NCBI GenBank assembly: GCA_021299385.1
Contig: JAJTGZ010000004.1
Coordinates: forward strand, 1-64,000
Origin: Phycisphaeraceae bacterium
GTDB taxonomy: Bacteria > Planctomycetota > Phycisphaerae > Phycisphaerales > UBA1924
DNA: 64,000 nt
Direction of reading: 5' to 3'
Position numbers and translations under genes: made by a program. Positions 1 to 64,000 of the stretch are shown one piece after another; within the stretch, counting starts at the first letter, position 1, and each line of letters opens with the position of its first letter. The notes below the pieces were generated by a model that made no database searches, was not told where the DNA came from, and saw only the letters and a list, made by a program, of their open reading frames with translations.

Positions 1-1
1 C

Positions 2-1351
2 TACGCCGCCAACGACTCACGCACCGTCGCGCAGGGTGGCACGACGAGCACCGCCGCCGTCGGCACGCTCTTCGCTTCCACCACCGCCTCCATCGGCGAT
101 GCGCAGCGCCTCTTCGTAACCAACTTCCGCTACTCCGACGTCGCCCTCGTCCCCGCGGGCGATAAGTACATCACGCAGGACGGCACGCTCCTGAGCTACA
201 CCGACAACCTCCCCCTCCGCAACGCCGTCGCCGGCGACTTCAACGCCGACGGCGTCCGCAACGCCGACGACATCTCCCAGTTGGTCGCCGCCTGGCGCTC
301 ACGCAACGGGGGCGCAGCCTGGGTCAGCCCCAACGCCTCCGGCGCTCTGGCCACCCTTGCTACAACCACCGGCCAGGCCGCCAACCCCGGCGATGCCGTG
401 ATCGAAATCCTCGGCGACTTCAACGGCGACGGCTCCTTCACCAAGCTCGACGTCCGCTACTTTGCCGACGGCCTCGCCCTCGTCAACGACAACTCCTCAC
501 CCACAGGCCGCCGCCTTGACCGCAAGGCCGGCTTCACCGCCGTCGATAATGCCTTCGCCGGCAACTTCTTCGGCACCACGCTTGCTACACCCAAGGCCTA
601 CTTCGCCGGCGACGCACGCGGGGACGTCTTCAACCGCCTCGCCCGCGTCGCCCCAGGCTACGCCCCCATCGGTGCCGACTCCGGCAACGCGTTTGACTCG
701 GCCACCATCAGCGCCGACACCAACCGCGTCGATGGGTACGACATCTCCTACGTCCAGGCCCAGTTCAATCGCAACTCCGCCGTCAGCGACGGGGCCCTGA
801 ACTGGTCCAACTACACCGAGGCCACGGGCATCGTTACCCTCCCCAACCCCACCGGCACCGCGGTGGCCACCAGCCGGTCCGACCTCTCGGGCGACATCAC
901 CGGCGACGGGATCGTCAACCAGGCCGACGTTGTCGAACTGGTTACCAACATCCTGGGCACCACCCTCGGCGACGTCAACCTCGACGGCGCAACCAACGCC
1001 GCCGACCTGGCGATCGTCGATGCCTCCATCGCGACGCCCCCGGCTGCTCAGAACGTCTTCTGGGGCAACGGGGACCTGACCGGCGACGGCGTCGTCAACG
1101 CCGCTGACCGGAACATCGTCATCGCGGCCCTCTGCCCCAACCCCAGCAACGTCTCGGGCCCCGGGCAGAACACCACGGCACTCGATGCCGAGTTGACCGC
1201 AGACGACATCATCGTCTTCCTCAACCGCTTCTTCGCCGGCGACCTGGCCAGTGATGTCTCTGGCCCCGGCCAGAACACCACGGCGATCGACGGCGAGCTG
1301 ACGGCAGACGACATCATCGTCTTCCTCAACCGCTTCTTCGCCGGGTGCTAA
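2..1351 (+). CDS. secreted dockerin-repeat protein with Gly-Cys C-terminus (3' part)
   Basis: The frame is open at the left edge, so only the last 449 codons are visible and the start lies outside. EF-hand-like dockerin loops of the form DxNxDGxxNxxD are visible at about residues 79 (DFNADGVRNADD), 139 (DFNGDG), 298 (DITGDGIVNQAD), 324 (DVNLDGATNAAD) and 358 (DLTGDGVVNAAD). The protein ends in two near-identical copies of a 35-residue unit (nt 1151-1255 and 1256-1348) containing SGPGQNTTA and ELTADDIIVFLNRFFAG; the last copy ends in Gly-Cys-stop. This matches the planctomycetal 'GC-type dockerin domain-anchored' proteins, in which the terminal Cys is presumed to be an anchoring or processing signal. 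Likely exported and calcium-binding; the ligand or activity of the missing N-terminal part cannot be told. A strong terminator follows about 90 bp downstream. Confidence 0.85.
   Translation, partial: YAANDSRTVAQGGTTSTAAVGTLFASTTASIGDAQRLFVTNFRYSDVALVPAGDKYITQDGTLLSYTDNLPLRNAVAGDFNADGVRNADDISQLVAAWRSRNGGAAWVSPNASGALATLATTTGQAANPGDAVIEILGDFNGDGSFTKLDVRYFADGLALVNDNSSPTGRRLDRKAGFTAVDNAFAGNFFGTTLATPKAYFAGDARGDVFNRLARVAPGYAPIGADSGNAFDSATISADTNRVDGYDISYVQAQFNRNSAVSDGALNWSNYTEATGIVTLPNPTGTAVATSRSDLSGDITGDGIVNQADVVELVTNILGTTLGDVNLDGATNAADLAIVDASIATPPAAQNVFWGNGDLTGDGVVNAADRNIVIAALCPNPSNVSGPGQNTTALDAELTADDIIVFLNRFFAGDLASDVSGPGQNTTAIDGELTADDIIVFLNRFFAGC
1151..1348 (+). repeat. 105-bp in-frame tandem duplication
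   Basis: Two consecutive copies of the 35-codon dockerin-like unit at the 3' end of the dockerin gene; the second copy is cut short by Gly-Cys-stop. The copies differ mostly at third positions and at a few codons, for example ALDAE versus AIDGE, so this is an old duplication and not a recent one. Confidence 0.85.
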
Positions 1352-1441
1352 GCAAGGGCTTAGGGACAGGGCCGAGGGCCGAGGGAATGCAAAGACCTCC
1401 AACCCCTAAAGCCTAACCACTAAAACCTCCTACCAACCCCA

Positions 1442-1476
1442 AGCCCCGGGCACCTCTCGCCCGGGGCTTTTCATTT
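1442..1476 (+). terminator. intrinsic terminator of the dockerin gene
   Basis: Perfect 10-bp stem AGCCCCGGGC / GCCCGGGGCT (1442-1451 and 1459-1468) with a 7-nt loop, followed by TTTCATTTT. It lies between the dockerin stop codon and the next gene on the same strand, so the two are probably separate transcription units. Confidence 0.85.
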
Positions 1477-1511
1477 TGCCACCGCGCCCCCCAGGCCGAT
1501 ATCCTCAGCCC

Positions 1512-2234
1512 ATGGCCTCCATCCTCGTCGTCGGCCCACACCCAGATGACCAAGAGCTCGGCATGGGTGGCACCATCGCCCTGCTGGCCCATCAGGGCCA
1601 CCAGGTAACTCTGCTGGACATGACCGACGGGGAGCCGACCCCCGCCGGCGAGCGCGCCACGCGGCTAGTAGAGGCCAAGGCCGCCGCGGAGGCGCTCTCA
1701 CCACCACCGCCGGGCCGGGCCATCACGCGCATCCTGCTGGACATGCCCAACCGCCGGGTCGAGCCGAGCCTCACAGCCCGGCACGCCGTGGCCGGGGCGA
1801 TGCGCGCGGTGCAGGCGCAGATCGTCTTTGTGCCGTATTTCAAGGACGCCCACCCCGACCACATCGCCACCACCAGCATCACCCAGGACGCCCGCTTTGA
1901 CGCCAAGCTCACCAAGCTCACCCTCCCCGGCGACCGCGGGCAGCCACCGATCTACCCGCAGTGGCTGATCTACTACTACGCCACGCACCTGCGCATCATC
2001 CCCACGCCGAGCTTCATCATCGACACGAGCATGTTCGCCGGGCACAAGCTCCGCGCGATCAACGCCTACGCCTCGCAGTTCGTCAAGAACCCGAGCAACC
2101 GGGCCGTCCCCGAGCGCATCACCACCCAGGACCGCTACCTCGGCTCACGCATCAACGCCCACGCCGGCGAGTGCTTCTTCACCGACGAACCCCTGGGCCT
2201 CAACGGCCTGTCAGGCCTCGTGGGCATCGGCTAG
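1512..2234 (+). CDS. PIG-L/LmbE family N-acetylglucosaminyl deacetylase (BshB1-like)
   Basis: A 240-residue cytoplasmic zinc hydrolase. The N-terminus MASILVVGPHPDDQELGMGG carries the family signature (A/G)HPDD.E; a second metal-site motif DAHPDHIA lies at about residues 116-123, and a late HAGE motif is present near residue 217. Length and motif order fit the branch that contains BshB1, which removes acetyl from GlcNAc-malate in bacillithiol synthesis. The substrate here is not proven: related planctomycetal proteins may deacetylate other GlcNAc conjugates, and no bshA or bshC is in the window. The ATG at 1512 is chosen because the family begins directly at this strand; an upstream in-frame start at 1476 would fall on the terminator. 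The gene converges with trxB across a repeat-rich gap. Confidence 0.8.
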   Translation: MASILVVGPHPDDQELGMGGTIALLAHQGHQVTLLDMTDGEPTPAGERATRLVEAKAAAEALSPPPPGRAITRILLDMPNRRVEPSLTARHAVAGAMRAVQAQIVFVPYFKDAHPDHIATTSITQDARFDAKLTKLTLPGDRGQPPIYPQWLIYYYATHLRIIPTPSFIIDTSMFAGHKLRAINAYASQFVKNPSNRAVPERITTQDRYLGSRINAHAGECFFTDEPLGLNGLSGLVGIG

Positions 2235-2346
2235 CCGAGAGGCCTGGCCTCGTACGCATCATCGTTTCTTTGCTGAGTCAAACCCCTCTGCAAGTGGTGG
2301 CGTACAGCGCCTTCAACCCCGAGGTGGTAACGGGTTGCATCCTCCT

Positions 2347-2534
2347 CAACCCCAAAGGGGTTGCGGGCTGTAGCCACGGGTGGAGCGCAGCGCAACCCGT
2401 GGAAGCCGTGATGAAACAACACCCCGCCCCGGCAGGGGCGGCGGACTCCCCCGCCCCCGCCGGGGCGGCCCGCATCGAGTGCCTCGCTTCCACGGGTTGC
2501 GCCCGCGAAAGCGCGGGCTCCACCCGTGGCTACA
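2347..2534. repeat. nested palindromic intergenic repeat
   Basis: Stacked inverted repeats in the gap between two convergent genes. CAACCCCAAAGGGGTTG (2347-2363) is a perfect small palindrome. A long imperfect inverted repeat follows: the arm at 2369-2406 (containing CCACGGGTGGAGC and GCAACCCGTGG) pairs with 2486-2534 (CCACGGGTTGCGCC ... GCTCCACCCGTGG). The core at 2421-2467 holds further CCCCGCC/GGGGCGG pairs. No coding potential is evident. It could form a large hairpin at the end of both transcripts. The whole stretch 2235-2629 has no supported gene. Confidence 0.75.
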
Positions 2535-2568
2535 CACCGCGGCCCCGCTGGGGCCTAAATCCCCCCAA

Positions 2569-2620
2569 AGCCAACCCCAAAGAAACACTCAGAGAACCTC
2601 TGCCCCTCCGTCCTCTGAGT
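2569..2620. repeat. ACTCAGAG-ended dispersed repeat, copy 1
   Basis: Read on the minus strand this resembles the plus-strand stretch at 27055-27105: both contain ACTCAGAGGACG, then AGG.GCAG.GGTT, then TCTGAG or TCAGAG and a T-rich/GGGG end. The outer ACTCAGAG and CTCTGAGT form an inverted repeat. It lies just beyond the trxB stop codon and may act as part of its terminator. Confidence 0.6.
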
Positions 2621-2629
2621 GATCCCCCT

Positions 2630-3631
2630 TCAGTGCACACCGCTCGCCGCCAGCCACCGCTCCGCATCCAGCGCGGCGACGCACCCCATCCCCGCCGCCG
2701 ACACCGCCTGCCGGTAGTGCGCATCAGCCACATCCCCCGCGGCAAACACCCCCGGCAGGTTCGTGGCGCTGTTCCGCGCACGCAGTACAATGTACCCCGC
2801 GTCGTCAAGCTCGACGCCCGAAGCCTTCAGAAACTTTGTCGTCGGCGTGTGCCCGATCGCGATGAACAAACCCTTAACCGCAAGCGTCGAGCGCTCCTTG
2901 GTAAGCGTGTCCTCCATCAGCACGCCGGTGATTGTTTCGCCGCCGAGCACGTCGACGATGGTCTTGTTCCAGATGACCTTGGCGTTTGGCCGGGCAAAGT
3001 AGCGCTGCTGCATGATCTTGCTGGCCCGCAGCGAGTCGCGCCGGTGGATGACATAGACCTCCGAGGCGAACTTGGTCAAGTACGTCGCCTCTTCCATAGC
3101 CGTGTCCCCGCCGCCGATGACGGCCAGCGGCTGGTTGCGGAAGCCCGGCAGCGCGCCGTCGCAGACCGCGCACGCCGAGACCCCCCCACCACTCCGCGCC
3201 AGACGCATCTCGTTTTCAAGCCCCAGCCAGTTTGCCGTCGCCCCCGTTGCCAGGATCACCGCGTGCGCCCGCACCACCTCGCCCCCGGCGGTGTGCAGCA
3301 GGTGCGGCACGCCGGGCTTCGCTGAGAACTCGCACCGCACAATGTCCTCCATGATGCTCTTGGTCCCGAACCGCTCGGCCTGCTTCTGAAAATCCTCCAT
3401 CATTTTGGGCCCGGTGATGCCGTGGGGGAACCCGGGATAGTTCTCGACCTCCGTCGTCAGCATCAACTGCCCGCCGGGGAGGATCGGCCCGGGGTCGTTC
3501 TTGGGGATACCGATGTAGCAAACCGGCTGGAGCTGCGCACGGGCGGCATAGATCGCCGCGGTCCACCCGGCCGGTCCTGAGCCGATAATGACAAGTTTGT
3601 GGGTCGCGTTGGCTGTGGTGCTGCTGCTCAT
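2630..3631 (-). CDS. trxB: thioredoxin-disulfide reductase
   Basis: A 333-residue flavoprotein that passes electrons from NADPH through FAD and a redox dithiol to thioredoxin in the cytoplasm. FAD-binding GSGPAG at residues 17-22, the active-site CAVC at 154-157 followed by DG, the NADPH-binding GGGDTA at 173-178, HRRDSLRASK after it, and the C-terminal FAD motif GVFAAGDVAD are all present in the usual order and spacing. The usual bacterial active site is CATC, so the central Val is a mild variant. The ATG at 3631 is chosen because the FAD-binding strand begins ten residues later; the same frame stays open far upstream but that part is the antisense of motA/motB. It is divergent from motA, with a 156-bp shared upstream region. 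Confidence 0.95.
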   Translation of the reverse strand: MSSSTTANATHKLVIIGSGPAGWTAAIYAARAQLQPVCYIGIPKNDPGPILPGGQLMLTTEVENYPGFPHGITGPKMMEDFQKQAERFGTKSIMEDIVRCEFSAKPGVPHLLHTAGGEVVRAHAVILATGATANWLGLENEMRLARSGGGVSACAVCDGALPGFRNQPLAVIGGGDTAMEEATYLTKFASEVYVIHRRDSLRASKIMQQRYFARPNAKVIWNKTIVDVLGGETITGVLMEDTLTKERSTLAVKGLFIAIGHTPTTKFLKASGVELDDAGYIVLRARNSATNLPGVFAAGDVADAHYRQAVSAAGMGCVAALDAERWLAASGVH

Positions 3632-3775
3632 GCGTGCTCCGTTGAATGCGAGGATACGCCCCTTGCCAAGCCAGCCCCCAGCCAAGGTTTTCGGACCCAC
3701 TATTCGCCCTGCGCGCTCAACACCACCCCCACTTGCGCCGATATCCACGCTTGTTCTAGGCCCCAACACCAGATC

Positions 3776-3780
3776 AGGAG
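3776..3780 (+). promoter_or_regulatory. ribosome binding site of motA
   Basis: AGGAG, 7 nt before the ATG at 3788. It decides this start over the in-frame upstream codons. Confidence 0.7.
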
Positions 3781-3787
3781 TTTCGTC

Positions 3788-4564
3788 ATGGACAAGGCCA
3801 GCATGGGTGGAACTGCGCTCATGACCGGTGTGGTCGTCCTGGTCTGCTACCAGGCGACCGGCGGGGACCTGATGTCCCTTTGGTCGTCCAAGGGCTTCTA
3901 CATGGTCATCCTGGGCACCGTGGCGGCGGTCATGATGTCCATGCCCTTTGACCGCATCAAGATGGTCCCGGGCTATATCCGCAAGTTTCTCTTCAACAAA
4001 ACACGCCCGGCGATGGAGACCATCGCCATGATGTCCAAACTCTCCGAGAAGGCACGCCGCGACGGCATCCTCTCGCTGGAGTCCGATGTCGCCTCGATCC
4101 CAGACGCCTTTGTTGCCGCGGGCCTGAAAATGGCCGTTGACGGCATCGACCCCGACACCATCGAATCGACGATGCGCATGGAGATCATGGCCATGCAAGA
4201 CCGGCACAAGTCGGGCAAAAAATTCTTCGACATCATCAAGACCTACGGGCCGGGCCTGGGCCTGATCGCCACGCTCATCGGGCAGATCGGCATGTTCAAG
4301 AACCTCGGCGGGGACATCGCCACCATGGGCTACATGCTTGCCGTTGCCGTCGTTGCCACCATGTACGGCACCGTGCTGGCCAACTGCATCGCCGGCCCAA
4401 TGGGCGACAAACTCGCCTACCGCAGCGGGGAAGAAATCCTCGCCCGTGAGATGGCCCTGCAGGCCATCCTCAGCATCCAGGCCGGGGAGAACCCACGCGT
4501 AACGCTCGACAAGATGTCCGCCTTCATCCCCGCCAGCACGCGCGAAAAAGCCAAGGCCGCGTAA
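3788..4564 (+). CDS. motA: flagellar motor stator protein MotA
   Basis: A 258-residue inner-membrane protein. Four hydrophobic segments are visible: about residues 8-25, 34-52, and a pair at roughly 155-200 separated by the short loop KNLGGDIATMG. The third starts with YGPGLGLIATLIG, carrying the proline-containing motif of MotA/TolQ/ExbB proton channels. The long cytoplasmic loop between segments 2 and 3 (FDRIKMV ... MAMQDRHK) is charged, as in MotA, where it contacts the rotor. It forms a proton- or ion-driven stator with MotB, encoded 36 bp downstream. No other flagellar gene lies in the window, so this is an isolated motAB pair; a non-flagellar role cannot be excluded from sequence alone. 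Confidence 0.9.
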   Translation: MDKASMGGTALMTGVVVLVCYQATGGDLMSLWSSKGFYMVILGTVAAVMMSMPFDRIKMVPGYIRKFLFNKTRPAMETIAMMSKLSEKARRDGILSLESDVASIPDAFVAAGLKMAVDGIDPDTIESTMRMEIMAMQDRHKSGKKFFDIIKTYGPGLGLIATLIGQIGMFKNLGGDIATMGYMLAVAVVATMYGTVLANCIAGPMGDKLAYRSGEEILAREMALQAILSIQAGENPRVTLDKMSAFIPASTREKAKAA

Positions 4565-4600
4565 GCACCCACCCCACCGACCACCCGACGAGCGCACACC

Positions 4601-5407
4601 ATGGCCGAGCAGGAAAAAAAACACGACGCGGAGGCCCACAACGCGGAGGCCCACAACAAGGAAGAGGGCCACAAGAAGCACAAGAAGCACCACCCCCACC
4701 GGCACGAAGAGCACGAGCACGAGGAGGGGTGGATCGTCAGCTTTGCCGACAACGTCCTGCTGATGATGGGCTTCTTTGTCATCATGCTGGCAATGAACAT
4801 GGGTACAAAGGGCGTCCCCGTGACCTCGCCAGAGGCCGAGGACCGGATCGCCGATCTTGCCATCGCCGTGCGCGCCGGGTTCAACAACCCGCTGGACATG
4901 ACCAGCACCAAGCCCGAGGACCAGGCCCTGATCCGGCGGATGCGCCAGCGCATCACCGACGGCCCCATATCGACCCCCGGGCCGGAGGGCAAGGACTCGT
5001 CGCCACAGACCATCCGCCCCACCAACTTCCACGGCAGCGACGGGATCGTCGAGTTTGACCAGGAGTCGGCCGAGATCAACGAGTTCGGGCATCGCACGCT
5101 CAAGCAACTGGCCGAGCGCATCAAGGGCAAGCGCTGGATGGTGGAGATTCGCGGGCACACCAGCCGGTTTGAGACCTGGCGCGACGCACAGAAATCACGC
5201 GACCTTTCCTATAAACGCGCCTACGCCGTCGGCGAGGCGCTGGTGGGGTTGGGTGTCAAGTGGGACCAGCTCCGCCTGGTCTCTAGCGGGGACGCGGCGT
5301 CTGCCGTCGGCCGCACGCGTGCGGCCGAGGATGCGCGCACCAACCAGCGGGCCGAGGTGCTGATCCTCAAAGAGGCGATGCCCGAGGACGTCTACATGCA
5401 ACCCTGA
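4601..5407 (+). CDS. motB: flagellar motor stator protein MotB (OmpA-type peptidoglycan anchor)
   Basis: A 268-residue partner of MotA. A very polar His/Lys/Glu-rich N-terminus (residues 1-42) leads into one membrane helix, WIVSFADNVLLMMGFFVIM, in which Asp50 corresponds to the essential proton-carrying aspartate of MotB. The C-terminal half is an OmpA-like peptidoglycan-binding domain: FDQESAEINEFG, VEIRGHTS and the RAYAVGEALVGLGV helix. The cytoplasmic tail is unusually His-rich (about ten His in 40 residues), which could bind metal or sense pH; that is speculation. A possible plug helix lies just after the membrane segment. The gene follows motA with 36 bp between them and ends 197 bp before a convergent gene; nothing recognisable was seen in that gap. 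Confidence 0.9.
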   Translation: MAEQEKKHDAEAHNAEAHNKEEGHKKHKKHHPHRHEEHEHEEGWIVSFADNVLLMMGFFVIMLAMNMGTKGVPVTSPEAEDRIADLAIAVRAGFNNPLDMTSTKPEDQALIRRMRQRITDGPISTPGPEGKDSSPQTIRPTNFHGSDGIVEFDQESAEINEFGHRTLKQLAERIKGKRWMVEIRGHTSRFETWRDAQKSRDLSYKRAYAVGEALVGLGVKWDQLRLVSSGDAASAVGRTRAAEDARTNQRAEVLILKEAMPEDVYMQP

Positions 5408-5604
5408 CGCCGATCGGTGCGCATGACCACAAACTTGCGACCAGAAATGGAGATGCGCCACGATGCCCCAGGAACCACTCGGCGGGGTGGGGTGGACCTG
5501 TGAATCCTCCAAACCTCCGACGCGGCAGCCGGGCTGTAAACGTCGCCGTGGGGGTGGCGGGGGGCTTTGGACTTTGGGATCGACGGGGTTGTGCGCGCCG
5601 GGCA

Positions 5605-6612
5605 TTATCCGGGCTTGCGGCCAAGTGCGAGCGAGAGCGTTTGCAGGATGCTCGAGCGGCCGGCGAAGTCTTCGATGGCCTTGGTCGCGCCGGGGCCGAT
5701 GAAGCGCGGGGCCAGGGCAAGCCAGTACGGCCCGGTGAGGAGGAGTCCGGCTGTGAGGAGCACGGCCGTGGCCTTGGCATACGCCAGGCGCGTGCGTGGT
5801 CTGCAGTGTGTTGCGGTGTTGGCGGGCGCGGCGTTGTGCCCGCACTCTGGACAGGGAGCGGTTGGGTTTGCGCGGGTGTAGCCGCAGGTGGGACAGGAGT
5901 TGGCGTCGGCAAGCCTTCGGCGTGCGGCGCGAGTGCAGCGGAGCATCAACCAGCCGTAAAGGAGCAAGGCGCCGAGCGTGACTAATGCGGCTCCGTAGCG
6001 GTTGTAGACAATCGCGGCGGGTGCATCCGGGTAAATCCAGTACGACGACTGGTACAGCTGCGATGCTGAGAAGGGCAGATAGAGTTTGACAGGGATCAGG
6101 TTCTGAGAACTCGAACCTTTCATGGCAAAGACGTTCATCTTCTGCCACTGATCGGCGTAGCCCGTGCTAAGGAGCAAATAGAGCACAAGGACGCTGGCGG
6201 TAAGCCACGCCGTCGGGATGGCCGCGGCGGTGAAGACCTTGTGTGCGGTCGTGGCATCGGGGTCACGTTGCAGTTCGATCAGCACACGTAGAGCAACGAG
6301 GTGCAAGATGCAGGCGAGGGCACCGAGCATCGCTGCGGTAAAAACAACCGTTACCCAGGGGGACAAGATCCACGGATCACCCGTCGGGGGCCAGAGCGGT
6401 TCACCGCCGGGTGAGGAGCCTTTAACGCTCCAGGAGCCAATGGTAAACACGCCGCGGGGGAGGGTCGTCAGTATCTTATCAAAGGTGTTTGCAACCACGG
6501 GCCTGAGGGGATCAGCGGAGATGATCTGGTGGATCACAAAAGCCGTGGCCATGGCCAGCCAGACCATGGCCACGGAGGTCAATACTGCTCGTATGGCTTG
6601 GAGGCGTTTCAT
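5605..6612 (-). CDS. zinc-ribbon integral membrane protein of unknown function
   Basis: 335 residues. Hydrophobic segments are visible at about 10-30, 85-108, 130-150, 205-225 and 285-305. Between the fourth and fifth lies a cytosolic zinc ribbon, CPTCGYTRANPTAPCPECGH (two CPxCG knuckles). Membrane proteins with a ribbon of this kind are common in planctomycetes and have no assigned function. The ATG overlaps the stop codon of the upstream gene by 4 nt (ATGA), so the two are translationally coupled and probably work together. Not recognised beyond this; the evidence for a real gene is the motif, the membrane pattern and the coupling. Confidence 0.75.
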   Translation of the reverse strand: MKRLQAIRAVLTSVAMVWLAMATAFVIHQIISADPLRPVVANTFDKILTTLPRGVFTIGSWSVKGSSPGGEPLWPPTGDPWILSPWVTVVFTAAMLGALACILHLVALRVLIELQRDPDATTAHKVFTAAAIPTAWLTASVLVLYLLLSTGYADQWQKMNVFAMKGSSSQNLIPVKLYLPFSASQLYQSSYWIYPDAPAAIVYNRYGAALVTLGALLLYGWLMLRCTRAARRRLADANSCPTCGYTRANPTAPCPECGHNAAPANTATHCRPRTRLAYAKATAVLLTAGLLLTGPYWLALAPRFIGPGATKAIEDFAGRSSILQTLSLALGRKPG

Positions 6613-7697
6613 GGGCAGTCGCTGGTTTGAAGCAAGTACCAGTAATCACCCGGTGCAGGCGGGGTCGGTGCGGCCGGCGGGGGCGAGCACGGCTCTACGG
6701 TCGTTGTATATTCATATAAAGTGCAAACTGTCGACTGAACACCGGTCGCGCATCGAGAACAAGCAAGCCAAGTTCGGCCACTTTCATAATAATCAGTCCA
6801 AATGAGGCAACGCTTCCAAGTATATATGCACGCGTTGCCGCCAAGTAATGGTGATGGCCCTGAGACGAGCGTCGCTGGTCCAGGAGTGCCGAGAGCCATA
6901 TTCACTACTGCCACTTGCACACACGAACAAAAATAGGGATCAAAAAAATCAATAATTCCTGATACTAATGCACTCCCGGGCATAAGGGTGTACTGAGCCT
7001 GGTTGACCGCGTACGTTCCAAGATTGTTCAAAAAAGCCTGACCGTCGTTCCGGCTCAGTTTCGGGCTTAGGCCCGGCGAGGCCTTGTAGCCGGAATCGAC
7101 AAGAAACTCGACGACCTCCTCGGGTTGTTGCACCGCCTCCACCAGCGCGAGGGTGGGGTCAGACGCGAAGAGGCCTTTGACCATCGCCTCGGGCGCGACG
7201 GCGAGTGTTGCGTTGTACTGCTCGGTGTGGCAGGAGAACTTGACCGAGCGAGCAAAGGTGTCGTTGCCGAGTCGGCCTTTGACCCAGTGGATCGCGCCGG
7301 TGAGGTTGGCCTCTTGCCAGCCAAAGCTTTTCCAGGAATCGTCGGGCTGGCGTTCGATGAACATGAGTTTGACGTTCAGGCCGATGGCACCCTGGTCGGT
7401 GCACTCGGCAAGGAACCCGACGACCTTGTCGTTTTTCGCGTTGACGGCTGGTTGAAAGGTCCAACCCAGGATGTTCTGTTGCTGCTGGACATTCCACCCG
7501 CGCGGGAGGGTTTCGATGCCGTTCTGGGGCACCCATGCCGTTGTGCTGGCTGCGGTCGTTGCTGTCGCTCTAGCTTGCCCTTTGGTCGTTGCTGTTGCTG
7601 TGGCTTGCCCTGTGGTGGTTGTGATCGCACCTGTCGCTGGCGGCATGGCGACCAAGCCGAGCAGAAGCACTGAGGCAATGGTCAACTGCTTGAGCAA
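6609..7697 (-). CDS. secreted protein with Thr/Ala-rich N-terminus and Cys-rich tail, unknown function
   Basis: About 362 residues from a TTG at 7697. A signal peptide is clear: LLKQLTIASVLLLGLVAMPPATGA. It is followed by a low-complexity Thr/Ala stretch (TTTTGQATATATTKGQA). A middle region of unknown fold (WNVQQQQNILGWTF ... FSCHTEQYNATLAV) leads to a tail with about nine Cys, including FCSC and CSRC, and a Pro-rich segment before the end. The start is uncertain: the frame is open up to 8066, with an ATG at 7865, but that longer form would run through a 19-nt G tract and give a 50-residue unstructured leader before the signal peptide. The last roughly 300 bp are clearly lower in GC than the neighbours. 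It overlaps the next gene downstream by 4 nt. Function unknown. Confidence 0.6.
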   Translation of the reverse strand: MLKQLTIASVLLLGLVAMPPATGAITTTTGQATATATTKGQARATATTAASTTAWVPQNGIETLPRGWNVQQQQNILGWTFQPAVNAKNDKVVGFLAECTDQGAIGLNVKLMFIERQPDDSWKSFGWQEANLTGAIHWVKGRLGNDTFARSVKFSCHTEQYNATLAVAPEAMVKGLFASDPTLALVEAVQQPEEVVEFLVDSGYKASPGLSPKLSRNDGQAFLNNLGTYAVNQAQYTLMPGSALVSGIIDFFDPYFCSCVQVAVVNMALGTPGPATLVSGPSPLLGGNACIYTWKRCLIWTDYYESGRTWLACSRCATGVQSTVCTLYEYTTTVEPCSPPPAAPTPPAPGDYWYLLQTSDCP

Positions 7698-7766
7698 GCG
7701 GATTGACCAAGGTCTTGCGGCGGCGCGCTCATCGACCCTATCTCGGGGCGGCGTGTGTTGGTGGGT

Positions 7767-7785
7767 GGGGGGGGGGGGGGGGGGG
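7767..7785. repeat. 19-nt homopolymeric G tract
   Basis: An uninterrupted run of 19 G on the plus strand (C on the sense strand of the secreted-protein gene), 70-88 nt upstream of the TTG at 7697 and inside the possible longer reading frame from 7865. Runs of this length slip in replication and sequencing. Confidence 0.9.
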
Positions 7786-8064
7786 ACAGGTTCACAGGAG
7801 GCTCCTTGTCTGGATTGGCCGGGTGCGTTGTCGGCACGGTGGGCCAAGCCTTTGCCCGGGCGCATCACGGCGTGCCCGTTGGCCGGCCATCGAACCACTC
7901 GACGGCAGGTGGAGCATACTGGAAGTTCACTTCCTTTGCAAGGGGAATTCTTTTTGTGGATAGCCGGTGGATAACTTTTTCTTCCGTGCCGGGTGCGGTG
8001 TAAGGGTGTAGGGGGTGCGGCGGGGGATTTGGATCGGTTTTGGATGTTGTGCGCCCGAAGCAGC

Positions 8065-8103
8065 AAACCCCACCCCTGCCCCTGCCATCGGGGGAGGGGT
8101 TCT
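8065..8103. repeat. CCCCACCCCTGC...GGGGGAGGGG dispersed palindrome, copy 1
   Basis: AAACCCCACCCCTGCCCC followed by ATCGGGGGAGGGGTTC; an inverted repeat shared with 16219-16256 and, in opposite orientation, 47773-47822. It lies in the 446-bp stretch 7698-8143, which otherwise holds only the G tract, T/G-rich sequence around 7940-8010 and no supported gene. Confidence 0.7.
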
Positions 8104-8143
8104 GAAGAAGCGGCCCTGTTGGAGAAGGGTTGTGATGAAAGGA

Positions 8144-9562
8144 TCAGTTGCCGAGGTTGATGGTGTTTTTCCCGGCGTCTTTAGAGTGGTAGAGGTTTGC
8201 GTCGGCGGCTTTGAGCAGGTCGGGGCCGGTGAGGCCGTCCCAGGGGAAGGTGGCTAGGCCTGCTGAGACGGTCAGTGCGCCGGCGGCTTCTGTGCCGAGT
8301 TTGGGGAAGCGGGCGTCGGCGATTTGTTTGCGGAAGCGCTCGGCGATGAGCTGGACGCTCTGCGGGTGGCGGGAGCCGAGCTCGCGAGGGCCGGCTGGTT
8401 CGTAGAAGACGACGACGAACTCATCGCCACCGATGCGGCAGACGCGGTCGTCGGGTCGGATGACCGAGCGGAGGAGTTTGATGATCTGGACGAGGATTTC
8501 GTCGCCGGCGGGGTGGCCGAAGCGGTCGTTGAAGGTTTTGAAGTTATCGATGTCCAGGACCATGACCGTGAGCATGTGGCGTTTGGTTGCTGATTCGCGG
8601 ATGGCGGCGTCGAGGAAGCAGTCGAGGTATCGGCGGTTATAGGCGCCGGTGAGTTCGTCGGTGATGGAGTCTTGCCGCGCTTTGCGGAGGGTTGCTTGGA
8701 GGGTGAGCCAGTGTGCTAGCCAGGGTGCGGCGTGCTCGAGGTGGTGGGCTTCGAGCGTGGGGCTGGCGAGCAGGGCGGGTGCGACACCTTGGAGCACGAC
8801 CGGGACGCCGTGGGGTGGGCGGGGCGTGGTGGTGGTGTCGGGAGCGGGGATGAACATGACATCGGCGCGGGCGACGCGGCGGCGTATGGCGTCGAGTGCG
8901 AGCGGGAGGATGTCTTGGTCGTCAAGGAGTGCCTGGAGGATTTGCCGGTCGTCGCCGAAGGACCAGGTGCCGGGTGTGGTGGGGCGGTGCGGCTCGGGCG
9001 CGCTGGTGGGCGTTGCGGGCCAGGCGCGGGCGGCGGGTGTGGTGGTGATGCTGGGGATGGTGGTCGGTGGTGGTGCTGAGGTTGGTGCTGGGGATGCTTG
9101 GTTGGCGAAGACGACCTGTTGCGTGATGCGGCCGATGGTGGAGTAGAACGGTGGCGGGGCCTGTGGGGTTGGGGTGGGTGGTGTGGTGAGTTTGGCGAGG
9201 AGCGCGCGGAGGGTTGGGCCGTCGGTTCCTGGGGGGATGGTGCCGTCGAGGTTGCTGGTGGTGTGGCCGTTGGTGTGGGTGTTGCTGGTGGCCAGGAGTG
9301 TGATGGCGCTGGGCTGTATGACTTTGATCGCCTGCTGGAGTTCGAGCGTGGCGGCGGGGTCGGCGGCGAGGTCGGGGTCGAGGATGACGGCGGTGTGGTG
9401 TGGTGAGTCGGCGTCGATGGGGTCGGCGAGCTCGCCGAGGGCGTCCAGGGGGGTTCGTGCGCGGATGAGTTCGATGCCTGGGTCGCGGCGGAGGGTGCTC
9501 TCTAGGCCCGTGCGGCCGGCGAGGATCACGCGGAGGTTGAGGTTGTCGGCGATGGGGGGCAT
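8144..9562 (-). CDS. diguanylate cyclase with degenerate receiver-like N-terminus
   Basis: 472 residues. The C-terminal GGDEF domain (about 303-470) has the intact active site GGDEF at 378-382, the start motif DxLTGAYNRR (DELTGAYNRRYLD), FKTFNDRFGHPAGDE for nucleotide binding, and an intact inhibitory site RPDD at 369-372, five residues before GGDEF. It should make cyclic-di-GMP from two GTP with product inhibition. The first 120 residues (LRVILAGRTGLESTLRRD ... HTAVILDPDLAADP) resemble a receiver or atypical alpha/beta domain, but a clear phosphoacceptor set is not visible. A Pro/Thr-rich linker and a helical middle region connect them. It is soluble. It sits last in the minus-strand run with ftsW and murG, 24 bp after a small unknown gene, so output may be tied to envelope growth. 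Confidence 0.85.
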   Translation of the reverse strand: MPPIADNLNLRVILAGRTGLESTLRRDPGIELIRARTPLDALGELADPIDADSPHHTAVILDPDLAADPAATLELQQAIKVIQPSAITLLATSNTHTNGHTTSNLDGTIPPGTDGPTLRALLAKLTTPPTPTPQAPPPFYSTIGRITQQVVFANQASPAPTSAPPPTTIPSITTTPAARAWPATPTSAPEPHRPTTPGTWSFGDDRQILQALLDDQDILPLALDAIRRRVARADVMFIPAPDTTTTPRPPHGVPVVLQGVAPALLASPTLEAHHLEHAAPWLAHWLTLQATLRKARQDSITDELTGAYNRRYLDCFLDAAIRESATKRHMLTVMVLDIDNFKTFNDRFGHPAGDEILVQIIKLLRSVIRPDDRVCRIGGDEFVVVFYEPAGPRELGSRHPQSVQLIAERFRKQIADARFPKLGTEAAGALTVSAGLATFPWDGLTGPDLLKAADANLYHSKDAGKNTINLGN

Positions 9563-9586
9563 GGTGTTGTTTATACGGCTGGCGTG

Positions 9587-10138
9587 CTAGCGGGGTGCGT
9601 CGCGGCCCAGGAGCATGCGGAGCTCTTCGGGGCTGAGGGTGTCGTCGTCGTTGTTGGCGTCGGCTGGCGTGTGGTGGTTGGGTGGGGCGGGGGTGAGTTT
9701 GAGGGGTGGGTGGGATGTGGGAGTTGGCGCGGGGGTTGGAGTAGGAGTTGGTGGTGCGCCCCAGTTGACGATGTCTTGCGGTTGCAATGGTCGCAGCGAT
9801 TGTGTGCCGGCGGGGTCATAGACCCAGCAGCGGGCGCGGGGGGCGTATTGCTGGATGGCCAGTGCGGTTTGTGCGGGGTCGATGAGTGCGGCGGGTTGGC
9901 AGAAGATGACCAGGACGCCGAGGGTGTTGTGTGCGCTTGCGTGCGCGGCGCAGGCGTGGGCCATGGTCAGTAAGGAGGAGGTGGAGGTGGAGACGGGGAT
10001 GCCACGCTTGGCGAGGGAGGCGAGCAGTGGCGCGGGCGCGGGGGCACCGGCGGGGGACCAGACAACGGCGTGCTGGCGGGGTGTGCCCGGTGCGGGCGGG
10101 GGTGGGTTTCGGCTTGTGCTCTGCGTGCCGCTGTGCAT
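9587..10138 (-). CDS. small alpha/beta protein with Pro-rich linker, unknown function
   Basis: 183 residues, not recognised. The first 115 residues look like one alpha/beta unit: AVVWSPAGAPAPAPLLASLAKRG, then LGVLVIFCQPAALIDPAQTALAIQQYAPRARCWVYDPAG. The strand-Pro/Asp-helix pattern resembles the N-terminal region of the diguanylate cyclase just downstream. A Pro/Thr-rich linker (about 128-155) is followed by an acidic NNDDDTLSPEELRMLLGRD tail that reads as a short helical motif, possibly a protein-binding peptide. It lies between murG (38 bp upstream) and the cyclase (24 bp downstream) in the same direction. Reality as a gene rests on its position, its compact intergenic spacing and this residual pattern. 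Confidence 0.6.
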   Translation of the reverse strand: MHSGTQSTSRNPPPPAPGTPRQHAVVWSPAGAPAPAPLLASLAKRGIPVSTSTSSLLTMAHACAAHASAHNTLGVLVIFCQPAALIDPAQTALAIQQYAPRARCWVYDPAGTQSLRPLQPQDIVNWGAPPTPTPTPAPTPTSHPPLKLTPAPPNHHTPADANNDDDTLSPEELRMLLGRDAPR

Positions 10139-10176
10139 GGGATAAGTCTACAGCGCGGCGAGGTCAGGTAGTGGTT

Positions 10177-11313
10177 TTATAGGACGTTTTGGGCAAGATT
10201 TTGGGCTATTTGCAGGGCACCGTCGGCGGGGCCGAGGTTTTCGGCGGCGGTGCGCATGGCGGCGAGGGTCGCCGGGGTCTTCAGGAGGCGCAGGAGGGCC
10301 TGCCCGAGGGGGCCTTGGAGATTGGATTGGTCGTCGATGAGGTCGTCGGCGATCTCGGCGGCGTGGGCCTGCACGAGGGTTTGGGCGTTGAAGCGTTGGT
10401 GCTGGTCTTTGTGGTGCGGGTAGGGGGCAAAGAGCGTTGGGGTGCCCGAGGCCCAGGCCTCGGCGACGGCGCCGGCGCCGGCACGGCTGAGGGCCAGGTC
10501 CGCAGCGGACCACCACAGGGGGAGCTGCTCAGTGAAGGGAAGCACCTGGGCGCGGATGCCGGCTTGGGTGTAGGTGGTTTGCAAACGCTCGGCGTCGGGT
10601 GCGGAGCCTGTCTGGTGGAGGATTTGCCAGTTGGAGAAGAGTGTTTGGTGGGCTTTGTTTGATGCGAGGTGGTGCAGGAGGTTGTTGAGTGTGCGTGCGC
10701 CGAGGCTGCCACCTGTGATGAGCAGGACGGGAAGGGTGGGGTCCAGGCCGAGGGTGGCGCGGGTGGTGGTGCGGTCGCGCACCTGTCGGGCGGCCCGGCG
10801 GACGATGGGCGGGATGCGTTTCCAGTGCGGGTGGGATGGGGATGCGACGGTGGTGAAGGCGTGCTGGGCGTGCCGGGCGATCCAGCGGTTGGCCTTGCCT
10901 GGCACGGCGTCGATATTGATGAGGGTGATGGGGATGCGTTCGGCGCGAGCGGCCTGCACGGCGGGTGCGGCGACGAACCCGCCGAGGGTGATGAGGTGGA
11001 CGGGGTGTGCGAGTGTGCGTGCCTGCTGGATGATGTGGCGAGTGATGCGGACGCTGGGGGGCCAGTTGCTCAAGAAGCGCCAGAGTTGCCTGGGGGTGAG
11101 GCTGGGGTATTGCGCGGGCAGGGGTGTGAAGGGGACGGCGTGGGGCGTGAGGACTTCGCGGTCGATGGGGCGCGATGAGCAGAGGAAGTGTGCGTCGGCG
11201 CTGGGGACGAGCGTGCGGAGCTCTTCCCAGATAGCCAGTGCAGGGTAGAGGTGCCCGCCGGTGCCCCCGCCGGCGAAGATATAAGTTGTAGGGGGTGCGG
11301 TGGTGGAGGGCAT
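10177..11313 (-). CDS. murG: UDP-N-acetylglucosamine transferase MurG
   Basis: A 378-residue peripheral inner-membrane glycosyltransferase that adds GlcNAc from UDP-GlcNAc to lipid I, giving lipid II. The N-domain glycine loop FAGGGTGGHLYPALA (13-27) and the C-domain GGSLGA and SRAGAGAVAEAWASGTPTL motifs (UDP-binding) are present, with HHKDQHQRFNA following as in the family (usual form DDHQ..NA). Length is normal. It starts 3 nt after the ftsW stop codon, the usual dcw-cluster order, so the two are cotranscribed. No murC or murD follows; the next gene is an unknown protein, which is unusual. Confidence 0.93.
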   Translation of the reverse strand: MPSTTAPPTTYIFAGGGTGGHLYPALAIWEELRTLVPSADAHFLCSSRPIDREVLTPHAVPFTPLPAQYPSLTPRQLWRFLSNWPPSVRITRHIIQQARTLAHPVHLITLGGFVAAPAVQAARAERIPITLINIDAVPGKANRWIARHAQHAFTTVASPSHPHWKRIPPIVRRAARQVRDRTTTRATLGLDPTLPVLLITGGSLGARTLNNLLHHLASNKAHQTLFSNWQILHQTGSAPDAERLQTTYTQAGIRAQVLPFTEQLPLWWSAADLALSRAGAGAVAEAWASGTPTLFAPYPHHKDQHQRFNAQTLVQAHAAEIADDLIDDQSNLQGPLGQALLRLLKTPATLAAMRTAAENLGPADGALQIAQNLAQNVL

Positions 11314-11316
11314 GGA

Positions 11317-12621
11317 TCAGGCGGGCAGTGGAGCGTGGAGGTTGTGCTCGGGGGTGAGGGTTTGAGGTGGGTTGTTGTTGGGTTGGGGCTGGAGGGTTGG
11401 GGTGTATCGGTGGCCGCGGAGGTCCATGTTGATGAGCAGGCCGAGGCAGGCGGCGGTGAGGATCCAGCCGGTGCCTCCTGAACTGAGCAGTGGGAGTGCG
11501 ATTCCTTTGGTGGGGCCGAGGCCTGTAACGACGGCCATGTTGATGAGGGCCTGGAGGCCGACGGTGGCGGTGATGCCGATGGCGACGAGTTTGAGGACGG
11601 GGTTGGTTTGTTTGCGGATGATCGAGAGTGCGGCCCAGATGAGAGCGGCGTAGAGGAAGACGACGATGGCGGCGCCGAAGACGCCGAGTTCCTCGCAGAT
11701 GATGGCAAAGAGGAAGTCGGTCTGGTCTTCGGGGAGGTAGCCGAATTTTTGGAGGCCGTGGCCAAGCCCGCGGCCGTGGATTTGGCCACCGCTGACGGCG
11801 AGCATGGACTGGATCATGTGGTAGCCTTTGCCCTCGGGGTCTTGGTAGGGGTCGAGGAAGGACTTGATGCGTTCGAGGCGGTAGGGGTTGGCCATGACGG
11901 CGGCGGCAAAGGCGGCGGCGGCGGCGGGGAGCATGAGCAGGAACTGCCAGAGGCGTGCGCCGCCGGCGATGAGGATGATGGCGGCGACGCCGCCGAGGAG
12001 CACGGCGGTGCCGAGGTCTTCGATGACGATTGTCAGGCAGACCAGGCCCGCGGCGGCGAGGCCCGGGAGCAGGCCGGTGAAGAAGTGTGGGAGTCGGTCT
12101 TTGACGCGCACGGCGTACCAGGCCATGAGGGCGATGAGTGCCCACTTGCCGATCTCGCTGGGCTGGGCCGAGAGGTCGCCTATGCCGGGCAGCTGGAGGT
12201 TGATCCAGCGGTGCGAGCCGTTGACGGAGCGACCAATGCCGGGGATGTAGACGATGAGCATGAGTGCGGCGAGTGCGCCGGCGGCGATCCAGAGCCAGGG
12301 GATGGCCCAGCCGCCGAAGCGCGGCTCGTAACGTGGGCCGAAGTTTTTGATCCAGTTGCCGAAGATGGCCGGCTGGGTGTTGGGGAGGCTGAGTTGGACT
12401 TTGCGTACGCCTGGGATGAGGCCGAGGATGGGGAGGGTGGCGGCGAGAGTGAGGGCGAGGATGGACAAGAGCATGTAGATGGTGCTTCGGCTCAGGAGGA
12501 TGCTGGCGATGGTGATGGTTCGTTCGATTTCCATGAGCGCGCTGTTGACCATCACGATGCCGAGCATGAGCAGAGCGAGTACGGCGAGGGCGACAACGTG
12601 GCCTGGACGGATGATGGGCAT
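11317..12621 (-). CDS. ftsW: FtsW/RodA-family peptidoglycan glycosyltransferase
   Basis: 434 residues with about ten membrane helices. SEDS-family landmarks are visible: the IICEELGVFGA loop-helix (equivalent to GEE.GLLGA), SGGTGWILTAACLGLLINMD near the C-terminus, and the central WINLQLPGIGDLSAQPSEIGKWALI segment that matches FQPSEFAKL. These proteins polymerise lipid II into glycan strands with a partner PBP. It is called FtsW instead of RodA because it directly precedes murG as in division clusters. A 70-residue insertion relative to E. coli FtsW lies between the second and third helices (residues about 70-115). The C-terminal tail is Pro/Asn/Gln-rich. ATG at 12621; an octamer repeat lies upstream. 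Confidence 0.9.
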   Translation of the reverse strand: MPIIRPGHVVALAVLALLMLGIVMVNSALMEIERTITIASILLSRSTIYMLLSILALTLAATLPILGLIPGVRKVQLSLPNTQPAIFGNWIKNFGPRYEPRFGGWAIPWLWIAAGALAALMLIVYIPGIGRSVNGSHRWINLQLPGIGDLSAQPSEIGKWALIALMAWYAVRVKDRLPHFFTGLLPGLAAAGLVCLTIVIEDLGTAVLLGGVAAIILIAGGARLWQFLLMLPAAAAAFAAAVMANPYRLERIKSFLDPYQDPEGKGYHMIQSMLAVSGGQIHGRGLGHGLQKFGYLPEDQTDFLFAIICEELGVFGAAIVVFLYAALIWAALSIIRKQTNPVLKLVAIGITATVGLQALINMAVVTGLGPTKGIALPLLSSGGTGWILTAACLGLLINMDLRGHRYTPTLQPQPNNNPPQTLTPEHNLHAPLPA

Positions 12622-12676
12622 GGGGTGGATATCGGAGCGAGGGGGTGGATTGCGGTAGAGGAGGGGAGGGGGGGAA

Positions 12677-12716
12677 TGGACAAATGGTCAAATGGACAAA
12701 TTGCCAAATGGGCAAA
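12677..12716. repeat. octamer tandem repeat (NNNNCAAA), locus 1
   Basis: Five consecutive 8-bp units: TGGACAAA, TGGTCAAA, TGGACAAA, TTGCCAAA, TGGGCAAA. It lies in the gap between the ABC permease gene and ftsW on the minus strand. The same period and the constant CAAA half recur at 18519-18550 and 21364-21411. Much lower GC than its surroundings. Confidence 0.9.
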
Positions 12717-12793
12717 GAGGATGGGGAGGTTGGTTGGTGGGTGGGGGCGGCCCCACGCGGAGCGTGGGGGTACCCGGGATGGGGATGGGGGAT

Positions 12794-14701
12794 TTACTTT
12801 GCGCCGGCGAGTTTGCGGACGGTGAAGTCGAAGCTGCGTGTCATGCTGGCGTGGATGGCGTAGACAATGACGATGTGCAGGCCAGCGGCGATGGCGGCGC
12901 CGAGGAGGAGGCTGATGCGTGCGCTGGCCAGGCCCCCGCCGCCTGCGCGGACGACGGTGGCGGCCATGGCTGATTCTGGGGCGATGACGGCGTGGGCGGC
13001 GGCGATGGGGCTGAGGCCTCCGACGACGGGGCCGAGGGTGGCCAAGTCCGCGGCGGCCTGCCAGGCGCAGAGGCCGACGACGCCGGCGATGACGCCGACG
13101 AGGGCGACGGTGGCGGTAACGCTGGCGAGTGTCCCCTTGCTGCGGAGTGACCACTGCATGCCGAGGATGACGCAGAGTGCGACGAAGGGGACGGCGACGA
13201 GGGCCATGACCAGCCCGGCCTCGGGTAGGATGACGGGGATATCGATGACGGCGGGTGGGTTAGCCGGGCCCCCGCCGAAGGCGGCGGCAGTGTTGACGAT
13301 GGGGACGGTTACCGCCGCGCCACCGGTCTGTCCAAAGCCGCCGGCGAGGGCGTAGAGGCCCCCGAGGCCGGCGGTGGCGATGGGTACGCAGAGCAGCGGG
13401 AGGAGCCAGGCGATCATGCCTTTGAGTTTGCCCGAGAGGTATTGCCCGGCGGTGATGGGGGTGGTGAGCAGGAGGTCGAGGGTGCCGTCTTCGCGTTCGC
13501 GTGAGACGCTGGTGGCGCTCATGTTGATGGCGACGAGTGTGATGACGACCAACTGCCCGACGATGGTGGCGACCATGACCTGGCGGAAGACGGTGGCGGT
13601 CCAGGTGCCGTTGTGGTAGAGATAGATGACCAGGAGTGCCCAGAGGACGCCCAGGGCGATGAAGCTCCAGCGCATAGCCGAGCGCCAGAAGGTGGCGTTG
13701 ATGCTGGCGGCCTCGCGCCAGGCGATGGGGTTGCGCCAGACTTCCTTGGGCCCGCGGTGTGCCTCGTGCTGCCCGTCGCGGCGTGCGGTGGGGTCGTTGG
13801 GGTCTGACTGGCGAGCACCCCGGCTGGAGCCGTCGCGCCCGATCAGGCCGCCGGCGCCGGCGATGCCACCGATGCGGACGGTGATGGAGGAGGCCAGTAC
13901 GAGCACGATCGAGAGGGCCATCGAGAGGACACACCACGTCGCGACGGGGTGCTCGAGGAACCAGCCGGCGGGGGCGGGGTATGTGCCCGGCGGGGCGCAG
14001 GGGTAGCCCGATGGGTCCAGCAGGGCCATGAGGGCGAGGAAGGGGTTCAGGCCTGTGAGGTATGTAACGCCGCCGGCGCCGAAGACGCGGTCGATCGCCA
14101 GCGTGATGGCCAGGTAGCTGACGACGGCGACATAGAAGGCAAAGACGGCACGCTTGCCGACGAGGCGGGAGACGGAGAGGGCGATGGCGATGGAGCCGAC
14201 GAGCAACGCCGCACCTGCGGCGACGGCATAACTGGCCAGGACGGTGCTGCCCGGTACGCCGCCGAAGTATTGCATGACTGCAAAGAGGGGCAGGGAGCTG
14301 AAGAGGAGCGCGAGGATGAAGAAGAGGCGGCCGAGGAGGTTGCCCAGGACGATCTGCCCGGCGCGGAGCGGTGTTGTCAGCAGGATGTCCCATGTTTTGG
14401 GGTCGGCTTCCTGCGCGATGGCCCCGGCCATGAAGACGGGGGCGAGGATGCAGATCAGGGCGATCTGCAAGAAGGCGACGAGTTGGAAGCTGTTGGACCC
14501 GGCGGCGGCGAGCTGCTGGAGGGTCAGTTCATCGCCGCCGGCGCGGATGAGCAGCGCCCAGAGCAGGACGATGATCATGACGCCGAGGTAGGCGATGCGG
14601 ATGTAGTGGTGGCGTGCACGCCGGGAGCCGCTGGCGACGAGGCGTACGGCGATCGGGTTGGTCGGGCCGAGCTCGAGGAGCCAGCGCAGGAAGAGAGGCA
14701 T
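12794..14701 (-). CDS. ABC-2 type transporter permease, double-length
   Basis: 635 residues from ATG 14701 (a TTG two codons upstream is possible). Two ABC-2 permease halves in one chain: each has an amphipathic entry region and a conserved WDILLTTPL / LDLLLTTPI motif (about residues 106-114 and 404-412) followed by several helices; about 12 membrane segments in all. A charged linker (GRDGSSRGARQSDPNDPTARRDG) separates them. No ATPase is encoded beside it, so the partner must be elsewhere. Planctomycetes often carry such fused permeases near gliding/Gld-like ABC genes; the substrate is unknown. It lies upstream of ftsW on the same strand but 172 bp away with a repeat between, so cotranscription is uncertain. 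The region 14708-14886 upstream is locally AT-rich (about 14810-14870) and probably carries its promoter. Confidence 0.8.
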   Translation of the reverse strand: MPLFLRWLLELGPTNPIAVRLVASGSRRARHHYIRIAYLGVMIIVLLWALLIRAGGDELTLQQLAAAGSNSFQLVAFLQIALICILAPVFMAGAIAQEADPKTWDILLTTPLRAGQIVLGNLLGRLFFILALLFSSLPLFAVMQYFGGVPGSTVLASYAVAAGAALLVGSIAIALSVSRLVGKRAVFAFYVAVVSYLAITLAIDRVFGAGGVTYLTGLNPFLALMALLDPSGYPCAPPGTYPAPAGWFLEHPVATWCVLSMALSIVLVLASSITVRIGGIAGAGGLIGRDGSSRGARQSDPNDPTARRDGQHEAHRGPKEVWRNPIAWREAASINATFWRSAMRWSFIALGVLWALLVIYLYHNGTWTATVFRQVMVATIVGQLVVITLVAINMSATSVSREREDGTLDLLLTTPITAGQYLSGKLKGMIAWLLPLLCVPIATAGLGGLYALAGGFGQTGGAAVTVPIVNTAAAFGGGPANPPAVIDIPVILPEAGLVMALVAVPFVALCVILGMQWSLRSKGTLASVTATVALVGVIAGVVGLCAWQAAADLATLGPVVGGLSPIAAAHAVIAPESAMAATVVRAGGGGLASARISLLLGAAIAAGLHIVIVYAIHASMTRSFDFTVRKLAGAK

Positions 14702-14886
14702 GTGCAAGGGTAGAGGGTGTGGCGGGGGTTGGTTTGCGGGTGAGGGAGCAGAGGCTTAGGGCGAGAAGAGGGCGTTACCCTAGAGGATGAGTTGACTTGG
14801 TGCACAGTCGCTCTGGAGTAAAAACTTTTGTTTGTATTTCTTTTCCGTCGCTGGGTCCTGTGAGTGAACTATCTTTGGGGATCAGA

Positions 14887-16182
14887 TCATGTGGTGATTG
14901 TGGTGTCGCGGGAGAGGATTTTTTTGATCGTGAGGATGAAGAGGCCGGTGAGGCAGAGGTTGAGGGCGAGGCTGAGCAGGGCGATGACGAGGATGGGGCC
15001 GCCGATGCCGTAGCCGAGGGAGACGACGAGGACGCCTGCGCCGACCTCGCCGCGTGGCCACATGCCGATGGCGAGGGCGAGGCGTTGGCGGGGTGTGGTT
15101 TCTTTGCGGTAGCAGAAGGCGGGGAACATTTTGCCCAGGTTGCACAGGAAGGTGATGGCCAGGACGTGCAGGATGATTTGGCCCCAGCCCATCTGGGGTG
15201 TGAGTTGGCGGAGGAAGTTGCCCAGGGGGATGGCGTCGGCCTCGATGGCGGCCTGGGCGGCCTGCCCGGTGAGGGGTAGGTTGGCGGGGGAGGGAGGTGC
15301 GGTGCCTATCTGGTTGATGAACAGGGGCATCGAGAGGCCAACAAGGACCATGAAGCAGGCCGAGACGATGGTGGTGGCATGTTTCTCGGCCGGTTGTGCC
15401 AGCACGTCGTCGTGGTGGTCGTCGGCGGGGGTCAGGGGCTGGCCGGTGGCGCGTTGGCGGACGATGATGCACCCGAGGACGAAGGCTGGCAGGAGGACTT
15501 CGATGTGGATGGGCATCGATTGGTCGATGGATTTGGTGGCCGCGTATATCAGCTCGCTGAGGCCCGCGATGGCGACGGCATATGTGAGCGTCCAGCCCCA
15601 GGTGATCGGCAGGCGGAAGCGGTGCAGGAACTTCCAGGCGATTGCCAGCAGTGTGAAGACGATGGCGACGACCACGGCCAGTTGCCAGCGGGCGCCGACC
15701 ATGGCGATCTTGACGGGGACCATCATCAGCACGACGATGAGGTCGTCAAAGATCGCCAGGATGCGGGCCTTGCGGTAGACCCAGGTGGCGGCCAGGCCCG
15801 CGGCGGCGAGCATGGAGAAGAGGACGCCGGCGCTGGTCGGTGCGCTGAAGAGGGAAGCGATGAGGGCTTCTTTCCATACGCCGAGCTCTTGCGTGGCCGG
15901 GCGTGGGAGGATGACCAGGACGAAGTAGAGTGTGCAGAGGATCCAGGGGAAGAAGGCGGCGGTGGCGGCGACGAAGGCGTCGAAGCCGTAGGTTCGGAGT
16001 TTGGATTTATCGATATCAAACTCGTATCCGACGTGGATCATGATGCAGGCGAGGCCGATCATGGTCAGGATTCTGACGATGTTTGCATAGGTGCCGGCCG
16101 CGCTGCCGAGGTGGGCGGGCAGGAGTTGGGAGAGGAGCAGGCCCAGGAGGAGGAGGATGGAGTAGAGGAGGACTTTTTTCAT
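14887..16182 (-). CDS. cation/proton antiporter (CPA2/NhaP-like)
   Basis: 431 residues with about 12-13 membrane helices, starting MKKVLLYSILLLLGLLLSQLLP. Helix 5-6 region ILAIFDDLIVVLMMV carries the paired Asp of electrogenic monovalent cation/proton antiporters; TSAGVLFSMLAAAG before it corresponds to the TSxxV region of KefB/NapA-like proteins. The C-terminal GMWPRGEVGAGVLVVSLGYG matches the conserved RGE segment of that superfamily (its Arg and Glu are functional). It lacks the RCK regulatory domain of Kef proteins. A hydrophilic His/Asp loop (PADDHHDDVL) lies around residue 270. ATG at 16182 is chosen over upstream starts because the first helix begins there. Exact ion is not predictable. 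Confidence 0.85.
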   Translation of the reverse strand: MKKVLLYSILLLLGLLLSQLLPAHLGSAAGTYANIVRILTMIGLACIMIHVGYEFDIDKSKLRTYGFDAFVAATAAFFPWILCTLYFVLVILPRPATQELGVWKEALIASLFSAPTSAGVLFSMLAAAGLAATWVYRKARILAIFDDLIVVLMMVPVKIAMVGARWQLAVVVAIVFTLLAIAWKFLHRFRLPITWGWTLTYAVAIAGLSELIYAATKSIDQSMPIHIEVLLPAFVLGCIIVRQRATGQPLTPADDHHDDVLAQPAEKHATTIVSACFMVLVGLSMPLFINQIGTAPPSPANLPLTGQAAQAAIEADAIPLGNFLRQLTPQMGWGQIILHVLAITFLCNLGKMFPAFCYRKETTPRQRLALAIGMWPRGEVGAGVLVVSLGYGIGGPILVIALLSLALNLCLTGLFILTIKKILSRDTTITT

Positions 16183-16218
16183 GGGTGTTCCGGTTGCAGA
16201 GGGTTGGTAGTGGGAACG

Positions 16219-16256
16219 AACCCCACCCCTGCGCCTCCCCTCGGGGGAGGGGTTCA
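16219..16256. repeat. CCCCACCCCTGC...GGGGGAGGGG dispersed palindrome, copy 2
   Basis: Nearly the same sequence as 8065-8103 (AACCCCACCCCTGCGCCTC then TCGGGGGAGGGGTTC). It lies between thyX and the antiporter gene, both on the minus strand, and could serve as a terminator-like hairpin for thyX, although no T tract follows. Confidence 0.75.
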
Positions 16257-16327
16257 TTGACCATAGCCGATGCGGGGAAGGGCCTTGCCCCTAACACCCA
16301 ACACCTAAAACCTGGCCCCTTGCCCTA

Positions 16328-17350
16328 CTACAACCCGAGTGCCGTGCGTTTGGCATCCCACTCGGCTTGTTCGCGTTTGTTGTCGGTGGGCAGTGGTGTG
16401 GGGGTGGGGGTGTTGTTTGCGCGGAGGTGAGCGATTTCAGCTTTGAGGGCTTCGAGTTCGAGTCGGCTGAGCCTGGTGCTGCCGAGGGTGTAGTCGCGCC
16501 AGGCTTGCATGGTGGTGGGGACGATGGGTTCGACGAGGTCGTGCATGGCGCGTGCGTAGGCCTGGATTTCTTCTTGCGCGTGCGGGTCCATGCGGAGGCT
16601 GAGGAAGTGCAGGAGGTTGTGCAGGTCGATCTTCCAGTACCACTCGGTGTAGAGGCTCACGGGCAGGCCGATGCGTGCCATCTCGCGTGAGACGCCGCGG
16701 TCGACGAGGTCGCGGTACTTGGCGTAGAGGGCCTCGCTCTGGGCGAGGAACTCGACGAAGGCCTGGGCGGTGAGGTGCTCGGGTGATTTTTGGGTCTCGG
16801 CGTCGGCCTGGCCATTGTGGGGGATGAAGGTCTGTGTGCCCCCTTGGCGGTTGCTGGTGCTTTGTTTGCGGACTTGTTCGAGTGTGGGGCGGTAGAAGCG
16901 GTCGGGCATGACGGAGTAGCGGCCGGAGTATTCGTTGACGTTGGCGGTGCGGTGGCGGATCCACTGGCGGGCGATGAAGATGGGCATGGCGATATGGAAC
17001 TTGAACTCGACCATCTCAAAGGGTGTGGTGTGCCGATGGCGGAGGAGGTAGCGGATGAGGCCCTGGTCTTCGGAGATTTTTTTGGTCCCCTGCCCGTAGC
17101 TGACGCGTGCGGCTTGGACGATCGCCTGGTCGGCAGTCTGCCCTGCGGGGATGAGGCGGGGCATGACGTCGACGAGGGCGACAAAGCCGTGGTCGAGGAC
17201 CTGGAACTGCCGGCGGGCGTCGCCGTCGAGGGCGTCGATGAGGGGGGCCTCGGGCTTGATGCGATCAGGCCCGCCGGTGTGGACGCGGACGGGCCTGGGT
17301 GGGCAGATGTCGGCGGGGGCGGAGGTGGTCGGGTCGGCTTGGGAAGACAT
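16328..17350 (-). CDS. thyX: FAD-dependent thymidylate synthase ThyX
   Basis: 340 residues. It methylates dUMP to dTMP using methylenetetrahydrofolate, NADPH and FAD. The ThyX signature RHRTANVNEYSGRYS (RHRxxxxNxxSxRY class) lies at about residues 150-164, preceded by FHIAMPIFIARQWI; the nucleotide-binding LYTEWYWKIDLHNLLHFLSLR segment is in the C-terminal half. The core is of usual size, with about 60 extra N-terminal residues and a Thr/Pro-rich C-terminal tail followed by a charged helix. ThyX replaces ThyA in organisms of this kind; no thyA is seen here. ATG 17350 is the first start in frame that does not run into the divergent ribD leader; 120 bp separate the two genes. Confidence 0.95.
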   Translation of the reverse strand: MSSQADPTTSAPADICPPRPVRVHTGGPDRIKPEAPLIDALDGDARRQFQVLDHGFVALVDVMPRLIPAGQTADQAIVQAARVSYGQGTKKISEDQGLIRYLLRHRHTTPFEMVEFKFHIAMPIFIARQWIRHRTANVNEYSGRYSVMPDRFYRPTLEQVRKQSTSNRQGGTQTFIPHNGQADAETQKSPEHLTAQAFVEFLAQSEALYAKYRDLVDRGVSREMARIGLPVSLYTEWYWKIDLHNLLHFLSLRMDPHAQEEIQAYARAMHDLVEPIVPTTMQAWRDYTLGSTRLSRLELEALKAEIAHLRANNTPTPTPLPTDNKREQAEWDAKRTALGL

Positions 17351-17470
17351 GCCCGATGCTATCAGTGGTGCGTGGGGCTTGTGGCAAAAGAAGAGTTGGG
17401 TTGGCATAGGTGGGCTGTCGTATAAGGTGGAAAGATTGTCGGCAAGGGGTGTGGATGGGGGTGTGGTACG

Positions 17471-18553
17471 ATGCGGAGTATGGCGTGCAATGACCGAGCG
17501 ATGTTGGACTTGGCGGCAAGGCTGGGGGTGCGCGGGGCGGGGCATGTGGAGCCGAACCCGATGGTGGGGTGTGTGATCTGCCGGGCGGGGGAGGGTGATG
17601 CCGGGGGGCGGATCATCGGGATGGGGCACCATCGGCGGTTTGGGGGGTTGCACGCGGAGGTTGACGCGCTGGGGCGTTGCAAGGCGCTGGGGCAGGACCC
17701 TCGCGGCGGGACGATGTATGTAACGCTCGAGCCTTGCAACGTGCCTGGGCGCAATGGGGCGTGCGTGGATGCGGTGCTCGGGGCGGGCATTGCGGAGGTT
17801 GTCTGTGCCCGGCGGGACCCTTCCCCCGGCAAGGGGGGTGGGAGCGCCCGGTTGGAGCGGGCGGGTGTGCGGGTGCGGTTTACGGGCGCCAGCAGCGCGG
17901 CGTGGAGGTTGGCGGAGCCTTGGGTGAAGAGGTTGGAGACCGGGCTGCCGTGGGTTATTGCGAAGTGGGCGCAGTCGATTGATGGGTGCTTGACGACGGG
18001 GCCTGGGCAGGGCAGGTGGATCACCTCGGCACGCTCTCGGCATGCGGTGCACCAGTTGCGCTCGCGTGTGGATGCGATCATCACGGGGGGTGGGACGGTG
18101 CGTGCGGATAACCCGATGCTGACGGCACGGGGCGTGCCGATACGCCGGCGTGCGGTGCCGGTGGTGCTGACGGGGGGTGAGTTGCCTGCGGGGTCGCACC
18201 TGGCGGAGAACAAGGGGACGGTGGTGGTGCGGGCCTCGCGTGCCGGGGGCGCGGAGGGGTTGCGGGGGGTGTTGGGGATGCTTGCCCGCGAGCACGGGGT
18301 ACACATGGCGATGATCGAGGGTGGGCCTGGGCTGCTGAGCAGTGTGCTGGAGTGGGGGTTGGCCGACGAGCTGCATGTGTATACCGGTGGGGTGGTGGTC
18401 GGTGGGGGTGGTGGGCTAGAGGTGGGGAGGTTGGTGGGGGTGCAGGGGTGGGAAGTGGTGAGTTGCCGGGTGAGGGGTGGGGATGTGCGGGTGGTGTACC
18501 GGCGGGGGGGAGAAGAAATGGACAAATGGTCAAATGGTCAAATGACCAAATGA
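17471..18553 (+). CDS. ribD: bifunctional riboflavin biosynthesis protein RibD
   Basis: 360 residues. The N-terminal deaminase (about 1-150) has the zinc site H61-A-E63, Cys89 and Cys98 (PCNVPGRNGAC); the C-terminal reductase (about 155-345) has KWAQSIDGCLTT, TSARSRHAVHQLRSRVDAIITGGGTVRADNP and IEGGPGLLSSVLE. It converts the pyrimidine product of RibA to the ribityl compound in two steps. The family form PC.H.GRT.PC is altered to PCNVPGRNGAC, losing His and the Thr-Pro. The last eleven codons (MDKWSNGQMTK) and the stop codon are made by an octamer tandem repeat. Starts at 17471 and 17480 are both ATG. It is divergent from thyX. No other rib gene is next to it. Confidence 0.92.
   Translation: MRSMACNDRAMLDLAARLGVRGAGHVEPNPMVGCVICRAGEGDAGGRIIGMGHHRRFGGLHAEVDALGRCKALGQDPRGGTMYVTLEPCNVPGRNGACVDAVLGAGIAEVVCARRDPSPGKGGGSARLERAGVRVRFTGASSAAWRLAEPWVKRLETGLPWVIAKWAQSIDGCLTTGPGQGRWITSARSRHAVHQLRSRVDAIITGGGTVRADNPMLTARGVPIRRRAVPVVLTGGELPAGSHLAENKGTVVVRASRAGGAEGLRGVLGMLAREHGVHMAMIEGGPGLLSSVLEWGLADELHVYTGGVVVGGGGGLEVGRLVGVQGWEVVSCRVRGGDVRVVYRRGGEEMDKWSNGQMTK
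18519..18550. repeat. octamer tandem repeat (NNNNCAAA), locus 2, inside ribD 3' end
   Basis: Four units: TGGACAAA, TGGTCAAA, TGGTCAAA, TGACCAAA, directly followed by TGA, the ribD stop codon. Two of the unit types are identical to those at 12677-12716. Confidence 0.9.
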
Positions 18554-18629
18554 GAAGCGGGCGGGTGGTGCTGAGTTTGGACGGGGATTTTTTCAAGGGT
18601 TTGTTGGTTGGGATGCCGATGGGTTAACC

Positions 18630-18635
18630 AAGGAG
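18630..18635 (+). promoter_or_regulatory. ribosome binding site of the SH3-like protein gene
   Basis: AAGGAG, 5 nt before ATG 18641; it selects this start over in-frame codons upstream. Confidence 0.65.
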
Positions 18636-18640
18636 TCTTT

Positions 18641-20368
18641 ATGGTCCGCATGACGCGACTGGTTTTGTCTGCTGTGCTGTTGATGGGGGCGGGTTTGTTG
18701 CCGGCGGGGGTGGTTGTGCCCAGCGCGGCTGCGCAGCCCAAGCGTGTCGAGCCGTTTGTGGTGGTGGTCACGGCCAGCGAGGTGCCGATCCGGTGCGGGG
18801 ATTCGACGCTCTACTACCCGGTGGCGGCGGTGAAGTCTGGTGAGACGCTGGTCGTTGATGGTGAGACAGCCGGTTGGCTGCGTGTGCAGTACCCGGCGGG
18901 TGTGGAGGCGTTTGTGCCGGCTGAGCAGGTAACGGTGGTGCGGGATGGGGCGGGGAAGTTGGCGGTGCCTTCGAGGTTGCGTGCGCCGAACGTCAACGGG
19001 GGTGTGCGCGGGTCGTATTTTCAGCTCTTTGAGCAGGACTTGCCGGCGGGTACGCCGCTGAAGATCACGCGGAGCGAGCGTGGTGAGGATGGGAAGGTAA
19101 CGCACTTTGCGGTGGTGCCCCCGGCGGGTGCGCGGGGGTGGATTAGCCGGGATGCGGTCCGGCGGGCCAATGAGCAGGAGAGTGCCCGGGCGTTGGCGGG
19201 GCCGAGCGCGGGTGCGCCGGCAGCGGTGCCTGCACCGGCACCAGCGCCTGTGCCTACGCCCGGGGCTTCGTCGGGTGGTGGGGGTGTTGAGGGTGGGATG
19301 CCTGCGCCTGCGCCGGTGGTGCCTGCGGTTATGCCTGCGGTTGTGCCTGCGGTGGTGCCGGTGGCGGGGCCTGGAACGACATCGAGCACGTCGGCGGTGC
19401 TGGGGGTGCCCGCGTCAACGGTGGGGGATGGTGGTTCGTCGGCGGCGCCAGCGCCAGCACCTGCGCCAAGCCCGACACCGACATCTGCTGCTACACCTGC
19501 GGTTTCGGCACCGGCGGCGAGCGCAGCCGTGCCGGTGGCGCAGCCGGTGCGTGATGAGGGGAAGGACGGGCCGTTTGAGCCTGTGCCGCCGCCGGGGACG
19601 ACGGTTACCCGGACGACTACCACGACGACAACGGGGGCGCTTGTGCCCGGTTCGGTCGGCGTTGAGAACCTTCGGCTGAACCTGAACCAGATCGCCGAGA
19701 CGTTCAACCGCGTCAACAAGCAGCCCCTGGCGACGGCGGAGTTTGAGACGGCCATTGCGCAGATCGAGGCTTTCCGGGCGACGCTGGGGACGAGCGAGCG
19801 GGAGGTGAAGCTCAGCAATGCGTTGGAGGGGTATGCCCAGGCGTTGCGGCTGCGGGTGCAGTTGCGTGAGAGCCAGAAGGCGGGTCAGACGGCTGTGAAG
19901 GAGGGGACGCTGCAGGGGACGGAGCTGGGCAAGCGTGTTGTTGAGTTAGAGCGGCAGCGTGTGTACAACGTGATCGGGCGGCTGGTGCGTTCGACGGTGT
20001 ATGACGGGGACCGGGTGCCGCTGCTTTATCGCGTGATGAGCCCTGAGCCTGGTGCGGCGCGGACGCTGGGGTATCTGCTGCCGAGCGAGAAGTTTGACCT
20101 GGTCAACAAGCTGGAGCAGGTGGTTGGGATCATCGGGGAGGTTCGGCCTGAGGAGAGTTTGCGTACGAACCTGATTATCCCCAGGCGTGTGGACGTGGTG
20201 AGTTTGGCGCCGATTGTGGTGTCGCCGGATATCCCGGGTGTGGTAATCGGTCGGGGGGGTGGTGAGGCGCCGAAGACGGAGGGAACGCCGGTTTCACCGG
20301 CTGCGCCTGCGGTGCCCGCTGCACCCGCTGCACCTTCTGCGCCGGAGCCTGAGCCGGAGAAGCCGTAG
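18641..20368 (+). CDS. exported SH3-like domain protein with Pro/Ala linker
   Basis: 575 residues. A signal peptide (MVRMTRLVLSAVLLMGAGLLPAGVVVPSAAA) is followed by a bacterial SH3-like region (about 35-110: VTASEVPIRCGDSTLYYPVAAVKSGETLVV ... GWLRVQYPAGVEAFVPAEQV) and a second related segment to about 180 ending in RGWISRDAV. Residues 185-325 are a Pro/Ala/Val linker (PAPAPAPVPTPG type), suited to spanning the wall or periplasm. The C-terminal 200 residues are charged and helical (FETAIAQIEAFRATLG ... LRLRVQLRESQKAG), then a beta-rich part (VLYRVMSPEPGAARTLGYLLP). Bacterial SH3 domains bind peptidoglycan or peptides, so an envelope-binding role is likely; the exact job is unknown. A tail of Pro/Ala repeats ends the protein. 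Confidence 0.75.
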   Translation: MVRMTRLVLSAVLLMGAGLLPAGVVVPSAAAQPKRVEPFVVVVTASEVPIRCGDSTLYYPVAAVKSGETLVVDGETAGWLRVQYPAGVEAFVPAEQVTVVRDGAGKLAVPSRLRAPNVNGGVRGSYFQLFEQDLPAGTPLKITRSERGEDGKVTHFAVVPPAGARGWISRDAVRRANEQESARALAGPSAGAPAAVPAPAPAPVPTPGASSGGGGVEGGMPAPAPVVPAVMPAVVPAVVPVAGPGTTSSTSAVLGVPASTVGDGGSSAAPAPAPAPSPTPTSAATPAVSAPAASAAVPVAQPVRDEGKDGPFEPVPPPGTTVTRTTTTTTTGALVPGSVGVENLRLNLNQIAETFNRVNKQPLATAEFETAIAQIEAFRATLGTSEREVKLSNALEGYAQALRLRVQLRESQKAGQTAVKEGTLQGTELGKRVVELERQRVYNVIGRLVRSTVYDGDRVPLLYRVMSPEPGAARTLGYLLPSEKFDLVNKLEQVVGIIGEVRPEESLRTNLIIPRRVDVVSLAPIVVSPDIPGVVIGRGGGEAPKTEGTPVSPAAPAVPAAPAAPSAPEPEPEKP

Positions 20369-20376
20369 TAGGGACT

Positions 20377-20494
20377 GGCAATAGGGAATAGGCAATCGGC
20401 AATAGGCGCGATTGGTTTTTATCTGGCGTGATCGCCTTGTGCGCCTGTTGCCTATTGCCTATTGCCTATTGCCTATTGCCTATTCCCTCTTGCC
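20377..20494. repeat. heptamer repeat arrays in inverted orientation
   Basis: Left array 20377-20404: GGCAATA, GGGAATA, GGCAATC, GGCAATA. Right array 20446-20494: TGTTGCC, four TATTGCC, TATTCCC, TCTTGCC. The right array is the reverse complement of the left unit, so the whole can fold as one long hairpin with GGCGCG/GCGCC next to the loop. It separates two convergent genes and contains the kdsB stop codon (20466-20468). It may act as a two-way terminator. Confidence 0.85.
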
Positions 20495-21248
20495 TCTTGG
20501 CCCCACAGCGGGCCACGAACTCTTCGTACTGCTCGGCGGTGTCGATGCCGGTGAGGCCTTTGGCCTGATCGCAGCGTGCCAGGCCGATGGTGTAGCCGAG
20601 CTCGAGGGCGCGGAGTTGTTCGAGGGACTCGCAGATTTCAAGGGGGGTGCTGGGGAGGTTGGCGTAGGTGTGCAGGAAGCCTGCGCGGTAGGCGTAGACG
20701 CCGACGTGGCGGAGGGGTTGGGCGTTGGCTTGGGGCGTGCCGTCGCGGCAGAAGGGGACGTGGGCGCGTGAGAAGTAGAGGGCGGTGGCGAGTTGGGAGG
20801 GGACGACTTTGACGATGTTGGGGTTGGCGGGGTCCTCGCCGGGGGCGAAGGGGGTGCAGACGGTGCCGATGCTGGCGTGCGGGGTTTGCAGGAGGGCGTC
20901 GACGGCGGCGTCGATGACGGCCGGTGGCATCTCGGGCTCGTCCCCTTGGGCGTTGACGACGATGTCGCCGGGGGCCAGGGCAAGGATGGCGGCGGCCTGG
21001 GCGAGGCGGGAGGTGCCGTTGGGGTGGTCGGGGCGGGTGAGGATGCAGCGGGTGTTGAAGGGGGCGAGCGCGTCGATGACGCGTTGGGAGTCGGTGGCGA
21101 CGACGACGCTGGCGGCGCACTGGGCACGCAGAGCTTGTTCGACAACGTGCTGGACCATCGGCTTGCCGGTGCGGCTAAGGAGGACCTTCTCGGGCAAGCG
21201 CGTGGAGGCGAGGCGTGCGGGGACGATGACCGTCGCGCGTGGGGGCAT
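20466..21248 (-). CDS. kdsB: 3-deoxy-manno-octulosonate cytidylyltransferase (CMP-KDO synthetase)
   Basis: 260 residues. It activates KDO with CTP for lipid A-core assembly. The start VIVPARLASTRLPEKVLLSRTGKPM is the KdsB signature for CTP binding; NAQGDEPEMP (metal/CTP), HVGVYAYRAGFL and LEQLRALELGY near the C-terminus are all typical. Length is normal. It implies LPS or at least a KDO-containing glycolipid in the outer membrane. ATG 21248 is set by the family's N-terminus; open frame upstream is repeat-derived. The last ten or so residues (RQEGIGNRQ) are encoded by the heptamer array and are not conserved. No other kds or lpx gene is in the window. Confidence 0.93.
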   Translation of the reverse strand: MPPRATVIVPARLASTRLPEKVLLSRTGKPMVQHVVEQALRAQCAASVVVATDSQRVIDALAPFNTRCILTRPDHPNGTSRLAQAAAILALAPGDIVVNAQGDEPEMPPAVIDAAVDALLQTPHASIGTVCTPFAPGEDPANPNIVKVVPSQLATALYFSRAHVPFCRDGTPQANAQPLRHVGVYAYRAGFLHTYANLPSTPLEICESLEQLRALELGYTIGLARCDQAKGLTGIDTAEQYEEFVARCGAKRQEGIGNRQ

Positions 21249-21300
21249 GGGGGAGGGTAAGTCGGGTGGGGTGGTAGGTGGTAGTAGAAGGAGAAGAAGA

Positions 21301-21492
21301 AGAGGTTCGCGGAGGGGGCGGAGTAGAGCGGAGGGACGCGGAGGAAGGCACGGGGGATGAGTAAATACAAAGTAGCAAAGTGGCAAAGTAGCAAAGTGGC
21401 AGAGTTACAGAAGTATGCTTTTGGTGGTTTGGACAATGCTCCTGCTTTGCTCCGCGTTCCTCCGCCATCCTCCGCCCCCTCCGCGAACCTCT
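21301..21492. repeat. long inverted repeat enclosing an octamer array
   Basis: The arm 21301-21350 (AGAGGTTCGCGGAGGGGGCG, then GGACGCGGAGGAAGGC) matches the reverse complement of 21443-21492 (GCTTTGCTCCGCGTTCCTCC ... CCGCGAACCTCT) with few mismatches. The loop holds the octamer repeat at 21364-21411. A related single arm occurs at 27147-27205. The whole 347-bp gap 21249-21595 between kdsB and the permease gene contains no other supported gene. Confidence 0.85.
21364..21411. repeat. octamer tandem repeat (NNNNCAAA), locus 3
   Basis: Six units of 8 bp: AATACAAA, GTAGCAAA, GTGGCAAA, GTAGCAAA, GTGGCAGA, GTTACAGA. Same period and CAAA half as at 12677-12716 and 18519-18550 but a different variable half. 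Confidence 0.85.
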
Positions 21493-21595
21493 TTGAGTGT
21501 GGTCGGGCGTGTTCGGCGCGGCGTGCGCACGCCGAACCTATCCTCGTGGGCGTGTTGCTTGTTGTTTGCACTTGGTCTTGGACGACTGCCTGCCT

Positions 21596-23146
21596 GTGTA
21601 CCAGATCCTGCTGAACAAGAAGTATCTGACCGGGAAGGTGATGCCGTTGTTGGCGGCGCTGGCTGTTGCGCTGTGCACGACGATGGTGTTGGTGGTGTGG
21701 TCGGTGATGGGTGGTTTTTTGTCGACGCTCTTGGCGCAGGGTCGGGCGATGATGGGGGACGTGGCGATCCACTGGCCGACGACGGGGTTTGCGCACTACG
21801 ACGACCTGATCAGTCGGCTGGAAGAGGACAAGTCGATGGTGGCTGGGGCGACGCCTGTGATTGAGACGTTGGCGATGGCGAGCCTGCCGGATAACCGGAT
21901 TGAGGGTGTGCAGGTCAAGGGGATCGACGCGGCGAGTTACGCGCGTGTGGTGGACTTTGACCAGACGCTGTGGTGGAGGCCGATGACCGAGGCGTTGCCG
22001 AGGGACGTGGAGCGGCGGGACCCGCGTCTGGACCCTCGTTCGGCCGAGCGGCTCTCGCAGGCGCTGGCCGATGCGCGGGCGATGGCGCGGCCGATGGTGC
22101 CCGGTGGGCCGGCGGTGCCCGCGGCGATCACGGGGATCGAGGTAACGGGGTATTCTCGGCGGTCGAGGGAGGGGTTTTACAACATCAACGAGGGGTTGCT
22201 GCGCCCGCAGCCGGATGGGGGTGTGAAGTCGGTGGGATCGTTTGCGCCGGACGCGACGATCACGCTGCGGATGGTGCCGTTTGATGAGGGAGGGCGTGAG
22301 GTGTCGCTGGTGCCGGGGGTTTTTCCGATTGCCAATGAGTTTCGGACGGGGGTGTATGACATTGATAAGAGGACGGTGTTTGTTGAGTTCAAGAAGTTGC
22401 AGGAGATGCTGAAGATGAACGGGGGGACGGTGGTTACCCGCGACCAGGCCGACAACGACCTGTTCGCTGCCGGGTCGCCCAAGGCGACGGGCGTGGTGGT
22501 GCCGGCGCGGGCGACGACGGTGCTGGTGCGGGCGGCGGCCGGGGTGTCGCCTGATGCGTTGCGGGCGCACTGCACGAAGGTCTACCGGCAGTTCGCGGCA
22601 GCGCACGTGCGGGGGGTGCCGCCGCCTGAGATGGTTGAGTCCAACAACCTCATCAGGACGTGGGAGATGCAGAACGCGACGCTGGTCGGGGCCGTGAAGA
22701 AAGAGACGGCCATGGTGCTGCTGCTGCTGTGGCTGATCAGTTTCGTGGCTAGTTTTTTGATCTTGGCAATCTTCTGGGCGATGATCAGCGAGAAGACCAA
22801 GGACATCGGCACGCTGCGTGCGATCGGCGCGAGCGGGGCGGGTGTGGCGGGGATATGGATCATCTACGGGCTGGTCATCGGGGTGATCGGCTCGGTGCTG
22901 GGCGTTGCGCTGGCGTGTGTGATCGTGGTGAATATCAACCCGATCCACGAGTGGCTCGGGACGGCGCTGGGGTTGTATGTGTGGGACCCGAGGGTGTATT
23001 ACTTCACGCAGATACCCAGCAAGGTCGAGCCGGTGCGGGCGTTGGTTGTGGGGCTGTCGGGGGTGATGTTCTCGCTGGTGGGTGCGATCGTGCCCGCGGT
23101 GAGGGCGGCGGCAATGAAGCCGGTGTCGGCGTTGCGGTTTGAGTGA
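21596..23146 (+). CDS. LolCE/FtsX-family ABC transporter permease
   Basis: 516 residues from a GTG at 21596 (protein starting with YQILLNKKYLTGKVMPLLA). The layout is that of lipoprotein-releasing permeases: one helix at about 17-42, a large periplasmic domain (about 45-385), then three helices at about 395-425, 440-475 and 490-512, with the conserved EKTKDIGTLRAIGAS motif that contacts the ATPase after the second helix. The C-terminus VRAAAMKPVSALRFE is the usual FtsX ending. The periplasmic domain has an insertion (RPMTEALPRDVERRDPRLDPRS ...) compared with LolC/E. Only one permease gene is present, so it probably works as a homodimer. Its stop overlaps the ATPase start. An ATG at 21643 is a weaker start because it loses the entry helix. 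Confidence 0.85.
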   Translation: MYQILLNKKYLTGKVMPLLAALAVALCTTMVLVVWSVMGGFLSTLLAQGRAMMGDVAIHWPTTGFAHYDDLISRLEEDKSMVAGATPVIETLAMASLPDNRIEGVQVKGIDAASYARVVDFDQTLWWRPMTEALPRDVERRDPRLDPRSAERLSQALADARAMARPMVPGGPAVPAAITGIEVTGYSRRSREGFYNINEGLLRPQPDGGVKSVGSFAPDATITLRMVPFDEGGREVSLVPGVFPIANEFRTGVYDIDKRTVFVEFKKLQEMLKMNGGTVVTRDQADNDLFAAGSPKATGVVVPARATTVLVRAAAGVSPDALRAHCTKVYRQFAAAHVRGVPPPEMVESNNLIRTWEMQNATLVGAVKKETAMVLLLLWLISFVASFLILAIFWAMISEKTKDIGTLRAIGASGAGVAGIWIIYGLVIGVIGSVLGVALACVIVVNINPIHEWLGTALGLYVWDPRVYYFTQIPSKVEPVRALVVGLSGVMFSLVGAIVPAVRAAAMKPVSALRFE

Positions 23147-23871
23147 TCGGTGTGGGCTTTGGAGACCTGGCAACAACTGTGGCATACCTGCACGCGGCGA
23201 ACTTGTTCAAGACCTACACGCTGCACCGCAAGCGCGTGCCGGTGCTGCGCGGCGTGTCGCTGGAGGTGGCCAAGGGTGAGTGCGTTGCGGTGCTGGGCAA
23301 GAGCGGCTCGGGCAAGAGCACGCTGCTGCACCTGCTGGGGGGGTTGGATAGGCCGGACCGGGGTGGGGCCGGGGCGGGGAAGATCAGTGTCGATGGGGTG
23401 GACCTGGCGTCGCTGCGGTTTCGGTCGCTGGACAGGTATCGGGCGCAGTCGGTGGGGTTTGTTTTTCAGCTTTACCACTTGCTGCCGGAGTTGTCGGTGC
23501 TGGAGAATGTAACGATCGCGGCGATGGTCAAGGGGGGTTCGATCGGGGCCTCGACGCGGGGGCGGGCGGTAGAGATGCTCGGCGAGTTTGGCCTTGGCGA
23601 CCGCTTGGCCCACAGGCCGGCGGAGTTGTCTGGTGGTGAACGCCAGCGTGTGGCGCTGGCGCGTGCGCTGATCAATACGCCGCCGTTGCTGCTGGCCGAT
23701 GAGCCGACTGGGAACCTTGACCCGGCAACAGGGGGGCAGATACTCGACCTGCTAGACGCCTTTCGCAATCGCAACAGCGCGACGATGGTGATCGTTACGC
23801 ACTCGATGGACGTCGCCCGTCGGGCGGACCGGGTGGTGCGGCTGGTAGATGGGGTCGTCAGCACGGCGTAG
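23143..23871 (+). CDS. LolD-like ABC transporter ATP-binding protein
   Basis: 242 residues, overlapping the permease stop codon by 4 nt (GTG start at 23143; a second GTG at 23179 gives the more usual length). Walker A GKSGSGKST, Q-loop VFQLYHLL, signature LSGGERQRVALARAL, Walker [13 protein letters not shown] and switch His VTHS are all intact. The LYHLLPELSVLENV stretch is characteristic of the LolD/MacB/FtsE branch. It powers the preceding permease, most likely to extract lipoproteins from the inner membrane for transport outward, or as a generic mechanotransmission pump. Near kdsB this makes a small outer-membrane-biogenesis group. Confidence 0.9.
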   Translation: MIGVGFGDLATTVAYLHAANLFKTYTLHRKRVPVLRGVSLEVAKGECVAVLGKSGSGKSTLLHLLGGLDRPDRGGAGAGKISVDGVDLASLRFRSLDRYRAQSVGFVFQLYHLLPELSVLENVTIAAMVKGGSIGASTRGRAVEMLGEFGLGDRLAHRPAELSGGERQRVALARALINTPPLLLADEPTGNLDPATGGQILDLLDAFRNRNSATMVIVTHSMDVARRADRVVRLVDGVVSTA

Positions 23872-24083
23872 GTTGTGGGTTTGGGAGGGGTTGTGCAGTC
23901 TCAGCTGGGGTTGGTTTGGGTGGGGTGTGTTTGGTTTGTGGGGGTTTTGGTGGTCCTAGAGTGTGGGCGTGCCGGGGCTGGCGCGTGTGCGTTGGCTGGC
24001 GGATCGGTTGGCAGGACAGGCTGTATGTGTGCGTGTGTGCCGGTTACCCGCACCGATGGCCGAGTATGTAGAAAAAAGAGCTC

Positions 24084-25259
24084 ATGCAAGCACAAGTAAG
24101 GATCGCCGAGGGCACGGGGAGCGTGCAGTCGCAGGGCCAGTTTCGCTCTCATGCCGGGCCGCAGCCGCACCCGAAGTTTTACGGGGACAACACTTTTCAG
24201 ATCGCGTTGAACAAGCGTGCGGATGCGTACTTTGCGCGGACGGGGCTGCGCCGGCGTGATTGTGCCGGGATGTACGCCAAGACGGCGTTGCTGCTGGCGG
24301 CAACGGTTGCGGCGTATGTCGCGTTGGTCTTTTTTACCACGTCGTGGTGGGTGGGTGTGCCGCTGGCGGTGGTGCTGGGGCTGTGCATGGCGGGGATCGG
24401 GATGAACGTGCAGCACGACGGTTCGCACCAGGCGTATTCGAGCTGGGGTTGGGTGAACAAGTTGATGTCGCTGACGCTGGAGCTGATCGGGGGGAGTTCG
24501 TACATCTGGCACTACCAGCACGGGGTGCTGCACCACACGTGGGTGAATGTTGCGGGGCACGACAGTGATATTGACGTGGGGATTTTTGGGCGTTTGTCGC
24601 CGCACCAGCGTCGGCGGTCGTTCCACCGGTTTCAGCACTTGTATATGTGGCCGTTGTACGGCCTGATGGCGGTGCGTTGGCACCTGTTCGCGGACTTTTA
24701 TGACGTGATCGTCGGGAAGGTCGGGGGGCACCCGATCCCGAGGCCGAGGGGGTGGGACCTGGTGGTGTTTGTGCTCGGGAAGGTCTACTTCTTTGCCGTG
24801 GCGTTTGTGGTGCCGATGATGTTCCACCCGTGGTGGGTGGTGCTGGCGTTCTATGGGATTGTTACGGTGGTCGTCGGGGTGGTGCTCAGCGTGGTCTTCC
24901 AGCTGGCGCACGCGGTGGACTCGGCGGAGTTTGTCGTTGCCGATGAGGAGACCAACCGGATCGAGAACGCGTGGGCGATCCACCAGGCCGAGAGCACGGT
25001 GGACTTTGCACGCCAGAGCAAGATGGCGGCGTTCCTGCTGGGGGGGCTGAACTATCAGGTCGAGCACCATCTGTTCCCGCGCATCTGCCACGTGCACTTT
25101 CCCGCGCTGTCCAAGGAGGTCGAGGCGACGTGCAAGGAGTTTGGCGTGCGGTACAACGACCACGGGTCGTTCTGGCAGGGCGTGGCGTCGCACTACCGGT
25201 GGCTGCGCGAGATGGGACGGCCTGAGGTGGTGCCCAGAGGTGTGCCGGCGGCGGGGTGA
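24084..25259 (+). CDS. front-end fatty acid (acyl-lipid) desaturase
   Basis: 391 residues, integral membrane di-iron enzyme. Three histidine boxes: QHDGSH (about 111-116), QHGVLHHTWVN (about 145-155) and QVEHHLFP (about 333-340). The Q in the third box is the hallmark of front-end (delta-5/6-type) desaturases, which add a double bond between an existing one and the carboxyl end. Hydrophobic pairs lie before box 1, and between boxes 2 and 3. There is no fused cytochrome b5 domain, unlike many eukaryotic forms, so electrons come from separate ferredoxin or b5. ATG 24084 follows AAAAGAG at a plausible distance. The 212-bp gap before it has G/T-rich sequence and no supported gene. The role in planctomycetal lipid or polyunsaturated fatty acid synthesis is inference. 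Confidence 0.88.
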   Translation: MQAQVRIAEGTGSVQSQGQFRSHAGPQPHPKFYGDNTFQIALNKRADAYFARTGLRRRDCAGMYAKTALLLAATVAAYVALVFFTTSWWVGVPLAVVLGLCMAGIGMNVQHDGSHQAYSSWGWVNKLMSLTLELIGGSSYIWHYQHGVLHHTWVNVAGHDSDIDVGIFGRLSPHQRRRSFHRFQHLYMWPLYGLMAVRWHLFADFYDVIVGKVGGHPIPRPRGWDLVVFVLGKVYFFAVAFVVPMMFHPWWVVLAFYGIVTVVVGVVLSVVFQLAHAVDSAEFVVADEETNRIENAWAIHQAESTVDFARQSKMAAFLLGGLNYQVEHHLFPRICHVHFPALSKEVEATCKEFGVRYNDHGSFWQGVASHYRWLREMGRPEVVPRGVPAAG

Positions 25260-25317
25260 GGGGGTAGCGCGGACCTGCGGGCCGGCAGGATCAGGTTGGA
25301 AGACGCCCGGCCCGGAG

Positions 25318-25360
25318 GTCCGGGGTACCCAATGCCGGGGTACCCAAATCCGGGGTGTCT
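25318..25360. repeat. short direct repeats CCGGGGTACCCAA
   Basis: Near-copies of (C)CGGGGTACCC followed by AA(A)T(G)CC and a partial third CCGGGG. It lies in the 149-bp gap before the ComM-like gene; each unit contains the GGTACC palindrome. Confidence 0.6.
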
Positions 25361-25408
25361 GGATTTGGGGGTTGCGTTGGGGCGGGGTGTTTGGTATGCT
25401 TTTGGGCC

Positions 25409-27007
25409 ATGCTTGCCCGGATTCAATCTTATTTGCTGCACGGGATCGACGCGCTGCCGTGCGAGGTTGAACTCGACGTTGATGAGACGGGGATGAACAA
25501 GTCAAACGTTGTGGGTTTGCCTGACGCGGCGGTGAAGGAGTCGCTTGAGCGTGTGCAGGCGGCGTTGACGAACACCGGGTATGCCTGGCCGGGGGGAAGG
25601 GTGCTGGTGAACCTTGCGCCGGCGGACGTGAAGAAAGAAGGACCGGCGTACGACCTGCCGATTGCGCTGGGGGCGTTGGTCGCCGGGGGCGTGTTGCCGA
25701 TGGGTGCGGTGCGGACGCCTGTGCGGTCGCCTGTGGCGGCCCGGCAGGCGGGGCGTGGGGCGTTGCACGAGCCTTTGGGTGAGCCGCTGGATTTGTCGCG
25801 GTACTTGATTGCCGGGGAGCTCGCGCTCGATGGTCGGTTGCGGCCTGTCAAGGGAGTGATTGCGATGGCGGCGCTGGCGGCGTCGCGTGGGCTGGTGGGT
25901 GTGATCGTGCCGACGGCGAACGCGGCGGAGGCGGCGGTGGTGCCGGGGATTGATGCGGTGGGGTGCGCGACGGTGGCGGAGGCGGTGGGGGTGATCAAGG
26001 GGGAGCTGGCGTATGTGCCGCACGCGCCGCTGGACATCGGGGGGATGCTGCACGGTGCGGTGGCGGAGATCGACTTTGCGGACGTGCGCGGGCAGGAGGG
26101 TGTCAAGCGAGCGATCACGGTGGCGGCGGCGGGATCGCACAACCTGTTGATGCTGGGGCCCGCGGGGACGGGCAAGAGCATGATGGCCAAGGCGCTGCCG
26201 GGGATCTTGCCGCCGTTGACGCCCGAGGAGGCGATCGAGGTAACAAGGATTTACTCGGCGGCGGGGATGCTGCCGGCGGGTGTGGGGCTGGTGTGCACGC
26301 GCCCGGTGCGTACGCCGCACCACACGGCGAGCGCGGCGGCGATCATCGGCGGGGGCGTGGTGCCCAGGCCGGGGGAGGTGAGCCTGGCGCACAGGGGGGT
26401 GCTGTTTCTGGATGAGTTGCCGGAGTTTCCGCGGTTTGTGCTCGAGACGATGCGGCAGCCGTTGGAGGACCACTTTGTTACCATTGCGCGTTCGCACTCG
26501 GCGCCGAGGTTCCCGGCGAACTTCATGCTGGTGGCGGCGATGAACCCGACGCCCAAGGGGGACATGCCACGCGGGGAGATCGGCCGGCGTGCGATGGACC
26601 AGTATTTGTCGAAGTTGAGCGGGCCGTTGATCGACAGGATTGATATCCATGTCGAGGCGCCGGCGGTGCCGTTTAAGCAGCTCGGCGGTGGTGCGCCGGC
26701 GGGTACGAGCAGCGCGGCGATGCGCGAGCGTGTGCTTGGGGCGAGGGGCCGGCAGATTGATCGGCAGGGGCCGGCGATGCCAAACGCGCGCTTGCCGGGG
26801 CGGAAACTCGACGAGTTGGCCCCGATGACGGAGGCCGCACGGACGCTGGTGGGGCAGGCGCTGACGGAACTGGGGTTGAGTGCGCGGGCGTATGACAAGA
26901 TTCGGCGTGTGGCGCGGACGATTGCTGATCTGGAGGGGGCGCAGGTGCTGGACGTGCCACACGTTGCGGAGGCGATCGGGTATCGGTTGCTGGACAGGAA
27001 GATTTGA
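25409..27007 (+). CDS. comM: ComM/YifB-family AAA+ ATPase (Mg-chelatase-like), Cys-less variant
   Basis: 532 residues. N-terminal Lon-type fold domain (about 1-200) with NVVGLPDAAVKES; AAA+ core with Walker A GPAGTGKS (250-257), Walker B VLFLDELPEF (331-340), and the C-terminal Mg-chelatase-type helical domain (about 430-530: LSARAYDKIRRVARTIADLEG). ComM is a hexameric branch-migration helicase that helps integrate DNA in natural transformation. In most members the motif after Walker B reads NPCPCG and is followed by a Cys-rich zinc site; here it is NPTPKGDMPRGEIG with no Cys, so the zinc site is absent. A 30-residue Arg-rich insertion (about 100-130) separates two strands of the N-terminal domain. 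ATG 25409 matches the family N-terminus. No other competence gene is nearby. Confidence 0.88.
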   Translation: MLARIQSYLLHGIDALPCEVELDVDETGMNKSNVVGLPDAAVKESLERVQAALTNTGYAWPGGRVLVNLAPADVKKEGPAYDLPIALGALVAGGVLPMGAVRTPVRSPVAARQAGRGALHEPLGEPLDLSRYLIAGELALDGRLRPVKGVIAMAALAASRGLVGVIVPTANAAEAAVVPGIDAVGCATVAEAVGVIKGELAYVPHAPLDIGGMLHGAVAEIDFADVRGQEGVKRAITVAAAGSHNLLMLGPAGTGKSMMAKALPGILPPLTPEEAIEVTRIYSAAGMLPAGVGLVCTRPVRTPHHTASAAAIIGGGVVPRPGEVSLAHRGVLFLDELPEFPRFVLETMRQPLEDHFVTIARSHSAPRFPANFMLVAAMNPTPKGDMPRGEIGRRAMDQYLSKLSGPLIDRIDIHVEAPAVPFKQLGGGAPAGTSSAAMRERVLGARGRQIDRQGPAMPNARLPGRKLDELAPMTEAARTLVGQALTELGLSARAYDKIRRVARTIADLEGAQVLDVPHVAEAIGYRLLDRKI

Positions 27008-27054
27008 GGTTCTGGGGAGAGCTTTACTCCAGAGGCCCTGAGGGCCCAGAGGGG

Positions 27055-27105
27055 GAATTACTCAGAGGACGCAGGAGCAGGGGTTTTCAGAGAGGTTTTT
27101 TGGGG
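27055..27105. repeat. ACTCAGAG-ended dispersed repeat, copy 2
   Basis: Plus-strand counterpart of 2569-2620 (minus): ACTCAGAGGACGCAGGAGCAG followed by GGTTTTCAGAG and a T/G-rich end. It lies just after comM. Confidence 0.6.
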
Positions 27106-27146
27106 TTTGCGTTTGGGGAGATTGTTGCGGCTGGAAGCATTTGCCC

Positions 27147-27205
27147 TGGCTTTTGCTCCGCGTGCCTCCGCCAGCCTTCGCGCCCTCTGCGAACATCTTT
27201 GTTCA
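27147..27205. repeat. single arm of the CTCCGCG dispersed repeat
   Basis: GCTTTTGCTCCGCGTGCCTC ... CCTCTGCGAACATCTTTG closely matches the right arm at 21443-21492. It is immediately upstream of the Nudix gene. No matching left arm was found beside it, although the ACTCAGAG-type copy stands in the corresponding place. Confidence 0.7.
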
Positions 27206-27229
27206 GGTCCTTGGCCCATAGGATGGAGC

Positions 27230-27787
27230 ATGGCCGGGGAACCGACGATTGTTCAGACGCGGACGCTGCATTCGGGGAAGAAGTACGACTATGTCGAGTT
27301 GACGGTGCGCCCGACGCGTGGGGGGATGGATTACCGCAAGCAGATGGTTCGGCACCCTGGGGCGGTGGTGATCGTGCCGGTTTTGGATGATGGGCGTGTG
27401 GTGCTGATCGGCAACTACCGCGTTTCGGTGGCGCGGTTTGTCGTTGAGTTGCCAGCGGGGACGCTTGAGCGTGGCGAGGTGCCGGAGGTGTGCGCCAGGC
27501 GTGAGTTGATCGAGGAGGCGGGGTTCGAGGCGGGTGAGTTGGTAGGCTTGGGGTGGTTTTATACTTCGCCGGGGTTGACGGACGAGAAGATGTATGTCGT
27601 CGGTGCGCGTGGGCTGGTGCACGTTGGGCAGTCGCTGGAGGAGTATGAGGACATCGAGGTGGTGCCGACTAAGGTGGCAGAGGTGCTGCGGTGGATCGAT
27701 GAGGGGCAGATTGTCGATGCAAAGACGATCGCGGCGTTGATGCTGGGGTTTCGGAAGGGTTTTTTGCGGTTGCCGGCGGGTGTGTGA
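27230..27787 (+). CDS. Nudix hydrolase, ADP-ribose pyrophosphatase type
   Basis: 185 residues. The Nudix box is intact at about 77-99: GTLERGEVPEVCARRELIEEAGF (G, E, RE..EE.G spacing as required). The preceding RFVVELPAGTLE and the following LGWFYTSPGLTDEKMYVV (SPG and E) are typical of the ADP-ribose/ADP-sugar pyrophosphatase group (NudF-like), which splits ADP-ribose to AMP and ribose 5-phosphate. Soluble; ATG 27230 is chosen by the family N-terminus. The gene is 33 bp before the site-2 protease gene on the same strand, so the two may be cotranscribed. Confidence 0.85.
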   Translation: MAGEPTIVQTRTLHSGKKYDYVELTVRPTRGGMDYRKQMVRHPGAVVIVPVLDDGRVVLIGNYRVSVARFVVELPAGTLERGEVPEVCARRELIEEAGFEAGELVGLGWFYTSPGLTDEKMYVVGARGLVHVGQSLEEYEDIEVVPTKVAEVLRWIDEGQIVDAKTIAALMLGFRKGFLRLPAGV

Positions 27788-27820
27788 TTGGCTTGTGTGA
27801 TTGGTGTAAAGGGGTAGTGC

Positions 27821-28885
27821 ATGGGTATGTTTCGCAATCCACCGCCGCCGCCGAGATCGCCCTGGGGGGGTGGTGGGCGTGGTGGGTCGTTGTGGGGGAA
27901 GTTGTTCGCGGCGTCGGACAACCCGATGGAGTGGGCGTTGCGTGTGGGGACGTACTTTGGTATCAGCGTGCGTGTGGGGCTGTTGTACCTGGTGTGGATG
28001 GGCTTTGAGTTGGCGCGGTTTGGGAGCCAGAACGCGCTGGCGAGCGGGGTGTGGATCGTGGTGTCGCTGTTTGTGATCGTGCTGCTGCACGAGTTTGGGC
28101 ACTGCATCGCGTGCCGGCGTGTGGGCGGTGAGGCGGACAGGATTTTGATGTGGCCGCTGGGTGGGTTGGCCTTCTGCCGGCCGCCACATGACTGGTGGTC
28201 GAACTTTGTAACGACGGCCGGTGGGCCGCTGGTGAACGTGGCGCTGGTGCCGGTGCTTGGGGGTGTGCTGCTGGCGCTGGGGCAGGGTTGGGGTGTGGTG
28301 TTTTTCAACCCGTTCAGCCCGTTCGGTGTGACCTTGGACTACTCGGCATCGGGGGTCAGCCCGTGGGTGCTGTCGATGCTCTTTTGGACGTACTACACCA
28401 ACTGGCTGCTGCTGCTGTTCAACGTGCTGCTGCCGATGTTCCCGATGGACGGGGGGAGGTTGCTGCAGGCGCTGCTGTGGAAGTGGCTTGGGTATAAGCG
28501 GAGCATGGATATCTCGACGCGCGTGGGCCTGGGCGCGGCGGTGGTGCTGGGGCTGCTGGCGCTGAGCACGGGGTCGATGGTGCTGCTCGGGGTGGCGATC
28601 TTTGCGGGGTTGACGTGCTTCAACGAGCGGCGTCGGCTGGCGTTTATGGCGCAGGAGGGTTTGGAGGTTGAGTCGTGGCAGGGTGGGGGGACGGTGAACG
28701 CCGGGAACCACAAGCGCGAGGAAAAACTCCGTCGCCAGGCCGAGCGCGAGCGTGCGGCACGTGAGCAGGAGGCGGCTGAACTCGACCGCATCCTCGGCAA
28801 GATCAAGCAAGGCGGGATGGGGAGCCTGACAAAGAGGGAAGAGGTGTTCTTAAGGCGGACGCGGGAGAAGATGAGCCGGGAGTGA
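27821..28885 (+). CDS. site-2 protease (M50 family) membrane metalloprotease
   Basis: 354 residues. Zinc site HEFGH at 90-94 in a membrane helix and the second motif NVLLPMFPMDGG at 201-212, whose Asp210 is the third ligand; about six membrane segments. The C-terminal 40 residues LDRILGKIKQGGMGSLTKREEVFLRR match a small helical domain also found at the end of bacterial rhomboids and S2P proteins (DUF6576-type), preceded by a Lys/Arg/Glu coiled coil (about 290-325). No PDZ or CBS domain. It should cut single-pass membrane proteins such as anti-sigma factors. The N-terminus is Pro/Gly-rich. The target is not visible here. Confidence 0.88.
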   Translation: MGMFRNPPPPPRSPWGGGGRGGSLWGKLFAASDNPMEWALRVGTYFGISVRVGLLYLVWMGFELARFGSQNALASGVWIVVSLFVIVLLHEFGHCIACRRVGGEADRILMWPLGGLAFCRPPHDWWSNFVTTAGGPLVNVALVPVLGGVLLALGQGWGVVFFNPFSPFGVTLDYSASGVSPWVLSMLFWTYYTNWLLLLFNVLLPMFPMDGGRLLQALLWKWLGYKRSMDISTRVGLGAAVVLGLLALSTGSMVLLGVAIFAGLTCFNERRRLAFMAQEGLEVESWQGGGTVNAGNHKREEKLRRQAERERAAREQEAAELDRILGKIKQGGMGSLTKREEVFLRRTREKMSRE

Positions 28886-28985
28886 GGGGGGTTTGCCCGC
28901 TCTGCGCGCGGCTTGGGTGCGGCTTGGGCTCGCTGGGGGGTTGCGGGGGTGAATCGCTCACCTTACCGATGCGCGATGCCCGATA

Positions 28986-30584
28986 ATGTCGGCTGCATTG
29001 GAGGTCTGCGCGGTGGACTTGGCGATGTTAATCGAGGGTGTGCCGGTGCGGTCGTTGGCCGGGCCGTTGTCTGTGCGCATCACGGACCTGACGGAGGACT
29101 CGCGGACGGCGATGCCGGGGTCGCTGTTTGTAGCCAGGCGTGGTCAGAAGAGCGATGGGCACGCTTCGATCCCGGCGGCGATCGGTGCCGGGGCCGTGGC
29201 GGTGCTCTGCCAGGATGCGCAGACCCGGCTGCCCGCGGGGGCTGGCGGGGTGGCGTTGCTGCACGCGGAGAATGTTGGGTTTGCGCAGGCGGTCCTGGCC
29301 GAGCGTTTCTTTGGCTCGCCGTCGAGCAAGCTCTGCCTGTGCGGGGTGACGGGCACCAATGGCAAGACGACCGTCGCCTCGCTGGTGCATCAGCTGCTCA
29401 ACAACGCCCAGGGTGGTGCGGCCATGCGGTGCGGGTTGATTGGGACCGTGTGCATCGACGACGGGACGGAGGTCGCCCCGGCACACCTGACGACGCCGCC
29501 TGCGATGGAACTTTCGCGGACGCTGGCGCGGATGGTGGAGGCTGGCTGCCGGGCATGCGTGATGGAGTCGAGCAGCCACGCGCTGGACCAGCACCGTGTG
29601 AGCGGGCTGCGGTACCAGGTTGGTATCTATACCAACCTGTCGCACGACCACCTGGACTATCACAAGACGATGGATGCGTATGCCTCGGCGAAGGCCCGGC
29701 TGTTTTCTTTGCTGCCCGACGCGGGCGATGGTGGCGTGGCGGTGCTCAACGCGGACGATGCGTATGCGCAGCGGATGGCGCAGGATTGCCGGGCGCGGGT
29801 GGTGTGGTGTACGCAGCGGTCGGGCAACGGGCCGGCGCAGGTGCGTGGGACGACGATCAGCGCGACGCCGAGGACGACGACGATTGATGTGGCTGCGCCG
29901 TGGACGGAGCAGGAGCCTGGGGGCGTGGCGCGGATTGTGCTGCGGATTGTTGGCGAGCACAACGTGATGAACGCGTTGGAGGCGGGTACGGCGGCGTGGG
30001 CGATGGGGTTGCCCGGCGCGCAGGTGGTGGCGGGGCTTGGTGCCGTGGGTGCGCCGCCGGGGCGGTTGCAGCCGGTGGCGGGTGCTGGGGTCCCGTTTGC
30101 GGTGTATGTGGATTATGCGCACAGCGATGACTCGCTGGCGCGTGTGGGCGTAACGCTTCGGCAATCGATGCAGGGTGGTGGTGGGAGGTTGATTATCGTC
30201 TTTGGTTGCGGCGGGGACCGCGATCGTTCCAAGCGGCCGAAGATGGGGCGCGTGGCGGCGGAGCTGGGGGACGTGGTGATCGTTACCAGCGACAACCCGC
30301 GGACGGAGCAGCCCCACGCGATCATCGATGAGGTGCTGGCCGGGGTGCCCGCAGGCGAACGGGCTCGCGTGCTGGTGCAGGTGGACAGACGCTCGGCGAT
30401 CGTGTCGGCCATCGCGCAGGCGCGCAGCGGGGACGTGGTGCTCATCGCGGGCAAGGGGCATGAGGATTATCAGATTTTGCCCGACCCATCGCGCCCAGGG
30501 CAGACGGTGCGTGTGCACTTTGATGACCGTGAGGTTGCGCTGTCGGCGCTCGCGCTGGCCGGGTATGGGGGGGTGGCGGGATGA
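28986..30584 (+). CDS. murE: UDP-MurNAc-tripeptide synthetase MurE (meso-DAP type)
   Basis: 532 residues. Adds the third amino acid to UDP-MurNAc-L-Ala-D-Glu. ATP loop [10 protein letters not shown] at 120-129, [10 protein letters not shown] (metal site), [22 protein letters not shown] and the C-terminal DNPR at 436-439 (DNPRTEQP) are visible; DNPR is the marker for meso-diaminopimelate, as opposed to Lys enzymes. ATG 28986 is 17 residues before the first strand of the N-domain. It overlaps murF by 4 nt and heads a murE-murF-mraY-truB run. The 100-bp gap before it after the protease gene has no clear terminator. Confidence 0.94.
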
Positions 30585-32017
30585 GTTTTTGGTCGCTGGA
30601 GAATATCTGCCGGGTTGTTGGTGGGAGGTGGCTGGTTGCGCCGTCGGGGGATGTCGTGGCGCGTGGCGTGGGCACGGACACGCGTGCGCTGGTGCCCGGG
30701 TCGGTCTTTGTCGCGCTCAAGGGTTATTCGCACGACGGGCACGAGCACGCGTCGGCGGCGGCGGCTGGTGGTGCGGTGGCGTTGATCGTCAGCCGGGGTG
30801 TGGAGGTTGGTGGGCGGGTGCCTGTGATGCTGGTGGGGGATACTCGTGAGGCGCTGGGGAAGTTGGCGCGGGCCTATCGGCGGACGCTCAAGGCGAAGGT
30901 CGTGGCCGTGTGCGGGAGTAATGGGAAGACGACGACGGTTCGGCTCATCGACGCGGCGCTGCGCGGCGGGGGGCTGGTGGGGACCAGCAGCAAGAAGAGT
31001 TTCAACAACGAGATCGGTGTGCCGTTGACGATCCTCTCGGCTAAGGAGGGGGACGAGTTTTTGATCTGCGAGGTCGGCAGCAATGCGCCGGGTGAGATCG
31101 CCGCGCTTGGGGCGATCGTTATGCCCGATGTAGCGGTGATTACGAGCATTGGGCGCGAGCACCTGGCGGGGTTTGGTGATCTTGCCGGGGTCGCGCGGGA
31201 GGAGGGGAGCATCGTGCGTTGCCTGACGCCCGGCGGGTTGGCCGTGCTGCCGGCAGACTCGGGGCAGTTGCAGGGCGAGGTTGCGGGGGCCTGGGGTGAG
31301 GTTGGTGGTGGGCGTGCGGTTTGGTTTGGTCTGGGCGAGGGTGCCGGGGTGCGGGGGGTGGATATCCGGCATGAGGTGCTCGGCGACGCGATGGGCCTTG
31401 GGTTTGCGGTCGCCGGTGGGCCGGCGGTTCGGCTGGGGATGATCGGCGCGCACAACGCGTGCAACGCGCTGGCCGCGCTGGTGGTGGCGCGGGAGTTGGG
31501 CGTTGGTGATGCACAGGCCGTGGCGGGGTTGGCGGGCGCGGCGGGGCCTGAGATGCGGCTGGGTGTGTCGCGGGTCGGGCAAGTTACAGTCATCAACGAT
31601 GCGTACAACGCCAACCCCGAGAGCATGCTCGCGGCGTTGCGGACGCTTGACGCGGTGGGCCCTGGCAGGAAGGTGGCGGTGCTCGGGGACATGCTCGAAC
31701 TTGGTGGTGCCGAGGGTGCGTCGCACGCGGAGGTGCTGGCCGAGGCGCAGGCGTGCGCGGATGTGGTGCTGACGATCGGCCCGCGGTTTGCCCAGGCGTG
31801 GCAGCGTGCCGGGGGTGAAGCTGGGGTTGAGAAGAACGGGGCGGCGCACGGGTGTGCGTACCCGTCCCTCTCGGCGGGCGTGGTCGAAGCTATTGCCGGG
31901 CAGTTGCTGGGCGGGGACACGGTGCTGCTCAAAGGTTCGCGCGGGATGCGGCTGGAGGGTGTGCTGGCGGGCCTGGCAACGTGCGCGGCTGAGCCGAGCG
32001 GGGAGCGGGCACGATGA
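30581..32017 (+). CDS. murF: UDP-MurNAc-tripeptide:D-Ala-D-Ala ligase MurF
   Basis: 478 residues. ATP loop CGSNGKTTT at about 109-117, the [11 protein letters not shown] segment that marks Mur[14 protein letters not shown] (metal/nucleotide), [11 protein letters not shown] and [11 protein letters not shown] near the C-terminal domain are all in order. It joins D-Ala-D-Ala to complete the pentapeptide precursor. ATG 30581 overlaps the murE stop (ATGA) and the gene overlaps mraY by 4 nt at its own end, so translation is coupled. Length is normal. Confidence 0.95.
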
Positions 32018-33189
32018 TCCCGTGGCTGATGGACGCGACACGATCGTGGCAGGGCAACACCCGGTTGTACTGGGCGTTGCAGATCTTTGACCAGACGAGT
32101 TTCCGCGTGCTCGCCGCCGCGCTGCTGGCGTTTGCGATTGTGATCCTGGCCGGGAGGCCGGTGATCGGGTGGTTGCGGCGGAAAAAGATCGGCGACGCGG
32201 GGCTGAGCGACTCGGCGGCGCTGGCCGTGGCCGCGCGGAGCAAGGGGAACACGCCGACGATGGGTGGGATATTGATCGTCGGCGCGATCGTCTTTAGCAC
32301 GCTCTTGCTCGGGGACCTGAGCAACTTTTATCTGCAGCTCGGGGTGGTTGTTACGCTGTGGCTTGCCGTGCTTGGCGGGTTTGACGACTGGCTCAAACTC
32401 ACCGCGGCGAGCCGAAAGACTGGCTCTCGGCAGGGTCTGTACTCGTGGGAGAAACTTGTCTTCCAGCTCGGGCTGGGGCTGCTCATCGGCGTCTTTGCCT
32501 ACGCGCACGGGTTGCCCGAGGGGGACGCGACGAGCCTGAGCCACGTGCTGACGCTGCCGTTCCAGAAGACCTACGAGCCTGGGACCGGAGCGGTGTCGGC
32601 GGGGCTGGTCTACCTGCCCAAGAGCCTGTACATTGTCATGTCGATCTTGATGATCGCCGGGATGAGCAACGCGGCGAACATCAGCGACGGGATGGACGGT
32701 CTGTGCGCGGGGATATCGGTGGCCGTGGGCATCGGGCTGGTGGTGCTCATCACGATCGCGGGTTGGCAGCAGGCGGCGCAGTCGCTGCTGGTGCCGTATG
32801 TTGTGCAGTCCGGTGAGCTGGCGGTGCTGGCCGGCGCGCTGGTCGGCGCGTGCCTTGGGTTTTTGTGGTACAACTGCGCCCCGGCGTCGGTCTTCATGGG
32901 GGACACAGGGTCGCTGGCGCTGGGCGGGACGATCGGCTACCTGGCGTTGATCGTCCGCCAGGAGGTGCTGGTGCTGGTCATGTGCATGGTGTTTTTGTTC
33001 GAGATCTTCAGCGTGGTGCTGCAGGTGGGGTACTTCAAGAGCACCGGGGGCAAGCGCATCTTCAAGTGCGCTCCCTACCACCACCACCTGCACCTGTCGG
33101 GGTGGACCGAGCAGCAGGTGGTGGCAAGGTTCTGGATCATCAGTATATTGCTGGTGGTGGTGGCGCTGGCTTCGATCAAGGTGCGGTGA
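32014..33189 (+). CDS. mraY: phospho-MurNAc-pentapeptide translocase MraY
   Basis: 391 residues with ten membrane segments. It moves phospho-MurNAc-pentapeptide from UDP to undecaprenyl phosphate, giving lipid I. Signature pieces: [33 protein letters not shown] (Asp pair for Mg), [31 protein letters not shown] and [16 protein letters not shown] (HHH). Loops are of normal size except for a longer extracytoplasmic loop around residues 175-200. It overlaps murF by 4 nt. MurD, which usually follows, is missing here: truB is next. Confidence 0.95.
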
Positions 33190-33199
33190 GATGGGAGTA

Positions 33200-33220
33200 G
33201 GTCGGTTCTCCGAACCGACC
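33200..33220. repeat. GGTCGG palindrome, copy 1
   Basis: Perfect inverted repeat GGTCGGTTC-TCC-GAACCGACC, preceded by GTA. A variant in opposite orientation lies at 58568-58588. It sits between mraY and truB. Confidence 0.85.
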
Positions 33221-33250
33221 GGCCGGCGGCGGCCCACTACCCTCCCGTGC

Positions 33251-33961
33251 ATGACGGCCGCCGCCACTTCACCATCGGGCCTCTTGGTCATCGACAAGCC
33301 CCTCGGGCGGACGTCGATGGATGTCTGCAGGGTTGTCCGTCGCCGGCTGGTGGCCGGGGGCGCGCCCAAACGTGTGAAGGTGGGCCATGGGGGGACGCTG
33401 GACCCGCTGGCGACGGGCGTGCTCGTTGTCCTCGTCGGCAAAGCGACGCGGCTGTGCGAGCAGGTGATGCAGGGGCAGAAGGTCTACCACACTCACATCG
33501 ACCTCTCTGCGTTCTCGACGACCGATGACAACGAGGGGGAAAAAACCGCCGTCGGCGTCCTGCACCCCCCGGCCCTGGCAGATATCCGTGCCGGGCTTGA
33601 GAAACTCACGGGGGATATCCAGCAGACCCCGCCGGTCTACTCGGCGGTGAAGGTGGGTGGCCGGCGTGCGTATGCGCTCGCGCGCGGTGGTCAGGCCGTT
33701 CGGCTGGGGCCGAGGCACGTGCGCGTGGATTCCATCGAGATCGCAAGTTACGAGTGGCCGAGGTTGGAGATTGTCGTTACCAGCGGCAAGGGTGTGTATA
33801 TCCGCTCCATTGCGCGCGATCTTGGGAGGTTGCTGGGCACGGGTGGTTACTTAACAGGGCTTCGGCGGACGCGCATCGGTCTGTGGGATATCCAGGAAAG
33901 TAGACAACTGGCGGGCTTGCCCGAGCAGATGGGCCAGGGTGATCTGCAGGCGGTGGGCTGA
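33251..33961 (+). CDS. truB: tRNA pseudouridine(55) synthase TruB
   Basis: 236 residues. Makes pseudouridine 55 in the T loop of tRNAs. The catalytic motif GHGGTLDPLATGVL (nucleophile Asp, about residue 47) and LLVIDKPLGRTSMDV at the start, TGDIQQTPPVYSAVKVGGRRAY, and SGKGVYIRSIARDLG are conserved. The C-terminal PUA domain of E. coli TruB is absent, so this is the short form. ATG 33251 is chosen by the family start; the palindrome lies before it. The stop is 7 nt from the stop of the convergent DUF4230 gene, leaving no room for a terminator. Confidence 0.93.
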   Translation: MTAAATSPSGLLVIDKPLGRTSMDVCRVVRRRLVAGGAPKRVKVGHGGTLDPLATGVLVVLVGKATRLCEQVMQGQKVYHTHIDLSAFSTTDDNEGEKTAVGVLHPPALADIRAGLEKLTGDIQQTPPVYSAVKVGGRRAYALARGGQAVRLGPRHVRVDSIEIASYEWPRLEIVVTSGKGVYIRSIARDLGRLLGTGGYLTGLRRTRIGLWDIQESRQLAGLPEQMGQGDLQAVG

Positions 33962-33968
33962 GTTTGCT

Positions 33969-34688
33969 TCAGGGCTCGCCGGTCCATTGGACCTTGACCT
34001 TCCACCCGGCAAGGTCGAAGATGCTGGCGACGAGTTTCTCAGCGGCGGCCTTGGCCAGGTCGATGTAAGGGCGCTCGCGTGCGGCGGCGACGACGGCCGC
34101 CTGCATGCGTGCCCGGCTGGACTTCTCGAACTCCTCGCGCGAGCCGGCCATGCCGATGGTCCACCAGCCGAGGCCTGCGTTTTCGTAGGTCACCAGTTTG
34201 GTGCGATCTTCATCTAAACGCGGGTTGCGGAGTTTGGGCAGGGGGAGTTCGACGGTGAGTTCTCTGCTCTTCTCGTCGCGCTTGGTGAGGCTTGCCTGTG
34301 AAAAATCCACGGCGTAATCCGCGCTGCCGCGGACGATCCAGATGCCCCTTCGGAAGGCGGCCTCGGCCTCAAGCTCGCTGACGACCTGGACGCTCTGGAC
34401 GGTCAGCAGGCTCAACGCCTGGACCTGGTTGATCGTCTGGCCGGCGAGCGTGAACCTCTCCGTCGGCGTCGCCATGGACGCCAGGCCCTGCACGCCCGCG
34501 CGGTAGAGCAGCACAAATGCGGCGAGCGCGAGCGTCGCCAGGCCGAGGATCAGCACGACCAACGGCCAGAGGCACCCGGGCCTGCGGGCGAGGACGTAGG
34601 TCGGCGTGGGTGGGGTGGCGGTGGATGGGGTGGCAGTGGTGGTGGGCGGGAGCATGGTGGTTCCCGTGCTTGCGTCAGTCGTGGGCAT
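33969..34688 (-). CDS. DUF4230-like membrane-anchored protein
   Basis: 239 residues. A Thr/Pro-rich cytoplasmic N-terminus (1-38) is followed by one strongly hydrophobic helix ([21 protein letters not shown]) and a periplasmic or exposed C-terminal domain of about 170 residues with alternating strands ([30 protein letters not shown] ... [19 protein letters not shown]). The latter pattern matches the DUF4230 family of unknown function. Its start overlaps the rpoD stop codon region by 14 nt, so it is read from the same transcript. The function is unknown. Confidence 0.75.
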
Positions 34689-36735
34689 CTTCGGCCGGTT
34701 GTGCTTGCGTTAGGCGTGAGATGAGATCGCTGTTGAAATGGTCGCTTCGTGAGAAGGGGGGTGTGTGGCCCGGGGTGGCGGGGTCTCGGATCGCGGCGGG
34801 GATGGGGAGCACGCGTGAGGGTGCGGCGTCAAGGAAGCCTACGAGCTTGCACGAGCGCACGGGGTGCTGGAGTTTGCGTATGGCCTTGGCCTCGACCTGG
34901 CGGACGCGCTCGCGGGTAACGCAGAAGATCTTGCCGACCTCGTCGAGGGTGTAGGTGTACCCGTCGCCGATGCCGTAGCGGAGTTTGATGATCTCGCGCT
35001 CGCGGTAGGTGAGGCTTTTGAGGACCTGCTCGACGCGGTGGCGAAGGGAGATGTCGCTGGCGTGCAGGGCGGGGCCGATCTCGCGTTGGTCGGCGACGAG
35101 GTCGCCGGTGCGGGCCTCGTCGGTTTCGCCCAGAGGTTTGTCGAGGCTGGCGGTGGGGCGGGCGGTCTTGAGGATGCGGTGGACCTCGGCCGGGGCGATG
35201 CGTGCCTTCTCGGCGATCTGGGCGATGGTCGGCTCGATGCCGGTCTGCTGGAAGAGCTCGCGCTGAAGTTGGCGGATCCTGCCGGTGGTGGTCGTTACGT
35301 TGACGGGCACGCGGATGGTGTGCACGTGGTCGGCGATGGCACGCGTAATAGCCTGGCGGATCCACCAGGTGGCGTAGGTGCTGAACTTGTACCCGCGTTT
35401 GTACTCAAACTTCTCGACGGCGCGGAGCAGGCCGGTGTTCCCCTCCTGGATCAGGTCCAGGAACGACAGCCCGCGGTTGCGGTATTTCTTAGCCACCGCG
35501 ACGACGAGTCGGAGGTTAGCGCCCGAGAGGTCGCGCTTGGCCTGCTCATACTCCCAGCAAACAGTGTCGATCGCGGCGACGCGGGCGACGGCCTGGGCCG
35601 GTTCCTCTAAGAGCATCGAGCGGAGGCCCTCGAGCTCGTCGCGCTTGGTCTGGAGTTCTTCGGGGTCGGGGGTGTGTGCGTCGTCGGCGTGGGCGTTGGC
35701 CTGGCGGTGGGCGCGCTTGAGCTCGGCGTCGAGGGAGGCCATCTTGGCGGTGATCGAGCGCAGTTTGCGCATCGCCGGGATGATGCGCCCGGTGCGGAGG
35801 GAGAGCTCCTCGGTCAACGCCGAGAGTTTGCGCCGGCGTGAGGCCATGCGCTCGGCGATCTGCTCGGCACGCTCGGGCTTGTGCGCGGCACGGGCCTGGC
35901 ACAGGGCGGCAAAGTCGTCGCGGTTGGTGCGCAGCAGCAGCTGGATCGTCGCCAGGTTGTAGGGGATGCGCTTAGAGATGGTCTCGCGGTGGTTCTCCTC
36001 CAGCGTGCTAAGGCGGATGGTGCGGTCAAAGACCAGTTCGCCGCTCTGCACGCCCTTGAGCACGTCGACGGCCTGGGTGAGGACGTAGTCGCTCTCGAGG
36101 CACCGCCGACGGAAGATCATGCGCGTCGTTTCGATCTTCTTGGCCAAGCGGACTTCCTCCTCCCGGCTGAGCAGGGGGATGACGTTCATCTGCGCCAAAT
36201 AGGTGCGGATAGGGTCATCAGAGCGTGCACCGGCCTTGGCGAGTTGGATGTCCAGGTCGGTGGCGTATTGCGGGTCTTGGGCGTCGTGCAATCCGAGGTC
36301 GTCTTGGGGGAAAAGGACGGGGGTTGCGGGTGGTTTGTCGGCGGTTTTTGATGGGTTGTTGGCGTAGGGGTTACAGTTCATCGAGCGCCAGTCGTCCCCG
36401 GGGCGCTGGCCGCCGATGATGGTCAGGGCGCGGGGTGGATGGTCCTGGGGCTTCCCTTTGCCTCGGCGTTGGGGCGGGGTAGGGGTGTGGTCGGGCTGGG
36501 CCTGGATTTGGGGCTGGGGTGATTCTTTGTGCTGCCGCCAGAGGCGTGCGCGGTAGTCCATCTCGTCGATGAGTTGAAGGCCTCGCTGGTCGATGGCGAC
36601 GAGGAGTCGGTGCATGCAGTCAGGATCGACCCACTCATCGGGCAGGGCGTTGTTGAGTTCCTCGTAGCTCAGCCAGCCGCGCGGCTGGGCGAGCGCCAGG
36701 AGCGATTGCAGGCAGTCGGGGAGTTGGTTGGTCAC
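34675..36735 (-). CDS. rpoD: primary RNA polymerase sigma factor (RpoD/SigA)
   Basis: 686 residues from a GTG. Region 1.1-like N-terminus (1-75), a Gln/Pro linker, region 1.2 ([30 protein letters not shown]), a 200-residue non-conserved region, then region 2 ([61 protein letters not shown], the -10 recognition and melting helices), region 3 and region 4 ([14 protein letters not shown] ... [27 protein letters not shown], the -35 helix-turn-helix). The length and presence of region 1.1 and the large insert mark it as the primary sigma factor. A C-terminal extension of about 60 residues beyond region 4 is unusual. It follows dnaG with a 168-bp gap, as in the classic macromolecular-synthesis operon. 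Confidence 0.93.
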
Positions 36736-36903
36736 AAGTGCTCCTCACGAACGAGGGACCTGCCGGGGGCGTTGGCGTCCGCGACGTGCCTCTCTCGCTA
36801 ACTCTGCCACGGTATCCGGGTCCGTCAACCAAAGTTTGTAAAATATGTGCAGATTATTCCTAGGGGTGCACGGTTGGCTGCGCAGATGTGCACGCGGCGG
36901 AGA

Positions 36904-38760
36904 TCATCGCGCGGGCTTGAAGGACGTGGGCTTCCAACCCGGCGCGGCGTGCGCCCGGCGGAGCGCGTCGAGCTTGCCGAGCGGGTCGGTGGTGCTCCCG
37001 GCGTTGCGGCGCAAGGCCTGGGCTATAGCCTCGTGCACCTTGGTTTGCAGCGATTGGTACAAACGCTCGGCGTCCCCCTCGTGCTGCTGGTCCGTCTGCG
37101 CCGCAAGGCCCGCGACGGCAGCACGCAGCTCATCATTGCCGATCTGCGAGAGCACGGCACGGACGCTCAGGGGTTGCCCGCTGGCCAGCGCCGCATCGAC
37201 GGCGCTGGCCATGAGGCTGAAACCTTCACGCGCAAACTTCGCCGGGGAAAGCTCGGCCAGGTGCTCGGCGGTGAGGCGCCCCAGCAACATCGGCTCGCAC
37301 GCGGCGATGACCAGCGCGTGCTCGCGGGCGTCGGTGGGGCGCAACTCGGCGTATTCGCTCGATGTGCCCGATTGCTCGTCGGGGGCCTGGGGCTGGCGGT
37401 CGCGGGGCCGGGCGCGGGTGATCGCGTCGCGCACCACACGCTCATCGACGCCGGCCAGGGCAGCAACCCGGCGGATGATCATCGCCTGCCGAACGGGGTT
37501 GATACGGGCCAGGCCAAGCTCGCCCAGGCGGGTGAGCTCCTGCTCGATGACCCCGGCGCGTTGCTGGAGCCCGAGGGGATCGAGTTGGACTTTGAGCCTG
37601 TCGAAGCGGTAGTCGAGCGCGTCGGCGGCGTGGTCGAAGACCTGCTGGAGGATGCCCACGCCGCCCGGGCGTTTGAGCAGTTCGTCGGGGTCCTTGGCGT
37701 CGGTGCTGCCGGCGAGGGTGGCGATGCGGACGTCCAGTGTGCTCTCGAAGAGGACCTCGACGGCGCGGTCGGCAGCGCGCTGGCCCGCGGCGTCGCCGTC
37801 GAACATGAGGATGACGCGTGGGCAGTGCCTTTCGAGCAGGCGTGCGCCCTGGCGTGTCAGAGCGGTGCCGAGGGTTGCCACGACGTTGGTGATCCCGGCC
37901 TGGTGGCAGGCGATGGCGTCGGTGTACCCCTCGACGACGACGGCGAACTGCTTCTCGCGGATCGCTGCGCTCGCCTGGGGCAGAGCGTAGAGCGTTGCGC
38001 TTTTGCTAAAGAGCTGGCTCTCGGGGCTGTTGAGATACTTGGGCTCGTCTTCGGGGTGCAGTTTGCGCCCGCCGAAGGCGACGGTGCGACCGGCGGTGTC
38101 GGTGATGGGGAACATCAGGCGGTTGCGGAAGGCGTCGTAGTGCCCGCCGGTCTCGCGTGTCTTGAGCAGCCCGGCGGCAAGAAAGCCGCGCGGGTCCCAC
38201 CCCTTCTTGCCAATGAGCGTCAGCAGACCGTCCCAGCGGTCGGGGGCGGCGCCGAGGTTGAACAGGTCGATCATCTCTTGGCTGATGCCTCGCTGGGTCA
38301 TGAGTTCGCGGGCGACCTTCCCGTGCTCGGGGTGGTTGCGGATGAGTTTGAAGAACTCGGCGGCGGCGGCGTTGGCTTGGGCGATCTCATCCTTGCTGGC
38401 GTGGGCGGTGCCGTCGTGGTGCTCGGCGGGCGCGTCGCCCGGCTCGGCGACGTGCTTGCGGGGCTGGTAGGGCGTGAGGGTGACGCCGCCTCGCTGGGCG
38501 AGATAGACGAGCGCCTCGCGGAAGTCCATCTTGAAATAGCCCTTGACGAAGGCGAGACTGTCGCCCCCGGCACCGCAGGCAAAGCACTTGTAGATTTGCT
38601 TGATCGGCGAGACGTACATCGACGGGGCGTGGTCGTCGTGGAAGGGGCAGACGCAGACGTACTCGCGTCCCTTGCGTTTGAGGGGGAGTTGCTCGCCGAT
38701 GAGTTTGACCAGGTCGGTCGCTTCCAGGACTCTGCGGATGTCGTCGCTCCCCTGGGCCAT
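36904..38760 (-). CDS. dnaG: DNA primase DnaG
   Basis: 618 residues. Zinc-binding CHC2 domain with Cys38, His41, Cys59 and Cys62 (CPFHDDHAP ... CFACGAGG), the catalytic core with EGYTDAIA and MFDGDAAGQRAADRA (TOPRIM acidic residues), and a C-terminal helicase-interaction part. It makes RNA primers for the replisome. ATG 38760 is chosen since the family begins MAQGSDDIRRVLEATDLVKLIG; open frame upstream is Pro-rich and unlike primase. The gene is upstream of rpoD on the same strand. Length is normal. Confidence 0.95.
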   Translation of the reverse strand: MAQGSDDIRRVLEATDLVKLIGEQLPLKRKGREYVCVCPFHDDHAPSMYVSPIKQIYKCFACGAGGDSLAFVKGYFKMDFREALVYLAQRGGVTLTPYQPRKHVAEPGDAPAEHHDGTAHASKDEIAQANAAAAEFFKLIRNHPEHGKVARELMTQRGISQEMIDLFNLGAAPDRWDGLLTLIGKKGWDPRGFLAAGLLKTRETGGHYDAFRNRLMFPITDTAGRTVAFGGRKLHPEDEPKYLNSPESQLFSKSATLYALPQASAAIREKQFAVVVEGYTDAIACHQAGITNVVATLGTALTRQGARLLERHCPRVILMFDGDAAGQRAADRAVEVLFESTLDVRIATLAGSTDAKDPDELLKRPGGVGILQQVFDHAADALDYRFDRLKVQLDPLGLQQRAGVIEQELTRLGELGLARINPVRQAMIIRRVAALAGVDERVVRDAITRARPRDRQPQAPDEQSGTSSEYAELRPTDAREHALVIAACEPMLLGRLTAEHLAELSPAKFAREGFSLMASAVDAALASGQPLSVRAVLSQIGNDELRAAVAGLAAQTDQQHEGDAERLYQSLQTKVHEAIAQALRRNAGSTTDPLGKLDALRRAHAAPGWKPTSFKPAR

Positions 38761-38942
38761 GGGTGGTTGTAGGCCGGGCGGGGGTGCGGGTGGGGTAGTG
38801 GTGGGTGGATGGTGCTCCTTCGCGGCGGAACCTAGTATTTCTGGTTGCCGCCGCTGGCGTGCCCGGCCGTGCGCGGGTGCCCGTGCAAGGGGCCTGTGCA
38901 AGGTGTCGGTGCCTCGCCAAGCCCGGCGTTTGGATGGGCACC

Positions 38943-40664
38943 ATGCACGCAGCCTTTGCCGACAAGTTTGAGATGCAAAACCGCCTCTTTGCCGAGCTCT
39001 CTCGGATGTTTGCTCAGGAGGTGCCGTTGTACGACAAGGCCCTGCTTGTCAACAGCCTCTGCAACCGAGCGGTCTGCGACCTGCTCGGGCGTGTGCACGT
39101 CGGCTTTACGATCACCGACGAGCAACTAGAGAAGACCAGCGGCGAACGGCACGGGGCGATCCGCATCGGCCGGAGCGATGAGTACCGCCTGATCGGCCGG
39201 TTCTTTGCCGCCTTTGCGATGGAGCCGCACAACTATTACGACATGTCCAGCGTCGGGGCCAAGAGCCAGCCGATCGTGGCCACGGCGTTCCGCTCGCGCG
39301 TCAACCCCGAGCATCGGGTCTTTTCATCGCTGCTGCAGACCGACTACTTCGACCCGGCGACCAAGGCCCGCATCGAGGGTGTGCTGGCGGGCCGGCAAGT
39401 ATTCTCAGACAAGGCCAAGGCCCTGCTTGACAAAGACGAACGCCAGGGGGGCCTAGATTGGGAAGATGCCAACGCATTGATCGCCGAGGGCGTGGGGAGG
39501 ATTTTCAAGTGGACCGGGCGTGCGCGGGAGCACGGGTTGTACAAGGATTTGTGTGATGCGGGGTTCAAGATCGCCGCGGATATTGCCTGCTTCCAGTCGC
39601 ACCACCTCAACCACCTGACGCCGAACACGTTTTGCATTGACCTGTACACCTCGGCGATGAAGCACTCCCTCGGCGAGATCAACGCGGCGGAGTTCACCGC
39701 CCGAGCGACAAAGGCCCTGGATCGCCTGCTCATCGGGGCCGACCGCGACTACATGCGGCTGTCGTTCAGGCACCTTCGGCAAGAGGAGATCGACGGTTTT
39801 GCGCACGCCAGTGTCGCCCCCGGGATGGTCGCCGAGCTGGCCAAGGCGTTGACGGCTAGGCTCGCGCAGCCCGACCTGGACCTGCGGTCGCTCAAGCACG
39901 CCGGGTTCAAGGACACGACCGAGGGGCCGCCCGAGGGTGTGCCTGTGCTGCTGCGCCAGGACGCCTACAAGGCGCTGACCGAGCCGGTGGTCTTTGAGAA
40001 CGCCGACGGCACGAGCGTGCAGACAACGCACACGGCACGGTTCGGGGAGATCGAGCAACGGTTCTATGCCGCGACACCGACCGGGCGCACGCTGTATGAC
40101 AAGTGCCTGACCGAGGCGGAGGATGCCAAGGAGAAAGACCCCGGCCTGGCCAATCGCAACCCAGCGGCGTATGAGGCGCTCTACGCCAGGCCGTTCGCGC
40201 CGTTCCCCAAAACACTCGGCGACTTGCTTGCGCAGGGGCTGGTCTACGGGCGTTACTCGGCAACAACCAAAGGCATCGCTGATCGCGGCAAGATCAAGAC
40301 AACAAACCTGCACGAACTGGTCCGCCTCGGCTACGCACGCGTCGAGGGGTTGCGCTACGAAGACTTCTTGCCCGTTAGCGCGGCGGGGATCTTCGCCTCC
40401 AACCTCAACCAGTACGGCACCAAGTCAACCGCGGCAAAGAAGCCCGAATACACGCGGGCGATGCTCGAAGAGGTGCTCGGGCGCGCGATCGTCGATGCCA
40501 ACGGGGCATACGCAAGTGTGCACGCGCAGTCGGTGCGAGGGATGTACGCGGATTTAGGCTTGTGGGAGCAGGTGCCCGCGGCGGAACGCTCGGCGATCGA
40601 GCGGGCCTGCGCGGGTGGCCAGGCGGAGGTCGCCCAGCGGGTGCCGCAGGGCGCGCTGGCGTAA
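38943..40664 (+). CDS. HglS/YdcJ-like 2-oxoadipate dioxygenase/decarboxylase (DUF1338) with large insertion
   Basis: 573 residues (ATG 38934 is an alternative). Conserved blocks match the DUF1338 family: ERHGAIR (His70), YYDMSSVG, HRVFSSLL, SHHLNHLTPNT (second metal His near 224), EGPPEGVPVLLRQDAYKAL, THTARFGEIEQRF (Glu369), TPTGRTLYDKCL and YEDFLPVSAAGIFASNL. In Pseudomonas HglS the equivalent His, His, Glu bind iron, and the enzyme turns 2-oxoadipate into D-2-hydroxyglutarate in lysine breakdown. Compared with E. coli YdcJ there is an extra segment of about 90 residues (roughly 237-328, SAMKHSLGEI ... LKHAGFKDTT) between the second His and the EGPP block. No lysine-catabolic neighbour is present; it is divergent from dnaG across 182 bp. 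Confidence 0.85.
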   Translation: MHAAFADKFEMQNRLFAELSRMFAQEVPLYDKALLVNSLCNRAVCDLLGRVHVGFTITDEQLEKTSGERHGAIRIGRSDEYRLIGRFFAAFAMEPHNYYDMSSVGAKSQPIVATAFRSRVNPEHRVFSSLLQTDYFDPATKARIEGVLAGRQVFSDKAKALLDKDERQGGLDWEDANALIAEGVGRIFKWTGRAREHGLYKDLCDAGFKIAADIACFQSHHLNHLTPNTFCIDLYTSAMKHSLGEINAAEFTARATKALDRLLIGADRDYMRLSFRHLRQEEIDGFAHASVAPGMVAELAKALTARLAQPDLDLRSLKHAGFKDTTEGPPEGVPVLLRQDAYKALTEPVVFENADGTSVQTTHTARFGEIEQRFYAATPTGRTLYDKCLTEAEDAKEKDPGLANRNPAAYEALYARPFAPFPKTLGDLLAQGLVYGRYSATTKGIADRGKIKTTNLHELVRLGYARVEGLRYEDFLPVSAAGIFASNLNQYGTKSTAAKKPEYTRAMLEEVLGRAIVDANGAYASVHAQSVRGMYADLGLWEQVPAAERSAIERACAGGQAEVAQRVPQGALA

Positions 40665-40703
40665 AGCGCGGCGTGCGCTCTGGTGGGTGTACGCTGTAGA
40701 CGC

Positions 40704-41936
40704 ATGGGTGATGCCCCGCACCAACCTACCCAACCCGCCGGGCCTGTCGCCGCGCAGGCGCCAGCGCCGATGCGCCGGGCCACGCTCTCGCTCCTGCTGG
40801 TCATCACGCTGCTCGACCTTTTGGGCGTCGGGCTGCTCATCCCGGTGATCCCCTACCTCGTCAAGCAGTTCAGCGATAACGCGGCGGTGGCGGGGGTGCT
40901 CTCAGCGACGTACGCGCTGCTGCAGTTTCTAGCCACGCCCGTGCTGGGTGCCCTCAGCGACCGCGTCGGGCGGCGGCCTGTGCTGATCGTGAGCCTGATC
41001 GGCTCGGCGATCGGGTACATCATCTTCGGGCTTGCCGGGGCCCTCTGGATGCTCTTTGTCGGCAGGGCCATCGACGGGATCACCGGGGGGAACATCTCCA
41101 CCGCCTACGCCTATGCAGCCGACGTGAGCACCCCGGCCGAGCGCGGCAAAACCTTCGGCATGATGGGCGCGGCGATGGGGCTCGGGTTCATCATCGGGCC
41201 GGGGATCGGAGGTTGGCTGGCCAGCTATGACTACCACTACCCGGCGTTTGCCGCGGCGGGGGCCGCGCTGCTCTCGGCGGCGTGGGGCTTCTTTGTCCTG
41301 CCCGAAAGCCTCACGCCCGAGCGAAGGGAAAAGGGGCCGATCCAACTCTCGATGCTCAACCCGCTGCGGACCGTCAGCGGCAAGTTTGTTGCCGGGGCGT
41401 TCCTACCGGTGATGCTCGCGGTCGTCGCGGTGAGCTTCACGCAGGCGAGCATGTACGGCGTGTTCGCCTTCTGGACGTACGACATGCTCCGCTGGGGGCC
41501 CAGCGAGGTCTCGTACATCCTGGTCATGGCCGGGATCATCGGCGTGGTCGTCCAGGGTGGGCTGGTGCGCGTGCTGAGTAAAAAAATCGGCGACCGCGCG
41601 ACCCTCGCACTCGGGCTGCTCACCCTCGGCCTGGCGTGCGCGGTGCTCGGCTTCTCGACGCAGGCGTGGATGCTCTATGCGTGCCTGGCCGTCTGGAGCA
41701 TCGGCGGCGGGCTGGCGGGGGCATCGTCGACGGCGATGGTATCGAAACTCGCCGGGGTGCAGGAGCAGGGGCAGGCGATGGGCGTCAGCCAAGCCCTCGC
41801 CGGGCTCATGCGCATCGCCGGACCGCTGTGGGGCGGCTTCGCCTACGACCACCTCGGCGCGGCGGTGCAATACCTGGTGCCCGGGACGCTGACGCTGCTT
41901 GTGTTTGTGATGCTGCTCCCTGGGTGGCGCCGCTAA
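40704..41936 (+). CDS. MFS transporter, TetA-like drug/proton antiporter
   Basis: 410 residues, 12 membrane segments after a 28-residue Pro/Gln/Ala-rich N-terminus. Motif A between helices 2 and 3 is GALSDRVGRRPVL, and motif C in helix 5 is GLGFIIGPGIGGWL, which marks the drug/proton antiporter group; the overall sequence resembles class B-type TetA. The central loop carries ESLTPERREKGPIQLS. The substrate cannot be deduced, and resistance is not implied. It is 40 bp after the HglS-like gene on the same strand and converges with lysC. The stop codon is directly followed by a palindromic repeat. Confidence 0.85.
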   Translation: MGDAPHQPTQPAGPVAAQAPAPMRRATLSLLLVITLLDLLGVGLLIPVIPYLVKQFSDNAAVAGVLSATYALLQFLATPVLGALSDRVGRRPVLIVSLIGSAIGYIIFGLAGALWMLFVGRAIDGITGGNISTAYAYAADVSTPAERGKTFGMMGAAMGLGFIIGPGIGGWLASYDYHYPAFAAAGAALLSAAWGFFVLPESLTPERREKGPIQLSMLNPLRTVSGKFVAGAFLPVMLAVVAVSFTQASMYGVFAFWTYDMLRWGPSEVSYILVMAGIIGVVVQGGLVRVLSKKIGDRATLALGLLTLGLACAVLGFSTQAWMLYACLAVWSIGGGLAGASSTAMVSKLAGVQEQGQAMGVSQALAGLMRIAGPLWGGFAYDHLGAAVQYLVPGTLTLLVFVMLLPGWRR

Positions 41937-41938
41937 CG

Positions 41939-41964
41939 GTGGCGCGGGCTTCCAGCCCGCGCAC
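41939..41964. repeat. GGTGGCGCGGGCT palindrome, copy 1
   Basis: GGTG followed by the inverted repeat GCGCGGGCT-TCC-AGCCCGCGC, right after the MFS stop codon. The same sequence recurs at 48974-49036 twice. It stands between convergent genes and may end both transcripts. Confidence 0.85.
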
Positions 41965-41983
41965 CGCACTCCAGCGAGACTGA

Positions 41984-43363
41984 CTAAACATTTGCTTGTG
42001 GCTGATCCCCCTGCAGACCAAACTCCTTGTGTATCGCCGCGACAGCCCTCGGCCCACTCTGCCCCTCGACAACAATCGAGATCGACAGCTCACTGCTCCC
42101 CTGCGCAATGGCGATGACATTGATCCCCAGCCCGGCAATACAAGTAAAAATACGTGCGGCAACCCCCGGCGTCCCCTTCATCGCGGCACCAACGGGCGCG
42201 ACAACGCAGACGCCGGGGCGCACGTCGATAGTGCGCGCCAAGCCGTGCTGGCGCAGCGTGCGTTCGAGTGCGGCCTTAGCGCGGTCGGCCTGCGCCTGCG
42301 AGACGACCAGCGAGATGCCACTCTCCGAAACACTCTGGCAGATCATGTGGATATTGATGCGTTCGCGCGCCAGGGAGGCGAAGACCTCCGATGCCGAGCC
42401 TGGGCGCCCGACCATCGCCGCCCCGCCGACGGTGAGCATCGCCAAGCCCTTGAGCATCGGCACGGCACGCACGACCGTTGCCGTCGGCGCTGGCGCGCTG
42501 CTAATGAGCGTGCCCGGGTGGTCGGGCTTGAAAGTGCTCCGCATCCGCACCGGCACGCCATAGGCCGCGGCGGGCTCCAGTGCGCGCGGGTGCATGCTCT
42601 TGGCGCCGAACTTGCCCATCTCTACAGCCTCGGCAAAGCCGAGCGCACCGAGCAGGCGGGCCTCGGGCACGACGCGTGGGTCGGCGGTCATAAGGCCATC
42701 GACGTCGGAGTAAATCCAGATTTCATCGGCCTTCAGTGCCGAGCCGAGGATGGTGGCGGTGTAGTCGCTCCCACCCCGGCCGAGCGTGCTGGTCACGCCG
42801 TGCTGATTCGCGGCGACAAAGCCGGTAACAACAACGGGCTGCCCCTTGTCCATCATCGGCCCGAGCACCTCCTGGACCTGGAACATCGACAAGTCCATGA
42901 GCGGGTCGGCCTCGGTGAAGTGGTCGTCGGTAACGATCCCCGCCTGCCGGCCGTCCATCGGCGTCGCGCCGAGCACGTGCGCGAGCATCGCGCAACTCAG
43001 TCGCTCGCCGAATGCGGCAATAGCGTCGGTACTGCGCGGGGTGAGCTCTTCCAGCGCCAGCACGCCGTGGACGACGGCTTCGAGGCCCTCGAGCAATGGC
43101 CTGACGTGCTCGTGTGCGCCCAGCGCATAGGCACAGGCCAGGTGCCGGTCGCGGATAGCCGTGAGCAGTTCGCCCGTGCGCAGGTCGTTGCCCGAGGCGG
43201 CGGCATCGGCGACCTCCAGGAGTTGCTCGGTGATCCCGTCCATCGCGCTGACGACCGTGAGCACCTGGTGCTTGCCCGCCGCGGCACGCACGATGCCGGC
43301 GACGTGCCCGATGCGCTCGGCATCGGCCACGCTGGTGCCCCCGAACTTCATCACGATGCGCAT
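41984..43363 (-). CDS. lysC: aspartate kinase
   Basis: 459 residues. Phosphorylates aspartate as the first step to lysine/DAP, methionine and threonine. The kinase domain starts MRIVMKFGGTSVADAERI and has TLGRGGSDYTATILG (substrate-binding) and the EARLLGALGFAEAVEMGKFGAKSMHPRA block; two ACT domains fill the C-terminal part (about 305-455: INIHMICQSVSESGISLVV and INVIAIAQGSSELSISIVV), so it is likely feedback-regulated. It lies 37 bp downstream of hom on the same strand, giving a hom-lysC unit that supplies the DAP used by MurE. Confidence 0.94.
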   Translation of the reverse strand: MRIVMKFGGTSVADAERIGHVAGIVRAAAGKHQVLTVVSAMDGITEQLLEVADAAASGNDLRTGELLTAIRDRHLACAYALGAHEHVRPLLEGLEAVVHGVLALEELTPRSTDAIAAFGERLSCAMLAHVLGATPMDGRQAGIVTDDHFTEADPLMDLSMFQVQEVLGPMMDKGQPVVVTGFVAANQHGVTSTLGRGGSDYTATILGSALKADEIWIYSDVDGLMTADPRVVPEARLLGALGFAEAVEMGKFGAKSMHPRALEPAAAYGVPVRMRSTFKPDHPGTLISSAPAPTATVVRAVPMLKGLAMLTVGGAAMVGRPGSASEVFASLARERINIHMICQSVSESGISLVVSQAQADRAKAALERTLRQHGLARTIDVRPGVCVVAPVGAAMKGTPGVAARIFTCIAGLGINVIAIAQGSSELSISIVVEGQSGPRAVAAIHKEFGLQGDQPQANV

Positions 43364-43400
43364 GGTCTGGTTCCTGCTCACCGCCCCAGGCGGCGGTGGT

Positions 43401-44411
43401 CTATCGGGTGCCGATCTCGATAAGGTCGCGAACAATCGCCGTGGCCGTCTCCGCCCCGCCGGCGCCGCGCCCGACGAGGGTAACGTCCCCGGCGTTGTGC
43501 ATGGAAAATGTAACCGCGTTCATATTGCGCGGCACGTTCAGCGGTGAATCCACGTCCACCTCCGTCGGGGCGACCAAGAGGCCCCGCTCGCTGATCGAGG
43601 CGATCAGTTTGATCACCTTGCCGCGTGCTCGCGCCTCGCGCACACGCTCGATGGGCAGGCCGCGTATGCCTTGGACAGACACATCGCTGTACGAGCACCC
43701 CTTGCCGACGCCCCCGGCGTGGTTGGCCAGGATGACGAGTTTCATAGCCGTGTCGATCCCGTCGATGTCGTTGCTCGGGTCGGTCTCTGCATAGCCGAGT
43801 TTGACGGCGTGGGCCAGGGCAGCCTCAAACGGCTCGTCGCACTCGGCCATGCGCGAGAGGATGAAGTTGGTCGTCCCGTTGATGATCGCACGGATGCCGG
43901 TGATCGTGTCCCCCGTCGCCAGGCGAGCGGCTAGGGCGAGCACGGGCGTCGCCGCGCCGACGGTCCCGCTATAAGCCAGCGACACCCGGTTGTACCGCGC
44001 CGACTCCAGCAGCGCAGGCATGGCGACGGCCAGCGGGGCCTTGTTCACGCTCACGGCATGCTTGCCGGCACGCATCGCCCCCAGCAGGTGGTCCAGCGCG
44101 GGGCGGGGGTGCTTCAGGTCGCTCGGGGAGGTCTGGACAACAACGTCCGCAGCGGTGCGCAGGACGACGCGCATGGTGTCGATGCGCTGGCCGACGCCCG
44201 GGATATCGCCGACGGACTTTTTCTCTGCCTTGGCCTCCAGCAGCGTCGGCGCATCAAGGCCGGCGGGGGCCAGCGCGCACCCGCGCGAGTCGCAGACGGC
44301 CACCAGGCGTGCCTCGGCGCCGAGGCGGCGCTCAAGGGCCTGCCGCTGCGCGTGCAGCATCGTTGCCAGGGCCTGGCCGACAACACCAAAGCCGATGAGG
44401 ACGATGCGCAC
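43401..44411 (-). CDS. hom: homoserine dehydrogenase (short form)
   Basis: 336 residues from a GTG at 44411, where the NAD-binding strand VRIVLIGFGVVGQALA starts; ATG 44459 adds 16 residues. It reduces aspartate semialdehyde to homoserine. The catalytic core has NKAPLA (Lys), GTVGAATPVL, INGTTNFILSRM and GYAETDPSNDIDGIDTAMKLVILAN, as usual. The C-terminal ACT domain found in many homologues is absent. The loop around 55-85 (LLEAKAEKKSVGDIPG) is as in archaeal-type enzymes. It is divergent from zwf and cotranscribed with lysC. Confidence 0.92.
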   Translation of the reverse strand: MRIVLIGFGVVGQALATMLHAQRQALERRLGAEARLVAVCDSRGCALAPAGLDAPTLLEAKAEKKSVGDIPGVGQRIDTMRVVLRTAADVVVQTSPSDLKHPRPALDHLLGAMRAGKHAVSVNKAPLAVAMPALLESARYNRVSLAYSGTVGAATPVLALAARLATGDTITGIRAIINGTTNFILSRMAECDEPFEAALAHAVKLGYAETDPSNDIDGIDTAMKLVILANHAGGVGKGCSYSDVSVQGIRGLPIERVREARARGKVIKLIASISERGLLVAPTEVDVDSPLNVPRNMNAVTFSMHNAGDVTLVGRGAGGAETATAIVRDLIEIGTR

Positions 44412-44477
44412 GCCCGGTGAATATCGACACAATGCCCGCCGGGCACAACCAAGGCCCATCGCTACACCCCGGCGGTC

Positions 44478-46142
44478 GTGCCGTCTTTACTAGCCCCGGA
44501 GGCTCAAAAGGCCGATAAAGACCCGGTGCATACCGGCCGGCCCGATCTTGTTGTCCCTTCCCCCAGCGCGCTGTTTGCCGACCCGTGCGTGCTGGTCATC
44601 TTCGGTGCCTCCGGCGATCTGACGGGGCGCAAGTTGATCCCCGCGCTCTACGAGCTGGACCGCCAAGGCCGGCTGCCCCAAGGCACGCGCGTCATCGGCA
44701 TGTCGCGCACGCCGATGAGCGACGAGGCCTTCCGCGAGAAGATGGCCGAGGGGGCACGCAAGTTTGCCACGGGCTTTACCGAGAAGCAGTGGTCGGCGTT
44801 TGCTGGCCGGCTCTTCTACCACGCCGGGGACGCGGCCAAGGCCGACGCGATGCCCGGGCTGAGTAAGCGCATCGCCGAGGTCGGCTCGCACGCGGGGCTG
44901 CTGCGCCAGGGTGGGATGCCCAATATCTTGTTCTACCTCTCGGTCGCGCCAAGCCTCTACGAGCAGATCATCGACAACGCGGGCACCTCGGGCCTGGTCG
45001 CCGAGGGGCACCGCTGGTGCACGATCAACGCCGAGGCAACGCCCTGGCAGCGGATCATCATCGAGAAGCCCTTCGGCACCGACCTGGCAACAACCGTGAG
45101 CCTGAACCAGGCCCTCGGGCGCGTCTTCGAGGAAGACGCGATCTTCCGCATCGACCACTACCTGGGCAAGGAACTGGTGCAGAACATCGCCGTGATGCGG
45201 TTTGCCAACGCCATCTTCGAGCCGATCTGGAACCGCCAGCACATCGAGCACGTGCAGATCACCGCCGCCGAGACGGTGGGCGTGGGCAACCGTGCGGCAA
45301 ACTTCTACGACACCGCCGGGGCCTTGCGCGACATGATCCAGAGCCACCTGCTGCAGGTGATGTGCCTGGTGGGCATCGAGCCGCCGAGTGTGTTTGACGC
45401 CGCGGCCATCATGCGTGAGAAGATCAAGTTCCTCAACACCTGCGTGGTGCCTGCCAGCGGGCAGATCCCCAAGATGGCCACGCTCGGGCGCTACGGCCCA
45501 GGCCCCAAGCCCGACGACCGCGCATACGTCAACGAAGAGGGCGTCGTGCCCGACCGCCGAACCGAGACCTACGCGGCAATGAAACTCTTCTTTGACAACT
45601 GGCGCTGGGCCGGCGTCCCCTTCTATCTCCGCTCGGGCAAACGACTGGCGAGCAAACTCACCGAGATCGTCGTGCAGTTCCGCAGCCCGCCGACGAACAT
45701 GTTCCGCAACCTCGGGCCCGACGTGCTCAACCGACCGGCCAATCGCCTCGTCATCGGCATCGCCCCACGCGAGGGGATCAGCCTCCGCATCGAAGGAAAA
45801 GTCCCAGGCTCGGGACTGCACATCGCCAGCGCGCAACTCGACCTGGACTATCAGCAGTCCTTCGGCGGCGAAACAATCGAGGCCTACGGCCCCCTCATCC
45901 TCGACGCCATGCGCGGCGACCGCACGCTCTACAAACACCGCGACGAGGTCGAGATCGGCTGGCGCATCTGCGACCCGTTCATCCAGAACGCAGAACTCCG
46001 CAACTCCATCGCCACCTACGCCCCAGGCACCTGGGGCCCCGACTTGGCCGATGCACTCTTCACCCCCACACCCGGCGGGCCTGGCACCCCAGCCGGGCCT
46101 GGCGCGTGGCACAACCCCACGCCCGACGAGCTTGGCTCATAA
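44478..46142 (+). CDS. zwf: glucose-6-phosphate 1-dehydrogenase
   Basis: 554 residues from a GTG. Oxidises glucose 6-phosphate to the lactone with reduction of NADP, the entry to the oxidative pentose phosphate pathway. Coenzyme loop VIFGASGDLTGRKL (about 40-53), IIEKPFG (Lys), the active-site RIDHYLGKE at about 223-231, and WRWAGVPFYLRSGKRL are all there. The N-terminus has about 30 non-conserved residues; the C-terminus ends in a Pro/Gly-rich tail of 25 residues. 66 bp from the divergent hom start. It is followed 30 bp later by the GH10-like gene. No gnd or pgl is near. Confidence 0.95.
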   Translation: MPSLLAPEAQKADKDPVHTGRPDLVVPSPSALFADPCVLVIFGASGDLTGRKLIPALYELDRQGRLPQGTRVIGMSRTPMSDEAFREKMAEGARKFATGFTEKQWSAFAGRLFYHAGDAAKADAMPGLSKRIAEVGSHAGLLRQGGMPNILFYLSVAPSLYEQIIDNAGTSGLVAEGHRWCTINAEATPWQRIIIEKPFGTDLATTVSLNQALGRVFEEDAIFRIDHYLGKELVQNIAVMRFANAIFEPIWNRQHIEHVQITAAETVGVGNRAANFYDTAGALRDMIQSHLLQVMCLVGIEPPSVFDAAAIMREKIKFLNTCVVPASGQIPKMATLGRYGPGPKPDDRAYVNEEGVVPDRRTETYAAMKLFFDNWRWAGVPFYLRSGKRLASKLTEIVVQFRSPPTNMFRNLGPDVLNRPANRLVIGIAPREGISLRIEGKVPGSGLHIASAQLDLDYQQSFGGETIEAYGPLILDAMRGDRTLYKHRDEVEIGWRICDPFIQNAELRNSIATYAPGTWGPDLADALFTPTPGGPGTPAGPGAWHNPTPDELGS

Positions 46143-46172
46143 GCCACCTGGGCGCGTACGCTGGGGGCACGG

Positions 46173-47774
46173 ATGCACAAGTTCCTGATCCCCAACCTGC
46201 CCGCGTGGACACCGACCCACGCCCACATGGTCGGCCCTGACGACCTGGCCATCCCCAGCGAGATCGTCCTGGCCGGGAACATGATCCAGTGCGTCAAGCG
46301 CGTCGAGGGTGCCGCGGCCTTGGCAATCCAGTACCCCGCACCGGCAGGGATCGGCGGCGTGCTCACGCTCCGCACGCCGCTGCTGCCCGAGCGACGCCAG
46401 CCATACGTCCTGGCCCTCGAACTCGCACGCTTCCAGGTGATGCTGCTGCTGACGAAACTCGAAGAGTGGGCCCTCTTTGAGACCCCAGCGACCGACCCGG
46501 TGATGATCAAACTCGAACAGGCACTCTCGGCCTACACCCACGCGCTGGTCGTCCAGCGCAGCACCGAGGCCGAGGGCGCCGCTCAAGGCGCACTCGCCGC
46601 CGCCATCGACGCAGGCGAAGCACTGGCCCTCTACTCCGCACGCGTCCAGCACCACAAACGCCAATCCGGCGAACTCGCCCGCCTGGCCAACAAGCCCGCA
46701 CCCCAGAGCGCACTGACCGACCACGAAGCCCTCGAAAGCACCAAGCGTGCCGCAGGCTCGGCCGGGGTGATCCTCCCGGGCATGCCCCGCGTCGGCGTCG
46801 CCGTCAACCCCGCGCACTTCAACCCCGCGCTCTGCCAGGCCGTTGCCGAGATCGCCGACTTTGTCAGCGTCCCGATGCGCTGGAGCCAGATGGAGCCGAC
46901 CGAGGGCCGCTACACCTTCACCCCGACGGACCGCTGGATCGAATGGGCGGTAGCCAAGGCAAACCTGCCAGTCGTCGCCGGGCCTGTGCTGGACTTTGAG
47001 GCCGGGTGCGTGCCGGACTTTGCCTATATCTGGGAGCACGACTACGAAACCCTGCGCGACGTGGTCATCGAGCACGTCAAGGCCGTCGTTACGCGCTACC
47101 GCCGCACGGTGCACACCTGGACGATCTGCTCGGGCCTGCACGTCGGGAGCAACTTTGCCATCAGTTATGAGCAGGCCGTAGACCTGACGCGCGTCTGCGT
47201 AACAATCGCCCGCAAGCTGCACCCGGGCGCAAAGGTACAAATCGAGATCAGCCAGCCCTGGGGCGAATACACCGCCGAGGCCTCCGCACGTGCGGCACGC
47301 TCGATCCCCCCGGCAATCTACTGCGACCTGCTCGCCCAGATCGGCCTGGAGATCGACGCCGTCGCCCTCAAGGTGCAGATGGGCTACCCCCAGCCCGGGC
47401 GCAGCACCCGCGACCTCATCTCCTTCTCGGCAATGCTCGACCGCTTCGCCAGCGTCGATAAACCCATCGCCCTCTCGGTCATCGGCGCGCCCAGCACGCC
47501 CGTCCCCTCCGCCCCAGGCATGCCCGCGGCTGGCTCCTGGCGCCGCCCATGGTCCCCACAGCAGCAGGCCGAGTGGCTCGGGAATATCTGCGCCATCGCC
47601 GCCGGTAAGCCCTACGTCCAATCCATCGCCTGGCAAGAAATCATCGACAGCCCAGCACCCTGCGCCCCCCACGGCGGGCTGCTCACACCCCAAGGCCAAC
47701 CCAAGCCCGCCCTCGCCACACTGCAAGCCCTGCGCGCAAGCCTCCGCGGCACCGGCGCACTAGCCGGCGTCTAG
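46173..47774 (+). CDS. GH10-like TIM-barrel protein lacking catalytic glutamates
   Basis: 533 residues, no signal peptide. An N-terminal beta/helical part (about 1-200) precedes a domain resembling glycoside hydrolase family 10 xylanases: ADFVSVPMRWSQMEPTEGRYTFTPTDRWIEWA (about 228-260) is the classic GH10 strand-2 region, and the following strands VVAGPVLDF, HTWTICSG, VQIEIS and VALKVQMGYP fit a barrel. In active enzymes strand 4 ends in NE and strand 7 in the ITELD-type nucleophile; here they read WTICSG (about 315) and IALSVIGAPS (about 430), so both glutamates appear missing. A sugar-binding or structural role is more likely than hydrolysis. Cytoplasmic location is suggested by the lack of a signal. 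It shares direction with zwf; the stop codon touches a palindromic repeat. Confidence 0.65.
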   Translation: MHKFLIPNLPAWTPTHAHMVGPDDLAIPSEIVLAGNMIQCVKRVEGAAALAIQYPAPAGIGGVLTLRTPLLPERRQPYVLALELARFQVMLLLTKLEEWALFETPATDPVMIKLEQALSAYTHALVVQRSTEAEGAAQGALAAAIDAGEALALYSARVQHHKRQSGELARLANKPAPQSALTDHEALESTKRAAGSAGVILPGMPRVGVAVNPAHFNPALCQAVAEIADFVSVPMRWSQMEPTEGRYTFTPTDRWIEWAVAKANLPVVAGPVLDFEAGCVPDFAYIWEHDYETLRDVVIEHVKAVVTRYRRTVHTWTICSGLHVGSNFAISYEQAVDLTRVCVTIARKLHPGAKVQIEISQPWGEYTAEASARAARSIPPAIYCDLLAQIGLEIDAVALKVQMGYPQPGRSTRDLISFSAMLDRFASVDKPIALSVIGAPSTPVPSAPGMPAAGSWRRPWSPQQQAEWLGNICAIAAGKPYVQSIAWQEIIDSPAPCAPHGGLLTPQGQPKPALATLQALRASLRGTGALAGV

Positions 47775-47822
47775 AACCCCTCCCCCAGAACGTTCTGGCG
47801 GGGAGGGGCAGGGGTGGAGTTA
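47773..47822. repeat. CCCCTCCCCC...GGGGAGGGG dispersed palindrome, copy 3
   Basis: GAACCCCTCCCCC, an inner palindrome CAGAACGTTCTG, then GCGGGGAGGGGCAGGGGTGG. It is in opposite orientation to 8065-8103 and 16219-16256 and has a longer loop. Lies between the convergent GH10-like and dehydrogenase genes. Confidence 0.8.
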
Positions 47823-47873
47823 GCACACACAACAATCTAATAAATAGAGACTCGCGCCAGCAGTCACCACCCC

Positions 47874-48920
47874 CTACCGCCGCCAATCCAAAACCACCTT
47901 CCCAAACTGCTCCCCAGACTCCAGCCTCGCAAACCCCTCCGCCCCCCTCGCCGCCGGGAACACACGGTCAACAACCGGCCTGAACCGGCCCGCCCGGTAC
48001 ATCGCCGCGAGCTGCGCAAACTCCTGGTTGCTCCCCATCGTGCTGCCCAATATCCGCAACTGATTCCAGAAAATGCGTGCCAGGTCGGTCGTCGCGTCCG
48101 CACCGCTGGTGCACCCCGGCGTGGCATACACCCCGCCACGGGCCAGGCTCTTGATGCACCACAAGTGCGTCGCCTTGCCCGAGGAGTCCACCGCCATGTC
48201 CACGCCACGACCGCCCGTCAGCGCACGCACCTGCCTAGACCAGTCCGCCCCGGCATCGAGCACGCCTTCATCCGCCCCGAGTGCCTTGGCCGCGTCGAGC
48301 TTCACCTGATGCCGGCTTGTAACAATCACCCGGCAGGCGCGCTCCTTGGCAATCGCCAGCGCGGCCGTCGCCACACCGCCGCCGATACCCGTCACCAGCA
48401 CCACCTGCCCGGGCCGCAACCCACCCTTGCCGACCATCATCGAATACGCCGTAAGAAACGTCAACCCAAACGCCGAGGCCTCGGCCGGGTCGGCCACATC
48501 GCCGATCGACTGCACGTTCGAGACCGGAATATTGAAAACCTCCGCATGGAACCCCTGGTGGTGCTCGCCAAGCAGTTGCACCTCCGGCACGATCGGCTCG
48601 GGTGGGTCCAAGGGCGCATACGCCTCGGGCTGCGCCACCGCCGCGTTGACGATCACACGCTGACCGACCCACGAAGAGGCCACCCCCGCCCCGACGCGCT
48701 CGACAACGCCACACGCATCGCACCCGCTGATCCGCGGGTACGTGAGCTTCAACCCCGGCACGCCACGCCCCACCCACAAGTCCAGGTGGTTCAACGCACT
48801 GCACAGCGTTCGCACCCGGCACTGGCCAGGCCCTGGCTCCGGCGGCTCGGGCCAGTCGCTCACAAACCGCACGGCCTGGGATGGTGTCGGGGACTGCTCG
48901 GCAATGACAACAGCTTCCAT
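47874..48920 (-). CDS. medium-chain dehydrogenase/reductase (quinone oxidoreductase-like)
   Basis: 348 residues. GroES-like N-domain with CSALNHLDLWVGRGVPGLKLTYPRISGCDACGVV and a Rossmann domain with VLVTGIGGGVATAALAIAK for NAD(P). The zinc ligands of true alcohol dehydrogenases are not clearly present: the position of the catalytic Cys is taken by SALNHLD, as in zinc-free quinone oxidoreductases, although some Cys (SGCDAC) are nearby and the four-Cys lobe is missing. Substrate unknown. ATG 48920. It converges with the GH10-like gene and is separate from the pilin-type gene upstream by a repeat-rich 136-bp gap. Confidence 0.8.
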   Translation of the reverse strand: MEAVVIAEQSPTPSQAVRFVSDWPEPPEPGPGQCRVRTLCSALNHLDLWVGRGVPGLKLTYPRISGCDACGVVERVGAGVASSWVGQRVIVNAAVAQPEAYAPLDPPEPIVPEVQLLGEHHQGFHAEVFNIPVSNVQSIGDVADPAEASAFGLTFLTAYSMMVGKGGLRPGQVVLVTGIGGGVATAALAIAKERACRVIVTSRHQVKLDAAKALGADEGVLDAGADWSRQVRALTGGRGVDMAVDSSGKATHLWCIKSLARGGVYATPGCTSGADATTDLARIFWNQLRILGSTMGSNQEFAQLAAMYRAGRFRPVVDRVFPAARGAEGFARLESGEQFGKVVLDWRR

Positions 48921-48973
48921 GCTGCCAAGATAGCCAGCCTTGCCGGGGGCGGTGTATCGGTTGCTGCCTCCCC

Positions 48974-49036
48974 GGTGGCGCGGGCTTCCAGCCCGCGCGG
49001 GCGTAAACGGTGGGGCGGGCTTCCAGCCCGCTTACC
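48974..49036. repeat. GGTGGCGCGGGCT palindrome, copies 2 and 3
   Basis: Two tandem versions: GGTGGCGCGGGCTTCC... (48974-49000) and GGTGGGGCGGGCTTCC... (49009-49036), each an inverted repeat with a TCC loop. Same family as 41939-41964. It lies just after the pseudopilin stop codon. Confidence 0.85.
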
Positions 49037-49056
49037 AGGTTCCCAGCCCCCCACTG

Positions 49057-50106
49057 CTAGTTGTTGGCAGCCTGAACCAAGTCATCAAAGTCGCGGATCG
49101 GGTCTGTGCCGTCTGTTGGGAGTCTGATCCCGTTGACCCCATCGCGCCACTTGCGCGCGCCGCTGTCGAGGTTGTTGAGGTAGACCCCATCGCGCCCGCC
49201 GGAGTGGAAGACGAGCGTCCCCCGCGGCTCACCCGGCGTCGGGGGCACCGTGGTGGTGTTGAGGAACGCCGGGTTGGCCAGCAAGACCGCTAGCGCGCCA
49301 TTGGTCCCCCCACCGGTGACGACAAACCGCCCAAGCCCGCTGCCACCGGTGCCGCTGCCGATCAGGCTGCCCGTATTCTCGTCCCCATCATCGTGCTGCC
49401 GCTTGGCCTCGCGTCCCAGTGAGTCTGAACTGAGGTACGTCGCATTAGAGGCCCAGTAGAACCGTGCGGCCTCCTCGCTGTCCGAGTTGATCGCGGCAAA
49501 CTTCGTCCCCTTGCGCGTGTCCGCCGACCAAGCCAAAATCGGCTGCCCAAAGGCATCGATCATGTCGGGCACCTGCCTGTTGTTCTGGTTTGACTCACGC
49601 CCGGCGATCAACTCAAGGTTCCGCTTGTCCGGCGAGAAGTACCCACCCGTCGAGCCAAGATTGACGGGATTGCTCGGGGCGTTGTTCGTCGCACCGATCA
49701 AGCCCAGATCGACGTTCACAACAGCCCCAGGCCCCGGCCCAACACCCGTCAGAATACCCGGCCCCGTCGCGCTTGTTACACCCCCGGCCAGGTCCAGCAG
49801 CAGGTTCTGCATCTGCGAGAACCCCGCCGACACGTTCGTTCCCGCCCCCATCTCCACCGGCGAGAAGTACCCCGGGTTGCGCTTGTTGTCGATCTTGAAA
49901 CGCTGCGACGCCGAGCTGAGGTCCTTGATGATCGCCTGCGTCGCCAGCGTCCGCGCGCTGCTCCGTGCCGCACGCAGGCTCGGGATCAACACCCCGATGA
50001 CGATCGTGATGATCGTCAGCACCACCAGCAACTCGACAAGCGAAAATGCCCGCCCAGTGCTGGTCCGCCCACAACTACGATTACTTCGGCCCATTGATCT
50101 ACCCAT
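49057..50106 (-). CDS. type II secretion/type IV pilin-like protein (prepilin N-terminus)
   Basis: 349 residues. The N-terminus carries a basic leader then GRAFSLVELLVVLTIITIVIGVLIPSLRAARSSA, the class III prepilin signal: cleavage before Phe, with Glu at +5 and a 20-residue hydrophobic stem. The residue before the cleavage point is Ala instead of the usual Gly. A globular part follows with YFSPVEM, DAFGQPILAWSADTRKGTKFAA, and a C-terminus with FHSGGRDGVYLN and FDDLVQAANN, as in planctomycetal 'DUF1559/prepilin' proteins. ATG 50106 is fixed by GGAGG six bases before; ATG at 50112 and 50094 are alternatives. It follows the coiled-coil protein and PQQ gene on the same strand. Confidence 0.8.
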   Translation of the reverse strand: MGRSMGRSNRSCGRTSTGRAFSLVELLVVLTIITIVIGVLIPSLRAARSSARTLATQAIIKDLSSASQRFKIDNKRNPGYFSPVEMGAGTNVSAGFSQMQNLLLDLAGGVTSATGPGILTGVGPGPGAVVNVDLGLIGATNNAPSNPVNLGSTGGYFSPDKRNLELIAGRESNQNNRQVPDMIDAFGQPILAWSADTRKGTKFAAINSDSEEAARFYWASNATYLSSDSLGREAKRQHDDGDENTGSLIGSGTGGSGLGRFVVTGGGTNGALAVLLANPAFLNTTTVPPTPGEPRGTLVFHSGGRDGVYLNNLDSGARKWRDGVNGIRLPTDGTDPIRDFDDLVQAANN

Positions 50107-50112
50107 TTCCAT

Positions 50113-50117
50113 CCTCC
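50113..50117 (-). promoter_or_regulatory. ribosome binding site of the pseudopilin gene
   Basis: Read on the minus strand, GGAGG ends 6 nt before ATG 50106; it decides between three neighbouring ATG codons. The 215-bp gap 50107-50321 otherwise shows nothing recognisable. Confidence 0.6.
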
Positions 50118-50321
50118 GCGAGAAGTCTATAGCCAAACCGCCGCCACACCCTCCCTCGATTCGCCCCAGCGGGCCGTTGGATCCCTCCCAGACCAACGAT
50201 ACGAGTCAGAAATAGTCGCACAAACCGATCATAACCCAAACTTTGTGCCCACACCCAATCAGTTCAGCACGGCCTTAGGAACCCAAGCAGGCCGCGATCC
50301 CCGTGCATTTGCGCTGGCCGT

Positions 50322-51239
50322 TTACCTGAACCCCAACGGCTTGCTGAGAATCTCGTTGATAACCAGCGCCCGCCGCCAATCCGCCAGCGTGCTTGGCACA
50401 TCGATCCTCTCGCGCTGCTCAGCCGCGACCACACGCCCGCGGTTGGCCCCAGTCGATTTGCTGTCATCAACCGACCGCATCGACGCGGCCCGGCGGTTGC
50501 GTTCGGTGATCTCGGTATCGTCGCGCTCCACCTGCTCTGGGCGTGGCCTGCTCTTGCGTGCCGGCTGCTGGGTCTGCTGCACCCCGCCGCGCGCAGGCGT
50601 GGCCGTGCGCTCGGGGCGTTGCAGGCGGTCGCGCGAGCGGTCCTGCGCAGGGGCAACATCACGCTGACGCTGCTGCGATCGGGCCTCGGCCCGAGTCCCC
50701 GTCTGCGCACTGGGCTGGGCAACAGGCCTGGGCTGCGGGCGAGGCTTGGGCCTTTGCTGCGGCTGGGCCGCCGGTTCCGGCGCTGGCGCCGGCCGGGCCG
50801 GGGGCTCGACCGCGATCACTGGCCCGCCGGGCCAAAGTTCACGCATCACCGGCCCCGTCCCACTCCCGCCGTGCGGGTTGCCAACCGTCGGCAAAGCTGG
50901 CCCCGCCGGCACGCCCTGCCCCTGCCGGCGACGCTCACGCAACTGCCGGAGCTGCTCTTGCCGACGCGCCATCTCAGCCTGACGCTGCATCTCCTGGATC
51001 GTCCCCCCTTCAGACTCCCGCGCCACCTGCCCCCGTGGCGCCGTCGGCACCCCAGCCTGCCCCTCGGCCAACGGGTCGCGACCCGTACGCAGGATCATCT
51101 CCTCACGCTCGATCTGACGTTGCCGTGCCTCCTTGATCGCCTTCTGCTCGCGCAAACGCTTGAACAACCAGCCCAAGAACGACCCGAGCATGAACAACGC
51201 AAAGATGATAATCTGCATGAACTGAGGCACTTGACTCAT
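50322..51239 (-). CDS. membrane-anchored coiled-coil protein with Pro/Arg/Gln-rich middle
   Basis: 305 residues. One N-terminal helix (QFMQIIIFALFMLGSFLGWLF) is followed by a charged coiled coil (about 25-110: LREQKAIKEARQRQIEREEMI and QRQAEMARRQEQLRQLRERR), then a long disordered region rich in Pro, Gln, Ala and Arg (about 135-235). A short conserved-looking C-terminus LADWRRALVINEILSKPLGFR resembles the terminal motif LRRAIV..EIL..P of unknown planctomycetal proteins. Function unknown. It lies 18 bp after the PQQ-protein gene on the same strand, so it is almost certainly in that operon. Confidence 0.7.
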   Translation of the reverse strand: MSQVPQFMQIIIFALFMLGSFLGWLFKRLREQKAIKEARQRQIEREEMILRTGRDPLAEGQAGVPTAPRGQVARESEGGTIQEMQRQAEMARRQEQLRQLRERRRQGQGVPAGPALPTVGNPHGGSGTGPVMRELWPGGPVIAVEPPARPAPAPEPAAQPQQRPKPRPQPRPVAQPSAQTGTRAEARSQQRQRDVAPAQDRSRDRLQRPERTATPARGGVQQTQQPARKSRPRPEQVERDDTEITERNRRAASMRSVDDSKSTGANRGRVVAAEQRERIDVPSTLADWRRALVINEILSKPLGFR

Positions 51240-51257
51240 GGGCCAAGAGTATCGCCC

Positions 51258-54200
51258 CTACTTCGCCGGCGCGGGCACCACCACCGTCGCGTGCCCGGCC
51301 GTTACCAACACTCGCCCAGGCAGCACACCCAAACGCTGCGGCAACGCCGGCAGGCGGATCGGCGTCGCCGATGTCAGCCGGGCCGACTTGTCGTCGACCA
51401 CCACCAGCGTGTAGCCGGTGTTGACCAGCGGCGCGCCCAGCTCCGGCAGTGCAGCACGCGACGCAACGATCGAGACCAAACCACCCGCCGACCGCTGCGG
51501 CATCACCAACTGCTCCTCCGCACCCATCTCCAACACATCGGCCCCCACCAACTTGCCCTCCCCATCGACCAGCGCAACACCCCTTCCCGAGCAGACGGCA
51601 AACCCACCGCGACCCACAGGCCACACGTCGATCCCCCCGCTCGTCTCAAGCTTGTTCCGAACGTCCACACCCTGCTCATCGGGCATGCCCGTGCCGATGT
51701 CCACACGCCACAACGCCCGCGAAGGCTCATCGGTTACCACCAGCAGTTTACCCCCGAGCACCCACGCATCAAAGCCCACGGCAGCGGGGTGCCCGTCGAG
51801 TTTCCACACCTCCTGCATCTTCCCATCATCCGACGCACGCAACTTCCCCAGCCCCGTGCTCCCGCCCACAAAGACATCCCCGGCTGGCGACTGACGCACC
51901 CACCGCACGTCCCCGACCGTGCTCGCCCAGGTCTCCCTCACACGACCACTCCGCGCATCCACCCACGACAGCATCGCCGTCCGCGCATCGCCCAACTGCA
52001 CCACCCCGCCAACAACCAGCCCCGCCGGCCCGAGCGACGCCTCGAAGACCGCGCCGAGGTTCAACCTCGCCGTCCACAGCACCCGACCGCTCTGAGCATC
52101 AAAGCCCGCCGCTCGACCGGCACGCTCCACCAGCACCATCGTCTGCCCATCACTCGCCCCGATCAGTTCACTCACCTGCCTTGCGCCCGCGTCCGGCGTG
52201 TTGACGCGCCCTTGCTCACCGTGTTCATCAAACCTCAACGGCGGATCAGCCGGGAAAAGGCTCCCGAAAGGCTCCGTTGACCATTCCAGCGCACCCGGCA
52301 CAGCACCCTGCCCGGCAACGCCCGGCTGCACACGCACCAGCCTCCCGCCGGCCGCGTCGGCAACGAAGTAAACCACCCCCCGCGCGTCGATCGAGAACAA
52401 CTCCGAACGCTCCCCCCGCGGCTGCTCGTCCATCCACAACGCCGTCAACGGCACCGACTCCCCCGTCGCCGCCTCCCTCGCCAACGCACCCTCAGGCAGG
52501 CCGAAAAGCGCCCTGCGACCGTCGGCGTGCTGCATGGCCACGAACCGCGCCGACGACGAATCCGGCTGGCGGATCAACGCCTCCATCAACGCCCAACCAC
52601 CGAGCACCTGCGCCTCGCGCTCAACGCTCGGCACACCGATCGCAGGCAACGCCACGCCCAGGCTCAGCCGTGCACCCAACTCCACCTGCAACGACAACAG
52701 GTCCAATGGACCCCCATCAACCATCGCCACAACACCTCGCTCACCCAACGCCAACGCCCGGCTAATCGCGTCCTGCGCCGCCGCGTCAAGCCCACGCCCC
52801 ATCAGGTTCTTGACCAGCATCCCACTCAACCGCCCAACCGTCGCCGGCGGCGCATCGGGGATGTCCCCAGCCGCGATCAGCCCCAACTCCAGCGACCGCG
52901 CCTGCGCCGCCGGATCCGTGCCCTGCCGCCCGGCCAACTCCAACCACAAGTCCGCAACCCCCAACGCCACCGGGAACCGACCGGCAAGCCTCTCGACCTC
53001 CTGCGCACTGGCCCCCGCACCCAGCCCCGCACGCTCACGGGTGAACTTCTCATCAAACGCCCCATACCCCGCACGCCCCGTCTGAGCAACGATCTGCACC
53101 ACCCGCAAACGCGCCTCGGCACCGGCCGTGCTGCTCCCACGCTTGCCCGACCACGGGGCACCGGCCAGCAGCGGATCATCCAGCACCGCGTGCGCATCGG
53201 CAATCGCACGCACCGGGTCGCTGGCCTGCTCAACACCCGAACGCACCAGCAAAAACGCCGCACGCTCACGGGGCGTCAGCGCGATCGGGTCGATCATCGC
53301 CAGCGCGCGACCAACACCCCCCGCGTCCAGCACCACCCCCGCGGGGACTGCCCCGGGCTGCCGCTGGGCCACGCTCAACACCAACTCGATCACCTGCCCC
53401 CGAACCACCTCCGCCGCGCCCCCTTGCCCCACACCCTGCGCCCGCCCCAACACGCCGGCCGCCTGCTCAAGCGCGGGCAAAAACTCCTCCACCCGCCCCG
53501 ACCGCTCCGCCAGCGACAACAACTCCAGCGCCGGCGCAGGATCATCCGGCATGGCCGACATCTGCCTACGCAACTCCAAAGCCGCGATCTCCCAAGTGCT
53601 GTAGACATGCACACGCGCATCATCCACAACTATCAACCCCTGCCCCGTCGCCAACGGCGTCCCGGGCGACTCCAACGCGATCCACCTCTCCGGCTGCCGC
53701 AGCGACCCCGGGTTGATCACGCTCACACCCTTGTCCGTCGGCACCAACAGCCTCCCCCCAGCCACGCCCACTCGCCCGCGTATGCCCAACTCCGGCACAA
53801 TACCCGACATCACCACCTGCCCGATGCTCCACTTCCCCAGCGGCACCACCGCCAGCCGGTTGTAGGAAACGCCCACAAGGTCCTCACCAACCAGCAGCAG
53901 ATAGTCGGGCCGGCCAAGCTCCGCGCTCGCCCGCTCGGCGATGATCCCCCCACTGCCCGCGTCCAGCTCGATGATCCGCTCACGGTCGGGCGAGAGCACA
54001 AACACGCTCCGCCCTGCCACCACGGGGGCCATCATCGCCCAGGGCGTCAGCGTCGCCGAGGCCTCCATCCCCTGCACCGGCGCGGGCAGGTGCCGAACCC
54101 ACAACGGCTCACCATCAACCACGCGGTAAGCACCCACAACACCGATCCGATCAGACCGGTACACCACCCCAGCATCCACCGCCAGCGCATCGGCCAGACG

Positions 54201-55583
54201 CTGCGTGCCCGCATACGGCAGCACACCCGTCGACGCCACCGGCAGGCTCCACCGCAGCCTCCCCGTCAACGCATCCACCCCCGCCAACAACGCCACACGC
54301 AGCCGGCGCTCTCGCTGCTCCTTGACCAGCGAGACCAGCGCTACCCCCGAATCACCCAGCACCGGCCCACGGGCATTCGCACGCGCCAAATCCGGCGACA
54401 GCGCCGAGAGCCCGTTGCACCAGCGTGCCGAGCCTGTCTGCGGGTCCAGCCCGACGATGATCTCTTCCCCCTCGGTGATCGGGTCCACGTCCTGGGCAAC
54501 GACCGCCACGAGCGTCCCAGAGACCAACGCCGGGGATGTCGATTCTTCCCAGTCCGTCGTGGGGATTGTCCGCGTGCCCGACTGCGGGTCCAGCCCGCGC
54601 GCCGGCACGCCCTCCTTGCCGCAGACGGCCAGGGCATCGACCGACCATCGCGGGCGTGCCGTCAGGCGGTCAAACGACCAGATGCGCGGGCCGCTGGTCA
54701 GGATCACCGAGCTGGGCGTCAGCACAGGCCACAGCCGAAGGGCCCGCGCATACGCCGGGATCATCTCCGCCTGCTGCCGCGTCATCCCCATGTTCACCTG
54801 AATAGGCGTCAGATCGGCAAAGGTCCCCGTCCCGATCGGGCGAGGGAGCAGGTCCGCAGGGGGCAGGTCAACCCCAGGCAACAAAACCGATGGCTGCACC
54901 TGCGCCGACGCTGGAACCTCCATCTTCACACCCGGCAGGGCCTCCCCGACCAGCTCGGCCAGTTCGACAAGACGTGCCGGGCTGGTCAAATAGGGTGCCA
55001 GTTCGCGCGCCAGCGCACGCACACGCCCCTCCCACACCCCCCCCGGCTTCACCCCCGCATCGGGATGGTTGGCCAAGTCCCCCAGCCGAAGGGCTGAGGC
55101 ATCAAAGTGCCCATCGAGCATCTCACGCCGGGCCAGTATCAGTGTCGCCTCAAGCCCGGGCGTCGTCAGCAGGCGGGTACGGGCGAGCTCCTCCAAACGC
55201 CCCTGCGCCAGCATCTCGCCCGCGGCCGAGGCCTGCCGTTGACGGTAACGCTCCAGCAAGTCGGGGTTAGAGGTCAGCATCCCCTCGACGGCCTTGCGCA
55301 GCGGCACCGACAGCCGCTCGTCCTTACCCGAGGGTGTTACCTCCCTGGGGTGGTCATCCAGGACCCGTTGGAGCACATCCGCCGTGGCGTCGAGGTTCCC
55401 CCCGGCTAGGTGCTCACGCGCCCGCGACAGGGCATCGACGGCAACGGGGGACTCATCTAAGAAGATCGGGTTCTGCTGCTGCTCGATCTGCGCAAAAACG
55501 CGGGTATGCCACGCCAGCAACACGCACACCGCCAGCAGGGCCAGCAGTCGGCAGCGCGGGATCGGGTGGGAATCGTCGGGCAT
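51258..55583 (-). CDS. very large exported PQQ/beta-propeller repeat protein
   Basis: 1,441 residues. A signal peptide (RCRLLALLAVCVLLAWHTRVFA) is followed by a helical region with TPR-like character (about 35-200: ALSRAREHLAGGNLDATADVLQRVLDDHP). Two groups of PQQ-type beta-propeller blades follow, with motifs such as GLDPQTGSARWCN, GVDALTGRLRWSLPV and, near the C-terminus, GFDAQSGRVLWTARLN; in between is a long helical region (about 630-920). Such propellers, as in BamB, bind proteins or other ligands and not always PQQ; no catalytic dehydrogenase residues are evident. It heads a minus-strand run with a coiled-coil membrane protein and probably the pseudopilin. The gene is G-rich on its sense strand, like its neighbours' strand bias. 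Confidence 0.85.
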   Translation of the reverse strand: MPDDSHPIPRCRLLALLAVCVLLAWHTRVFAQIEQQQNPIFLDESPVAVDALSRAREHLAGGNLDATADVLQRVLDDHPREVTPSGKDERLSVPLRKAVEGMLTSNPDLLERYRQRQASAAGEMLAQGRLEELARTRLLTTPGLEATLILARREMLDGHFDASALRLGDLANHPDAGVKPGGVWEGRVRALARELAPYLTSPARLVELAELVGEALPGVKMEVPASAQVQPSVLLPGVDLPPADLLPRPIGTGTFADLTPIQVNMGMTRQQAEMIPAYARALRLWPVLTPSSVILTSGPRIWSFDRLTARPRWSVDALAVCGKEGVPARGLDPQSGTRTIPTTDWEESTSPALVSGTLVAVVAQDVDPITEGEEIIVGLDPQTGSARWCNGLSALSPDLARANARGPVLGDSGVALVSLVKEQRERRLRVALLAGVDALTGRLRWSLPVASTGVLPYAGTQRLADALAVDAGVVYRSDRIGVVGAYRVVDGEPLWVRHLPAPVQGMEASATLTPWAMMAPVVAGRSVFVLSPDRERIIELDAGSGGIIAERASAELGRPDYLLLVGEDLVGVSYNRLAVVPLGKWSIGQVVMSGIVPELGIRGRVGVAGGRLLVPTDKGVSVINPGSLRQPERWIALESPGTPLATGQGLIVVDDARVHVYSTWEIAALELRRQMSAMPDDPAPALELLSLAERSGRVEEFLPALEQAAGVLGRAQGVGQGGAAEVVRGQVIELVLSVAQRQPGAVPAGVVLDAGGVGRALAMIDPIALTPRERAAFLLVRSGVEQASDPVRAIADAHAVLDDPLLAGAPWSGKRGSSTAGAEARLRVVQIVAQTGRAGYGAFDEKFTRERAGLGAGASAQEVERLAGRFPVALGVADLWLELAGRQGTDPAAQARSLELGLIAAGDIPDAPPATVGRLSGMLVKNLMGRGLDAAAQDAISRALALGERGVVAMVDGGPLDLLSLQVELGARLSLGVALPAIGVPSVEREAQVLGGWALMEALIRQPDSSSARFVAMQHADGRRALFGLPEGALAREAATGESVPLTALWMDEQPRGERSELFSIDARGVVYFVADAAGGRLVRVQPGVAGQGAVPGALEWSTEPFGSLFPADPPLRFDEHGEQGRVNTPDAGARQVSELIGASDGQTMVLVERAGRAAGFDAQSGRVLWTARLNLGAVFEASLGPAGLVVGGVVQLGDARTAMLSWVDARSGRVRETWASTVGDVRWVRQSPAGDVFVGGSTGLGKLRASDDGKMQEVWKLDGHPAAVGFDAWVLGGKLLVVTDEPSRALWRVDIGTGMPDEQGVDVRNKLETSGGIDVWPVGRGGFAVCSGRGVALVDGEGKLVGADVLEMGAEEQLVMPQRSAGGLVSIVASRAALPELGAPLVNTGYTLVVVDDKSARLTSATPIRLPALPQRLGVLPGRVLVTAGHATVVVPAPAK

Positions 55584-55799
55584 GTGCGCTCATCCATGGA
55601 CATCTGCACCGCGTGGGGGCTCAAGCGTCGCTGGAAACCAAACAGGAAACAGAATCTCCGGCCGTGCCGGTTGGATGGTTTATACGCCCCCCGATGCCCG
55701 TCGATTCGGCCCGGGCTACGCAAAATCAAGGAAAACCCTGCTCCGGCATCAACTAGACTGCCGTAGTTGTCGAATCGACCATCCAGTAAGGGCACTTGC

Positions 55800-56237
55800 A
55801 TGGATTGCTCCCCCGGCCCGGAACTTGCCGCTCAACCGCCCGCACGGGCCTTGGCCGTCAGTCCCCCCCGGCACCAGGACGCCCCGATGGCTTGGCTCCT
55901 GTGCCTCGTCGTTATCGTTAGCCTGGCCGACCTGGCCTTGACGCTGATCTTTTTGCGCTCCATCGGCATGAGCGAGGGGAACCCCATCGCCCGATGGGTG
56001 ATGGGGGCCAACTGCCCGTGGGTGCTGGTACTCTTTAAGATGGTGCTGGTCGGGTTTGCGTGCACCGTGCTCTGGCGGACCAGGCACAGCCGGGCTGCCA
56101 AGTTGGGCGCGGGGGTCGGGTGCCTGGTCATGCTCTGGCTCTGCCTGCGCTGGGTGGGGTATACCGAGCAGGTCTCCAGCGTTGTCATGGCCAACCCGGA
56201 GATCACCCAGACCTCCACCTGGGTGCGGTTCAACTGA
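55800..56237 (+). CDS. small integral membrane protein (DUF5658-like)
   Basis: 145 residues. About 40 hydrophilic Pro-rich residues, then three hydrophobic segments (MAWLLCLVVIVSLADLALTLIFL, VLVLFKMVLVGFACTVLW, LGAGVGCLVMLWLCLRWVGY). The pattern DLALT.IFL......EGNPIARW.M is that of DUF5658 proteins, of unknown function. ATG 55800 matches the region; it is divergent from the PQQ-protein gene over 216 bp, which holds no other supported feature. A CCCCTAGGGG palindrome directly follows the stop codon. Confidence 0.7.
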   Translation: MDCSPGPELAAQPPARALAVSPPRHQDAPMAWLLCLVVIVSLADLALTLIFLRSIGMSEGNPIARWVMGANCPWVLVLFKMVLVGFACTVLWRTRHSRAAKLGAGVGCLVMLWLCLRWVGYTEQVSSVVMANPEITQTSTWVRFN

Positions 56238-56380
56238 CCCCTAGGGGCCAACTGCAAAATCCCGGACCTCGGCAGCCACTAACATGAGCAAGCTGGAACA
56301 GCCCGCCTCGGGCGTGCAACCAGGCAGGCTCGGGTACCTATAACCCCGGTTAGCCTCCCCCGAGGAGTGGTGTTTCTGGA

Positions 56381-56386
56381 TAGGAG
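56381..56386 (+). promoter_or_regulatory. ribosome binding site before a TTG start
   Basis: TAGGAG, 9 nt before TTG 56396, supports that unusual start for the adaptor gene. The gap 56238-56395 before it contains GGCTCGGG/CCCCCGAG and GGTTAGCC-type short inverted repeats but no motif I can name. Confidence 0.6.
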
Positions 56387-56395
56387 TCTCAACTT

Positions 56396-57742
56396 TTGCG
56401 ACGCAAACGATGGTTGGTGTTCATTGGGGTGGTGGGATTGGCCGGTGCTGGGGTGGCGGCATGGCAGTTTGGATGGGCAAAGAAGCCGGGCGGTCCGGGT
56501 GGGGCTGCCGGGGGCGAGGGCTTTGGTTTCAGCCTTGGGGCCGATGAAAAGCCCCTGGAGATTCGCTCAGAGAAAGCCCAGGCCGGGGACCTGGTGCGGA
56601 CGATCTCGGCACCGGGATCGGTCGAACCTCGCACCAAAGTACAGGTCTCTGCGCAGGTGCTGGCCAAGGTGCTCGCGTTGCCCTTCCGCGAGGGTGAGCG
56701 TGTGCGCAAGGGGGACGTGCTGGTTCGGCTAGACGGGCGCGACCTGGCCGCGGCGCTGGAAAGTTCGCAGGCGAGCCTGCGCGGGCAGGAGGCGAACCTC
56801 AAGGGTGCGCAGGCCGACGAGATCCTGTCAAAGCTGGAGTTTGAACGCGTCAAGAGCCTCTTCCCGCGCGACGTAACCAAGTCGCAGCTGGACACGGCCG
56901 AGGCGAACCTGCTGCGTGCGCAGAGCCGGGTGCTCTCATCGCAGGCGGGCATCGAGCAGGCGCGTGCGCTGATCACGCGTGCGCAGAAGGACCTGGAGAA
57001 CACAACGATCACCAGCCCGATCGACGGGCTGGTCGTCAAGCTCAACGCCGAGGTCGGCGAGACGGTCGTCGTCGGGACGCTCAACAACGCTTCGAGCATC
57101 ATCATGGAGGTTGCCGACCTGTCCGACATGCTGATGAAGGCCCGCGTCGACGAGGCGAACATCGCCCCGGTGCGTGCGGGGCAACGCGGGCAGGTGCTGC
57201 TGGCGGCCTATCGCGACCGGTCGATCATCGGCACCATCGAGCGCGTGGGCCTGAAGCAGCAGGTCTACCGCGATGGGACGTCGTACTTCGAGGTCGAGAT
57301 CGCCCTGAATAAGCCCGCAGACCTGCTGCTGGGCTCAGGCCTGACCGCGAGCGCCGAGATCGAGGTCGAGACATTCACCGATGTCGTCAAGGTGCCCAGC
57401 CAGGCGGTGCTCGACCGGCGGATCGACGACCTGCCCAAGGCGGTTACCGACTCGCCGTTGGTGGACAGGGCCAAGACCGTTGCGCGCGTCGTCTGCGTCG
57501 TCGGCGAGGACGGCAAGGTGCAGGTGCGCCCAGTCAAGGTCGGCGCGTCGGACATCACCAGCACGGTGGTCCTCTCGGGTATCTCGGCGGGGGAGCGGAT
57601 CATCACCGGGCCGTTCCGCGCCCTGGCCGAACTCAGGGACGCCATGAGCGTCGTCGAGGAGGGGACCAAGGACGCGGAGGGGAACAAGGTCGGCCGAGCG
57701 CCCGGCGGTGGGGGCGGGGGCGTTCGGTTCGGGCCTCGGTAA
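56396..57742 (+). CDS. MacA/HlyD-type periplasmic adaptor protein
   Basis: 448 residues from a TTG. An N-terminal membrane anchor (RRKRWLVFIGVVGLAGAGVAAW) is followed by a lipoyl/biotinyl-like strand set (SAPGSVEPRTKVQVSAQVLAKVLAL ... GERVRKGDVLVRLDG), a helical hairpin (about 115-195: AALESSQASLRGQEANLKG ... LRAQSRVLSSQAGIEQARALI), the second half-motif TTITSPIDGLVVKLNAEVGETV, and beta-barrel and membrane-proximal domains (GQVLLAAYRDRSIIGTIERVG). It joins the inner-membrane pump to a TolC-type channel. The hairpin is long enough to reach one. Followed by its ATPase, permease and TolC genes in order. The C-terminus ends in a Gly-rich tail. Confidence 0.9.
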   Translation: MRRKRWLVFIGVVGLAGAGVAAWQFGWAKKPGGPGGAAGGEGFGFSLGADEKPLEIRSEKAQAGDLVRTISAPGSVEPRTKVQVSAQVLAKVLALPFREGERVRKGDVLVRLDGRDLAAALESSQASLRGQEANLKGAQADEILSKLEFERVKSLFPRDVTKSQLDTAEANLLRAQSRVLSSQAGIEQARALITRAQKDLENTTITSPIDGLVVKLNAEVGETVVVGTLNNASSIIMEVADLSDMLMKARVDEANIAPVRAGQRGQVLLAAYRDRSIIGTIERVGLKQQVYRDGTSYFEVEIALNKPADLLLGSGLTASAEIEVETFTDVVKVPSQAVLDRRIDDLPKAVTDSPLVDRAKTVARVVCVVGEDGKVQVRPVKVGASDITSTVVLSGISAGERIITGPFRALAELRDAMSVVEEGTKDAEGNKVGRAPGGGGGGVRFGPR

Positions 57743-57809
57743 GTGTGGTCATCGTCCGGTTCGAGGTCTGTTCTGCGGGGTAAGTTCTTGCTGATTGTGT
57801 TGGGTCCCT

Positions 57810-58631
57810 ATGCCTACGCCTGTCATCGAGATTTCGGGCATCACCAAGGCCTACAAGATGGGTGAGGAGGTCGTCGGCGCACTCCGCGGGGTGGACCTGC
57901 GCATCGACCGCAACGAGTTTGTCGCCGTCATGGGCGCGAGCGGCTCGGGCAAGAGCACGCTGATGAACATCCTCGGCTGCCTGGACCGCCCCACCAGCGG
58001 ACGCTACATCCTCAACGGGCAGGCGACGGAGAAGTTGTCCGCCGGTGCGCTGGCTCAGGTGCGAAATAAGGAGATCGGGTTTGTCTTCCAGACCTTCGAG
58101 TTGCTCCCGCGCTCGACGGCGGTGGTGAATGTTGCGCTCCCGCTGGTCTACAGCCGAAAGTTCTGGTGGGGCACGGCCAGGCGCGCCCGCGAGGCTCTCA
58201 AGAGCGTCGGGCTGGGGGACCGGATGACGCACCGCCCCAACCAACTCTCCGGCGGGCAACGCCAGCGCGTCGCCATCGCCCGTGCGCTCGTCAACGAGCC
58301 CTCGCTGCTGCTGGCCGACGAGCCGACGGGGAACCTGGACAGCAAGACCAGCGAGGAGATCATCGCCCTGTTCCGCGACCTGCACCAGCGCGGGCAGACG
58401 ATCGTGATCGTTACGCACGAGGAGGACATCGCCGGGCACGCCCAGCGGATCGTGCGGCTGCGCGATGGGAAGGTCGTCTCGGACTTCCCGACGGCGACAG
58501 ACCCGGTGCATCGGGATTTTCTGGACCGTGCTGCGCAGGCGAGTGCTCGGGCGGCGGGGCAAGCGGCGGTCGGCTCGGAGAGCCGACCTACCCATGAGAG
58601 CCGGGCTGCTCAGACTGGGGGTAGCGCTTGA
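57810..58631 (+). CDS. MacB-type ABC transporter ATP-binding protein
   Basis: 273 residues. Walker [11 protein letters not shown]-loop [12 protein letters not shown], signature [33 protein letters not shown] and switch VTHEED are intact; the [18 protein letters not shown]-terminus is typical of the MacB/LolD group. The last about 45 residues are an extension with [14 protein letters not shown], part of which is encoded by a palindromic repeat. It powers the adjacent permease and overlaps its start by 4 nt (TTGA). A separate ATPase plus permease is the Gram-positive/planctomycetal arrangement; in E. coli they are one MacB chain. Confidence 0.92.
58568..58588. repeat. GGTCGG palindrome, copy 2, inside a gene 3' end
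   Basis: GGTCGGCTC-GGA-GAGCCGACC then TACCC; reverse-complement version of the element at 33200-33220, here translated as part of the MacB ATPase C-terminus. Confidence 0.85.
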
Positions 58632-59872
58632 TCCTCATACGCCTGGCTTTGCAGACTGTCGTCCTCGCCCTGGCGCAGCTGTGGGGCAACAAGTTCCGCG
58701 CGATCCTGACGATGCTGGGGATCATGATCGGCGTCGGCGCGGTCATCGCCACCGTCGGCGCCACCGAGGGGCTGAAGGCCTACGTCCTCAAAGAGTTCGA
58801 CAGCTTCGGCCCGCGCAAGGTCTGGATGGACGGCACCGTGCCCAGAAAACTCCGCGGGCGCGTCAGCTGGTCGCAGTTTGACCTGCGCCTGAGCGAACTG
58901 GAATACCTCCGCAAAAACTGCACCACCATCGACGCCATTACCCCCATGTACTTCACCGGCGCAACGGTGCGCTCGGCCGACGAGAGCCGCCAGAGCATCA
59001 GCGTAACGGGCGTCTGGCCCGACTGGCACGAGATTGAAAAACGTGTGGCCATCAAGGGCCGCCCGCTGATCCAGACGGACATCGACGAGATCCGCAACGT
59101 CTGCCTCATCAACGACAAGGGAATCCAAGAGCTCCAGCTCGACGCCGACCCGTCGGGGGACTACATCCTCGTCAACGACCGCCGCTTCCTGATCGTCGGC
59201 GTCGTCGAGACCAAGGACGTCGCGCAGGGGTTCCCCGGCGGTGGGGAGGCCCGCACCGAGCTGTACATCCCCGTTACCACCGCGCTGTCGATGCAGCCAC
59301 GCGAGACGGTGAGCTTTGCCCTCGCCCAGCTCAAGGACGCCAAGGACGCCGAGGAAGCGCGGGCGGAGATCAGCAGCATCTTCCGTCGGCTGCGGAAACT
59401 CTCGGGCGAGGACGAGAACACGTTCGTGGTCGAGGCCGTGCAGTCGGTCATCGACCAGATCAACCGCCTGGCGACGGGGATCACCGTTGCCGCGGCTGGT
59501 CTGGTGGCGATCTCGCTGCTCGTCGGCGGGATCGGGATCATGAACATCATGCTCGTGAGCGTGAGCGAGCGGACGCGTGAGATCGGGCTGCGCAAGGCGA
59601 TGGGGGCCAGGCCGAGCATCATCCTGGTGCAGTTCTTGGTCGAGGCCGTGGTGCTGTGCATGGTCGGGGGGTTGATCGGGATCGCCGCGGGCCTTGGTCT
59701 GGTTGCCGCGGCTGGTCAGATTCCAGGCTCGCCGCTGAAGGACGCTGCCGTGCCCTTGTGGGCGGCGGTGATCGGCGTGGGCTTTAGCGCGCTCGTCGGG
59801 GTGGTCTTTGGGATGTTCCCTGCGATCAAAGCCTCACGACTTGACCCGATCGTGGCCCTCCGCCATGAGTGA
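58628..59872 (+). CDS. MacB-type ABC transporter permease
   Basis: 414 residues from TTG 58628 overlapping the ATPase stop. Layout of MacB/FtsX permeases: one helix (about 20-45), a large periplasmic domain (about 55-290), then three helices near 290-320, 340-370 and 385-405, and the conserved [18 protein letters not shown] (coupling) motif and the C-terminal [18 protein letters not shown]. It pairs with the MacA adaptor and TolC protein downstream to export antibiotics, peptides or lipids; the substrate is unknown. The SDESR...periplasmic part is of normal size. Confidence 0.92.
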
Positions 59873-59897
59873 TAGACGTGATACAAATGGAGCGATG

Positions 59898-61676
59898 ATG
59901 CGCGGTGCTCGATGGTCAACGTGTGCGGGTCGGTCGTGCTGGGGGGCCTTGGCTTGTGCGCTGGGGGTGGCGGTGCTGGCCGGGTGCGCCGACCCGCTGG
60001 CGATGATCCAAGAGCGCCCCGAGGACCTGGCCCGGCAACTGCCCGCACGCGAGAGCAAGTCGGCCCGGTCGCTGAAACTCGAAGACTTCCGCCGCTCTGG
60101 CCCCGACGGCACCCAGCAGCCAGCCGAGGGGGCAACGCCCGAGATCATCGCCGCCCGGGCCTCGGCCATCACCTCGGCCGGCGCGGGGGCCGTCTCCTGG
60201 TCGCTTAGCCAGGTGCTTGCGCAGGCCGTGGTGGCCAACCTGGAACTGCAGGCCTCGCTGCTGGACCCGAAGATCGCCGGCGAGGCCCTGAGCGCCGAGC
60301 GGGCGCGCTTCGAGGCCGTCTTTGTCCCCAGCGCACGCTTCCAGAACGACGACAACCCCACGCTCAACACCACCACGAGCAGCAACCAGCGCTCCACCTC
60401 CGTCCGCGGCGGCGTCAACGTCCCGCTCCGCACCGGGGGGCGAGCGACCATCGGCCTCTCGGGCAGTTACCTCGAATCGGACAACTCCTTCCTGACCAAC
60501 CAGGAAACCTACAGCTCAGGCGTCGACGCCAGCGTTACGCTCCCGTTCCTCCGCGGCAGCGGGCGGGCCGTCAACGCCATACCCATCAAAATCGCGGGCT
60601 ATCAGACCGACCTGGCACGCCTGCAGACAAAGCTCCAGATCATCGGAGTCCTCGCCTCGACCGAGCGGGCGTACTGGAACCTTGTCGCCGCACGCCAGCA
60701 GCTGGTCGTGCGGCAGAAGCAACTGGAACTGGCCCAGGAGCAGCTCGCCCGCGCCCGGCGGCGCATCGACGCGGGCGACGCCGCTGAGATCGAAGCGACC
60801 CGCGCCGAGAGCGGCGTGGCCAGCAGCCTCGGCGAGATCATCACCGCCGAGACCGCCGTGCTCATCGCTCAACGCGAACTCAAACGCCTGGTCATCAGCC
60901 CCGACGCCCCCGTGCAGGGTGATACGGGCATCGTCCCGACAACACAACCCGAGGCGACCGGCTATGCCCTGGACACCGCACGCCTGCTCACACTCGCGGC
61001 ACAGAACCGCACAGAACTGCTCCAGACGGAGCTTGAACTGCTCGTCGATGCCCTGCGGATCGACTCGGCTAAGGACGCCACACGCCCGCTGCTCAACGGG
61101 GAGGCCTCCTACCGCTACGACGGGCTGGGGGACACCTTCTACGGCTCAACACGCACACTCACGGGTGGGAACTTCCAGTCCTGGGGCGTCGGTATCTCCG
61201 GGGAAGTGCCCCTGAACGGCAACCAGGCGGCGGTGGCCAACCTGCGCCAGAGCATGCTGGTTCGGACCCAGCGGCTGATCACCGGCGAAGCACGCCGGGA
61301 GACGATCAAGCAGGACGTGCTCGATGCGGTGGACCGCGTCAACAGCGCCTGGCAGCGGATCATCGCGGCCCAGCAGAGCTCGATCTTGGCCGGCCGCACG
61401 CTCGAAGCCGAACAGAGGCAGTTTGATGCCGGGCTTCGCACGAGCACCGACGTGCTCGACGCGGCGACACGCCTGTCCGACTCGCAGAGCCAGGAGGTGC
61501 GTGCCCTGGCCGACTACCGCCGGTCTTTGGTCGACCTGGCCGTGGCGACAGGGACGGTGCTGGGGGCACAGGACATCCGGTGGGAAGCGCTGCCGGAGGT
61601 CGGGGATGTTTCAACGCGCGACCTGCCGGGTGAGAGAACCCCGAGCGGGCCTGCCAGCCCCACCAATCAACCCTGA
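59898..61676 (+). CDS. TolC-family outer membrane efflux lipoprotein
   Basis: 592 residues; ATG 59895 and 59898 are adjacent, with GGAG at 59889-59892 favouring the second. A lipobox LAGC at the end of the signal peptide (CALGVAVLAGCADP) marks a lipid-anchored form. Two TolC-type repeats follow: SLSQVLAQAVVANLELQASLL with long helices (QLELAQEQLARARRRIDAGDAAEIEATRAES) and again in the C-terminal half (RNSAWQRIIAAQQSSILAGRTLEAEQRQFDAGLRTSTDVLDAATRLSDS). They build the trimeric outer-membrane barrel and tunnel. It completes the adaptor-pump-channel set. A disordered Pro-rich tail ends it. 25 bp after the permease stop. Confidence 0.9.
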   Translation: MRGARWSTCAGRSCWGALACALGVAVLAGCADPLAMIQERPEDLARQLPARESKSARSLKLEDFRRSGPDGTQQPAEGATPEIIAARASAITSAGAGAVSWSLSQVLAQAVVANLELQASLLDPKIAGEALSAERARFEAVFVPSARFQNDDNPTLNTTTSSNQRSTSVRGGVNVPLRTGGRATIGLSGSYLESDNSFLTNQETYSSGVDASVTLPFLRGSGRAVNAIPIKIAGYQTDLARLQTKLQIIGVLASTERAYWNLVAARQQLVVRQKQLELAQEQLARARRRIDAGDAAEIEATRAESGVASSLGEIITAETAVLIAQRELKRLVISPDAPVQGDTGIVPTTQPEATGYALDTARLLTLAAQNRTELLQTELELLVDALRIDSAKDATRPLLNGEASYRYDGLGDTFYGSTRTLTGGNFQSWGVGISGEVPLNGNQAAVANLRQSMLVRTQRLITGEARRETIKQDVLDAVDRVNSAWQRIIAAQQSSILAGRTLEAEQRQFDAGLRTSTDVLDAATRLSDSQSQEVRALADYRRSLVDLAVATGTVLGAQDIRWEALPEVGDVSTRDLPGERTPSGPASPTNQP

Positions 61677-61806
61677 CAGGGACGCCCGGCTGGATTTGAG
61701 TTGCCTATTATCTGAACAGTTCAACCTGCCCGTGCATCCGTTTTCTGCCCGGTGCCGAACTCGTTGAGCACATTTGCACACCCTTCCTATGGTGGGCGGG
61801 GTCTTT

Positions 61807-61812
61807 AAGGAG
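61807..61812 (+). promoter_or_regulatory. ribosome binding site of the fasciclin gene
   Basis: AAGGAG, 4 nt before ATG 61817 and 10 nt before ATG 61823; either start is possible. Confidence 0.6.
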
Positions 61813-61816
61813 TTGA

Positions 61817-62470
61817 ATGTTTATGGTCAAGCTCATTCTCGCGTCCGCAGGGTTGGTTATTCCTTCAGTCGCTCTGGTATTGGCTCTGGCCTGCCCCTGC
61901 TCTGACAAGGGTGATGACCAGGTCGTTGGGTTTGCCGAGTACAAGGCACCACCCGCTGGCGGCGGGACCAAGGAGTCGGAGAGTGCGGCGGCCACACTGG
62001 ACATCGTCGCCACGGCCGACTCGAACAAGGACTTCAGCACGCTCGTCACGGCCATCAAGGCCGCCGGCCTCGTTGACGTTCTCAAGGGCAAAGGCCCCTT
62101 CACCGTCTTCGCCCCCACAAACGCTGCGTTCGACAAGCTCCCCAAGGAGACGCTCGCCAACCTCCTCAAGCCTGAGAACAAGGCCCAACTGGCCGGTATC
62201 CTGGCCTTCCACGTCGTCCCCGGCGAGGTCAAGGCCGCCGAGGCTGTCAAGCTCGACGGCAAGTCGGTCAAGACCGTCAACGGTGCCGAGTTCAAGGTTA
62301 CCGTCAAGGACGGGAAAGTGACCATCGGGACAGGTGAGAAGAACGTTGCTACCGTTACCAAGACGGATATCCTTGCAAGCAACGGCGTCATCCACGTCAT
62401 CGACACCGTGATCCTCCCCCCCGCCCCTGCCACCCCGGCACCGGCGCCCAAGGCCCCCGAGAAGAAGTGA
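61817..62470 (+). CDS. exported fasciclin-domain protein
   Basis: 217 residues. Signal peptide [26 protein letters not shown], then one fasciclin (FAS1) domain at about 55-195: [63 protein letters not shown], and the closing [17 protein letters not shown] Pro/Ala tail follows. Possible lipid anchoring at the ACPC cysteine is not a standard lipobox. FAS1 proteins mediate adhesion or matrix contacts. It starts 140 bp after the TolC gene with its own ribosome site and is followed by a strong terminator, so it is a separate transcription unit. Confidence 0.9.
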
Positions 62471-62562
62471 TCGGGCAGATCGAGTACTAAACCAGCATGG
62501 GCCGAAAGGCTCGGCTGGAAAAAGTCCCCCCAATGGCGCGCGTCGCTTGCGATGTGCGCCTC

Positions 62563-62601
62563 GGCAAACCCCGGCCCCCCCGCTGGGGTTTGCCTGTTTT
62601 T
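62563..62601 (+). terminator. intrinsic terminator after the fasciclin gene
   Basis: Perfect 10-bp stem GGCAAACCCC / GGGGTTTGCC (62563-62572 and 62585-62594) with a 12-nt C-rich loop and TGTTTTT after it. Confidence 0.9.
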
Positions 62602-62672
62602 GCACCCACCCACTCTCTTGGGCCCAGTAAACGGCAGCAGGACTGAACCATCGGGCTTCCGGTGCGTCTAAA

Positions 62673-62770
62673 CTGTTGTGTCCGCGCGTCCAACCCAGGG
62701 TGGCCCAGGGTGGCCTGTTGTGTCCGCGCGTCCAACCCAGGGTGGCCCAGGGTGGCCCAGGGTGGCCAGG
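62673..62770. repeat. 42-bp tandem duplication with nested CCCAGGGTGG units
   Basis: CTGTTGTGTCCGCGCGTCCAA followed by two CCCAGGGTGG units occurs at 62673 and again at 62715; the second copy has a third CCCAGGGTGG. The period is 42 bp. It lies in the gap before the last gene. Confidence 0.9.
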
Positions 62771-62791
62771 CTTGCCCGGGCTGAACTTGTC

Positions 62792-62797
62792 AAGGAG
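62792..62797 (+). promoter_or_regulatory. ribosome binding site of the last gene
   Basis: AAGGAG, 11 nt before ATG 62809. Confidence 0.6.
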
Positions 62798-62808
62798 CAG
62801 GTTTCCTA

Positions 62809-64000
62809 TGCCTACCGATCGTTCCGCACAGCCGTTCTCCCGCCCACTTGCCTCACGCCGGCTCAGCACCGCGGGGCGTGCCCGATCGGCCCTTGCTCTC
62901 TGCCTGGCGGCGGGGCTGGCCTCGCTCACGCCGCCCGCGCCGGCGCGGGCGGATTCGTTCGTCGAGACGGTCAACAGCTTCTACAAGAACGTCGAGCAGA
63001 AGAAGCGCTCGGACCTGGTCATCATCCCGGTGCTGGCCAAGATGGACGCGGTCCCCACCAAGCTCAACGACCCCCTCACGGCGGCCCTGATCACCCCCAA
63101 CAGCAAGCAATGGAAGACGGCACTGGAGTGGATCTCCGCACAGCCCCAGCTCGACGCCCTGGCCGCGCTGCGGAAGGTGACCGACGACGACAACTGGAAG
63201 ACGGCGTGGGTCTTCGCCCAGCCCTACGGGGCCAACGCGATCGACCCAGAGATCGCGATGACCGGGCTCTACACCGAACTGGGCGAGAACCCGACGCTGG
63301 CGATGGCCGAGTTCAAGCACCTCGACGCGGTGCGCAAGCTCGAGTTGCTCGCCCACTACGAGGCGACGCGCCTGCTGGCCGAGGGCAAGGGGGACGAGGC
63401 CCTGTCGCTGATGGTGCACTGGGCGTACTTCGCCCGGCAGATCGCCGACCGGCAGTTCTTCACCGAGAAGGTCGCTGGGACGCAGATGCTGGTGCTGGCG
63501 TTGCAGCGGATGCGCGACCTGGCGTGGCAGGACTTCCGCTCCGAGAAGCGCACGATGACGCCCGAGGGGATCCGCAACACGCTCTACAGCAAGATCGACG
63601 CGGTGCGCTCGGTGCTCAACGTCAGCCGGTACGAGCTGCCAACGGGCGATTACCAGGCTGCCAGCCAGATCGTCCAGCGGACGTTCACGCCCAACGCCCG
63701 CGCCAAGCCGCAGGAGTTCAGCCGGTCGTTCGCCCGCATCGCCGCGGGCAACCGGCCCTACCGCCTCTTCCCCGAGAACGCCAAGTGGGGCGCAGTGGTG
63801 CAGATGCACGCGGACACCAACGAGACGACCAAGCGTGTCAAGGGCGTCTTCGGCGACTGGTCCCGCCGCTTTGATGTTGGCCCCTTCGACCTGCTGCTGA
63901 AGATCCCCACCGACTGGTCGCGCATCGACAAGGTGCAGTTCGCCTCGCTGGACCTGATCCTGGGCAACCTCGGCGAGATCCTCGCGCTACGCAACCAGCT
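62809..64000 (+). CDS. secreted protein of unknown function (5' part, runs off the window)
   Basis: About 397 codons are visible without a stop. A signal peptide with long basic n-region (SRRLSTAGRARSALALCLAAGLASLTPPAPARA) is followed by a soluble, mostly helical and charged sequence with no Cys and many Lys/Glu/Asp. Short patterns include SFVETVNSFYKNVEQKKRSDLVIIPVLAKM, LEWISAQPQLDALAAL, RMRDLAWQDFRSEKRTM and FSRSFARIAAGNRPYRLFPENAKW. No known domain was recognised; a helical repeat or scaffold is possible. The reading frame is continuous to the end and the start has a ribosome site, so it is a real gene. It is preceded by a tandem repeat and follows the fasciclin terminator. Confidence 0.85.

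Follow-up and report, generated by a model that had tools for sequence, protein, structure and literature searches.

A GH10-fold protein without the catalytic glutamates is retained across the class Phycisphaerae, commonly beside a ComEA-like gene

Introduction

Xylanase inhibitors of the XIP type are pseudoenzymes on the GH18 fold. They likewise present a constrained glycosidase barrel without catalytic residues; the protein reported here differs from them in being derived from GH10, bacterial, encoded by a class-wide core gene, and accompanied by a ComEA-like partner. To our knowledge, no competence system makes use of a glycosidase fold, and a survey of the open-access literature on GH10 pseudoenzymes, planctomycete ComEA, and Phycisphaerae hydrolases yielded no recognizable description of this protein. 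ComEA is presented as a DNA receptor of other bacteria in passages of two papers (PMC3879209; PMC9747964), and a section of a third places uncharacterized families of Patescibacteria near comEA/comEC by gene context (PMC10849945). As described in that section, those families are likewise tied to competence through gene neighborhood, and they are transmembrane and belong to another phylum, unlike our protein (PMC10849945).

We examined one gene in a 64,000-nucleotide stretch of DNA (hereafter the window) from a Phycisphaeraceae bacterium (GCA_021299385.1, contig JAJTGZ010000004.1), to whose family we refer as pseudo-GH10:

46173..47774, + strand: pseudo-GH10 gene, ATG start, TAG stop, 533 aa

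Over aa 202-529 its product shares the (beta/alpha)8 fold of GH10 enzymes (PF00331; AcXyn10A, 8b73; S. lividans Xyn10A, 1v0l). Unlike these enzymes, it lacks both catalytic Glu residues and most -1 subsite residues throughout its family, carries an extra N-terminal domain without a visible signal peptide, and no longer has its strands as the most conserved part. The components are of known kinds (GH10 fold, pseudoenzyme, ComEA-like partner), and it is their combination and class-wide retention that is new to us.

Results

A GH10-Fold Barrel Preceded by an Additional Domain

The initial annotation proposed a GH10-like barrel with a strikingly xylanase-like second strand, and both proposals held up. 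The relevant features are:

46776..47759, + strand: GH10-fold (beta/alpha)8 barrel, aa ~202-529 (model, profile alignment, Foldseek, VIA)
46872..46907, + strand: end of strand 2 and following loop, xylanase-like PMRWSQMEPTEG, aa 234-245, holding W237, E241, and P242
47025..47048, + strand: family motif YIWEHDYE after strand 3, aa 285-292 (alignment)
47253..47270, + strand: end of strand 5, QPWGEY, aa 361-366, aligning with the GH10 YNDY region

Pfam, phmmer, Foldseek, VIA, and profile-profile alignment all recovered the barrel. PF00331 matched aa 234-318 (E 6.9e-7; 29.2 bits versus a cut-off of 22.1), a match that includes the strand-2 segment, and phmmer against PDB sequences retrieved xylanases, along with Kemp eliminases derived from xylanases, at E values as low as 2.1e-7. 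Fold prediction and superposition on GH10 enzymes, which had been suggested as a check, gave a consistent picture. AlphaFold2, supplied with the window protein and 52 homologues, returned a model with mean pLDDT 93.7 and pTM 0.93, for which the top Foldseek match in the PDB was the GH10 xylanase 8b73 (E 7.4e-16). VIA aligned the model to 8b73 with Z 31.1 over 307 residues (rmsd 6.7) and to many other GH10s with Z about 28, among them 1v0l (Z 28.1, 279 residues, rmsd 3.1). A family barrel profile aligned by hhalign to a profile of 28 reference GH10 enzymes (prob 99.2, E 2.5e-19); these references are planctomycete, come from genomes within the class, and were chosen by their catalytic motifs. 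Framework residues of GH10 retained in pseudo-GH10 comprise W237, D253, R308-Y309, W316, Y366, D492, and a PKP near the C-terminus. NCBIfam models gave GH35_fam alone, far under its cut-off, and a PADLOC search returned nothing.

No signal peptide had been reported for the protein, and none was visible by eye: its start lacks a hydrophobic stretch, and the model shows residues 2-5 as a beta strand. From the appearance of the N-terminus we conclude that pseudo-GH10 is probably cytoplasmic. The N-terminal domain, earlier put at some 200 residues, comprises about 195:

46173..46757, + strand: N-terminal domain, aa 1-195, with a small beta part (aa 2-67) and long helices (aa 80-172)
46383..46469, + strand: most conserved stretch of the N-terminal domain, aa 71-99 (53-sequence alignment)

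Modeled alone, this domain reached pLDDT 91.6. It is shared by the family from the first residues, with F4 invariant and M1 nearly so. Its top block is aa 71-100 (mean JS conservation 0.616), and L71, R74, Y78, L80, E83, A85, R86, K95, E97, and W99 are invariant in the 53-sequence alignment; T68, R74, Y78, E83, R86, K95, E97, and W99 are among the most conserved residues of the whole family. We found no relative of the domain among PDB sequences (four matches, best E 0.4) and no clear relative among the Foldseek matches listed (best E 0.064). The best VIA score, Z 6.7 over 85 residues, covers the helical part only and lies within the tool's noise range. Hsp70 substrate-binding domains account for several of the VIA matches (Z 5-6.7, mainly the helical part), and we treat the modeled likeness to the Hsp70/DnaK substrate-binding domain as a common helical arrangement.

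Family-Wide Replacement of the Catalytic Residues

Two sites correspond to the catalytic positions of GH10:

47130..47135, + strand: GH10 Asn-Glu (acid/base) position, here S320-G321 (profile and MAFFT alignments)
47478..47480, + strand: GH10 nucleophile Glu position, here V436 (JS 0.33 in the family versus 0.83 in GH10s)

The initial annotation held that both catalytic glutamates were missing, and the alignments bear this out for the family as a whole. In the hhalign result, GH10 WDVVNE falls on WTICSG at the end of strand 4, placing Asn on S320 and Glu on G321, and the strand-7 TEL falls on S435-V436-I437 (within IALSVIG), placing Glu on V436. A separate MAFFT alignment returned the same columns, with Glu at both in 28/28 GH10s, partly by construction because these were selected by catalytic motifs, and in 0/50 sampled family members. 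Among 116 unique homologues, position 321 is Gly in 100, Ser in nine, Ala in four, Arg in two, and Tyr in one, while Asp or Glu occupies position 436 in none; Glu occurs at position 438, two residues past the nucleophile column, in five of the 116. A glutamate supplied by a shifted register had been named as the outcome that would overturn the claim. Asp and Glu are both absent from aa 312-332 and aa 430-466 of the window protein, and a slight shift in register would therefore recover neither glutamate.

The loss extends beyond the two glutamates. The GH10 Lys, His, Trp, Asn, Gln, and His columns that we take to be -1 subsite residues correspond in the window protein to R236, G270/P271, D274/F275, S320, K400, and Q402, with Lys replaced by R236, GHTLVWH by GPVLDFE, Gln by K400, and His by Q402. 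The retaining chemistry of GH10 has almost certainly been lost. On sequence grounds, pseudo-GH10 would qualify as a pseudoenzyme, being an enzyme fold under constraint whose catalytic residues have been lost across the family.

Conservation Is Relaxed at Several GH10 Sites

Several columns conserved in GH10 have become variable in the family, namely position 436 (JS 0.83 to 0.33), the His column at 402 (0.92 to 0.30), and the Trp columns at 488 (0.95 to 0.33) and 497 (0.95 to 0.23). We also compared strands with helices, a comparison picked in place of a loop test after the region means were known. In GH10 enzymes the strands are the more conserved (0.697 versus 0.558; difference 0.138, P 3e-6), whereas in the pseudo-GH10 family the two are nearly equal (0.532 versus 0.520; difference 0.011, P 0.71), and the family difference ranged from -0.016 to 0.019 in 20 size-matched subsamples of 28. 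Given the relaxed GH10 sites and the missing strand excess, we read the pattern as suggesting that selection on the catalytic center has been lost and selection on the protein body kept. It is compatible with the structural role that had been floated for this protein. Top (strand-end) and bottom loops did not differ in the family (0.482 versus 0.525, P 0.29), a result that cannot decide on a new active site, since the GH10 control has no top bias either (0.563 versus 0.595).

A search for conserved residues marking a new active site had also been proposed, and its outcome was divided. Conserved positions foreign to GH10 do occur at strand ends and in the loops that follow (W287, D290, P440, W456, W460, R413, and D414), and polar residues conserved in the barrel include D290, S320, E365, and D414; however, among 10 homologues from outside the class, S320 is Ala or Thr in four and R413 is His in five. 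The YIWEHDYE motif is strongly conserved within the class and more weakly in deep-class and outside-class homologues. Invariance at such sites is inflated in the 53-sequence alignment, because its 52 loci were fetched by peptide patterns of the window protein that included EEWALFET, PMRWSQME, and YIWEHDYE itself; the 116-sequence set also contains loci found by whole-protein search.

Distribution and Descent

Pseudo-GH10 was found in 60 of 61 relatives. Within the class Phycisphaerae, 289 of 298 genomes have it, among them 229 of the 231 with completeness of 90% or more and contamination of 5% or less. A draw from the phylum gave matches in 49 of 294 genomes; 27 of the 49 lie outside the class, and many of these have both domains. 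The 52 named-relative loci all belong to Planctomycetota groups, mostly Phycisphaerales or Phycisphaerae. Pseudo-GH10 is thus a core gene of its class, apparently single-copy, that is present in part of the other Planctomycetota, and it has no assigned function. In a tree, 50/50 sampled members grouped as a single clade, set apart from the GH10s by a long branch, for which one ancient loss of the catalytic residues would be the simplest reading.

A ComEA-Like Gene Is the Conserved Neighbor

The gene that precedes pseudo-GH10 in the window had been correctly identified as zwf:

44478..46142, + strand: zwf, glucose-6-phosphate dehydrogenase (PF02781, PF00479), 30 bases upstream of pseudo-GH10

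No zwf was found near pseudo-GH10 at any of the 52 other loci searched, which rules it out as a clue to function. The conserved neighbor lies downstream and is a small gene whose product carries a helix-hairpin-helix (HhH) pair and, by eye, what looks like a membrane helix at its N-terminus. Gene clustering placed this ComEA-like gene beside pseudo-GH10 in 43/53 loci (two of them 2-3 kb off), and a profile search found its start less than 1.5 kb past the stop codon in 41/49 named-relative loci, counting loci with 450 or more downstream bases (three further loci were too short). Loci obtained by genome search, a set overlapping the named relatives, carried it downstream in 50/59 cases within the class. 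It was also present in 12/36 remaining loci, all 12 in the class. The next commonest true neighbors by eye, leaving out clusters that only represented alternative frames of genes already counted, were a response-regulator-like gene (18/53 loci) and an mfd-like gene (12), and the clustering of the 53 loci revealed no conserved co-located metabolic gene.

The association has exceptions. No ComEA-like gene adjoins pseudo-GH10 in the window or in the same-genus loci L003 and L055, and the partner is absent from L113 and L141, which belong to one genome of the class. A fragment of a ComEA-like HhH gene does lie in the window genome, at the end of another contig (C99). Outside the class, 18/18 genomes examined (L119-L140) lacked a ComEA-like neighbor; a purC-like gene (by eye) adjoins pseudo-GH10 divergently in 5/12 outside-class loci (L129, L130, L133, L136, and L138). 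In 38 relatives with both genes, defined by a pseudo-GH10 match plus an HHH_3 match of E 1e-10 or better and compared by hand, the strongest HHH_3 match lay within about 1 kb of pseudo-GH10 in 32, the exceptions being the window genome (G000), G003, G005, G007 (about 3 kb), G015, and G041.

Like ComEA, the partner has the HhH repeat described by TIGR00426, together with the apparent membrane helix noted above. Three of five partners passed TIGR00426, the ComEA HhH region (58.4, 57, and 69.6 bits versus a cut-off of 53.1), and the other two fell under it (31.9 and 46 bits); the Pfam model HHH_3 was passed by 3/3 partners scanned. It differs from ComEA in matching the full-length model TIGR01259 only below its cut-off in all five cases (32.6 to 73.8 versus 152.35 bits), and we regard it as a putative DNA receptor.

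Ten class genomes lack pseudo-GH10, namely G008 from the set of relatives and the nine without a match in the class survey. By the partner profile, two of the 10 have a small-frame ComEA-like gene (G300 and G263, where it sits at the end of a contig in G263), and the remaining eight have none or longer-frame HhH matches only. In G300 the gene (L196, 2533-2997) has no pseudo-GH10 match within 2.4 kb; upstream of it, on the opposite strand, is a gene that by eye resembles a glycosyltransferase. Co-absence was given no weight, as most such genomes are incomplete and adjacent genes vanish together.

ComEC (PF03772) was detected in 100/101 class genomes, but as 10/14 control genomes have it too, mere presence carries little information. 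At one locus (L184, genome G107, 5350-10225), comEC, pseudo-GH10, and the ComEA-like gene are consecutive on one strand, with the latter two overlapping by 4 bases and comEC about 0.3 kb away; this row is a possible DNA-uptake operon, judging from its gene layout. At L185 (G110), comEC lies about 7.5 kb from pseudo-GH10 on the same strand. The other loci searched, 67 of them at least 7 kb long, contained no ComEC homologue. A promoter and terminator scan of window positions 44000-48400 found no sigma-70-like promoter and was uninformative on transcription.

Discussion

The catalytic residues of pseudo-GH10 have been lost, while the gene is kept throughout the class and usually stands by the gene of a putative DNA-uptake receptor, which together point to a protein that is probably for binding or scaffolding and not a xylanase. 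In full, our preferred reading is that of a non-hydrolytic pseudoenzyme of GH10 fold with a binding or scaffold role, coupled within the class to a ComEA-like DNA receptor, to which we assign a probability of roughly 0.42. Its components differ in strength. That the role is binding or scaffolding, as opposed to new catalysis, is the likelier of the two; DNA uptake as the process served is a tentative proposal, which we infer from gene order alone.

Such a barrel would no longer cleave glycosidic bonds, and with the N-terminal domain, with which it forms one confidently modeled unit (pTM 0.93) whose body appears to be under selection, it may act as a binding or scaffold unit. Within the class it would be made from the same mRNA as the membrane-anchored ComEA-like receptor and would serve the same process; a cytoplasmic factor that assists DNA uptake or helps to assemble its machinery seems the likeliest form. 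It might place or regulate the uptake machinery, or it might merely share its regulation. Direct contact between the two products is not obvious, because the ComEA-like domain is expected outside the membrane and pseudo-GH10 inside. A stronger version, in which a dead xylanase has become a dedicated DNA-uptake factor and a standing partner of ComEA/ComEC across the whole class, we consider unlikely. The pairing nevertheless provides a concrete entry to DNA uptake in the class, on which we found little literature.

The main rival to a binding or scaffold role is that pseudo-GH10 is still an enzyme, the top of its barrel having been rebuilt around other polar residues (for example S320, H323/N, E365, R413, D414, and D290) to act on some cytoplasmic substrate. 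The strong conservation of W287, D290, P440, W456, W460, R413, and D414 would suit an active site newly formed where the strands end, as would class-wide retention, which is typical of housekeeping enzymes. We nonetheless judge it somewhat unlikely, given that two of the candidate residues vary outside the class (Ala or Thr for S320, His for R413), that strands do not exceed helices in conservation as they do in active GH10s, and that no metabolic gene is conserved nearby. Persistence of hydrolysis in its original form, by way of a shifted residue, is scarcely credible: the Glu at position 438 in five of the 116 homologues could be cited in its favor, but the window protein offers no acidic residue around either site, and the acid/base, nucleophile, His, and Trp sites have all been replaced.

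The genomic context permits two further explanations. The pair may be an old operon without shared function, with the ComEA-like gene simply carried along on the transcript of a pseudo-GH10 that performs a core task of its own. Homologues in the 18 genomes outside the class do without a ComEA neighbor, and the window genome keeps its HhH gene fragment on the end of another contig, as this would predict. However, the other side of pseudo-GH10 has been shuffled while the pair has stayed (43/53 loci versus 18 for the next true neighbor), and a pair kept amid shuffling ordinarily points to selection on the pair; we hold this explanation to be distinctly unlikely. A sensor of sugars or metabolites tied to glucose-6-phosphate metabolism is more improbable again. 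The initial annotation had raised a sugar-sensing role from the position of zwf, and in the window zwf does lie 30 bases upstream on the same strand; a PFK-like gene (by eye) is also found upstream in 6/53 loci. Against this, zwf is missing from the surroundings of all 52 other loci, and what is conserved instead is a partner of DNA-binding type. Of that earlier interpretation, then, the pseudo-xylanase with an extra domain stands and the sugar link does not. A non-hydrolytic binding or scaffold protein coupled to the ComEA-like receptor continues to be the reading that we prefer.

Pseudo-GH10 also bears on genome annotation. Because the protein scores above the Pfam threshold for GH10, automated annotation can tally it among the xylanases. 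Of 150 class genomes, 132 had a PF00331 match above the cut-off, and in 61 there was a match better than 1e-25; in 71 of the 150 there were weak matches only (best E above 1e-25, a threshold of our own), and the four weak matches that we compared (G074, G081, G125, and G194) all fell on the pseudo-GH10 gene. GH10 CAZyme counts in the class may therefore be inflated.

Three other genes of the window gave matches of separate interest:

38805..40664, + strand: strong PF07063 match, 2-oxoadipate dioxygenase/decarboxylase (E 1.3e-87)
49057..50196, - strand: prepilin-like, PF07963 N-terminal methylation motif at 20.8 versus a cut-off of 21.2 bits
51258..55583, - strand: 1441 aa, with a PQQ/BamB-type beta-propeller match to PF13360 (E 7.8e-13)
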